32,347 bases of DNA from assembly GCA_030539275.1 (NCBI GenBank), contig JAUNSK010000010.1, forward strand, positions 1 to 32,347, read 5' to 3'. This DNA is from Oscillospiraceae bacterium. GTDB lineage: Bacteria; Bacillota; Clostridia; Oscillospirales; Ruminococcaceae. Of this stretch, positions 1-32,347 are shown piece by piece. The notes below the pieces were generated by a model. The model was not told the DNA's origin and ran no database searches. It saw nothing but the letters and a program-made list of their open reading frames with translations. The translations under genes and the position numbers were made by a program. The number at the start of each line of letters is the position of its first letter. Position 1 is the first letter of the stretch.

Positions 1-54
1 TAGCGCGCTACCTTGGGGTGGTAGAGGCCGTGGGTTCAAGTCCCGTCACTCAGA
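1..54 (+). tRNA. tRNA-Pro(GGG), 3' part only, probable prophage attachment site
   Basis: Only the 3' three quarters of this tRNA lie in the window. The anticodon stem is CTACC (8-12) with GGTAG (20-24), and the loop TTGGGGT puts anticodon GGG at 15-17. The T arm is GTGGG (30-34), loop TTCAAGT (35-41), CCCGT (42-46). The 3' acceptor strand is 47-53 with A73 at 54; CCA is not encoded. An integrase gene pointing at the tRNA lies about 100 bp away, the usual arrangement for a phage integrated into a tRNA 3' end. The partner att repeat would lie beyond the right edge of the window, so the att role is inference. Confidence 0.9.
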
Positions 55-77
55 CTGCTTTTAAATCCCCATTTTAC

Positions 78-113
78 GCCGTTTGCGATGTTTCGTGAAC
101 GGCGTTTTTATTT
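78..113 (+). terminator. Rho-independent terminator after tRNA-Pro
   Basis: ACGCCGTT (78-85) pairs perfectly with AACGGCGT (100-107) across a 14-nt loop, and a T-rich tract follows. It lies just downstream of the tRNA and would end its transcript. Confidence 0.8.
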
Positions 114-124
114 GCCTTTTTTCG

Positions 125-146
125 TACTGTTCCCTCTACTGTTCCC
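125..146. repeat. Tandem 10-bp direct repeat, possible integrase arm sites
   Basis: TACTGTTCCC occurs at 125-134 and again at 137-146, a 12-bp period, between the tRNA end and the stop of the integrase gene. Short direct repeats beside a tyrosine integrase attachment core commonly bind the integrase N-terminal arm domain. No binding evidence exists here. Confidence 0.45.
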
Positions 147-159
147 ACCTGTACCTTTT

Positions 160-1266
160 TTATTTAAGATTAAGCATGTTTCTTGTAGCTTCTACATCTC
201 CGTGTGCATATCTCTTTCTGAGCATCTTTAAGTCTGCGTGTCCGAGAACTTCAGCTATGGCAAATAGATTCTCTCCGTCGTTTACCCACAAGGATGCTCT
301 GGTGTGCCTGAGTTCATGAGGATTCAATGACGGTACTCCAGTATCTTTTGTCATATCCTGCATAAAAACATCAAAATGTCTGCGTTGCCATGTGCGAGGG
401 TGGCACGGTGATCCGTCTTTGTTATGCGAAATATATTCTGTTGTAACAGTACGGAGCATGTCAGCAGTCTCCTGAGTGATTGGAATATCTCTTCTGCGAA
501 AATCATTTTTCGGATCATCAAGACACAATTCCATTTTTTCAGTTTTAGAATTTTTTACTTCGGTGAGTCCGTGCACTATATGCATTATATTGTTTTCAAA
601 GTCTATGTCCTGCAGTCTGAGGCCGAGCAGTTCGCTTCTGGATAAGCCATAGCAGAGCATCAGGTGTATATCGAGCCCGTACCTGTGATTCTTTGCGTAT
701 GCTAAAACCGTTATGGCCTGATCTTTCGTGTAAGTGTTTTTTTCAACCGGCTTGATGTTAGACGATAGTTTTATCATGCATACTGGATTCTTTGTGCAGA
801 TCTCATTCAACACTGCATATTCAAATATTTTATTTAAAGCAAGCTTATGCTTTTTCAGAGTTTCCAATGAGAACTTCTTCCCTTTGGCATTGAAATATTT
901 CTGAATGTCTATCTGCTTGATGTTTGAAACCTTTGCTTTTTTGAAGTATGGTATAAGATGATTTTCAACAGAATTTTTATATGTAAGATCATATGTGCTG
1001 TCTTTTACAGTGCCAACGAGCATTTCAAGTACTTTATGAGCCCAGCTGTCAAAACATTCTTCGTGAGATGTGAAGCCGTCTCCGAGCTGATTTGCAATAG
1101 CATGATCTATAACATACTGATCTGCTTTTGCCTTCGCTGCCGCTTTGCTGACTGAGCTGTAGAAAGCTTTTCGGATTGGCGTTCCGTCGAAGTTATGACC
1201 AATGTTTTTCTTATAAACATACATGCCAGTCGAATGTGTGGGCGATTCTTTCTTTGGTCTGCCCAT
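160..1266 (-). CDS. int: Phage tyrosine integrase
   Basis: This 368-aa site-specific recombinase would integrate and excise the prophage at the tRNA-Pro site. It has a basic N-terminal arm-binding region (about 1-60), a SAM-like core-binding domain (about 65-165) and a C-terminal catalytic domain. The catalytic set is visible: Arg210 in the box I segment GLSRSELLGL, H317-x-x-R320 in HELRHTR, His343 in LGHAD and the nucleophile Tyr353 in KRYAH. TAAGGAG precedes the ATG by about 8 bases. The length is normal for the family. The gene reads toward the attachment site, the opposite way to the lytic genes. Confidence 0.97.
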   Translation of the reverse strand: MGRPKKESPTHSTGMYVYKKNIGHNFDGTPIRKAFYSSVSKAAAKAKADQYVIDHAIANQLGDGFTSHEECFDSWAHKVLEMLVGTVKDSTYDLTYKNSVENHLIPYFKKAKVSNIKQIDIQKYFNAKGKKFSLETLKKHKLALNKIFEYAVLNEICTKNPVCMIKLSSNIKPVEKNTYTKDQAITVLAYAKNHRYGLDIHLMLCYGLSRSELLGLRLQDIDFENNIMHIVHGLTEVKNSKTEKMELCLDDPKNDFRRRDIPITQETADMLRTVTTEYISHNKDGSPCHPRTWQRRHFDVFMQDMTKDTGVPSLNPHELRHTRASLWVNDGENLFAIAEVLGHADLKMLRKRYAHGDVEATRNMLNLK

Positions 1267-1287
1267 ATTATCACTCCTTATAAATTT

Positions 1288-1319
1288 CCCCTTGCCTATT
1301 ACGACAAGGGGATTTTTTT
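1288..1319 (+). terminator. Hairpin with T-tract between int and the lipoprotein gene
   Basis: CCCCTTG (1288-1294) pairs with CAAGGGG (1305-1311), followed by ATTTTTTT. The T-tract is on the plus strand, but read leftward the hairpin is followed by AAATTTAT, so it may work in both directions. It would partly separate lipoprotein and integrase transcription. Confidence 0.6.
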
Positions 1320-1827
1320 ATTTAAATTTAGGATCCTTGATCTGAGTTGCTTGTTTGTAAAATACATCATAGTATTGCTTAAACAGCCCAGTGTCAAAGC
1401 TGTACGATTCATCAGTAGCAACAGGAGTCTTTTCACTCACTGATTTATACAGTATGTCCGCTTGCTCAATCATTTTATTCCATGCATCAATAAGCTGTTT
1501 CTGTCCCGTAACGCTTGGATCCAGTGTGTTTATGAAATCATTGTACTGAGATTCTTTTTCCATAGCTGCTTGAAGATTTGATATTGTAAAGTCTATGTCA
1601 ATAGTTTCTCCGGCTGGACTTTTGCCTGACTCTGTAAAGCTCTGAATAGTACAGAAACCTTTATTCCAGATGTCTGATGTGGCCCAGTTGCAGACATCCG
1701 TCAGCGTGTACTCTGCAGATGCAACTGTAGTACTCTGAGGCGCTGCAGTTGATGAAGAATTTGAGCATCCGCACAATGCAGACGTACACAGAGCTATTGC
1801 AATGATTACTTTAAATTGTTTTCTCAT
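1318..1827 (-). CDS. Small lipoprotein in the lysogeny module, possible superinfection-exclusion protein
   Basis: The 169-aa product has a lipoprotein signal peptide: basic MRKQFK, a hydrophobic stretch (7-18) and a lipobox ending LCGC with Cys21 as the lipidated residue, then a Ser/Thr/Ala-rich linker. The mature part is soluble and probably helical; I recognise no domain. A GGGAGG site precedes the ATG. It lies between repressor and integrase, so it should be expressed in the lysogen. Lipoproteins at this position in Gram-positive phages (Ltp of phage TP-J34) block DNA injection by related phages. That role here is inferred from position and signal peptide only. Confidence 0.85.
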   Translation of the reverse strand: MRKQFKVIIAIALCTSALCGCSNSSSTAAPQSTTVASAEYTLTDVCNWATSDIWNKGFCTIQSFTESGKSPAGETIDIDFTISNLQAAMEKESQYNDFINTLDPSVTGQKQLIDAWNKMIEQADILYKSVSEKTPVATDESYSFDTGLFKQYYDVFYKQATQIKDPKFK

Positions 1828-1856
1828 AGTGTCCTCCCTATAATGTCATATTAAAT

Positions 1857-2495
1857 TTATAGCATACTTAATACAGCAACTGCTTTACCAAGTATTCTAA
1901 TCTGATTGAGCTGAGATCCTGAGTAAACCATTGGAGAATATGCCGGATTCTCGGCAATTAGCTGAATGATGTTGTTTTCCTGATCGTAATAAACACGTTT
2001 CAGTGTTGCTTCATCACTGATTATTACAACGGCGATTTCACCGTTTTCAACCATGTCCTGTTTTTTAATAAATACTATGTCACCATCAAATATTTTAGCA
2101 TTAACCATGCTGTCACCTTTAGTTCTAAGACAGAAGTCTGCTTTAATATCATCAGATACAGGAACATACATTTCATGTTCTTCTTCTGCAAAGATAGGTT
2201 GTCCACATGCTATGCTGCCGAGCATTGGGATCCTCTTTGTTGTTATGGGTTCTATATTGTCATATTTATCATAGTCCGTAGAATCGTTTGTATGAACTTC
2301 AATTCCCATCAATACAGCTGGGGAAGTATTTAAAGCTTTTGCATACTCTTTGATTTTCTTCTGATTTATGTCACGCTGACCTTTTTCTATTTTAGTAATA
2401 GCTGAGCGTGACTTGTATCCCATTTTTGTTGCTAGTTCTTCTTGGGACATTCCAAGTTGCTCACGTAATCTTTTAATATTTTCTCCAATATTCAT
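1857..2495 (-). CDS. CI-like prophage repressor (XRE HTH plus S24 peptidase)
   Basis: This 212-aa protein would maintain lysogeny by binding the adjacent operators. Residues 4-64 form an XRE helix-turn-helix (MSQEELATKMGYKSRSAI region). Residues 88-212 form a LexA-like S24 domain with a likely self-cleavage bond Cys97-Gly98, catalytic Ser129 in GDSM and Lys166 in TLKR. An intact Ser-Lys dyad points to induction by RecA-stimulated autocleavage, as for lambda CI and LexA. GAGGTG precedes the start. It is divergent from the Cro-like gene, and its promoter overlaps an operator, which implies autoregulation. Confidence 0.95.
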   Translation of the reverse strand: MNIGENIKRLREQLGMSQEELATKMGYKSRSAITKIEKGQRDINQKKIKEYAKALNTSPAVLMGIEVHTNDSTDYDKYDNIEPITTKRIPMLGSIACGQPIFAEEEHEMYVPVSDDIKADFCLRTKGDSMVNAKIFDGDIVFIKKQDMVENGEIAVVIISDEATLKRVYYDQENNIIQLIAENPAYSPMVYSGSQLNQIRILGKAVAVLSML

Positions 2496-2522
2496 TTTTG
2501 AAACACCTCATTTTCTATTTCC

Positions 2523-2551
2523 ATTATAATACATAGGTGATAATTTGTCAA
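2523..2551 (-). promoter_or_regulatory. Leftward promoter of the repressor gene
   Basis: Read on the minus strand, consensus TTGACA (complement of 2546-2551) is followed by 17 nt and consensus TATAAT (complement of 2523-2528). Both hexamers and the spacing match the sigma-A consensus. Confidence 0.85.
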
Positions 2552-2552
2552 C
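2536..2552. promoter_or_regulatory. Putative repressor operator over the leftward -35
   Basis: Read on the minus strand this is GTTGACAAATTATCACC, an imperfect 17-bp palindrome with 6 of 8 base pairs matched around a central base. It shares the half site GTTGACAA with the operator at 2576 and covers the -35 of the leftward promoter. Confidence 0.6.
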
Positions 2553-2575
2553 AAAAAAAATATTTTAAAAAATAA

Positions 2576-2592
2576 GTTGACAAACTGGCAAC
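2576..2592. promoter_or_regulatory. Putative repressor operator over the rightward -35
   Basis: GTTGACAAACTGGCAAC is an imperfect 17-bp palindrome with 6 of 8 pairs matched. It shares GTTGACAA with the site at 2536-2552, inverted, and covers the -35 and part of the spacer of the rightward promoter. Confidence 0.6.
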
Positions 2593-2605
2593 ACTATGAT
2601 ATACT
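2577..2605 (+). promoter_or_regulatory. Rightward early promoter
   Basis: TTGACA (2577-2582), a 17-nt spacer and TATACT (2600-2605) form a strong sigma-A promoter for the Cro-like gene and the early operon. The start point should be near 2612, inside the TGTAGCCA palindrome. Confidence 0.85.
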
Positions 2606-2610
2606 TCAAT

Positions 2611-2630
2611 TGTAGCCAAAATGGATACAA
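2611..2630. repeat. 19-bp near-palindrome, copy 1, at the rightward start site
   Basis: TGTAGCCA-AAA-TGGATACA is a palindrome with a single mismatch per arm. It sits just after the -10 box, where a bound regulator would block early transcription. An identical 20-bp stretch recurs at 2860-2879. The sequence differs from the GTTGACAA sites, so a second regulator, perhaps the Cro-like protein encoded next, is the likely ligand (inference). Confidence 0.6.
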
Positions 2631-2653
2631 ATAAATAGCAAGGAGGTGGCAAA

Positions 2654-2914
2654 ATGACAGATACTCTCAAATTAAAATGTGCAATGCTTATGGCAGGATA
2701 TACTATTGCAAGAATGGCAAGTGCACTAGGACTTTCTTATTATGGGTTTTATAAGAAGCTTAACAACAAATCAAGCTTTAAATCAAACGAAATAGCTAAA
2801 GCTATTGAAGTGTTAAAAATTAAAAATGAACAGGTGAACGAAATTTTTTTTGCCGAGAGTGTAGCCAAAATGGATACAAGCAAAACATCAGCGCAAGAGA
2901 GAACTTTAAAATAA
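2654..2914 (+). CDS. Cro-like DNA-binding protein (small HTH)
   Basis: The 86-aa product is the first gene of the rightward early operon, with a very strong AGGAGGTGG site. Residues 15-55 form a helix-turn-helix (ARMASALGLSYYGFYKKLNN), and the following segment resembles Cro-like/DUF739 proteins of Bacillota phages. The expected role is to repress the lysogeny promoter during lytic growth. The last 20 or so residues are hydrophilic and are encoded across the second copy of the TGTAGCCA palindrome, so this tail may be a late addition. The family call rests on pattern recognition. Confidence 0.8.
   Translation: MTDTLKLKCAMLMAGYTIARMASALGLSYYGFYKKLNNKSSFKSNEIAKAIEVLKIKNEQVNEIFFAESVAKMDTSKTSAQERTLK
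2860..2879. repeat. 19-bp near-palindrome, copy 2, inside the Cro-like gene
   Basis: This is a perfect copy of the 20 bases at 2611-2630. It lies in the 3' end of the Cro-like gene, 55 bp before the antirepressor start, and encodes VAKMDT. It may be a second operator. Confidence 0.7.
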
Positions 2915-2933
2915 ACATAGGAGGTTGTATTTA

Positions 2934-4043
2934 ATGGATATTAAAATTTTTGAAAGTCAGGACTTTGGACAGATCAGAACAGTTGAAGTAAATGGCGAAC
3001 CGTATTTTGTGGGTAAGGATGTTGCAACCGTTCTTGGATATAGCAATCCAAGCAAGGCAATAAACGACCATGTAGATTCAGAAGACATAACGACTAACGA
3101 TTCGTTAGTGGTTAATGGAATGAGAATGCTAGTCATCAACGAATCAGGTTTATATAGTCTTATCCTCAGTAGCAAACTTCCAACGGCTAAGCAGTTCAAA
3201 CGCTGGGTTACAGCAGAAGTAATTCCAAGCATTCGCAAACATGGTGCATATATGACACCAGAAGTAATTGAGCAGACTCTTACAAGTCCAGATTTCATCA
3301 TTAAACTTGCAACAGAGCTGAAAGCAGAACAGACAAAAGTTAAAAGCTTACAGCCTAAAGCAGAATATTGTGATGCAGTTCTTAACACTCCTGATCTGAT
3401 ACCGACAACTGTTATTGCAAAGGACTACGGTAAATCGGCAATATGGCTTAACAACTATTTGTGGGAAAAAAGCGTTCAGTACAAACAGGGCGGCACATGG
3501 GTACTCTATCAGAAGTATGCAAATAAAGGTCTTACAAGCACAAAGACAACGCTTTATACTGGGGATGACGGAACACAGCACAGTAAGATACACACATACT
3601 GGACAGCAAAGGGCAGAGAGTTTATATACAGTCTTCTCAAGGCTGACGGTTTTGTTCCTCAGATTACAAAAGAAGATGCTTTAAAGCAGATGCTTGACGT
3701 AAGCGATACAAGCAGGCAAAGCAAACTCATGGACAGATTTATGGAACTTGACAGTTGGAAAGAGGTAGCTGAAAAACGTGTCAGACAGTTCTGTGAAGAA
3801 ACAGGTCATTCATATTCGCACACCATGAAAAGATTTTACAATTCTGTTGAACGTACTGCAAAGTGTGATCTTGGTGCTAAGCTAAAGAGAATTCGTGGAG
3901 CAATGGAAAAACAGGGTGCTTCATACAAAGAAAGAGCATGCGTTACTAAGCTTGATGTGATTTCTGAAAACGAAAAGTTAAAGAAATCTTTTGATGTTGT
4001 TGTTTTATCATTTATCAATTCAAATTCATCAGAGGTGATTTAA
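2934..4043 (+). CDS. Phage antirepressor (BRO-N, KilAC-like and ORF6C-like regions)
   Basis: The product is 369 aa. I start at ATG 2934, which has AGGAGG 9 bases upstream; an in-frame TTG at 2925 abuts the same site. Residues 1-105 are a BRO-N domain (NGEPYFVGKDVATVLGY, then RWVTAEVIPSIRKHG). Residues about 130-240 resemble the KilAC antirepressor domain (TAKGREFIYSLL). The C-terminal 125 residues look like an ORF6C-type region (SHTMKRFYNSVER). Such proteins counter the CI repressor or compete for operators. Its place directly behind the Cro-like gene supports a role in the lysis-lysogeny switch. Confidence 0.92.
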   Translation: MDIKIFESQDFGQIRTVEVNGEPYFVGKDVATVLGYSNPSKAINDHVDSEDITTNDSLVVNGMRMLVINESGLYSLILSSKLPTAKQFKRWVTAEVIPSIRKHGAYMTPEVIEQTLTSPDFIIKLATELKAEQTKVKSLQPKAEYCDAVLNTPDLIPTTVIAKDYGKSAIWLNNYLWEKSVQYKQGGTWVLYQKYANKGLTSTKTTLYTGDDGTQHSKIHTYWTAKGREFIYSLLKADGFVPQITKEDALKQMLDVSDTSRQSKLMDRFMELDSWKEVAEKRVRQFCEETGHSYSHTMKRFYNSVERTAKCDLGAKLKRIRGAMEKQGASYKERACVTKLDVISENEKLKKSFDVVVLSFINSNSSEVI

Positions 4044-4270
4044 TGATTCAGAGTTGCAAAAAAGATTGCCCAAAAAGGAACTCCACTTGCCATTGCACTT
4101 GTCCTCGCTACAAAGTGCAAAGAGAAATTAACAGGCGCAGGAGTGATTATGACAAGCAACAGAACGAAAGGAACACAAACATATCATCGCTCAACAGAAA
4201 CAACGCGAGACATAGAAACACAAGTGGCAAGACGGCGGTTGAAATCCACAGATCGGAGGAAACAGCATGA
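4043..4270 (+). CDS. Small basic Cys-rich phage protein
   Basis: The 75-aa protein starts in a TAATG overlap with the antirepressor stop, indicating translational coupling. The N-terminus has four or five closely spaced cysteines (CKKDCPKRNSTCHCTCPRY), suggesting metal binding. The rest is very basic and Asn/Arg-rich, possibly nucleic-acid binding. I know no function. Confidence 0.75.
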   Translation: MIQSCKKDCPKRNSTCHCTCPRYKVQREINRRRSDYDKQQNERNTNISSLNRNNARHRNTSGKTAVEIHRSEETA

Positions 4271-4512
4271 GCATAGCAGATTATTTAAAGGCGGATACAG
4301 ACAAGCTCGAAAAGCTTATTGAAGAGCATCCTCAAAGTATACCAACAAAAAAAGCAGCTGAATTTCTTGGACTTCATGAAGACAGTATGAGACAGTTCCT
4401 TGAAAATTCAAATGTCGGAATGTCTTGGAGAAAGCCCGGTAAGTTGAACAGAGGGTTCTACATACCAACAGGGCAGTTCGTACGTTGGTATTTAAATGTT
4501 AAAGCGATGTGA
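4267..4512 (+). CDS. Excisionase-like winged-helix DNA-binding protein
   Basis: The 81-aa product overlaps the previous stop by ATGA. The segment SIPTKKAAEFLGLHEDSMRQFLEN (about 24-47) is a MerR/excisionase-type helix-turn-helix, followed by a wing-like region ending FYIPTGQFVRWYL. It could be the Xis partner of the integrase or an early regulator; sequence alone does not decide. Confidence 0.75.
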   Translation: MSIADYLKADTDKLEKLIEEHPQSIPTKKAAEFLGLHEDSMRQFLENSNVGMSWRKPGKLNRGFYIPTGQFVRWYLNVKAM

Positions 4513-4525
4513 AAGGAGTGGTAAT

Positions 4526-4645
4526 GTGAAACATTGCTGTAAAGAATGCCGAAATCCGGCATGTACGAAGATAACGGTCAAGGAAAAGGGCTGGTGTCCT
4601 GATTTTAAAGGAAAGGATGATAAGTATGAAACCAAACACAAATAA
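4526..4645 (+). CDS. 39-aa Cys-rich mini-protein
   Basis: GTG start at 4526 with AAAGGAG 6-7 bases upstream; a nearby ATG at 4524 is followed at once by a stop. The product begins MKHCCKECRNPACTKI and has a fifth cysteine in GWCPDF, a pattern suggesting a small zinc-binding knuckle. It overlaps the next gene by about 20 bases. Function unknown. Confidence 0.7.
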   Translation: MKHCCKECRNPACTKITVKEKGWCPDFKGKDDKYETKHK

Positions 4646-4892
4646 GCAGTTTTATCTCGATGAGATAAAGAAGTACGAGGTTGAAACACTCGGACTTGAA
4701 AACGGTGAATACCGTATCAAGATGATGGAGAAATACGACTGCATTAGTCTTGAAGAGATGACTGAGGAAGATTGCTTCGAAGCTTATAAAGACATGCTTG
4801 CTGATAAGTGGATGGGAGCACAACTCACTCAGTTGAAAAAGCAAAGGGAAGTCTTCAGGAGGACCTTAGATGAAATCGTCAAGAGGGGTTAG
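4626..4892 (+). CDS. Hypothetical acidic early protein
   Basis: I choose ATG 4626 (88 aa) because GGAAAGGA ends about 8 bases before it; an in-frame ATG at 4617 lies inside that site. The protein is mainly helical and acidic (EEMTEEDCFEAYKDML) with a basic C-terminal third. It lies in a run of overlapping small genes. I do not recognise the family. Confidence 0.7.
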   Translation: MKPNTNKQFYLDEIKKYEVETLGLENGEYRIKMMEKYDCISLEEMTEEDCFEAYKDMLADKWMGAQLTQLKKQREVFRRTLDEIVKRG

Positions 4893-5046
4893 AAAACTCG
4901 CTTACATAATGCTTGTAATACTTACAGTTGCTATGTGGGCACTTGCAATGTTACATACATTTGACCTGATAGAACTTACAATGACAAAAATAGCAGCACT
5001 GTTTACAGCAGCACTGCTTTGTATAAGTCTTACAGATAGAAGGTGA
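4870..5046 (+). CDS. 58-aa protein with two membrane segments
   Basis: ATG 4870 has AGGAGG at 4857-4862. The start lies inside the previous gene, so translation is coupled. After a basic N-terminus (MKSSRGVRK) come two hydrophobic segments (about 10-28 and 39-53) separated by a short loop with one Asp and one Glu, then a basic tail. It is holin-sized, but its early-operon position argues against a lysis role. A membrane effector or exclusion factor is possible. Confidence 0.75.
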   Translation: MKSSRGVRKLAYIMLVILTVAMWALAMLHTFDLIELTMTKIAALFTAALLCISLTDRR

Positions 5047-5051
5047 ACTAG

Positions 5052-5552
5052 GTGAAAAAAGTAACCCAGGCAATAAAAGCTCAGATGATACAGCTCAGAG
5101 AGTCGGGGTGCTCAATGAAAGAGATATCAGAAATAACCGGGCTGTGCATTAAGACAGTATCAAGGCAGACGAAGAGCTGCACTGTAAATCCAGTAAGAAA
5201 ACCTAAAGCCCCGGTTTTAACAGACAGAGACAAAAAGATGATGACACTCCGCGAACAAGGGCATTCATACGCTGAAATAGGTGAAGCGGTGGGAATGTCT
5301 AAAACGGCAGTAAGCGCTGCGTTTTACAGCAAGCTCAGAAAGCTGATGCCGAACAGTGGCAAGATAATCAGGGTGCGTAAGAAAGGCGGATGCTCGGAAG
5401 GATTTAAACCGCCGGATGATTGTTTTAATTGCACAAACGATGATTGCAATTACAATGGTCCGGTGCGAGCCGGTGAAAACAGACTCATGAAATTAGGACA
5501 CAAAGAAAGCCCACCAGAGTGCGAATCTGACAGGCTAGAAGATTATGATTAA
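5052..5552 (+). CDS. Double helix-turn-helix protein, sigma-region-4-like, with Cys cluster
   Basis: GTG start at 5052, with AAGGTG about 7 bases upstream. The 166-aa product has two HTH repeats: about 8-33 (LRESGCSMKEISEITGLCIKTV) and about 60-90 (LREQGHSYAEIGEAVGMSKTAV). The C-terminal region holds CFNCTNDDCNY, a possible zinc site. The architecture resembles sigma-70 region 4 or resolvase HTH domains. It is probably a phage regulator of early or middle genes; no enzyme motif is visible. Confidence 0.8.
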   Translation: MKKVTQAIKAQMIQLRESGCSMKEISEITGLCIKTVSRQTKSCTVNPVRKPKAPVLTDRDKKMMTLREQGHSYAEIGEAVGMSKTAVSAAFYSKLRKLMPNSGKIIRVRKKGGCSEGFKPPDDCFNCTNDDCNYNGPVRAGENRLMKLGHKESPPECESDRLEDYD

Positions 5553-5590
5553 ATCAATGCTTATTATAGCACATCTAAAGGAGAATTGCA

Positions 5591-5971
5591 ATGGATAAAA
5601 AGTATTTTGATACTGCAAAGATAAAAGGCAGATATCAGCAAGCTATAGCGGAGGAAACCGCCTCGGCTCTGCAGAGTTTCTGCAGTCAGGAGCCTGAATT
5701 TAAACAAGCTATAGAGCAGTCAGGAAAGACTTATCAAGACTGTCTTGACGGTGTAGTCAAAGGAGCAGGAATGAGCCTGTCAGATCTTAAAGCTTACAAA
5801 AGAGCAGTTAAGTTCTACTTCTCGACCGCAGATATAAGTTTTCAGATGACGATAAATCTTTCTGGAGATAACGGATACAAAGCGCCGCCGATCACAGTCA
5901 GTCATCCCGATCCAGAGCCAGAGCCGGAGAAGAAAATGGAACTGTCGCTTGATGACTTCCTTGATTTTTAA
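5591..5971 (+). CDS. PcfK-like protein
   Basis: The 126-aa protein has a good AAAGGAG site. The central block SFCSQEPEFKQAIEQSGKTYQDCLDGV and the following LKAYKRAVKFYF..ADISFQMTI match my recollection of the PcfK-like family, first named on the conjugative plasmid pCF10. The C-terminus is proline- and acid-rich (PDPEPEPEKK). It is followed 10 bases later by a PcfJ-like gene, the pairing seen in the family, which strengthens both calls. Molecular role unknown. Confidence 0.85.
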   Translation: MDKKYFDTAKIKGRYQQAIAEETASALQSFCSQEPEFKQAIEQSGKTYQDCLDGVVKGAGMSLSDLKAYKRAVKFYFSTADISFQMTINLSGDNGYKAPPITVSHPDPEPEPEKKMELSLDDFLDF

Positions 5972-5981
5972 GGAGGGCGTC

Positions 5982-7607
5982 ATGAATAAAGAAAAAGCAC
6001 TTGAACTTAGAAATACTTTCCCTTCAATTTCTGATCAGCACAAGGAGGAAATGGAGAGATATTTCGACCGTTATCTGACCTATAACAAGACTGCAGCACA
6101 CTGTATGGCCTGCAATCATGATTTCAGCCAAAATGAAATAGCGGATAATTTTACTTTCTCAGAAGATGATCCGGAACCTGGACGTTGCTGCTGTGCTGAT
6201 TTGTATAGGCTTGACCATAAAAATTTCGGGTTATGTCCTTACTGCAATGCAGAGGTTCAATTCTTTAAGTCTCAAGACTTAAAACATGATAGCGAGAGCT
6301 TCAGAAGCAAAAGAAACTTCATGGTATTCCTTGCAGCTGAGAACAGACTATATATCAGATGCTTCACAGTGAGCCAGTATCTTAGTCGTTCCGGCGTGAG
6401 GTTTGAATACATAGAAAGACAGAGATACATTCTTTGTTCTGAGGGATTTGTCCGTTTTGGGCCTGACGAATATGAAACTTATACACTTGATTATAACGGA
6501 TGCTCATTGCAAAGACGCCGAAAAATTGCATCAGGGCCAAACGGCTGGACAGTACGCACTAGGCTGACTGAGCCAGTATTCAACGCCGGTATGTGGAACG
6601 CTGACAACAGCTATGACATGATAGGAGAAGATGCTATATCTGATACATATGCGAGATATAGTTGTGAAGCAATGTGGAAAGGCGGAGCAATAGACTACTT
6701 ACGATTCTGGAACAAGCATAAGAATGCTGAATACTTACTTAAAGCCGGATATGAAGATATCGTTGAAGACCACATGAGCGGTTGTTATTCATACATCGAC
6801 TGGAAACAAAATGATCTTAAAAAAATGATGCGTATGAACGGCAATGAATTTAACCTGTTGAGGTCAGAACAAGGAATTAAGCTAAGAACGTATCTTAGTA
6901 TGCGTAATGAATATCCAGGATTTAAGCCGGAGGAACTGATTGAATTATATTCGATAATGAACGGCGAGTATGGAACATTCGCGACATGTTTGGAAGCGTC
7001 GAAGCTTAAAAAGCCTTATGAACTTTACAGATATCTCAGGAATCAGAAAAAGAAAACTCCTACACTCACAATCAGAGAATATAGCGACTATATCAGGGAG
7101 TGTAAAGAGCTCAAATACGATATGAAACAATTGCAGATACGTTTACCAAAGAACCTATATGAAATGCATATGCGTACATCTGAAATTATCGCAGAGTTGC
7201 AGCGTAAGGCTGATGAAGCTAAGTTGCTCAAAATTCAGAAAGAGAATGCTGAGAGCATAAAGAAGCGTGAGTTTATTCCGGTCTCAGATAATGACCTTGG
7301 ACTGATGCTTAGAATTCCAAGCTGCACAAAGGAGATAGTCGATGAAGGTAAGACTCTTAATCATTGCGTTGGTTCATATGCAAAGAGACACAATGAGGGA
7401 TATCTTACTATAGCATTTATCAGAACAATAGCAAAACCGGATGTACCATATTACACAATGGAAATTTCAAGCGATGGTGAAGTTGTTCAGTGCCGCGGAT
7501 TTAAAAATGCAGAGCAAACTAAAGCTGTAAAAGAATTCGTTAATAAGGTAAAAACACACCTTGCAGATATATATGAAACTAAAAAGAGAGTGAGGAAATC
7601 AGCATGA
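5982..7607 (+). CDS. PcfJ-like protein with N-terminal Cys cluster
   Basis: The start is ATG 5982, behind AAGGAGGG; the frame is open further upstream without a matching site. The product is 541 aa. The N-terminus holds C41-x2-C44, a CCC at 69-71 and C85-x2-C88, a probable zinc-binding module. The C-terminal PcfJ domain includes LNHCVGSY (His461, Cys462) and YYTMEISSDGEVVQCRG. PcfJ/PcfK pairs occur on conjugative elements and in phages; the biochemical role is not established. Its place at the head of the replication module suggests a DNA-transaction role (inference). Confidence 0.88.
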   Translation: MNKEKALELRNTFPSISDQHKEEMERYFDRYLTYNKTAAHCMACNHDFSQNEIADNFTFSEDDPEPGRCCCADLYRLDHKNFGLCPYCNAEVQFFKSQDLKHDSESFRSKRNFMVFLAAENRLYIRCFTVSQYLSRSGVRFEYIERQRYILCSEGFVRFGPDEYETYTLDYNGCSLQRRRKIASGPNGWTVRTRLTEPVFNAGMWNADNSYDMIGEDAISDTYARYSCEAMWKGGAIDYLRFWNKHKNAEYLLKAGYEDIVEDHMSGCYSYIDWKQNDLKKMMRMNGNEFNLLRSEQGIKLRTYLSMRNEYPGFKPEELIELYSIMNGEYGTFATCLEASKLKKPYELYRYLRNQKKKTPTLTIREYSDYIRECKELKYDMKQLQIRLPKNLYEMHMRTSEIIAELQRKADEAKLLKIQKENAESIKKREFIPVSDNDLGLMLRIPSCTKEIVDEGKTLNHCVGSYAKRHNEGYLTIAFIRTIAKPDVPYYTMEISSDGEVVQCRGFKNAEQTKAVKEFVNKVKTHLADIYETKKRVRKSA

Positions 7608-7894
7608 GTATAAATAAGATGATCAGACAGAAAGTCATTAAGATAATGGGACTGGCAATGCAGATATCACCGCCGGACAGGGATAGAGAGACAGGTGAAC
7701 CGGATGTGTTCGTAATTTATGAAGCACATGTCAGCTGGCTTGAAGTTCGCTATTATGCTCATGGATTTGGTGATGGTAGCGATTGCACTTGGTGGTCCAC
7801 GATATGGCTTACCTCAGGCAATACGATTAGGAAGCTCAATGAAGCAATCAAGTACCTAGAAAAAATAAAGGAGGACCTGCACAATGAGCAATGA
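7604..7894 (+). CDS. Hypothetical phage protein
   Basis: The 96-aa product overlaps the PcfJ-like stop by ATGA and runs into the next start by 11 bases. It is a small alpha/beta protein with an aromatic middle (WLEVRYYAHGFGDGSDCTWW) and a C-terminal helix. No family recognised; the tight overlaps indicate a real, co-translated gene. Confidence 0.75.
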   Translation: MSINKMIRQKVIKIMGLAMQISPPDRDRETGEPDVFVIYEAHVSWLEVRYYAHGFGDGSDCTWWSTIWLTSGNTIRKLNEAIKYLEKIKEDLHNEQ

Positions 7895-8732
7895 AATCAT
7901 AACATCCGAGCAGTACAGCAAAGCGGTGTGCCTGACAAACAGAATCAAAGCTAATGCTCAGGCAGCACAGGAATCTCTTTATGAGGTCTGCAAAGGTCTG
8001 AAAGAAATGAGGGACGGTAAGCTCTTCAAAGAGCTCGGATATCAGAGCTTCGAGGAATACGCTGAAAATGAAGTCGGCATGACAAAGAGAAATGCAAACA
8101 GATATGTTGCAATTGCTGACATGTATGCATCAGGTGAGACAGCGCTGTCCCAGAACCTCGGAGTTACAAAGCTTGCTTTACTTGCAACACTTTCAGAAGA
8201 TGAAAGAGCCGAGGTCGTTGAAAAATCAGATGTTGAGACTATTTCAAGCAGAGAGCTTGAAGAAAAGGTCAAAGCACTGAAGAAGGAGAAATCCGAGATG
8301 TCATTTCTCAACGTTTCTCTTAAGCGTTCAAATGCAACGCTACAGGACAAAAACGATAAGCAAGCAGAGGAAATAGACAAGCTTGAATGCAAGGTTGAGG
8401 AACTTGAAAACAGACCTGTCGAGGTTGCGGTGGAAGATAACTCCGAGGAACTTGAAAAGTTGAAACAGGAATATGAAGCTAAGTTGTCTGAACTGTCTGG
8501 AAAATCCGAAGCTGAAACAGCAAAGCTTAAAGCCGAGCTTGACAGTCTTCAGAAGAAACTTGAAGAGCAGCCGGCAGCTACTGCTGACTATAAATCAGCG
8601 GTCAAGATATACATGGAGAATCTGATTGACAACGGAAACCGTCTGACAGGATTCCTTAAACTTCATCCCGAGTTCAAGGATAAGGCGCACGGACTCGTAG
8701 AAGCGATTTTAAGCAAGGTGGATGAGATATGA
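7884..8732 (+). CDS. Coiled-coil DNA-metabolism-associated phage protein
   Basis: The 282-aa product has AAGGAGG before its ATG. The N-terminal 110 residues (YEVCKGLKEMRDGKLFKELGYQSFEEY) resemble the helical region of DUF3102-like phage proteins and ParB-type helical bundles. Residues about 125-225 form a long coiled coil rich in Glu/Lys with heptad leucines. The last 50 residues are a separate helical segment. It precedes the exonuclease with an overlapping start, so it probably belongs to the recombination/replication set. Confidence 0.75.
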   Translation: MSNEIITSEQYSKAVCLTNRIKANAQAAQESLYEVCKGLKEMRDGKLFKELGYQSFEEYAENEVGMTKRNANRYVAIADMYASGETALSQNLGVTKLALLATLSEDERAEVVEKSDVETISSRELEEKVKALKKEKSEMSFLNVSLKRSNATLQDKNDKQAEEIDKLECKVEELENRPVEVAVEDNSEELEKLKQEYEAKLSELSGKSEAETAKLKAELDSLQKKLEEQPAATADYKSAVKIYMENLIDNGNRLTGFLKLHPEFKDKAHGLVEAILSKVDEI

Positions 8733-9376
8733 TACTCTATGATCCGAAAAACCGTGAAGAGTGGTTAAAGTGCCGCTGTCGAGGTTTGGGAGGTTCTGAT
8801 GCCGGTGCAGTCATCGGTGTGAACAAGTACAAGACGAACCTTGAACTGTGGCAGGAAAAAACACGCAGAGTCAGACCTGCAGATATCTCAGATAAAGAAT
8901 CTGTTGCTTACGGCAAAGCGGCAGAACAATACATCAGAGCATTGTTTCTTCTCGATCATCCTGAGTTTACATCAGAATATCATGAATACAGGATGTATGC
9001 CAATGATAATTATCCGTTCCTGTACGCCACGTTGGACGGTGAACTGATTGACAGAGACGGAGTTAAAGGTGTTCTGGAGATTAAGACAACAACTATCAAG
9101 AATAGTTCACAATGGGCTGAATGGGACGATAGAATACCAGATAGCTATTATGCACAGGTCCTGCATCAGTTGCTTGCAACCGGATGGGATTTCGTAATAC
9201 TGAGGGCTTTCATCAGATATTACAAAGGTGAAGAACTGAGGGCTTGTGTAAGAGACTATCCGATTGAAAGAGAAGAAGTACTTGAAGATATGGACGCATT
9301 GATGACTCAGGAAATCAAGTTCTGGGAATGCGTGAAAAATAATAGAGAGCCGGCTTTAATCATGCCAGAGATATAG
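8729..9376 (+). CDS. YqaJ-type viral recombinase exonuclease
   Basis: The 215-aa protein is a lambda-exonuclease-like nuclease of the PD-(D/E)xK fold. Visible motifs are the GGSDAGAVIGVNKY start block, Glu66, Asp103 in ATLDGE, E117-x-K119 in LEIKT and Gln143 in YYAQ. It would chew 5' strands to leave single-stranded DNA for the annealase encoded 1.2 kb downstream, the classic two-component phage recombination pair. It overlaps the upstream stop by four bases (ATGA). Confidence 0.93.
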   Translation: MILYDPKNREEWLKCRCRGLGGSDAGAVIGVNKYKTNLELWQEKTRRVRPADISDKESVAYGKAAEQYIRALFLLDHPEFTSEYHEYRMYANDNYPFLYATLDGELIDRDGVKGVLEIKTTTIKNSSQWAEWDDRIPDSYYAQVLHQLLATGWDFVILRAFIRYYKGEELRACVRDYPIEREEVLEDMDALMTQEIKFWECVKNNREPALIMPEI

Positions 9377-9385
9377 GAGGTGCAT

Positions 9386-9679
9386 ATGGTTTCTTATGAA
9401 GAATGTGAGCATGTTACGTACAAGCAAATTGATGATATGAAGCATGCAATAGGTTTTGACAATAGAAAAGTCAGAGGAACGAAAAACCGCAGATATGAAC
9501 CATACAGAAATTATTTTGATGCAGGTGAAAGAGATATCGAAGATCTTGACAAACTTGTTAAAATTGGGCTTATGACTAAAAGGAAATTTCATAACAACAC
9601 TGTTTATCATGTTACCGAAGACGGAAAAACATTTCTTTACTATGTTACCGGCGTTGAAATTTTGCCGGATATGAAATAA
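9386..9679 (+). CDS. Hypothetical phage protein
   Basis: I choose ATG 9386, with AGGAGG ending 5 bases before; an in-frame GTG at 9380 overlaps that site. The 97-aa product is basic in its N-terminal half, and the C-terminal half (HNNTVYHVTEDGKTFLYYVTG) looks like a beta-wing, so a winged-helix fold is possible. No family recognised. Confidence 0.75.
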   Translation: MVSYEECEHVTYKQIDDMKHAIGFDNRKVRGTKNRRYEPYRNYFDAGERDIEDLDKLVKIGLMTKRKFHNNTVYHVTEDGKTFLYYVTGVEILPDMK

Positions 9680-9694
9680 TAGGAGGATAAATAC

Positions 9695-10540
9695 ATGGAA
9701 TTTTTAATTACTACAGATTTAAAGCAGATACCTGAGAAGATCGAGTTCAACAACGAGGCCATCAAGGCAGAGCTCTCAGAGAAGCTTACAAAATACAACA
9801 CACTGGTAGTTACAGAGGATAGCATTAAAGCTGCTAAGAGTGATAAGGCAAGTCTCAACAAGGTTAAAGAGGTTCTGGAAACAAGACGTAAGCAGATCAA
9901 GAAACTCTGTTTAACGCCTTATGAAGGCTTTGAAAAGCATATCAAGGAACTGGTTGCTCTTATCGATGCACCGATTAAATCAATCGACAGTCAGGTTGCT
10001 GTATTTGATCAGAAGCAGCAGGATGAAAAGTGGAAACAGATATCTGATTACTATGCTGCCGAAGTAAAAGAACTTGTCTCTGTTGCTCCATTGGAGAAAA
10101 TAGTATCTCCAAAATGGAAGAACAAAACGGAGAGTCTCGAAACAGTTTGTAACGGTGTGGGCGATACTCTGGAGAGAATCCGAACAGATCTTGCAACTAT
10201 TAAAGATCTTCACAATGAATTTGAGCAGCAGATTACAGATGTTTATCTGAAAGACTTCAATCTTTCAAGAGCACTGCAGGAGCAGAAACGCTTAGAAGAA
10301 CAGAAGAAGCGTATTGAAGAAATGGAAGCGAAGAAAGCTCAGACAGTTGTGAAAAGCAATCCTGTTCCTACAGCTCCGCCGGTTGCAAGTACTCCGCCAG
10401 TGGCAGATACTCCAGCTCCGGCTCAGACAACGGAGCGCATGTATACAGCAGCATTCAAAATTAAAGGTACTCAGAGGCAGATCCAGGCAGTAGCGGCATT
10501 CATGAAGAAATACAATATCAATTATGAGGTGATCAAATAA
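9695..10540 (+). CDS. DUF1351 family phage protein
   Basis: The 281-aa product matches the DUF1351 family: a long helical/coiled-coil region (about 10-215) with blocks LEIRRKQIKK-like (here VLETRRKQIKKLC) and PIKSIDSQV. A Pro/Ala/Val linker follows (about 220-250), then a C-terminal domain of about 37 residues. The family commonly sits between phage exonuclease and annealase genes, as here. A role in recombination is inferred from context. Its stop overlaps the next start (TAATG). Confidence 0.88.
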   Translation: MEFLITTDLKQIPEKIEFNNEAIKAELSEKLTKYNTLVVTEDSIKAAKSDKASLNKVKEVLETRRKQIKKLCLTPYEGFEKHIKELVALIDAPIKSIDSQVAVFDQKQQDEKWKQISDYYAAEVKELVSVAPLEKIVSPKWKNKTESLETVCNGVGDTLERIRTDLATIKDLHNEFEQQITDVYLKDFNLSRALQEQKRLEEQKKRIEEMEAKKAQTVVKSNPVPTAPPVASTPPVADTPAPAQTTERMYTAAFKIKGTQRQIQAVAAFMKKYNINYEVIK

Positions 10541-11286
10541 TGTCAGTAAATAATAAAATTGCACCTGCACAGGCTGCAGGCACAGAACTTAAATGTACAT
10601 ACAAAGTTGGAGAGTCAGAAGTAACTCTCACTCCCGGAACGGTTAAAAAATATCTCGTAAGTGGCAGAAGCGAGCTTGTAAGTGCTCAGGAGATTGTAAT
10701 GTTCATCAACCTCTGTAAGTATCAGCACCTGAACCCATTTCTCCGTGAGGCTTACCTGATTAAGTACGGTGAGAACGATCCTGCACAGATGGTAGTCGGT
10801 AAGTCAGCATTTGAAGCCAGAGCGGACAGAGACGAACGCTATCAGGGATATAAAGCCGGAGTTGTTGTGCAGAGAGCAGACAAGTCAATAGAGTACAGAC
10901 CAGGAACGCTTGTAATACCCGGCGAAACGCTCGTTGGAGGATGGTGTGATGTTTATGTCAACGGTTATAAAGAGCCTGTACATGCGAGCGTATCGCTTGC
11001 AGAGTACAACACAGGTAAGTCAGTCTGGAAGTCAAAGCCCGGCACTATGATTAGAAAGGTCGCAAAAGCTCAGGCACTCAGAGAAGCATTTCCGAACGCT
11101 TTCAGTGGAATGTATGTTGCTGAAGAACTTGGAGGATCTGATGAAGAACTTCCGACACAGCCGGTTACACAGACTGATCAGCCGGAAGTAGTTCAGGAAG
11201 AACAGCCACCACAGAAAAAAGAAGAAACAGTAATCGACGTTGAACCTGTAGAGGATGTTCTCGACGGTTCTCAGTTCTTGATATAG
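10540..11286 (+). CDS. recT: RecT/Bet single-strand annealing protein
   Basis: The 248-aa protein matches the RecT/Bet family: INLCKYQHLNPFLREAYLIKYG, VVGKSAFEARADR and GTMIRKVAKAQALREAFP are characteristic. It anneals complementary single strands coated with SSB after exonuclease resection. The last 60 residues are acidic and Gln/Pro-rich, a common variable tail. It forms a module with the YqaJ nuclease and the SSB. Translation is coupled to the DUF1351 gene by TAATG. Confidence 0.93.
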   Translation: MSVNNKIAPAQAAGTELKCTYKVGESEVTLTPGTVKKYLVSGRSELVSAQEIVMFINLCKYQHLNPFLREAYLIKYGENDPAQMVVGKSAFEARADRDERYQGYKAGVVVQRADKSIEYRPGTLVIPGETLVGGWCDVYVNGYKEPVHASVSLAEYNTGKSVWKSKPGTMIRKVAKAQALREAFPNAFSGMYVAEELGGSDEELPTQPVTQTDQPEVVQEEQPPQKKEETVIDVEPVEDVLDGSQFLI

Positions 11287-11299
11287 GAGGACTTTAATC

Positions 11300-11725
11300 A
11301 TGGCATTTATGAAATTATCATCAGGCGAGTTTATGATCGTCGGAGTTCTTCCGAAAGACGCAGAGTACAAGACCGTAGGTGAGAAAAATTCAAGCTTAAC
11401 AAAGTTCTCCGTAAAGGCATCTGAAAAAACAGATGCCAACGGTGAGAAGATTGCAAACTGGACAAACTGCACAGCATGGCACGATGCAGCGAGAGTATGC
11501 AAAGACTTCAAGAAAAAAGACGTCGTAATGGTTGTCGGAAAAATTGAAGAACGTGAGTACGAGAAGAACGGCGAGAAGAAAAAGTCAAAGGAGCTCGTTG
11601 TTGACTTTGCAGTAAAGATGGCGAGTGTAGCAGCTGCACCACCTCCGCCAAAGGAGAACGTGCCTGACATTGGAGATTTAGACGACTTCGAGGAGATATT
11701 AAACGACGGTACAGTGCCGTTTTAG
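11300..11725 (+). CDS. ssb: Single-stranded DNA-binding protein
   Basis: The 141-aa product has an OB-fold region (about 5-110) with SSB-like strands (KFSVKASEK, NWTNCTAW, VVMVVGKIEEREYEKNGEKKKS). The C-terminal tail is acidic and ends in VPF, similar to the SSB interaction tip (DDIPF type). It follows the annealase and precedes the ATPase, fitting a phage SSB. It is more divergent than cellular SSB. Confidence 0.85.
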   Translation: MAFMKLSSGEFMIVGVLPKDAEYKTVGEKNSSLTKFSVKASEKTDANGEKIANWTNCTAWHDAARVCKDFKKKDVVMVVGKIEEREYEKNGEKKKSKELVVDFAVKMASVAAAPPPPKENVPDIGDLDDFEEILNDGTVPF

Positions 11726-11736
11726 GCGGTGGGTGA

Positions 11737-13794
11737 ATGGAACAAAAATACGATCTAGAAAAACTTTTTTCAAACGTTGAAACATTAAAGGGAACTCTTT
11801 CAGATATTATTCTCCTAAAAGGTGCAAACAGGCAGGAACTTGATGATCTGAGGGATGCTTGCAGTGAACTTAAAGGAGCAGACGCAATTCTCAAAAAGGC
11901 TCTTAATGAGGTTAAACTTGAACTCAACAGCTATATCACTGAAAACAAACTGTCGGTAAGATTCACTTTCAAAGATAAAGCAGACTTTAATACTCCAGAG
12001 CCTTATGCAGAAGTATTCAGCTATGCAGGAGACAAGTTCAGACATCAGATGGAACTGAACAAAATGGCAGATGAAGCAAAGGCTGCAGGTTTCACAGGAT
12101 TCAAGAAAGCATATCAGGCATACATAAGCACAATGCGACTGACTAACAAAGCGAGCGAAGATAAAAGCAATCCAACTGATTTCCCGAATCAGCCTGTTGA
12201 GCTCGAAGCGGGGCAGTGGTTGTGTGACGTCGAGGGCGTGAAGTTAGTAGATGGACAGTGGGGAACTCAGGTTGCCTGCTGCCATCCGATTATGCCAGTA
12301 GAACGCTTAGTGAATATTGACACCGGAGAAGAGAAAATTAAGTTGGCATTTTGCAAGTCACGCAGATGGCGAGACATTGTTGTGAGCAAAGAAGTTACTG
12401 CAGTTGCTAGTAAAATAACCGCACTAGCTGCAAAAGGCGTGGCAGTAACATCAGAAAATGCAAAACTGCTTGTCAGGTATCTTTGTGATATAGAAAACCT
12501 TAACCTTGAAGAGATCCCGGAGCATGAATCAGTTTCTCGACTCGGCTATGTAGACGAAGGAAGATTCAGTCCTTATGTGGACGGGCTTATCTTCGACGGA
12601 GAAGCTTCGTACAAGCCTATTTTTAAGGCAATAAGTGAAAGCAAGGGTAATTTTGAGGACTGGTTAAAGGTAGCTAAAAAGTGCCGTTCCGAGAGCCTTG
12701 TGGCAAGATTGATTTTATCAGCTTCATTTTCGTCAGTTCTTGTCAAACACATCGGTGCTCTTCCATACTTTGTGCACCTTTGGTCCTGTGAATCCGGTAC
12801 AGGTAAAACAGTAGCTCTGATGTTAGCTGCCTCGGTTTGGGGCAACCCTGAGCCAGGTACATACATACAGTCATTCAACAGTACAACGGTCGGACACGAG
12901 AAGATGGCAGCGTTCCTGAATAATATTCCGCTCTGCATTGATGAGCTGCAGCTTAGCAAAGATAATCACGGCAGAAGTCGATTTGATGTATACCAGTTAG
13001 CTCAGGGTGTGGGCAGGACGCGAGGTAATAAAGCCGGCGGAGTGGATGCAACACCGACATGGGCAAACTGCATTTTGACAACTGGTGAGACTCCGATCGT
13101 AAGAGATGGAGCAGGAGCCGGAGCAATCAACAGAGTAATTGATCTGGAATGTCAGATCGGCGAAAAGGTTATCCTGGACGGTCAGGGAACAGCAAATACA
13201 GTCAAGGCAAACTATGGACAAGCAGGAAGAAAGTTCGTAGAAAGTCTTGATATTGAAAGAGCAAAGAAACTATATGACTTCTATTTTGAGAAACTCAGCG
13301 AGAGCGAGACTACAGAAAAGCAGTGCATGGCTGCAGCAATCATTCTTACAGCTGATGCACTCACAAGTGAAATGTTCTTTGACACAAAGCCGCTCGATGT
13401 CAGTCAGATGTCCAAGTTCTTAAAATCTAAAGCTGCAGTGTCAGCTGGAGAGCGAGGCTATCAGTGCATATGTGACTGGGTGGCAATGAATATCGGTAAC
13501 TTCCTTGATAAAAACGGATTCCCTCGTGATGAGAAAATGCCGGGAAAGATATACGGTCAGAAAGGTGAACAAGACTGGATATACATTAACCAGTCGGTAT
13601 TCAGAAATGCAGTTGAGGAAGCCGGATATAATGACAGAGCATTACTCAGCTACTTAAAGTCAAATGATCTGATTCAGACCAGAGGAAGAAACATGACGAA
13701 AGGAAAGCGCATTGAAGGAATTCTGACAGAATGTATTCTATTAAAGCTTCCTGATATGCGTTACGAAATAGCAGATGATATAGAAATTCTGTAA
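11737..13794 (+). CDS. DUF927 domain AAA-type ATPase, likely replicative helicase
   Basis: The 685-aa protein has a helical N-terminal region (1-150) and a DUF927 ATPase core. Walker A is CESGTGKT (351-358), Walker B is PLCIDELQ (398-405), a sensor-like ILTTGETP lies at 446-453, and a candidate arginine finger is Arg466 in AINRV. A C-terminal region of about 150 residues may bind DNA. DUF927 proteins are found in phage and plasmid replication modules. The candidate origin starts directly after its stop codon, which supports a replication role. Confidence 0.88.
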   Translation: MEQKYDLEKLFSNVETLKGTLSDIILLKGANRQELDDLRDACSELKGADAILKKALNEVKLELNSYITENKLSVRFTFKDKADFNTPEPYAEVFSYAGDKFRHQMELNKMADEAKAAGFTGFKKAYQAYISTMRLTNKASEDKSNPTDFPNQPVELEAGQWLCDVEGVKLVDGQWGTQVACCHPIMPVERLVNIDTGEEKIKLAFCKSRRWRDIVVSKEVTAVASKITALAAKGVAVTSENAKLLVRYLCDIENLNLEEIPEHESVSRLGYVDEGRFSPYVDGLIFDGEASYKPIFKAISESKGNFEDWLKVAKKCRSESLVARLILSASFSSVLVKHIGALPYFVHLWSCESGTGKTVALMLAASVWGNPEPGTYIQSFNSTTVGHEKMAAFLNNIPLCIDELQLSKDNHGRSRFDVYQLAQGVGRTRGNKAGGVDATPTWANCILTTGETPIVRDGAGAGAINRVIDLECQIGEKVILDGQGTANTVKANYGQAGRKFVESLDIERAKKLYDFYFEKLSESETTEKQCMAAAIILTADALTSEMFFDTKPLDVSQMSKFLKSKAAVSAGERGYQCICDWVAMNIGNFLDKNGFPRDEKMPGKIYGQKGEQDWIYINQSVFRNAVEEAGYNDRALLSYLKSNDLIQTRGRNMTKGKRIEGILTECILLKLPDMRYEIADDIEIL

Positions 13795-14076
13795 TGTGGG
13801 ACACAAATGTGGGACAATGTACATTGCAGAAACAACGTAGATGCGCACTTTGAGAGTTTTGTGGGACTGTGGGACATTTTCCCCACATACACACACACTT
13901 TATTATGTACTATTTTTTTAAGATGAAATAAAAAAGCCTCGCGCGTAAGGAAAATGTGCGTATTTGTCCCACAGTCCCACATTAACACTTTCAACAAGCT
14001 GAAACAACGTAAATACGACATTTCAAAGTGTGGGACTTTTTGTGGGACACGATTTTCAAAGTACCACAGTCCCACA
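13795..14076. repeat. TGTGGGAC iteron region, candidate replication origin
   Basis: This 298-bp gene-free stretch holds nine exact copies of TGTGGGAC. Six are forward (starting 13795, 13808, 13860, 13868, 14029, 14041) and three are inverted (13966, 13974, 14069). They are mostly paired at 8, 12 or 13 bp spacing. GAAACAACGTA occurs at 13829 and 14001, each about 30 bp before a forward pair. The middle (about 13898-13938) is AT-rich, as expected of an unwinding element. Flanking genes are two helicase-type ATPases. Origin function is inference; a multi-site operator is the alternative. Confidence 0.75.
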
Positions 14077-14092
14077 GACAAAGGAGTAAGAA

Positions 14093-15463
14093 ATGGAATT
14101 AAGAGATTATCAGCAGTCTTTAATTAATAAGTCCAAGGTTGAAATTATAAAAGGCAAACGTGCTATATGCTGTGTTCTCGGCTGTGGGGGTGGCAAAAGT
14201 ATAATCCAAGCGACGATAGCAGCAAATGCAAACAGAAAAGGCAACAGAGTTTTGTTCCTGGTACACAGAAAAGAACTCTGTGAACAGATAACAGATACTT
14301 TCAGCAAGTGTGATGTTGACTGGAATCTCACGAAGGTCGGCATGGTCCAGACGTTCACAAGGCATATTTCCGAGTTAGATCCACCGGATGTGATTATCAC
14401 GGATGAATGTCATCAATCAACAGCAAAGTCTTATACAAAGATCTATGATGCATTCCCGGGAGCATTGAAGCTTGGATTCACAGCTACACCATGCAGATTG
14501 AATCGAGGCGGATTGGACAGTGTATATGATGCTCTGGTGCAAGGTGTGAGTACACGATGGTTAATAGATCGTGGATATCTTGCAGACTATAAGCACTATT
14601 CCATACAGCTTGCAGATACATCAGGACTTCACAGCAAAGCCGGGGAGTTTGTTTCTTCTGAGGTCCAAGAACTCATGGAGGGCAAACACATTTACGGTGA
14701 AACGGTTCAGAACTGGTTGAGAATAGCTAAGGGAAAGAAAACTATTGTGTACTGCAGTTCAGTAACATCGAGCAAGGAAACAGCGGAACATTTTATTGAC
14801 GAAGGAATATCTGCAGCGCATCTGGACGGAAATACAAAATCAGAAGTCAGAGCAGACATCATGCAGCAGTTCAGAGCAGGCAATATCCAGGTACTTTGTA
14901 ACTGTGAACTGTTCTCAGTAGGTTTAGACGTTCCTGATTGCGAATGTGTGATACTTCTCAGGCCTACACAGAGCCTGACTCTTTACATTCAGCAAGCAAT
15001 GCGCTGCATGAGAGCAGACAAGAACAATCCCAGTAAAATTGGAATCATCATAGACCATGTGGGAAACATCTACAGGCATGGTTTTGTAGACGATAACCGA
15101 AACTGGACACTCGATGTCAAGAAACGTAAAGCTGAGAACCTTATAAAAATTAAAGAATGTCCTCAGTGCTTCACGGTTTATTCTGCTGAAAAGGTAGCGT
15201 GCCCAAGCTGCGGATATGAATGTCATATCATTAAGCAAACAAAAGATAAGAAAACAGTTGAAATAGACCTGCAGGAAGTGAAAAGGCAGGAAGATATCAA
15301 GAACGCAGATTACAAGGAATATCAGAACTGCAAAACATTTTCTGAACTGGTTGAGTTTCAGAAACTCAGAAAATATAAGTTCGGATGGGTACTAAGAAAA
15401 GCCCAGGAGCTTAACATCGACATACCGAAAAAATATTACAATCAATTGAGGTACATATCATGA
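14093..15463 (+). CDS. SF2 DEAD/DEAH-box helicase with C-terminal zinc ribbon
   Basis: The 456-aa product has superfamily 2 motifs: Walker A GCGGGKS (30-36), DECH box (104-107), motif III TATP (120-123) and motif VI QAMRCMRADK (about 301-310). Beyond the helicase lies a zinc-ribbon pattern, C356-x2-C359 and C370-x2-C373, then a helical tail. It probably remodels DNA during phage replication. AAAGGAG precedes the start, and the iteron region lies immediately upstream. Confidence 0.93.
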   Translation: MELRDYQQSLINKSKVEIIKGKRAICCVLGCGGGKSIIQATIAANANRKGNRVLFLVHRKELCEQITDTFSKCDVDWNLTKVGMVQTFTRHISELDPPDVIITDECHQSTAKSYTKIYDAFPGALKLGFTATPCRLNRGGLDSVYDALVQGVSTRWLIDRGYLADYKHYSIQLADTSGLHSKAGEFVSSEVQELMEGKHIYGETVQNWLRIAKGKKTIVYCSSVTSSKETAEHFIDEGISAAHLDGNTKSEVRADIMQQFRAGNIQVLCNCELFSVGLDVPDCECVILLRPTQSLTLYIQQAMRCMRADKNNPSKIGIIIDHVGNIYRHGFVDDNRNWTLDVKKRKAENLIKIKECPQCFTVYSAEKVACPSCGYECHIIKQTKDKKTVEIDLQEVKRQEDIKNADYKEYQNCKTFSELVEFQKLRKYKFGWVLRKAQELNIDIPKKYYNQLRYIS

Positions 15464-15771
15464 CAGAAACAGACATAATGAACCTGATCAGAATGAATTT
15501 ATCCGAAGCCGGATTTGTAGTATTCAGAGCCAACGTAGGCAAAATGAAACTTCCGGACGGCAGATGGTTTGACACTGGACTTCCGAAAGGATTTTCGGAT
15601 TTGTTTGCAGTCAAGGACGGACGCATTTATTTCATTGAGGTAAAGAAACCAGGAGGAATAGCCAGACCTGAACAGATCAACTTTATCTCTCAGATGAAAA
15701 AGCATGGCTGCATTGCCGGCATAGCTCATAGTGTTGAGGAGGCGTTTAAACTTGTCAACGCTGGATCTTGA
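15460..15771 (+). CDS. VRR-NUC domain nuclease
   Basis: The 103-aa protein is a minimal PD-(D/E)xK nuclease of the VRR-NUC family. Motifs are GFSD (Asp47), E60-V-K62 in FIEVKKPGG and Gln72 in RPEQ. Stand-alone phage members of this family are thought to cut branched DNA. It overlaps the helicase stop by ATGA, so the two are co-translated. Confidence 0.92.
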   Translation: MTETDIMNLIRMNLSEAGFVVFRANVGKMKLPDGRWFDTGLPKGFSDLFAVKDGRIYFIEVKKPGGIARPEQINFISQMKKHGCIAGIAHSVEEAFKLVNAGS

Positions 15772-16069
15772 AAAGCTTGCTGCATCCGGATCAGAAATGC
15801 CGGAGAACTTAAACGGAGCAGAGCAGCTGTTTTATTTATCGCTCAGACAGCTCTATGCAATATACCGTACGAAGAAAATTACAAGAGAAATCGCAAGGAA
15901 AGAAAAAACTCAGATCTACAAGCAGTATGAAATCAACAGCTTGAATCTGAGAAGCTGGGAAGCAGCAGCAGAAAAGGAACGTAAGCTTGCAGTTCTTTCT
16001 CCTGAACTTAAAAAAACAGGATGTGAGCTCTGCAGAAAATACAGTGCAATTTTAGGAGGATTAAAGTGA
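15752..16069 (+). CDS. Hypothetical phage protein
   Basis: I choose TTG 15752 (105 aa), since GAGGAGG ends 9 bases upstream, inside the nuclease gene. The GTG further upstream (15731) precedes that site. The protein is helical and basic, with LRQLYAIYRTKKITREIARKEKTQIYKQYE and a C-terminal C-x2-C (CELCRK). It may bind nucleic acid. Family not recognised. Confidence 0.7.
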   Translation: MSTLDLEKLAASGSEMPENLNGAEQLFYLSLRQLYAIYRTKKITREIARKEKTQIYKQYEINSLNLRSWEAAAEKERKLAVLSPELKKTGCELCRKYSAILGGLK

Positions 16070-16245
16070 AGAAATATAATAACTTTCACTGCCTGACGCA
16101 GAATGCCGGGAAGTGCAATAAATATTCGAAGGGGAACATAGCGTGCGTAACATGTGGTATAAACCGCAAGTGTAAAGTATGCGGCAGAAAAGGCACGAGC
16201 AGCTGTGATAGCTGCGAGAACAAGAAGGAGGATGAAAAAACATGA
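16066..16245 (+). CDS. 59-aa Cys-rich zinc-ribbon-like protein
   Basis: GTG start at 16066 overlapping the previous stop (GTGA), with TTAGGAGGA upstream. The product has eight cysteines in C-x2-C type groups (CVTCG, CKVCG, CDSC) and a charged tail, suggesting two zinc knuckles. Its stop overlaps the next ATG. Function unknown. Confidence 0.75.
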   Translation: MKKYNNFHCLTQNAGKCNKYSKGNIACVTCGINRKCKVCGRKGTSSCDSCENKKEDEKT

Positions 16246-16457
16246 ACATAACAACAGCACTTATAATCTTTGCGGCAGTCCTGGTTGTTACTCTGATCAT
16301 GCAGGCACACATGCAGAATCAAATATCAGACATTATCAAGGCACTCAGAGTTACAGATGAAAACGATCAGAAGCTAAAGAAATTCTGCAAAGCAGCACAG
16401 CACGATATAGCAATGCTTGCAGGTAAGGTCAAGGAACTGGAGGAGGATTCAGAATGA
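16242..16457 (+). CDS. Small single-pass membrane protein
   Basis: The 71-aa product starts with a hydrophobic segment (about 4-22, TALIIFAAVLVVTLIM), followed by an amphipathic, charged helical part likely in the cytoplasm. AAGGAGG precedes the start, and both ends overlap neighbours by four bases. Role unknown. Confidence 0.75.
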   Translation: MNITTALIIFAAVLVVTLIMQAHMQNQISDIIKALRVTDENDQKLKKFCKAAQHDIAMLAGKVKELEEDSE

Positions 16458-16642
16458 AGCAAAAAGAAATAGATTGCCTGTTCTGCAATTCTAAGGCGGT
16501 TATAACGTACGAAGAAAACAGGGTATACAGATGTTCCTGCGAAGCTTGCATGAATGTTCTGGACCACAGGGACGATTCGTGGGATGAAGCTGTGAAGTTC
16601 TATGAGGACTTATCGTATATGATGAAAGGAAAGGCGATATAG
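16454..16642 (+). CDS. Zinc-ribbon protein, Lar-like
   Basis: The 62-aa protein has C-x2-C (CLFC, 8-11) and a second group CSCEAC (28-33), followed by DSWDEAVKFYE, a layout resembling restriction-alleviation (Lar) proteins: two Cys pairs, then a helix with a conserved Trp and Ala. Lar proteins modulate type I restriction. The match is by pattern only, so anti-restriction activity is tentative. Confidence 0.7.
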   Translation: MKQKEIDCLFCNSKAVITYEENRVYRCSCEACMNVLDHRDDSWDEAVKFYEDLSYMMKGKAI

Positions 16643-16643
16643 T

Positions 16644-17018
16644 ATGAGACCGATTGATGCGGATGAACTGTTAGACAGATTTCACTATAGTGAGCACGAT
16701 ACTGAGGACGAAAAAATAATGGTAATGACGGTTAGGCGCATGGTCAAAGAACAGCCAACACTGCAACTCTCAGAGGTTGCAAATGCGAAAAGCAACTCGA
16801 ATTGTGTCGAAGTAAAGCATGGGGAATGGATAAAAACATCACAGACAATGTTTCCGGAGCAGTCAAAACATTATTGCTCAGAATGTGAAAACTTTGCAAA
16901 TACACATTTAGTTTTTCATATGAAAACGAACAGTTATAGCTTAGAAGAATATCTTGATAACTACTGCCCACATTGCGGTGCAAAAATGGACGGAGGTCAG
17001 ACAGATGAAACGAAGTGA
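16644..17018 (+). CDS. Phage zinc-ribbon protein (IDADEL type)
   Basis: The 124-aa product begins MRPIDADELLDRF, a signature start of small accessory proteins in many clostridial phages. It ends with a zinc ribbon made from CSEC and CPHCGAKM. The family is common, but its function is unknown. Confidence 0.8.
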   Translation: MRPIDADELLDRFHYSEHDTEDEKIMVMTVRRMVKEQPTLQLSEVANAKSNSNCVEVKHGEWIKTSQTMFPEQSKHYCSECENFANTHLVFHMKTNSYSLEEYLDNYCPHCGAKMDGGQTDETK

Positions 17019-17244
17019 CCTTGAAAAATATCTTGGTAAAAAGGTGAGAGTAACATTTTTTGACGGAGAAACGGAAGAAGGAGAAACGTGTACAGGAGAA
17101 CTTCATAAAACAGGTGAGGAGCAATTCAAAAACAATTCAAATTTATATATATCACAAAAATACTATTTTCTGATAAACCCTCAATCGTTTTTATTCAAAT
17201 GCTCACATGTTAAGGAAATTCAGATAATCGGAGGTAAAAAATAA
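17005..17244 (+). CDS. Hypothetical small phage protein
   Basis: I choose ATG 17005 (79 aa), with CGGAGG about 9 bases before it; the frame is open further upstream without a site. The fold looks like a small all-beta barrel (KVRVTFFDGETEEGETCTGEL), perhaps Sm/Tudor-like. It overlaps its neighbours by a few bases. Confidence 0.72.
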   Translation: MKRSDLEKYLGKKVRVTFFDGETEEGETCTGELHKTGEEQFKNNSNLYISQKYYFLINPQSFLFKCSHVKEIQIIGGKK

Positions 17245-17777
17245 TGAAACTTGAAGTGAAAATTAAAAACAATGTTGAAACACTCGTAGATCTTAAAACA
17301 GTAATCACAGAAAGCAACTTTGATGCAGTCCTTGATGCAGTGAATATGCTGACAGGTGAGATTTACAATTCACTGCCTACATACAAATTCGTTGGGCCTG
17401 ATCCGGTTGAGGATCTCACGCCGATACCGGAATCGGTTCCTGTACCAGATGAACCAGACGATTCAGATGACTCAGACGACTGCCAGACATACACAGGATT
17501 CGTACACCTCAAATGCAAACACTGTGGAGCTGTAAAGAGTTTCTGTTCGAGAGAGGGCATCAGTGAGTTTCGTTGCAAAGAATGTGGCGGTGATACACCG
17601 CTGTACCACCTCGTGAAGATAGAGTATACATGTCCCGAATGCGGAAGAAAGCACTGGTACTGGACAAACGAAACAGCATTGGATTTCGTAATGCAGTGTT
17701 TTGACTGTGGTACAGATATCCCGGTAACGTATTCAGAAGAGACTAACAGTTATGTGGGAGGTACAGAAAATGTGTGA
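17244..17777 (+). CDS. Hypothetical protein with acidic linker and zinc ribbons
   Basis: The 177-aa product has an N-terminal domain (1-55), a Pro/Asp/Ser-rich acidic linker (about 58-82) and a C-terminal half with four C-x2-C pairs (CKHCG, CKECG, CPECG, CFDCG), consistent with two zinc ribbons. Possibly a nucleic-acid or protein adaptor. Unrecognised beyond this. Confidence 0.78.
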   Translation: MKLEVKIKNNVETLVDLKTVITESNFDAVLDAVNMLTGEIYNSLPTYKFVGPDPVEDLTPIPESVPVPDEPDDSDDSDDCQTYTGFVHLKCKHCGAVKSFCSREGISEFRCKECGGDTPLYHLVKIEYTCPECGRKHWYWTNETALDFVMQCFDCGTDIPVTYSEETNSYVGGTENV

Positions 17778-18210
17778 GATATTATTTAGAGGACAGACAA
17801 GAAGAAAAGGTGAAAAGGTAACAATCGGCGGAGTACCGGTTCCGAGTAACTGGGTATATGGCGGTATATTTCCTCAAAACAAAGGCGGAGATTTTGCTGT
17901 CATATATCAGCAAGAGCCTAATATCGAGAAGTTCCCTGTATATACTGATACAGTCGGACAGTACACAGGCATGAAGGACAAGCATGGAAAGAAGATATTC
18001 GAGGGTGATATCCTCTCAGCACATTTTGACGAATCGTGCCCAGAAGATGAGACAAGAGTAGTGGTTGAATGGAACAGATTTAGCTTCTGCACGCATCAGA
18101 GCGGATGTGATCCCGATATCATGGAAGAAGAAGACAATATATTTTGGGAAGTCATCGGCAACATCTATGACAATCCCGAACTGATGGAGGGCAACTATGA
18201 AGATAGATAG
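17770..18210 (+). CDS. YopX family phage protein
   Basis: The 146-aa product starts at ATG 17770 behind GGGAGG. It has the family hallmarks: [12 protein letters not shown] at the start, [32 protein letters not shown], and a C-terminal GNIYDNPEL. YopX-like proteins are common accessory genes in Bacillota phages; their role is unknown. Confidence 0.92.
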
Positions 18211-18433
18211 ACCTCTTCCAAAGCCCGGAGAATACTACAGACATTTCAAAGGCGGTGATTACAGGATCGTCGCAATAGCAAAGCATACCGAAACAGAAGA
18301 ACTCCTGGTCATATACAAAGAGTGGTTAGGCACTGGAGTATATGCAAGACCACTCAGCATGTTTATGTCAGAAGTTGATCATAAAAAATATCCGGACGCT
18401 AAACAAAAATACAGACTTGAAAAATTACCGTGA
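18197..18433 (+). CDS. DUF1653 family protein
   Basis: The 78-aa protein has the family pattern [32 protein letters not shown], then [12 protein letters not shown]. It overlaps the YopX-like gene end and has GGAGG upstream. Function unknown; the family is common in bacteria and phages. Confidence 0.9.
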
Positions 18434-18448
18434 GGAGGGCTATAAATC

Positions 18449-19006
18449 ATGACATTAGATGAACTCAGACGCTTAGAGCAATCCGACTTAATCAAGCTGA
18501 TTGATGAAGGTAAACTGGTATACTTGGATGCAGTAATAAAAGCCGACAGGATGACGATTGAAAGTCAAACGGCGGATGGACATATTCTCAAAGACCTCTG
18601 TACAATTGGCAGAGATGGCAAAGCAGATGATGAATTTGGTTGTGCGGAGCAGTGTGGAGAGTGTGGAGAAAATTGTGATGTGTGTCCAATCCAAAAAGCT
18701 TTTAATAAGCTTGCAGCATATGAAGATACAGGGTTTGAACCAAGTGAACTGCATGGTGCAATACTCCAGAAAGACATCACTCCGAACAATCCACTCATAA
18801 AAGATATGATGTCAGATCAGGGCTATTGCTTAGTTTCAAACAGCTACATACAGCATTGTATCGATGAATCAAAAGAATTATCGGACCTTAAGGTTGCAAA
18901 GTACAAGGCTGATAAGGCTAAGAGGGACAGTTTCCGCATGATATACCAGAATGCACTCTTCGCATGGTGCTTGACTCAGGTACAGAGAGGATGGCACATA
19001 AAATGA
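18449..19006 (+). CDS. Hypothetical phage protein with Cys cluster
   Basis: The 185-aa product carries CAEQCGECGENCDVCP (about 65-80), a likely metal site, followed by KLAAYEDTGFEPSEL, a block often seen in clostridial phage accessory proteins. The C-terminal part is helical and basic. TGAGGAGGG precedes the start. Role unknown. Confidence 0.78.
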   Translation: MTLDELRRLEQSDLIKLIDEGKLVYLDAVIKADRMTIESQTADGHILKDLCTIGRDGKADDEFGCAEQCGECGENCDVCPIQKAFNKLAAYEDTGFEPSELHGAILQKDITPNNPLIKDMMSDQGYCLVSNSYIQHCIDESKELSDLKVAKYKADKAKRDSFRMIYQNALFAWCLTQVQRGWHIK

Positions 19007-19422
19007 CAGAAGAACAACTGCAGAAAGTCGACTGGCTCAACAGAGCGTTTCGCACTGATCAGAAAGTCAGTGCACTGATCGCAGTGCAGAAACAAAATAA
19101 ATCCCTAGCGTGCAGATGTACAGCCGTGTACGACAATAACGAGCACATGAATCAGGAAGAAATCCTGCACAAGATTTGTGATGACAGTATGCGAATAGAC
19201 AAGCTTATTGATGAGCTTATAGATACTCGTAAAGAGATATACAGCACTATCACAGCCGTTGGTGATGACGAACTTGAGGCAATACTTTATCACAGATATC
19301 TTGCATACATGAGCATACAGCAGATTGCAGACATCATGCATTACGACAGAAAGACAATTCAGCGCAAGCACATCAAAGCACTGGATAAAATAATGTCCTT
19401 GAATGTCGCACCTACTGAGTGA
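19003..19422 (+). CDS. ArpU/DUF1492-like late transcription regulator
   Basis: I choose ATG 19003 (139 aa), overlapping the previous stop by ATGA. The C-terminal segment (about 85-130: LEAILYHRYLAYMSIQQIADIMHYDRKTIQRKHIKALDKI) is a sigma-70 region-4 type helix-turn-helix. Proteins of this kind at the end of the early operon, just before the terminase genes, activate late transcription in Gram-positive phages. The terminator that follows separates early from late transcription. Function is inferred from family and position. Confidence 0.87.
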   Translation: MTEEQLQKVDWLNRAFRTDQKVSALIAVQKQNKSLACRCTAVYDNNEHMNQEEILHKICDDSMRIDKLIDELIDTRKEIYSTITAVGDDELEAILYHRYLAYMSIQQIADIMHYDRKTIQRKHIKALDKIMSLNVAPTE

Positions 19423-19438
19423 TATTATAAGACTAGAG

Positions 19439-19469
19439 AAGCACGGGACATCGCTGTCTCGTGCTTTTT
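19439..19469 (+). terminator. Strong terminator ending the early operon
   Basis: GCACGGGACA (19441-19450) pairs with TGTCTCGTGC (19455-19464), 10 bp including one G-T pair, with a 4-nt TCGC loop, followed by TTTTT. It lies 19 bases after the late-regulator stop. Confidence 0.9.
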
Positions 19470-19511
19470 ACATTCTCCTTTCGGTCCGTGGTGAAATTAA
19501 GACACGGATTG

Positions 19512-19583
19512 GTTGTCGTAGCTCAGTGGTAGAGCAATCTCCTTATAAGAGATAGGTCGTGGGTTCGAATCCCGCCGACAGCA
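19512..19583 (+). tRNA. tRNA-Ile(UAU), reads AUA
   Basis: Complete cloverleaf: acceptor GTTGTCG/CGACAGC (one G-T pair), D stem GCTC/GAGC, anticodon stem ATCTC/GAGAT, loop CTTATAA with anticodon TAT (19545-19547), T arm GTGGG-TTCGAAT-CCCGC, and A73. CCA is not encoded. The loop is that of a tRNA-Ile(GAU) with G34 changed to U. Most bacteria read AUA with a lysidine-modified CAU anticodon, so a UAU version is uncommon. The phage uses ATA codons often (e.g. two in ETIYIP at about 31300). Confidence 0.93.
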
Positions 19584-19590
19584 TTCATGT

Positions 19591-19668
19591 GTTACTGTAG
19601 TTCAACAGGGAGAACAGCCGCCCTAAAAGGTTAGGAGGCAGGTGTGGGTTCAACTCCTGTCAGTGACA
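19591..19668 (+). tRNA. tRNA-like element with an aberrant anticodon arm
   Basis: Acceptor GTTACTG/CAGTGAC, D stem GTTC/GAAC and T arm GTGGG-TTCAACT-CCTGT are tRNA-like. But 27 nt, not about 22, lie between position 26 and the T stem. The anticodon arm can only form an irregular long hairpin (GCC paired with GGC outside, CTAA with TTAG inside, with mismatch or bulge). No 7-nt loop with U33 can be drawn, so no anticodon is assigned. It may be a decayed tRNA, one with an insertion, or a structural mimic. AGGAGG at 19633-19638 in the arm doubles as a ribosome site for GTG 19644. Confidence 0.6.
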
Positions 19669-19671
19669 ACT

Positions 19672-19729
19672 CAAAGCTACGACAGCTTGTAAGCTTTGCC
19701 CGGCGTAACAGCCGGGTTTCTCCTGTCGT
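19672..19729 (+). other. Structured RNA: two hairpins and a possible pseudoknot
   Basis: CAAAGCT (19672-19678) pairs with AGCTTTG (19692-19698). CCCGGC (19699-19704) pairs with GCCGGG (19711-19716) and is followed by TTTCT, terminator-like. The loop of the first hairpin contains ACGACAG (19679-19685), fully complementary to CTGTCGT (19723-19729), which would form a pseudoknot over the second hairpin. It ends 7 bases before the HNH ATG, so it could end the tRNA transcript or control HNH translation. Confidence 0.55.
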
Positions 19730-19736
19730 GATAACA

Positions 19737-20060
19737 ATGATTAAATGTTCAGATCCTTTTTATAAATCAGCAAGATGGCTGACACTCAGACAGAGAATAC
19801 TTAAGCGAGATGAATTCTTATGCCAGTTGTCGTTGAGATATGGCAAGCGTAGGGATGCACAGATGGTACACCATATATGGCCACGTGATAGGTTCCCACA
19901 GTATCAGTACTGTGCATGGAATCTTATTTCATTAACGAACAAGGAACACGACAAGCTACACGACAGAGTCACAGGCGGACTCACAGCAGCAGGCGAAGCA
20001 TTGAGAACGAGAACCCCCCCACCTTCAAATGACGTAGATACGTGCTTTGGAGACCGGTGA
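19737..20060 (+). CDS. HNH endonuclease (packaging-associated)
   Basis: From ATG 19737 the product is 107 aa, with the HNH pattern VHHIWPRDRFPQY (His45, His46), Asn62 in NLISLT and His71 in KEHDKLH. Single HNH proteins just upstream of TerS/TerL help cos-type DNA cleavage in HK97-like phages. The start is uncertain: ATG 19737 has no good ribosome site, while an in-frame GTG at 19644 (138 aa) has AGGAGG 5 bases upstream but lies inside the tRNA-like element. The usual Cys pairs of zinc-bound HNH proteins are mostly missing (only Cys29). Confidence 0.88.
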   Translation: MIKCSDPFYKSARWLTLRQRILKRDEFLCQLSLRYGKRRDAQMVHHIWPRDRFPQYQYCAWNLISLTNKEHDKLHDRVTGGLTAAGEALRTRTPPPSNDVDTCFGDR

Positions 20061-20112
20061 GTGGGACTCTTTCCAACTCTGCTGAAATTTCAGAGAAAGG
20101 GGGAAACGAAAA

Positions 20113-20511
20113 ATGACTAAAAAAGCCCGAGAATTGAAGACCGTCAGTGATGATAAATTCTCAGATATTTTTAAGCAAACGGTTGATGATATGCAAGCAC
20201 TGGGTACGTACAAAACCGAGTTTTCTCCTGCTATCACACGATACTCTGAAATGCGTGTGCAGTTTCTAATCCTCATGGATCAGTGGTATGCTGCCGGGTG
20301 CAAAATAACCGAACCGTACACAAATAAAAACGGTTCAACAAATAACAGGAAAACTACTCTTTATCAGTCAATCGAAACTCTGAGAGCAGAACTCACAAGT
20401 ATGGAAAATCTGTTTGGTCTGACTCCGGCCGGACTGAAAAAAATAAATGATAAAAGCTTAGCAACCAAAAAAGAAAGTATTTTAGCAAAGGCTCTGCAGC
20501 AGATTGAGTAA
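20113..20511 (+). CDS. terS: Terminase small subunit, P27 family
   Basis: The 132-aa protein would recognise phage DNA and guide TerL. The sequence fits the P27 family: a helical bundle with [21 protein letters not shown] and a conserved region with [46 protein letters not shown] precedes the start. It overlaps the TerL start by 8 bases. Confidence 0.9.
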
Positions 20512-22207
20512 CCTTGAAACCGTAATGGCTTATGTGAATGAGCTTGCAAGCGGTAAAACGAATGCTAACAAATACAGGGTAAAGGCTGCTAAGCGTTTTT
20601 TAAAAGACCTCAAGAATCCAAAGTACGAGCTTAGAACAAAAGATGCAGATTTCTGCATCAATATCATTCAGAGCACAGTCTGCCACTTTCAAGGCGAAAA
20701 ACTGGACGGCACTCCGTTGAAAGGCACACCATTCCTCCTGACTGACTTCCACAAGTTTATTATCTATAATCTCTTGGGATTCTATCTCAAAGGCACACAG
20801 ATCAGGAGATACAAAGAAGCTTTCATATACATTCCTCGAAAGAACATCAAAACAAGCTTTGCCGGTGCGCTTGTGTGGGCATTAGCACTCTTAAACCGCA
20901 GATCAGGCAGTAAGGTTTACATAACATCAGCTGCATTACCTCAGTCTCTGGAGTCATGGAACTTTATCAAATGGAATGTCATTAACATGGGCGAAGAGGA
21001 CAACTTCCGAATCATCGATAACAACAATGAACATTCAATATCTGCAGAGCTTGGAGATGGCAGTTTGCTTATCCGAGCACTTGCAGCAAATCCGGATGCA
21101 CAGGACTCATTCAACTGCAACATCGGAATAGCCGATGAAATGCACGCTTACAAGTCTCCAAAACAGTACAACATCATCAAAGAAGCGATGAAAGCTTATA
21201 CAAACAAATTGATGATCGGTATAACAACGGCTGGAGACAACATGAACAGCTTTTGCTATAACAGGTTGCTGTACTGTAAGAAGATCCTTGACGGAACAGT
21301 TGAAGATGAAAAGTATTTTGTCTTTATCTGTGAAGCTGATGCAGATGAGAACGGAAACATCGATTACACGAACCCTGTCGTGCATGAACAGGCAAATCCG
21401 GCATACGGCATATCAATCAGGCCGGACGATATCCTGAATGATAGCTTACAAGCACAAAATGATCCGCAGCAGAGAAAAGACTTCTTTGCAAAGTCTCTGA
21501 ATGTCTATACATCAGCAATGAAAGCTTACTTTGACATATCAGAGTTTCAGCGCTCTGACCGTCAGTATAACTGGACACAGCAAGAAGCTGCAAAGCTTGT
21601 ATCAAAGTGGTACGGTGGATCTGACTTGTCAAAGCTGCATGATCTTACAGCATCAGACCTTGTCGGCATGATCGGAGATGTTCTTGTCATCCTGCCGCAT
21701 TGTTGGTTTCCTATTGTCAAGGCAACACAAAAAGCAGAAGAGGATAACATACCGCTTTTCGGTTGGAAGGATGATGGATGGCTTGACATGTCGAACAATC
21801 CGACTGTCAACCATGCCGAGATAGTCAACTGGTACTGCGCAATGCGAAACGCAGGATTCAAGATCAAGCAGGTAGGACACGATCGTAAGTTTTGCAGAGA
21901 GTATTACATCGGCATGAAAAAAGCACATTTCAATATCATCGATCAGCCTCAGTATTTTTACAAAAAGTCTGAGGGATTCAGATTCATCGAACAGAAAGCC
22001 AAGGACGGAAAGCTGTATTATTTCCATGCAGATCCTTATGAGTACTGCGTGCAGAACGTCAGAGCAATAGAAAAAACGGATGACATGGTACAGTATGAGA
22101 AAGTCGAGGAAACACTGAGAATTGACGTATTCGATGCGTCAGTGTTCGCAGTAGTCAGAATGCTTGAAGACATGGAAAACGGTAAGAAGATTGATAACTG
22201 GTTTTAA
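20504..22207 (+). CDS. terL: Terminase large subunit
   Basis: The 567-aa ATPase-nuclease would package DNA into proheads. A Walker-A-like PRKNIKTS lies at 111-118 and Walker B IGIADEMH near 205. The C-terminal half is the nuclease domain ([20 protein letters not shown] and final [11 protein letters not shown]). The start is TTG 20504, overlapping TerS; ATG 20525 is the alternative, and neither has a clear ribosome site, so coupling is likely. The Walker loop has Ile where Gly is usual (RKNGKT). Confidence 0.95.
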
Positions 22208-22220
22208 AGGAGTGAAGATA

Positions 22221-22406
22221 ATGAAAAAAGAAAGCAAACAGTACCTTGAAATAACACTTAAGAACATGAAAAAATGTCAGTGGGAAGCAGGCAAAGAGTT
22301 CACGGACTTTAATTATGACGGAAAATGCTTAATCATCAAAAAAGATGACCGTCTTGTTGGACTTTATCCTGTCGATGCACTTATGAGCGTAGTGTTTTTC
22401 GATTAA
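22221..22406 (+). CDS. Hypothetical 61-aa protein
   Basis: ATG 22221 has AAAGGAGTG upstream. It is a small alpha/beta protein, Lys-rich, with GKCLIIKKDDRLVGLYPVDALMSVVFF. It sits between terminase and portal; no family recognised. Its translation-start region is nearly repeated before the next gene (22408-22433). Confidence 0.7.
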   Translation: MKKESKQYLEITLKNMKKCQWEAGKEFTDFNYDGKCLIIKKDDRLVGLYPVDALMSVVFFD

Positions 22407-22424
22407 TTTAAAGGGGTGAGGATA

Positions 22425-22589
22425 ATGAAAAACCGTGCATTATTAGCATCTATAACTGCCATGAGCATGATGTGCAGTGTGTCACCTGCATATCTGCCAA
22501 GCAGCAAAGATATATGTCAGACACAAATCTCAGCAAATAAGCCAAACAAGAAAATGAAGATAGGCAGATTCAACAGGAAAGGAAAGTGA
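22425..22589 (+). CDS. 54-aa predicted secreted peptide
   Basis: ATG 22425 has AAAGGGGTGAGG upstream. The N-terminus is a signal peptide (MKNR, then ALLASITAMSMMCSVS and a possible cleavage after SPA at about 20-22). The remainder is about 30 residues, strongly basic at the end (KKMKIGRFNRKGK). A secreted cationic peptide inside the packaging genes is unusual. Possible roles are lysogenic conversion or a cell-envelope effect; none is shown. Confidence 0.65.
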   Translation: MKNRALLASITAMSMMCSVSPAYLPSSKDICQTQISANKPNKKMKIGRFNRKGK

Positions 22590-22590
22590 G

Positions 22591-22680
22591 ATTTATGTTA
22601 AAAATCCGCGCTGTAAGACTTCACAGAGAGGCGGTGATCCTGATTATCTCATAGCTGCATATGTGATGCAGCGGCTGTGA
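22591..22680 (+). pseudogene. Short reading frame before portal: frameshifted remnant or non-AUG gene
   Basis: The frame reading YVKNPRCKTSQRGGDPDY..VMQRL ends in a TGA that overlaps the portal GTG (GTGA). It has no ATG, GTG or TTG start. ATT 22591 behind AAAGGAAAG would fit. ATG 22595 joins this frame only with a one-base slip in the A-run 22600-22604, giving MLKNPRCK. It looks like protein-coding sequence, but this is a weak call. Confidence 0.35.
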
Positions 22681-23855
22681 AAGGTGGTGATAATATTAAG
22701 AATCCATTCAAGAAAAAACGCTCTCAGTCTCCTGTAGAATGCTTTTTCCTCGGGGGCAATGAAACAATACTTCCAGGTTATACAAGGCTCTCTGACAACG
22801 AAGAGATTAAACGTTGCGTATACAAGATTGCAGATCTCACCAGTAACATGACGATCATGCTCATGGAAAACGGCAAAAACGGTGACATCAGACTTAAAAA
22901 CGAACTCTCAAAGAAAATTGACATCAATCCAAACAAGAACATGACTCGAAAATCATTTATTCACAAAATCGTCACTGACATGTGCATGACCGGCAACAGT
23001 GTTGTTCTTCCAAGCTTCTCAGGAGATTATATAGATAATCTCATTCCCCTCAACGGTTGCTCGTTCGTCAGCAAAGGCGATACGTACGCAATCAGACATG
23101 GAACTGAGATAAACCCTGACGATGTTCTGCACTTTGTGCTCAATCCTCATGAAACACAGTATTTTCAGGGCGTAGGACTTGCACCGCTTGTCTATAACAC
23201 AATCAGAAATGTTGCACAGGCAAACGCAACAAAGACAGGATTCCTGCAGAGCAAATGGAAACCGTCACTTATCATCAGCATCAACTCGGACAACGAGGAA
23301 TTACAAGACAAAGATAAGCGAAAGAAGATCCTCGACAGCTACACAGAAACCACAGAAGCTGGAGAACCGTGGTTGATTCCTGCCGGTGATATGTCAATTG
23401 AGAAGATCCAGCCGCTAACCCTGAACGACCTTGCAATACAGGACAGCTTGACTCTTGACCTCAAAACAATAGCTTGTGCAATTGGCATTCCTCCGTTCAT
23501 GCTTGGTATCGGAGAGTTTAATAAGGACCAGTACAACAACTTTATCAGTACGACAATCATGAGTATTGCAACAGTAATACAGCAGGAACTGACAAAGAAA
23601 CTTCTGTATTCTCCGAACATGTATTTCAAATTCAATCCGAAATCACTCATGCAGTACGACATCAAAGATAAGGTCCAGTTCGTCAAAGAAATGGTCTCCG
23701 GCGGAATGCTCAGCAGAAACGAGGGCAGAACCGAATTTGACTATTCACCTGCCGATGATCCGGGAATGAACGACTTTATTGTCCTTGAAAACTATATCCC
23801 GGTTAGTGATGTTGGAAATCAGAAAAAACTGAAAGGTGGTGATGGCAGTGGATAA
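22677..23855 (+). CDS. Portal protein, HK97 family
   Basis: The 392-aa protein forms the DNA entry ring at the capsid vertex. It matches HK97-family portals by blocks MTRKSFIHKIVTDMCMTGNSVV, HFVLNPHETQYFQGVGLAPL, CAIGIPPFMLGIGEFNKDQYNN and GGMLSRNEGRTEF. The start is odd: GTG 22677 overlaps the upstream stop and lacks a ribosome site, while AAAGGTGGT at 22680-22688 points to ATT 22695, in frame just before KNPFKKK. Translational coupling via GTGA or a rare ATT start are both possible. Confidence 0.95.
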   Translation: MKGGDNIKNPFKKKRSQSPVECFFLGGNETILPGYTRLSDNEEIKRCVYKIADLTSNMTIMLMENGKNGDIRLKNELSKKIDINPNKNMTRKSFIHKIVTDMCMTGNSVVLPSFSGDYIDNLIPLNGCSFVSKGDTYAIRHGTEINPDDVLHFVLNPHETQYFQGVGLAPLVYNTIRNVAQANATKTGFLQSKWKPSLIISINSDNEELQDKDKRKKILDSYTETTEAGEPWLIPAGDMSIEKIQPLTLNDLAIQDSLTLDLKTIACAIGIPPFMLGIGEFNKDQYNNFISTTIMSIATVIQQELTKKLLYSPNMYFKFNPKSLMQYDIKDKVQFVKEMVSGGMLSRNEGRTEFDYSPADDPGMNDFIVLENYIPVSDVGNQKKLKGGDGSG

Positions 23856-24432
23856 GAGACATGCATATTTTGCATCTGAACTCAAAACAAGAGCAGAGGC
23901 AGACGGAGACAAGTACATCGAAGGTTATTTTGCAGTGTTCAATCAGGAGACAAACCTCTGGTGTGATGAGTATGAAAGAATTGCTCCGGGGGCTTTTGCA
24001 ACAAGCTTAGCAAACAATGATATCAGATGTCTGTTTAATCATGATACAGGCTTTGTGTTAGGCCGCATGGCATCAGATACCCTTGAACTGAGAGAAGATG
24101 CGCACGGCTTGTGGGGAAGAGTAAAAATTAATCCTGATGATTCTCAGGCAATGAACATATATGCAAGGGTACAGCGTGGTGACATTTCCGGATGCTCGTT
24201 CGGATTTTTCCCATTAAATGAAGAGTGGGCAGACCGTCCAGATGGTGGAACATTGTGGACAGTTAAAGAAGCTGATACACACGAAGTTTCAATATGCACA
24301 TTCCCTGCATATCCTCAGACGGAAATACAGGCACGTCAGGCAGACTTTAAACAGCACAAGGAAAGAACACTCAAACAGCGTAAGGCTGAATTAAAATTGA
24401 AACTGGAGGCTATGAAATGCTCAGAAAAATAA
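23842..24432 (+). CDS. Prohead protease, HK97 family (S78-like)
   Basis: From ATG 23842 the product is 196 aa. Catalytic elements are His67 in FNHD, the Ser of DISGCSFGF (116-122) and Glu148 in THEVS, matching the HK97 protease triad layout. It would cut the capsid delta domain and itself during prohead maturation. The start lies inside the portal gene end, with AAAGGTGG upstream. Confidence 0.94.
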   Translation: MAVDKRHAYFASELKTRAEADGDKYIEGYFAVFNQETNLWCDEYERIAPGAFATSLANNDIRCLFNHDTGFVLGRMASDTLELREDAHGLWGRVKINPDDSQAMNIYARVQRGDISGCSFGFFPLNEEWADRPDGGTLWTVKEADTHEVSICTFPAYPQTEIQARQADFKQHKERTLKQRKAELKLKLEAMKCSEK

Positions 24433-26096
24433 AAATCCTTGCAGAGCTGAAAAAGAGAAATGAAACTCTTAAGGCTCTGAGAGAAAAGAAAGCAGGCTTT
24501 GACACACGTGAGTCAGATCTTGAAAAGGCACTCAATGAAGCAGAGTCTGAGCAGGACATCAATACAGTACAGCAGGAAATTGATGATCTTGGAAAAGAAA
24601 TTGCAGAGGCTGACGTCGATAAAAAGATCGATGCTGAACAGGCAGAAGTCGACAAGCTCAACGCAGAACTTGAAACAATCACAGAACCGAAACCGGCTGA
24701 TCCGGCTCCGGCAGATCCTAAACCAAAAGATGAAAGAGGTGCTATTATGAACTTCAATAAGCGTGGTATTTTCTATACCCTTGACATGCAGCAGAGATCA
24801 GCTGTTCTTGCAGACGAAGAGGTAAAAACATTTCTCACAAGAGCAAGAGAAATGAAAGGTCAGACCAGAGGTGTGAACAACGTTGATGTTACTATTCCTC
24901 AGGTATTCCTCGATATTATCCGTCCGAACCTGCCGACATTGTCAAAGCTGTATAGCCTTGTAAATGTCAAGAAAGTAAAAGGTACGGCCAGAAAAAATGT
25001 TGCAGGCACATATCCTGAAGGTGTATGGACAGAAATGTGTGCTTCTCTCAATGAACTCGAAATTTCATTCAACCAGGTTGAAGTCGACGGCTTCAAAGTT
25101 GGTGGTTTCCTTGTTATTGATAATGCAATTCTCGAAGACAGTGATGAAGCACTTGCATCAGAAATTCTTACTGCGCTGTCCGCAGCAATCGCAAAAGCAC
25201 TTGACAGAGCAATCCTCTTTGGTACAGGTAAAAGAATGCCGACCGGTATTGCTACACGCCTTGCACAAACTTCACAGCCTTCTGACTGGGGCGCAAAAGC
25301 ACCAACATGGACAGATTTACATACAACACACGTTCTCAAATGGGATGGCTCAGAGCAGACAGGAGCAACATTCTTTGCTGCACTTTATGGCAAACTTACA
25401 GCTGCAAGATCTGACTATGCAACAGGCAACCTTACATGGATCATGAATAAGAAAACTCATCAGGCAATCATTTCTAAAGCAATTGCTCTTGATTCATCTG
25501 CAGCAGTTGTATCAACGGTCAACGGTACAATGCCTGTAATCGGCGGTAACATCATCGAACTTGAACTTGTCGCAGACAACGACATCATCGGTGGCTACTT
25601 TGAACTGTACGCGCTTGCAGAACGTGAAGGCGGTGTATTTGCATCTTCTGATATTCCTAAGTTCTTTGACGATCAGACAGCATACAAGGGTACAGCACGT
25701 TACGACGGCAAGCCAGTATTCGGTGAAGCTTTCGTAATCGTCAATATTGCAAATACAAATCCGACAACCACAAGCACATTCCCTGGAGATTCAGCAAATG
25801 TTAAGCTTGTCAGCCTCTCAGCGCTCACAATCGGTTCAACTCCTGTAACTCTGTTCCCTCCGTTCGATGCAAACGTACTTAACTATCACTGCAAGGTAAC
25901 AGCACATGCAAATAAGATCACTGCAACGGCACTTACAACAGGTGCAACAGTATCAATCAAGAACGGTTCAACAGCAGTAACAAGCGGAAGCAATGCAACA
26001 TTCACGGCAGGTGAAAACATTCTGACTGTGGAAGTCACAAACGGCAACGCAACAAAGAGAACATATACCGTAGTTGTAGACGATGCAACAGCATAA
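24417..26096 (+). CDS. Major capsid protein, HK97 fold, with C-terminal Ig/cadherin-like domain
   Basis: The 559-aa protein has an N-terminal coiled-coil scaffold (delta) region (about 1-95), a Pro/Ala linker with PADPAPADPKPKDERG, then the HK97 capsid core (about 111-455; LVNVKKVKGTARKNVAGTYPEG, GFLVIDNAILEDSDEALASEIL). Residues 462-559 (LVSLSALTIG..LFPPFDANVLNYH..VTNGNATKRTYTVVV) are a cadherin-like beta-sandwich, probably exposed on the capsid surface. GGAGG precedes ATG 24417. ATG 24747 (Met111) also has a ribosome site and matches the expected mature N-terminus. Confidence 0.96.
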   Translation: MLRKIKILAELKKRNETLKALREKKAGFDTRESDLEKALNEAESEQDINTVQQEIDDLGKEIAEADVDKKIDAEQAEVDKLNAELETITEPKPADPAPADPKPKDERGAIMNFNKRGIFYTLDMQQRSAVLADEEVKTFLTRAREMKGQTRGVNNVDVTIPQVFLDIIRPNLPTLSKLYSLVNVKKVKGTARKNVAGTYPEGVWTEMCASLNELEISFNQVEVDGFKVGGFLVIDNAILEDSDEALASEILTALSAAIAKALDRAILFGTGKRMPTGIATRLAQTSQPSDWGAKAPTWTDLHTTHVLKWDGSEQTGATFFAALYGKLTAARSDYATGNLTWIMNKKTHQAIISKAIALDSSAAVVSTVNGTMPVIGGNIIELELVADNDIIGGYFELYALAEREGGVFASSDIPKFFDDQTAYKGTARYDGKPVFGEAFVIVNIANTNPTTTSTFPGDSANVKLVSLSALTIGSTPVTLFPPFDANVLNYHCKVTAHANKITATALTTGATVSIKNGSTAVTSGSNATFTAGENILTVEVTNGNATKRTYTVVVDDATA

Positions 26097-26100
26097 TCAT

Positions 26101-26119
26101 GAGAGGCTTTAAGCCTCTC
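26101..26119 (+). other. Hairpin after the capsid gene
   Basis: GAGAGGCTT (26101-26109) and AAGCCTCTC (26111-26119) form a near-continuous inverted repeat 4 bases after the capsid stop, without a T-tract. It could be an RNA stabiliser or processing point that keeps capsid mRNA high. Confidence 0.55.
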
Positions 26120-26139
26120 CCTCTTGAGGGGGTGTAGTA

Positions 26140-26415
26140 ATGCCAAATGATACAACAGTATTAAACCTGCTTAAAATCGACTTAGGCATAAGCCATACAG
26201 CACGTGATGCGTATCTGAATAACAAAATCGCAGGATGCCAGGAAGAACTAAGAGACAAAGGAATAACTCTTGATCTGACAAAAGCAGATGATGTGATGTT
26301 GCTGTCAGACTATACAGCGTGGCAATACAGGCATAGAGCAGAAAATATTCCACTTTCAAAGAGTCTTGATTTGCGCATAAAGAACGCTGTAACAAAGGAG
26401 CGTGCAAATCAATGA
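26140..26415 (+). CDS. Head-tail connector (HK97 gp6-like)
   Basis: The 91-aa helical protein (NLLKIDLGISHTARDAYLNNKIAGCQEEL, LLSDYTAWQYRHR) fits the small adaptor placed directly after the capsid gene in HK97-like phages, which binds the portal ring. GGGGGTG precedes the start. The next gene starts inside its stop (ATGA). Confidence 0.87.
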   Translation: MPNDTTVLNLLKIDLGISHTARDAYLNNKIAGCQEELRDKGITLDLTKADDVMLLSDYTAWQYRHRAENIPLSKSLDLRIKNAVTKERANQ

Positions 26416-26720
26416 GTTTTGATGATGTATGTACTTTAGTCTCAACAACAATAGAAACTGATGAAATAGGTCAGGAAATCAAGTCAGCAGGTGCATTGAC
26501 AGAGATATTTTGTAAAGAGAAGTCGGCAAGTGGTAACGAATTTTACCGGGCAGCTTCAAACGATATCAAGGCAGAAAAAGTTATAGAAACTGACAAGGAA
26601 AACTATTCAGGACAGCAGTTGCTCATATACGAAGGTATTAAGTATTCAATATACCGAACATACGTCAGAGCAGAAGATGGAGTAATCGAGCTGTACTGCA
26701 CACAGAAAGCTGGTGTGTGA
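26412..26720 (+). CDS. Head-tail adaptor / head-closure protein
   Basis: The 102-aa, mainly beta protein fits head-closure proteins of the SPP1 gp16/HK97 gp7 type ([45 protein letters not shown]). It overlaps both neighbours. The call rests on length, order and local pattern. Confidence 0.83.
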
Positions 26721-27079
26721 TGGACGATTTTGAAGCAATGCTGATAGCTGAAATGCAAGCGTATAGCGCAGAAGTAACTGAAACGGTGAAAGAAGTTGCA
26801 GAAGAAGTCGGAAAAGACATGTTAAAAGACGTTAAGAAAAATTCACCTAAAAAAACAGGTGAATATAAAAAAGGATGGAAAAAAGACGTCACAAAAAACG
26901 AAACTGGAGTTTCAGTAGTTGTACACAATAAAGACTGCTATAGACTAACGCATTTGCTTGAAAACGGACATGCAAAAAGAAACGGTGGAAGAACTCCGGG
27001 CATTCCACACATAGCACCGGCACAAGAAAAAGCAAATGAGGAATTTGAAAGAAGAATCAGAGAGGAGCTGAGCAGATGA
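26720..27079 (+). CDS. HK97 gp10-like tail-completion protein
   Basis: The 119-aa product starts at ATG 26720 in a TGATG overlap. [19 protein letters not shown] and [33 protein letters not shown] are typical of the HK97 gp10 family, which completes the head-tail interface. Confidence 0.93.
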
Positions 27080-27399
27080 CACTAACAGACGTATATAACA
27101 GATTAAAACTAATCAAGGATGTTCCGGTTGCTTATCTTGCTTTTAAATCTGCTCAGAACTCTGATTACATTGTTTACTATGAAAGTGGTGCAAACTTTCA
27201 CGGCTCAGACGAAAGAAACCACATCAAAGAAATGAATGTTACTATTGAGCTGTACACAGATAAGAAAAACAGGGCACTTGAAAAGCGAATCGAGGATTTG
27301 TTTTCAGATGTTGAACTGAGCAAAGGTGCCGATGCCTGGATAGATGATGAGCAAATGCTCATGGTAACATACGAATTTATGACAATCAACAAGGAGTGA
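27076..27399 (+). CDS. Minor tail / tail-terminator-like protein
   Basis: The 107-aa protein lies between gp10-like and major tail genes, where tail terminators sit. Segments [36 protein letters not shown] and [13 protein letters not shown] fit the small alpha/beta tail-terminator fold. It overlaps the upstream stop by ATGA. Confidence 0.82.
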
Positions 27400-27403
27400 T
27401 AAA

Positions 27404-28240
27404 ATGGCACATACAAACACGAATGACAAAGAAAAAATCCGTATAGGCTCATGTTTGGTCTATATTACGGTCTTTTCTGGCACAATTCCGGCAGATACCG
27501 ATTTTGAAGTTGATGTAAACAAGCTTGGCGAAGTCTCCGGCGGTGCAACAATTGAGTATAAGCCTACCTTTTATACTGCAAAGTCTGACGATGGTAAAAC
27601 TACCAAAACGGTTATCACAGATGAAGAAGCAACTCTAAAACTTGGCATTTGTACATGGAACGGTGACACACTTGACAAGCTTGTAAAGACTGGTACAGTA
27701 ACAGAATCCGGTGGCATCCGTACTTTAAAAATTGGCGGCAAAAACAATGCTGACACAAACAAGTACGCTATCAGATGCGTACACAAGGACAAAGCAGACG
27801 GTGACGTGAGAGTGACCATAGTCGGTAGCAATACAGCTGGATTTAGCCTTGCATTTGTAAAGGATAAGGAAACTGTCATCAACCCCGAATTTAAAGCAGA
27901 ACCGCAGGACAATGACGGCACACTCATTACATTTACCGAAGAGATCCTCGGACTTTGCGCCCTTACTCCTACTCTTGCAAAAGGAACGACAGGTAAAACA
28001 AAGGTCAACTCAGTAGCGGAGGATAAGCTTACAGCAACAAATACATACGTTTACAAGATAAGTGCTGCAGCTACTGCAGTAGCATACAATGAAACTTGCA
28101 CAACCGGATGGACAGCAGCAACACTTGGCACAACAGAAATTTCGACTACAGCAGGTCAAATCATAACTCTTGTTGAAATTGACAGCAACAGCAAAGCAAA
28201 AGCAGTTGGCACAGTAACGGTAGTTGACGATATAGGTTAA
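27404..28240 (+). CDS. Major tail protein (tube)
   Basis: The 278-aa protein has a tail-tube core (about 1-195; LGEVSGGATIEYKP, GDVRVTIVGSNTAGFSLAFVKDKETVINPEFKAEPQDNDGTL pattern) and a C-terminal beta-rich extension (about 200-278; LTATNTYVYKI to VGTVTVVDD), a likely surface domain on the tube. AAGGAGTG precedes the start. A hairpin terminator follows. Confidence 0.9.
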   Translation: MAHTNTNDKEKIRIGSCLVYITVFSGTIPADTDFEVDVNKLGEVSGGATIEYKPTFYTAKSDDGKTTKTVITDEEATLKLGICTWNGDTLDKLVKTGTVTESGGIRTLKIGGKNNADTNKYAIRCVHKDKADGDVRVTIVGSNTAGFSLAFVKDKETVINPEFKAEPQDNDGTLITFTEEILGLCALTPTLAKGTTGKTKVNSVAEDKLTATNTYVYKISAAATAVAYNETCTTGWTAATLGTTEISTTAGQIITLVEIDSNSKAKAVGTVTVVDDIG

Positions 28241-28247
28241 AATTCAT

Positions 28248-28272
28248 GCACCGCTTTTATGCGGTGCTTTTA
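28248..28272 (+). terminator. Hairpin terminator after the major tail gene
   Basis: GCACCGC (28248-28254) pairs with GCGGTGC (28261-28267), loop TTTTAT, followed by TTTT. It may partly end transcription, keeping major tail mRNA above that of downstream genes. Confidence 0.75.
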
Positions 28273-28284
28273 GGAGGAAAAAGA

Positions 28285-28557
28285 ATGACAACACAGGTGG
28301 TAGGAAACAATCTGATGGTTAATCTTGAAGGTGAAACGATAACGGTAACTCCTCCAAAAATGAGAACAATCAGAGAAATGAATAAGCTTTCAAATGATGA
28401 CTTTGACTCCGGTATGCAGTCTTATACCATGATACTTAGTAAAAACACAGAGGGAAAAGAAATAACTGTTGACATGTTGCTTGACTACGATATTGCAGAT
28501 ATAAAGCAGTTGGCATCCGATATCACAGATTGGATTGAAAACCTTAAAAAAAAATAA
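28285..28557 (+). CDS. Tail assembly chaperone (gpG-like)
   Basis: The start is ATG 28285 behind TTAGGAGG. The product is 90 aa (MTTQVVGNNLMVNL, TPPKMRTIREMNKLSNDDFDSGMQSYTM). It lies between major tail and tape measure genes, where gpG-type chaperones sit. The frame ends in three AAA codons and a stop, exactly at a slippery A-run, from which a -1 shift gives a longer gpGT product. Confidence 0.9.
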   Translation: MTTQVVGNNLMVNLEGETITVTPPKMRTIREMNKLSNDDFDSGMQSYTMILSKNTEGKEITVDMLLDYDIADIKQLASDITDWIENLKKK

Positions 28558-28590
28558 GCATTCCTTATTATCCTCGTGATGATGAGGAAT
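28548..28590 (+). promoter_or_regulatory. -1 frameshift signal: slippery A-run and stem-loop
   Basis: A AAA AAA in the gpG frame (28548-28554, part of a 9-A run 28546-28554) is followed after 5 nt by a stem: ATTCCTTAT (28560-28568) with ATGAGGAAT (28582-28590), 9 bp with one G-T pair and a 13-nt loop. Spacing and order fit known stimulators. Confidence 0.85.
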
Positions 28591-28826
28591 CAAAATTATA
28601 TTACATTCCTGAGACAATTGAGAAAAAAACTATAAGTGATTACGCTAGATTCAATTTTGCCGAAATAGATGAACTAGACCTTGTAACATATCTTACATAT
28701 CTCAGGGATGCTTTTATATTTAACTGCAATCAGTCAGAAAAAGGCAGAGAGTACCTTGAAAATGCATGGTACTTAGAACAGACTGACTGTGATAGAGACT
28801 CACTAAGGGAACACTTCGGGAGGTGA
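28554..28826 (+). CDS. gpT-like extension made by -1 ribosomal frameshift
   Basis: A 90-codon frame with no start codon (ISIPYYPRDDEESKLYYIPE at its beginning, LREHFGR at its end) opens precisely at the A-run in the -1 frame and stops where the tape measure gene begins. Fused to gpG it gives a product of about 180 aa, the gpGT chaperone that loads the tape measure protein in lambda-like assembly. The protein looks like the acidic, helical T domains of siphophages. Confidence 0.87.
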   Translation: MSIPYYPRDDEESKLYYIPETIEKKTISDYARFNFAEIDELDLVTYLTYLRDAFIFNCNQSEKGREYLENAWYLEQTDCDRDSLREHFGR

Positions 28827-31207
28827 GAACAATAGCAAATAACATAAAGGGTATTACAGTTGAAATCAATGGCAACACAAAAGGCTTACAGAACGCACTT
28901 GGTGATGTAAGCAAGGGTACGAAATCCGTCAACGAAGAACTCAGAGAAATAAACAAGTCTCTTAAACTTGATCCCGGAAACACTGAACTTCTCGCTCAAA
29001 AGCAGGAATTGCTCGCAAAAAAAGTTGAAACAGCAAAAGAAAAGCTTAAGCTCTTGCAAGAAACTCAGTCGCAAGTCGAAGAACAATTCAAACGTGGCGA
29101 CATAGGTGCAGAACAGTACAGAGCATTTCAGCGTGAATTAGTCAACACAAGAAATGAAGTTGACAATCTTCAAAATGCTGCGAACAGTTGCAGTCCAGCG
29201 CTTGAAAGCATGGCAGCACAGGGTGAAAAGCTGAAAGATGCTGGAGATAAGATATCCAGTGCAGGCGAAAAGCTCATGCCGGTAACCGGTGCTATCGTTG
29301 GAGCAGCAGCAGCAAGTGCAGCGGCGTTCAAAGAAATGGATGCCGGATATGATATCGTTGTTACAAAGACAGGGGCATCAGGCGAAGCCCTTGACTCATT
29401 AAAGCAACAGGTCGATGCAGTCTTTTCTGAGATTCCAACGACTGCAGAAGATGCAGGCACTGCAATAGGTGAAGTCAATACAAGGTTTGGCTTGACTGGT
29501 GAAGCGTGTGCAGAAGTATCAAAAGAGTTTATCAAGTTTGCACAGATTAATGGTACCGACCTTAATAGTGCAATTGATAATGTCGACACAGTCATGATGA
29601 AGTTTAATGTTGATAGTGCTAAGTCTGTTAATGTCCTTGGACTTATGACAAAGGTCGGACAAGACACAGGCATTTCAATGGAAACACTACAGTCAACTCT
29701 CTCAACGAACGGTGCAACGCTCAAAGAAATGGGGCTTGATCTTACAGCCTCAACAAATCTCTTAGCACAGTTTGAGTCGACAGGTGTTGATGCATCAACA
29801 GCGCTTGCAGGACTGAAAAAAGCACAGCAGAACGCAACAGCAGACGGCAAAACGATGCAGGAGGCATTAAACGAGACCATATCATCAATCAAGGATGCAT
29901 CAAGTCAAACCGATGCACTTCAGATAGCAACTGACCTGTTTGGTAAAAAAGGTGCTGCAGAAATGACACAGGCAATCAGAGAAGGTAAGCTGTCAATAGA
30001 TGATCTGTCGACTTCACTGTCTGACTACGGCAATACAGTATCAAATACATTTGCAGAAACGCAAGATCCTTTCGATGAAGCAAAAGTTGCACTCAATAAC
30101 GCAAAACTCGCAGGTGCACAACTTGGGGCAACACTCTTAACATCATTACAGCCGATTCTGACAGGACTGATAAATAAGGTTAAGTCAGTAACATCATGGT
30201 TCAAAGGGCTTACAGAGTCGCAGAGGCAAACAATACTCAAAGTTGGTGGGGTAGTTGCTGCAGTCGGACCATTGCTGATTATCATAGGTAAAGTCATATC
30301 GGCGGTAGGTACAATAATGACGATTCTACCGAAGGTTAAAGCTGGTATGGTAGCCGTAAATGCAGTAATGGCAGCGAACCCTGTCGGTCTTGTCGTTGCC
30401 GGTGTAGCGGCGCTGATCGCAATATTTGTTATCTTGTGGAACAAATGTGATTGGTTCAGAGAGTTCTGGATAAATCTCTGGGATGGTATCAAAGCAAAAT
30501 GCGAAGAAATCTGGGCGGGGTTACAGGCGATATGGGCGGTTGTATCACCGTTCGTACAGCAGTATATAGTTGAACCAGTTAAGGCTCTGATGGAAGATAT
30601 CAAGAATGCACTGATAAAAGTCAAAGATCATTTTGTTACGCAGTGGGGACTTATCAAAGATATCTTTAAAAACATCATAGACTTTGTCAAAAACGTATTT
30701 TCGGGTAACTGGTCCGAAGCGTGGGAGAACATCAAAAACATATTCGGTGATGTCTGGGACGGATTCGTTGACATGGCAAAAGGACCGTTAAATGTGGTGT
30801 TGGGCCTCGTAAACGGTGTGATCGGTGGCATCAACAAAATGGTTGATGGTATCAACAGCATTAGTTTTGACATACCGTCATGGGTGCCCGGAGTCGGAGG
30901 TAACAGCATCGGATTTGATATTCCTCACGTTCCTGAGATCCCACTTCTGGCAAAGGGTGGCATCCTTACATCTGGATCCGCAATCGTAGGTGAAGCAGGA
31001 CCGGAACTGTTGACGATGTACAACGGTAAAACAATTGTACAGCCGTTATCAAGAGATCAGGCCAGAGGCGTAACGAACGAAGGGAACACTTACAACATCA
31101 CTAATGTTATAAAGGTCGATAAAATATCTAATGACTATGACATAACAAAAATCAATCAGCAGTTAGCTATAGAGCAAAGACGTGGCCTTGCTGCAGTGGG
31201 GAGGTAA
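28823..31207 (+). CDS. Tail tape measure protein
   Basis: The 794-aa product sets tail length. Residues 1-130 are coiled coil, 150-420 are a TP901-type tape measure core (KEMDAGYDIVVTKTGASGEALDSL, LAGLKKAQQNATADGKT), then hydrophobic segments (about 470-560) and a C-terminal GxxG-rich region (IPSWVPGVGG, GEAGPELLTMYNG). GTG 28823 overlaps the upstream stop (GTGA) and the ribosome site GGGAGG; ATA 28832 lies at ideal spacing, and the sequence from there (xANNIKGITVEI) matches usual family starts. Confidence 0.94.
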   Translation: MRTIANNIKGITVEINGNTKGLQNALGDVSKGTKSVNEELREINKSLKLDPGNTELLAQKQELLAKKVETAKEKLKLLQETQSQVEEQFKRGDIGAEQYRAFQRELVNTRNEVDNLQNAANSCSPALESMAAQGEKLKDAGDKISSAGEKLMPVTGAIVGAAAASAAAFKEMDAGYDIVVTKTGASGEALDSLKQQVDAVFSEIPTTAEDAGTAIGEVNTRFGLTGEACAEVSKEFIKFAQINGTDLNSAIDNVDTVMMKFNVDSAKSVNVLGLMTKVGQDTGISMETLQSTLSTNGATLKEMGLDLTASTNLLAQFESTGVDASTALAGLKKAQQNATADGKTMQEALNETISSIKDASSQTDALQIATDLFGKKGAAEMTQAIREGKLSIDDLSTSLSDYGNTVSNTFAETQDPFDEAKVALNNAKLAGAQLGATLLTSLQPILTGLINKVKSVTSWFKGLTESQRQTILKVGGVVAAVGPLLIIIGKVISAVGTIMTILPKVKAGMVAVNAVMAANPVGLVVAGVAALIAIFVILWNKCDWFREFWINLWDGIKAKCEEIWAGLQAIWAVVSPFVQQYIVEPVKALMEDIKNALIKVKDHFVTQWGLIKDIFKNIIDFVKNVFSGNWSEAWENIKNIFGDVWDGFVDMAKGPLNVVLGLVNGVIGGINKMVDGINSISFDIPSWVPGVGGNSIGFDIPHVPEIPLLAKGGILTSGSAIVGEAGPELLTMYNGKTIVQPLSRDQARGVTNEGNTYNITNVIKVDKISNDYDITKINQQLAIEQRRGLAAVGR

Positions 31208-31209
31208 TA

Positions 31210-31887
31210 ATGAGTACAATAACATTCAAGGGCGTTGCATCTGACACATTAGGCATAATGATAACTAAAACTCCTGTGCCTCCTTGCCAACAACAAGGAT
31301 ATGAAACAATATACATACCAGACGGACCGGTGCTTTACAATGATAAAAAGATACGCGAAAATGTATCAATAATTGTTGAAGCAGCTATTACTGACATGAG
31401 CAAATTCAGACAGATATATTCGCATTTTCAGGGGCATGGCAATCTGATACTGTCGGGTGAGTCAGACAAGTACTATAAAGCAATCTGCAGGCCTCTCACG
31501 CCTGAGAATATTGCGGCAAGCTTAAAATTAATAGTGCTTGAATTTGAGTGTGAGTCATACGCATATGCGGTCAGCAATGATCCTGTCGAAATTACAGTAA
31601 ATGATTATAACCTCGAGGTTGGTGGAAGTTACTTCTGCAAGCCGGTATATGAGGTTTACGGATCAGGGAACATCTCGCTCATTGTCAACAACACAGAGTC
31701 GTTACTCACGCTGTACAATGTAGATGAACACGTAACAGTTGATACGGCATTGCTGATGTGTCACAAAGACGGAGTGAACGTAAAAAGCAGCGGATTTCTG
31801 CCATTTCTGAATGTCGGTACAAACAGAATACAGTTTACCGGAAATGTTACAAAAATTGAGATTACAAAGAATGAGAGGTGGTTGTAA
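31210..31887 (+). CDS. dit: Distal tail protein (Dit-like)
   Basis: The 225-aa protein directly follows the tape measure gene, as Dit does, and would form the hub joining tail tube and tip. N-terminal blocks ITFKGVASDTLGIMITKTPVPPCQQQGYETIYIPDG and a domain with LILSGESDKYYKAICR resemble Dit N-domains; the C-terminal half is a beta-sandwich with a PVYEVYGSGNISLIVNN turn. GGGGAGG precedes the start. Confidence 0.83.
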   Translation: MSTITFKGVASDTLGIMITKTPVPPCQQQGYETIYIPDGPVLYNDKKIRENVSIIVEAAITDMSKFRQIYSHFQGHGNLILSGESDKYYKAICRPLTPENIAASLKLIVLEFECESYAYAVSNDPVEITVNDYNLEVGGSYFCKPVYEVYGSGNISLIVNNTESLLTLYNVDEHVTVDTALLMCHKDGVNVKSSGFLPFLNVGTNRIQFTGNVTKIEITKNERWL

Positions 31888-32347
31888 TGTCTATAACCGG
31901 TGAAGGAACAGAAGCAAATCCGTGGGTAGTCCACACGGTTGCAGAACTGAGAGAAAAAGCTGTTGTTGCTGGGACGTTTATTAAACTTGCAAACAATCTG
32001 GACTGCGATACGCAATATCAAGAGTGGGAAACGCTTTCGGGTAACAGCAGCAATCCTGCGACAATCGATTTTGAGGGATACAAGCTTGACAAACCATACA
32101 TAAAGCCAAACAACGGACTCATGCAGCACTTGATTTTAAAAAACGGTAAGGTGCTTAACATTCATGAAAATAACTTTGAAGTTACTCAAAATAGCTGCAG
32201 TTTCATCATGGACGATATATACATGTATACTATGGCTGTTTCTGCAGACATTGACAATTTCCATGAAGGGGCACAGGTTGGACGAACTGACTTCGCAATG
32301 ATCGGGTTCAGAACTATAGATAATTGCAGTATAAAAATAAACTTTGA
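31887..32347 (+). CDS. Tail-tip / receptor-binding-like protein, truncated by window edge
   Basis: ATG 31887 overlaps the Dit stop (TAATG), and the frame stays open to the edge (153 codons visible). The start MSITGEGTEANPWVVHTVAEL and FIKLANNLDCD resemble surface and fibre proteins that begin with a GxGTxxxPW-type block followed by a beta-helix-like repeat region. It lies where a Tal-type tip protein is expected but shows no endopeptidase motif so far. Adhesin-like tip function is an inference from pattern and place. Confidence 0.75.
   Translation, partial: MSITGEGTEANPWVVHTVAELREKAVVAGTFIKLANNLDCDTQYQEWETLSGNSSNPATIDFEGYKLDKPYIKPNNGLMQHLILKNGKVLNIHENNFEVTQNSCSFIMDDIYMYTMAVSADIDNFHEGAQVGRTDFAMIGFRTIDNCSIKINF

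What the first reader, a model, noticed from the sequence alone, without database searches (positions are those of the whole stretch)
13795..14076. Nine TGTGGGAC iterons between two helicase genes: candidate phage origin
Nine identical 8-mers, six forward and three inverted, mostly in spaced pairs, fill a 298-bp gene-free gap around an AT-rich core. A second motif, GAAACAACGTA, precedes two of the forward pairs by about 30 bp, so the unit is composite. The DUF927 ATPase ends right at the first iteron, and an SF2 helicase starts 16 bases after the last. This fits a replicon with its initiator or loader encoded alongside, and I do not recognise the iteron.
Basis: partly seen in the sequence, partly recalled or inferred. 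Interest (0 to 1): 0.72.

Follow-up and report, generated by a model that had tools for sequence, protein, structure and literature searches.

The report
Prophage replication origin with swappable code
The repeats are most likely the starting point for copying a bacterial virus's DNA, recognised by the helicase encoded right next to them, and across related viruses single amino acids of that helicase track single letters of the repeat.

Summary
In detail: nine exact TGTGGGAC (0.52 expected) lie only in the 298-bp gap after the DUF927 gene, plus one near copy. The DUF927 protein is Cch-like (PF06048 + PF18662). Its published relatives, SaPI Rep and SCCmec Cch2, have iteron origins directly downstream of their genes (passages).

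Of 157 non-redundant relatives, 129 carry one 7-mer at least five times in the 430 bp after the gene, against 36 of 5196 control windows. The letters differ between phages; the layout (inner tandem pairs around a core) fits 123 of 157.

New here: iteron letters covary with the initiator's own C-terminal domain. Residue 652 with base 6 and 665 with base 5 top about 540 columns. With relatives of 60% or more left out, residue 652 predicts base 6 in 73 of 84 covered loci; the nearest relative in 48. In three of five pairs compared, domain and array differ as one block inside near-identical DNA.

So: an origin of known kind, with a residue-base correspondence and an exchangeable specificity block that I did not find in print. 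Origin activity is inferred; no structure model was obtained.

The parts
11737..13794 (+). DUF927 helicase gene (685 aa): DUF927 ATPase 177-436, HTH_56 (Cch helix-turn-helix) domain 570-673; proposed origin-binding, self-loading helicase
   Evidence: Pfam PF06048 E 2.3e-43, PF18662 E 7.7e-14; PDB relatives by sequence 8tch_A E 8.9e-22 and 5dgk_A E 1.8e-15
13681..13731 (+). codons 649-665 of the DUF927 protein (RGRNMTKGKRIEGILTE), proposed iteron-reading wing; 652, 656, 663, 665 covary with iteron bases
   Evidence: called a wing from sequence only, no model obtained
13795..13815 (+). left outer iterons 13795-13802 and 13808-13815 (13 bp start to start)
   Evidence: layout
13829..13839 (+). left spacer element GAAACAACGTA
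   Evidence: weak match (1.9 bits) to the element common in relatives' spacers
13860..13875 (+). left inner tandem pair of iterons, 8 bp start to start
13876..13965 (.). core, 90 bp, 68% AT, proposed unwinding region
13886..13896 (+). left core element CATACACACAC; ACACAC-type words are over-represented in the cores (ACACACAC in 22 of 180, 0.7 expected)
13938..13950 (+). right core element CTCGCGCGTAAGG, about 23 bases from the core's right end (CGCGTA)
   Evidence: CGCGCGTA in 22 of 180 cores, 0.2 expected; CGCGTA in 35 of 180 at median 23 bases from the right end
13966..13981 (-). right inner tandem pair of iterons, inverted, 8 bp start to start
14001..14011 (+). right spacer element GAAACAACGTA, same orientation as the left one
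   Evidence: weak match (0.6 bits) to the relatives' element
14029..14048 (+). right outer iterons 14029-14036 and 14041-14048
14061..14076 (-). right outer inverted pair: near iteron 14061-14068 (one mismatch) and iteron 14069-14076
14093..15463 (+). SF2 helicase gene next to the array (accessory; not always present in relatives)
   Evidence: Pfam ResIII, Helicase_C; homologue downstream in 90 of 152 loci

Best explanation
The gap is the prophage's replication origin, and the DUF927 protein encoded directly upstream is its initiator. The protein's C-terminal HTH_56 domain, mainly residues 651-665, reads the 8-bp iteron. Iterons in two inverted half-sites (outer group, spacer, inner 8-bp tandem pair) on both sides of a core let the ATPase assemble on each side, the core opens, and the helicase is loaded without a DnaC-type loader. 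Because wing-coding DNA and array adjoin, they can change together and switch the origin's specificity. Shown here: array, position, layout, covariation, block-wise differences between close relatives. Inferred: DNA binding, assembly as hexamers, melting, and that replication starts here.
For: Array beyond chance. Protein is DUF927 + HTH_56, homologous to SaPI and Cch helicases. Literature: SaPI Rep uses its C-terminal domain on iterons directly downstream of its gene; Cch2 binds and needs repeats directly downstream of cch2 through its C-terminal domain (PMC7581432 passages). Repeated 7-mer (5 or more copies) downstream of 129 of 157 relatives against 36 of 5196 control windows. Template fits 123 of 157; inner spacing is 8 or 9 bp in 237 of 246 pairs. 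Covariation in 77 loci: base 6 with residue 652 excess MI 0.85, next column 0.24; N652 with G 32 of 32, A652 with A 14 of 14, E665 with G5 56 of 56, G656 with T3 42 of 42. Tree of residues 80-565: base6 = G against 652 = N, 16 independent pairs, on average 10.3 the same way, 0 opposite, 5.7 no difference, p about 0.002. 180 loci: top column is 656 for base 3, 665 for base 5, 652 for base 6. Clade-out (60%): residue 652 predicts base 6 in 73 of 84, nearest relative 48 of 84; 47 outside columns of like entropy reach at most 0.68. Rule written down first, scored on new loci: base 5 8 right 0 wrong, base 3 2-0, base 6 1-0, of 13 in-frame loci.
Against: No experiment; no marker frequency; GC skew does not reverse at the array. 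28 of 157 loci have fewer than five copies and 35 of 157 do not beat their own control windows, among them nine more distant HTH_56 loci and the named phages L006 and L008. The hold-out has one scored case for base 6 and two for base 3. The R/H652 to C6 rule holds in the 77-locus set (6 of 7) but not in the 180 (R: C in 7 of 40), and 656 predicts base 3 no better than the majority there (121 against 124 of 161). Among 224 close pairs, base 6 differs with 652 unchanged in 21 (undetermined bases counted as different). No primase was found in 29 proteins scanned. No structure model.
Confidence: 0.85

Rival explanations
1. Operator array for a phage regulator (for example the HTH proteins encoded at 1857-2495 or 5052-5552), controlling the SF2 helicase and downstream genes.
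For: Inverted and direct operator-like sites directly upstream of a gene; the window encodes HTH proteins.
Against: Iteron letters track the DUF927 protein's C-terminal domain, not just relatedness; arrays persist where no SF2 homologue was found downstream (61 of 152 loci lack one); promoter-like matches in 13600-14250 are at chance level, 2 against 1.6, and none lies in the gap.
Confidence: 0.06
2. RNA structure or terminator between DUF927 and SF2 genes.
For: RNA fold z -4.5, 0 of 100 shuffles as low; a terminator-like stem at 13940-13960.
Against: The pairing comes from the 17-bp inverted iteron pairs; Rfam gave only a sub-threshold miRNA-family match on that inverted repeat (29.5 bits, cut-off 83); a structural RNA does not explain base-by-base covariation with a protein domain.
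Confidence: 0.03
3. Origin, but the true iteron binder is the adjacent SF2 helicase or another factor, and the correlation with HTH_56 reflects shared descent or linkage.
For: Array and SF2 gene adjoin here; HTH_56-coding DNA and array adjoin and could be inherited together.
Against: Linkage alone would not single out columns 652, 656 and 665 of about 540; outside columns of like entropy predict base 6 at most 0.68 against 0.87; SF2 homologue not found in 61 of 152 loci.
Confidence: 0.05

Closest known systems
SaPI Rep / ori replicons (SaPIbov1 Rep is DUF927-type according to PMC10061031, passages)
   Same: DUF927 helicase, iterons directly downstream of its gene, C-terminal recognition (PMC7581432 passages)
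   Different: Here a tailed prophage, not a satellite; the two-half-site layout, core words and residue-base correspondence are described here. The SaPI origin papers (PMC3804134, PMC1964853) were not held, so their layout was not compared.
SCCmec Cch and Cch2 helicases with putative origin
   Same: Cch: HTH_56 domain is named after it and the window protein aligns to 5dgk over 178-655. Cch2: AAGTG iterons downstream, bound by the C-terminal domain
   Different: Cch2 origin has three short iterons in a 23-bp repeat region; here ten 8-mers in two halves. CCPol-MP primase-polymerase of that operon was not seen among the 29 window proteins scanned.
MCM-like helicase genes of clostridial phages (Roseburia phage Jekyll, Faecalibacterium phage FP_Epona, Anaerostipes AC844P2, R. 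gnavus phiRg507T2, THSA-485A)
   Same: Homologous DUF927 proteins followed by a gap with short repeats
   Different: Other iterons (GGTAACC-, GTAACA-, AGGTGAAAC-like); no origin or repeat is among the features listed for these stretches; L006 and L007 did not fit the template.
Lambda-type and plasmid iteron origins (recalled)
   Same: Iterons plus AT-rich region
   Different: Initiator is a DUF927 ATPase/helicase and iterons lie after its gene, not inside it.

Membership tests
DUF927 / Cch-type self-loading helicase with downstream iteron origin | DUF927 ATPase domain | tested here: met
   PF06048 149 bits, cut-off 22.6
DUF927 / Cch-type self-loading helicase with downstream iteron origin | C-terminal HTH_56 domain | tested here: met
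   PF18662 52 bits, cut-off 26.2
DUF927 / Cch-type self-loading helicase with downstream iteron origin | short repeats directly downstream of the helicase gene | tested here: met
   nine exact copies starting at the base after the stop codon
DUF927 / Cch-type self-loading helicase with downstream iteron origin | C-terminal domain binds the repeats | not testable with these tools
   indirect support by covariation
DUF927 / Cch-type self-loading helicase with downstream iteron origin | oligomeric 3'-to-5' helicase activity | not testable with these tools
   homology only
DUF927 / Cch-type self-loading helicase with downstream iteron origin | replication starts in the array | not testable with these tools
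   no replication data; GC skew uninformative
SaPI or SCC element | satellite or cassette gene content rather than a tailed phage | tested here: not met
   terminase large subunit and phage minor tail protein in the window, phage integrase, S24 repressor, antirepressor
SaPI or SCC replicon | primase gene beside the helicase | tested here: inconclusive
   no primase family at E <= 0.001 among 29 distinct proteins scanned; not all ORFs of the window were scanned
Lambda O-type origin | iterons inside the initiator gene | tested here: not met
   all nine exact iterons lie after the stop codon

The most novel reading that the evidence does not exclude
Clostridial tailed phages use a widespread class of DUF927-dependent origins whose specificity is written in a readable code: residues 652, 665 and 656 of the initiator's C-terminal wing select bases 6, 5 and 3 of an 8-bp iteron. 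Wing-coding DNA and iteron array form one exchangeable block inside otherwise near-identical replication modules, so phages switch origin specificity repeatedly (base 6 changes at least 24 times on a tree of 77), plausibly to escape cross-talk with co-resident relatives or satellites. Two further elements, a direct spacer word and an oriented core word, would give the otherwise dyad-symmetric origin a polarity.
Probability: 0.6. Interest if true: 0.85.

Novelty: new variant of a known kind. Interest (0 to 1): 0.74.

Why it matters
Origins of gut clostridial phages are poorly mapped, and the staphylococcal work left open how DUF927-type helicases choose their sites. If right, origin sites can be found beside each such gene, the initiator's specificity can be read from a few residues, and natural pairs of phages identical outside one domain allow a direct binding test. 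It also shows concerted change of about ten binding sites together with their reader.

Tried and rejected
Transcriptional operator, RNA structure and SF2-helicase binding were considered and rated low (see rivals). Helical phasing of the outer-to-inner distances: clusters near 31/42/52/95 (left) and 32/43/53/95 (right) and mean vector 0.29 and 0.49 at 10.5 bp, above the jitter nulls, but periods of 12-13 bp score higher, so 10.5-bp phasing is not claimed. 'Six iterons per half, one per hexamer subunit': six is the commonest count on both sides (50 of 180 left, 63 of 180 right), but counts run from 2 to 14 and include degenerate sites; not claimed. The higher AT of fitted cores (0.70 against 0.59 in spacers) is biased, because the fitting score rewarded AT. 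The spacer motif was trained on the + strand of the same spacers from a seed that I chose, so 156 of 360 against 81 on the other strand and 16 shuffled overstates it; direct sharing of 9-mers between the two spacers of one locus (60 of 180; 141 of 3000 random pairs) includes some iteron fragments. Block-wise difference was looked at in five pairs only: L066/L075, L060/L101 and L053/L111 show it with both flanks alike; L158/L162 has no like right flank and L169/L179 shows no block. One search printed its counts and then stopped on a missing row. Literature: eight searches, in each only the listed papers seen; passages read of PMC7581432, PMC7145576, PMC5862659, PMC10061031; PMC3804134, PMC1964853, PMC9371898 and PMC5052118 are not held, so 'not found in print' is limited by that.

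Full report
Observation. The nine TGTGGGAC are real, exact and confined to the gap 13795-14092. With a one-mismatch copy at 14061 they form: outer iterons at 13795 and 13808 (+), a spacer with GAAACAACGTA, an inner tandem pair at 13860/13868 (+), a 90-bp core, an inner tandem pair at 13966/13974 (-), a spacer with the same word in the same orientation, then outer iterons at 14029 and 14041 (+) and 14061 and 14069 (-).

Setting. The window is bases 1-32347 of a 115,883-base contig and holds the left part of a tailed prophage: integrase, S24 repressor, antirepressor, YqaJ exonuclease, RecT, SSB, DUF927, SF2 helicase, VRR-NUC, terminase, tail protein. Of 29 distinct proteins scanned against Pfam none matched a DnaA, DnaB, DnaC, DnaD or primase family at E <= 0.001; PHROGs name the DUF927 protein 'DNA primase/helicase'. 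The protein has a DUF927 ATPase and an HTH_56 domain named after SCCmec Cch and matches solved SaPI and Cch helicases by sequence; its RGRNMTK aligns with RGRQTTK of Cch there.

Relatives. Scans gave 186 loci besides the window; 180 of the 187 had an alignable DUF927 ORF, 175 enough downstream DNA, and 157 remained after removal of near-identical downstream regions. Five or more copies of one 7-mer occur in the 430 bp around and after the stop codon in 129 of 157, against 36 of 5196 other windows of the same loci; 122 of 157 exceed every control window of their own locus, and 128 of 157 beat all 100 Markov resamples. Misses include nine HTH_56 loci found in whole genomes (L015, L018-L023, L026, L027) and the named phages L006 and L008, whose repeats are visible by eye but reach only four exact copies.

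Layout. Motifs were found de novo per locus. A template of same-strand pair, core of 60-150 bp, opposite-strand pair fits 123 of 157; inner spacing is 8 or 9 bp in 237 of 246 pairs, and the commonest core distance is 93 bp start to start. The window fits, with longer spacers (52 and 56 bp) than most.

Residue-base correspondence. Oriented by the template and aligned without reference to the proteins, iterons share a frame T1 G2 [3-6] A7 C8. In the 77 loci with that frame, base 6 shares most information with residue 652 (excess 0.85 bits; next column 0.24), base 5 with 665 (0.66; next 0.46), base 3 with 656 (0.41) and 663 (0.37), base 9 with 651 (0.64). Tables: 652 N with G 32 of 32, A with A 14 of 14, R with C 4 of 5, H with C 2 of 2, G mixed (11 G, 3 A, 1 C); 665 E with G 56 of 56, N with T 4 of 4, H with C 4 of 4; 656 G with T 42 of 42; 663 R with C 8 of 9. 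The window has N652, G656, L663, E665 and TGTGGGAC, as the rule says, but it is part of the training set.

Controls. On a quick tree of residues 80-565 base 6 changes 24 times; independent pairs on supported branches go with 652 = N in 10.3 of 16 on average and against it in none (p about 0.002); 652 = A 6.2 for, 0 against of 12 (p 0.03); 652 = R/H 5.0 for, 0.1 against of 8; 656 = C/S with base 3 = C 5.8 for, 0 against of 8 (p 0.03); 663 = R 5.0 for, 0 against of 8; 665 = E 3.7 for, 0 against of 5, too few for a test. A rule written down beforehand was scored on 76 new non-redundant loci, 57 fitted, 13 in frame: base 5 right in 8 and wrong in 0 (5 without a rule), base 3 2 and 0 (11 without), base 6 1 and 0 (11 without, 1 undetermined). 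With every relative of 60% or more left out, residue 652 gives base 6 in 73 of 84 covered in-frame loci (nearest relative 48, majority 52); residue 665 gives base 5 in 79 of 89 (nearest 70, majority 69); residue 656 gives base 3 in 75 of 84 (nearest 63, majority 70); 47 outside columns of like entropy give base 6 at 0.55 on average, at most 0.68. Over all 180 fitted loci 652 gives base 6 in 116 of 175 (nearest 88), 665 gives base 5 in 156 of 179 (nearest 140), while 656 gives base 3 in 121 of 161, no better than the majority, 124. In these 180, E665 goes with G5 in 64 of 65 and R665 with T5 in 51 of 63, but R652 goes with C6 in only 7 of 40. So bases 5 and 6 are well supported, base 3 only within the TGTNNNAC class, and the R/H rule is local.

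Block-wise difference. L066 and L075 are identical (rounded to 1.00) outside HTH_56, yet their wings differ at 652 (N/A), 656 (G/C) and 663 (L/Q) and their iterons read TGTGGGAC and TGCGGAAC. Their DNA is 97-100% alike from -1900 to -200 and 95-100% from +300 to +600 relative to the stop codon, but 78-91% between. L060/L101 and L053/L111 show the same; L158/L162 lacks a like right flank and L169/L179 shows no block. Among 224 close pairs, base 6 and residue 652 differ together in 104, both are the same in 73, and they disagree in 47 (21 + 26); pairs are not independent and undetermined bases count as different.

Other elements. Spacers of many relatives hold an oriented word like C..AAAaCCGCATRA: 156 of 360 spacers above 5 bits, 81 on the other strand, 16 shuffled; 109 of 180 loci in at least one spacer, 47 in both (trained on the same data). 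The window's GAAACAACGTA is the best place in its spacers but scores only 1.9 and 0.6 bits. Cores hold CGCGTA in 35 of 180 (reverse complement in 14), typically 20-24 bases from the right inner pair, or TATAG-type words (110 of 180); 51 have neither. The window has CTCGCGCGTAAGG there. Their role is unknown; an unwinding or priming site is a guess.

Comparison. PMC7581432 (passages) reports that SaPI origins lie directly downstream of rep, that Rep recognises iterons with its C-terminal domain, and that Cch2 binds and needs AAGTG repeats downstream of its gene. PMC10061031 (passages) calls SaPIbov1 Rep a DUF927 helicase. The window's system works like these and belongs to the same helicase family, in a tailed phage. 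I found no report of the family-wide layout, the residue-base correspondence or the block exchange in eight searches; four key papers were not held.

Verdict. Origin with its own initiator: likely (0.85). New variant of a known kind. The residue-base correspondence is the part worth testing first.

Noticed in passing
window 19512-19670: Two tRNA genes between early and late regions, Ile (anticodon TAT) and Phe with the unusual anticodon AAA.
   Followed up: no
window 13938-13950 and cores of relatives: Oriented core word CTCGCGCGTA or TATAG-type words at a near-fixed distance from the right inner iteron pair, across different iteron classes; it overlaps a terminator-like stem at 13940-13960.
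   Followed up: partly
L076, L088, L098, L160: Control windows away from the DUF927 stop with one 7-mer 10-16 times, so other repeat arrays may lie in these loci.
   Followed up: no
L015, L018-L023, L026, L027: HTH_56 proteins from whole genomes without a downstream repeat array; possibly other uses of the domain.
   Followed up: no
L009, L010: Longer DUF927 proteins; the records note a CHC2-type zinc finger (THSA-485A) and 'DnaG primase - MCM-like helicase' (FP_Epona) on the DUF927 protein itself, unlike the window.
   Followed up: no
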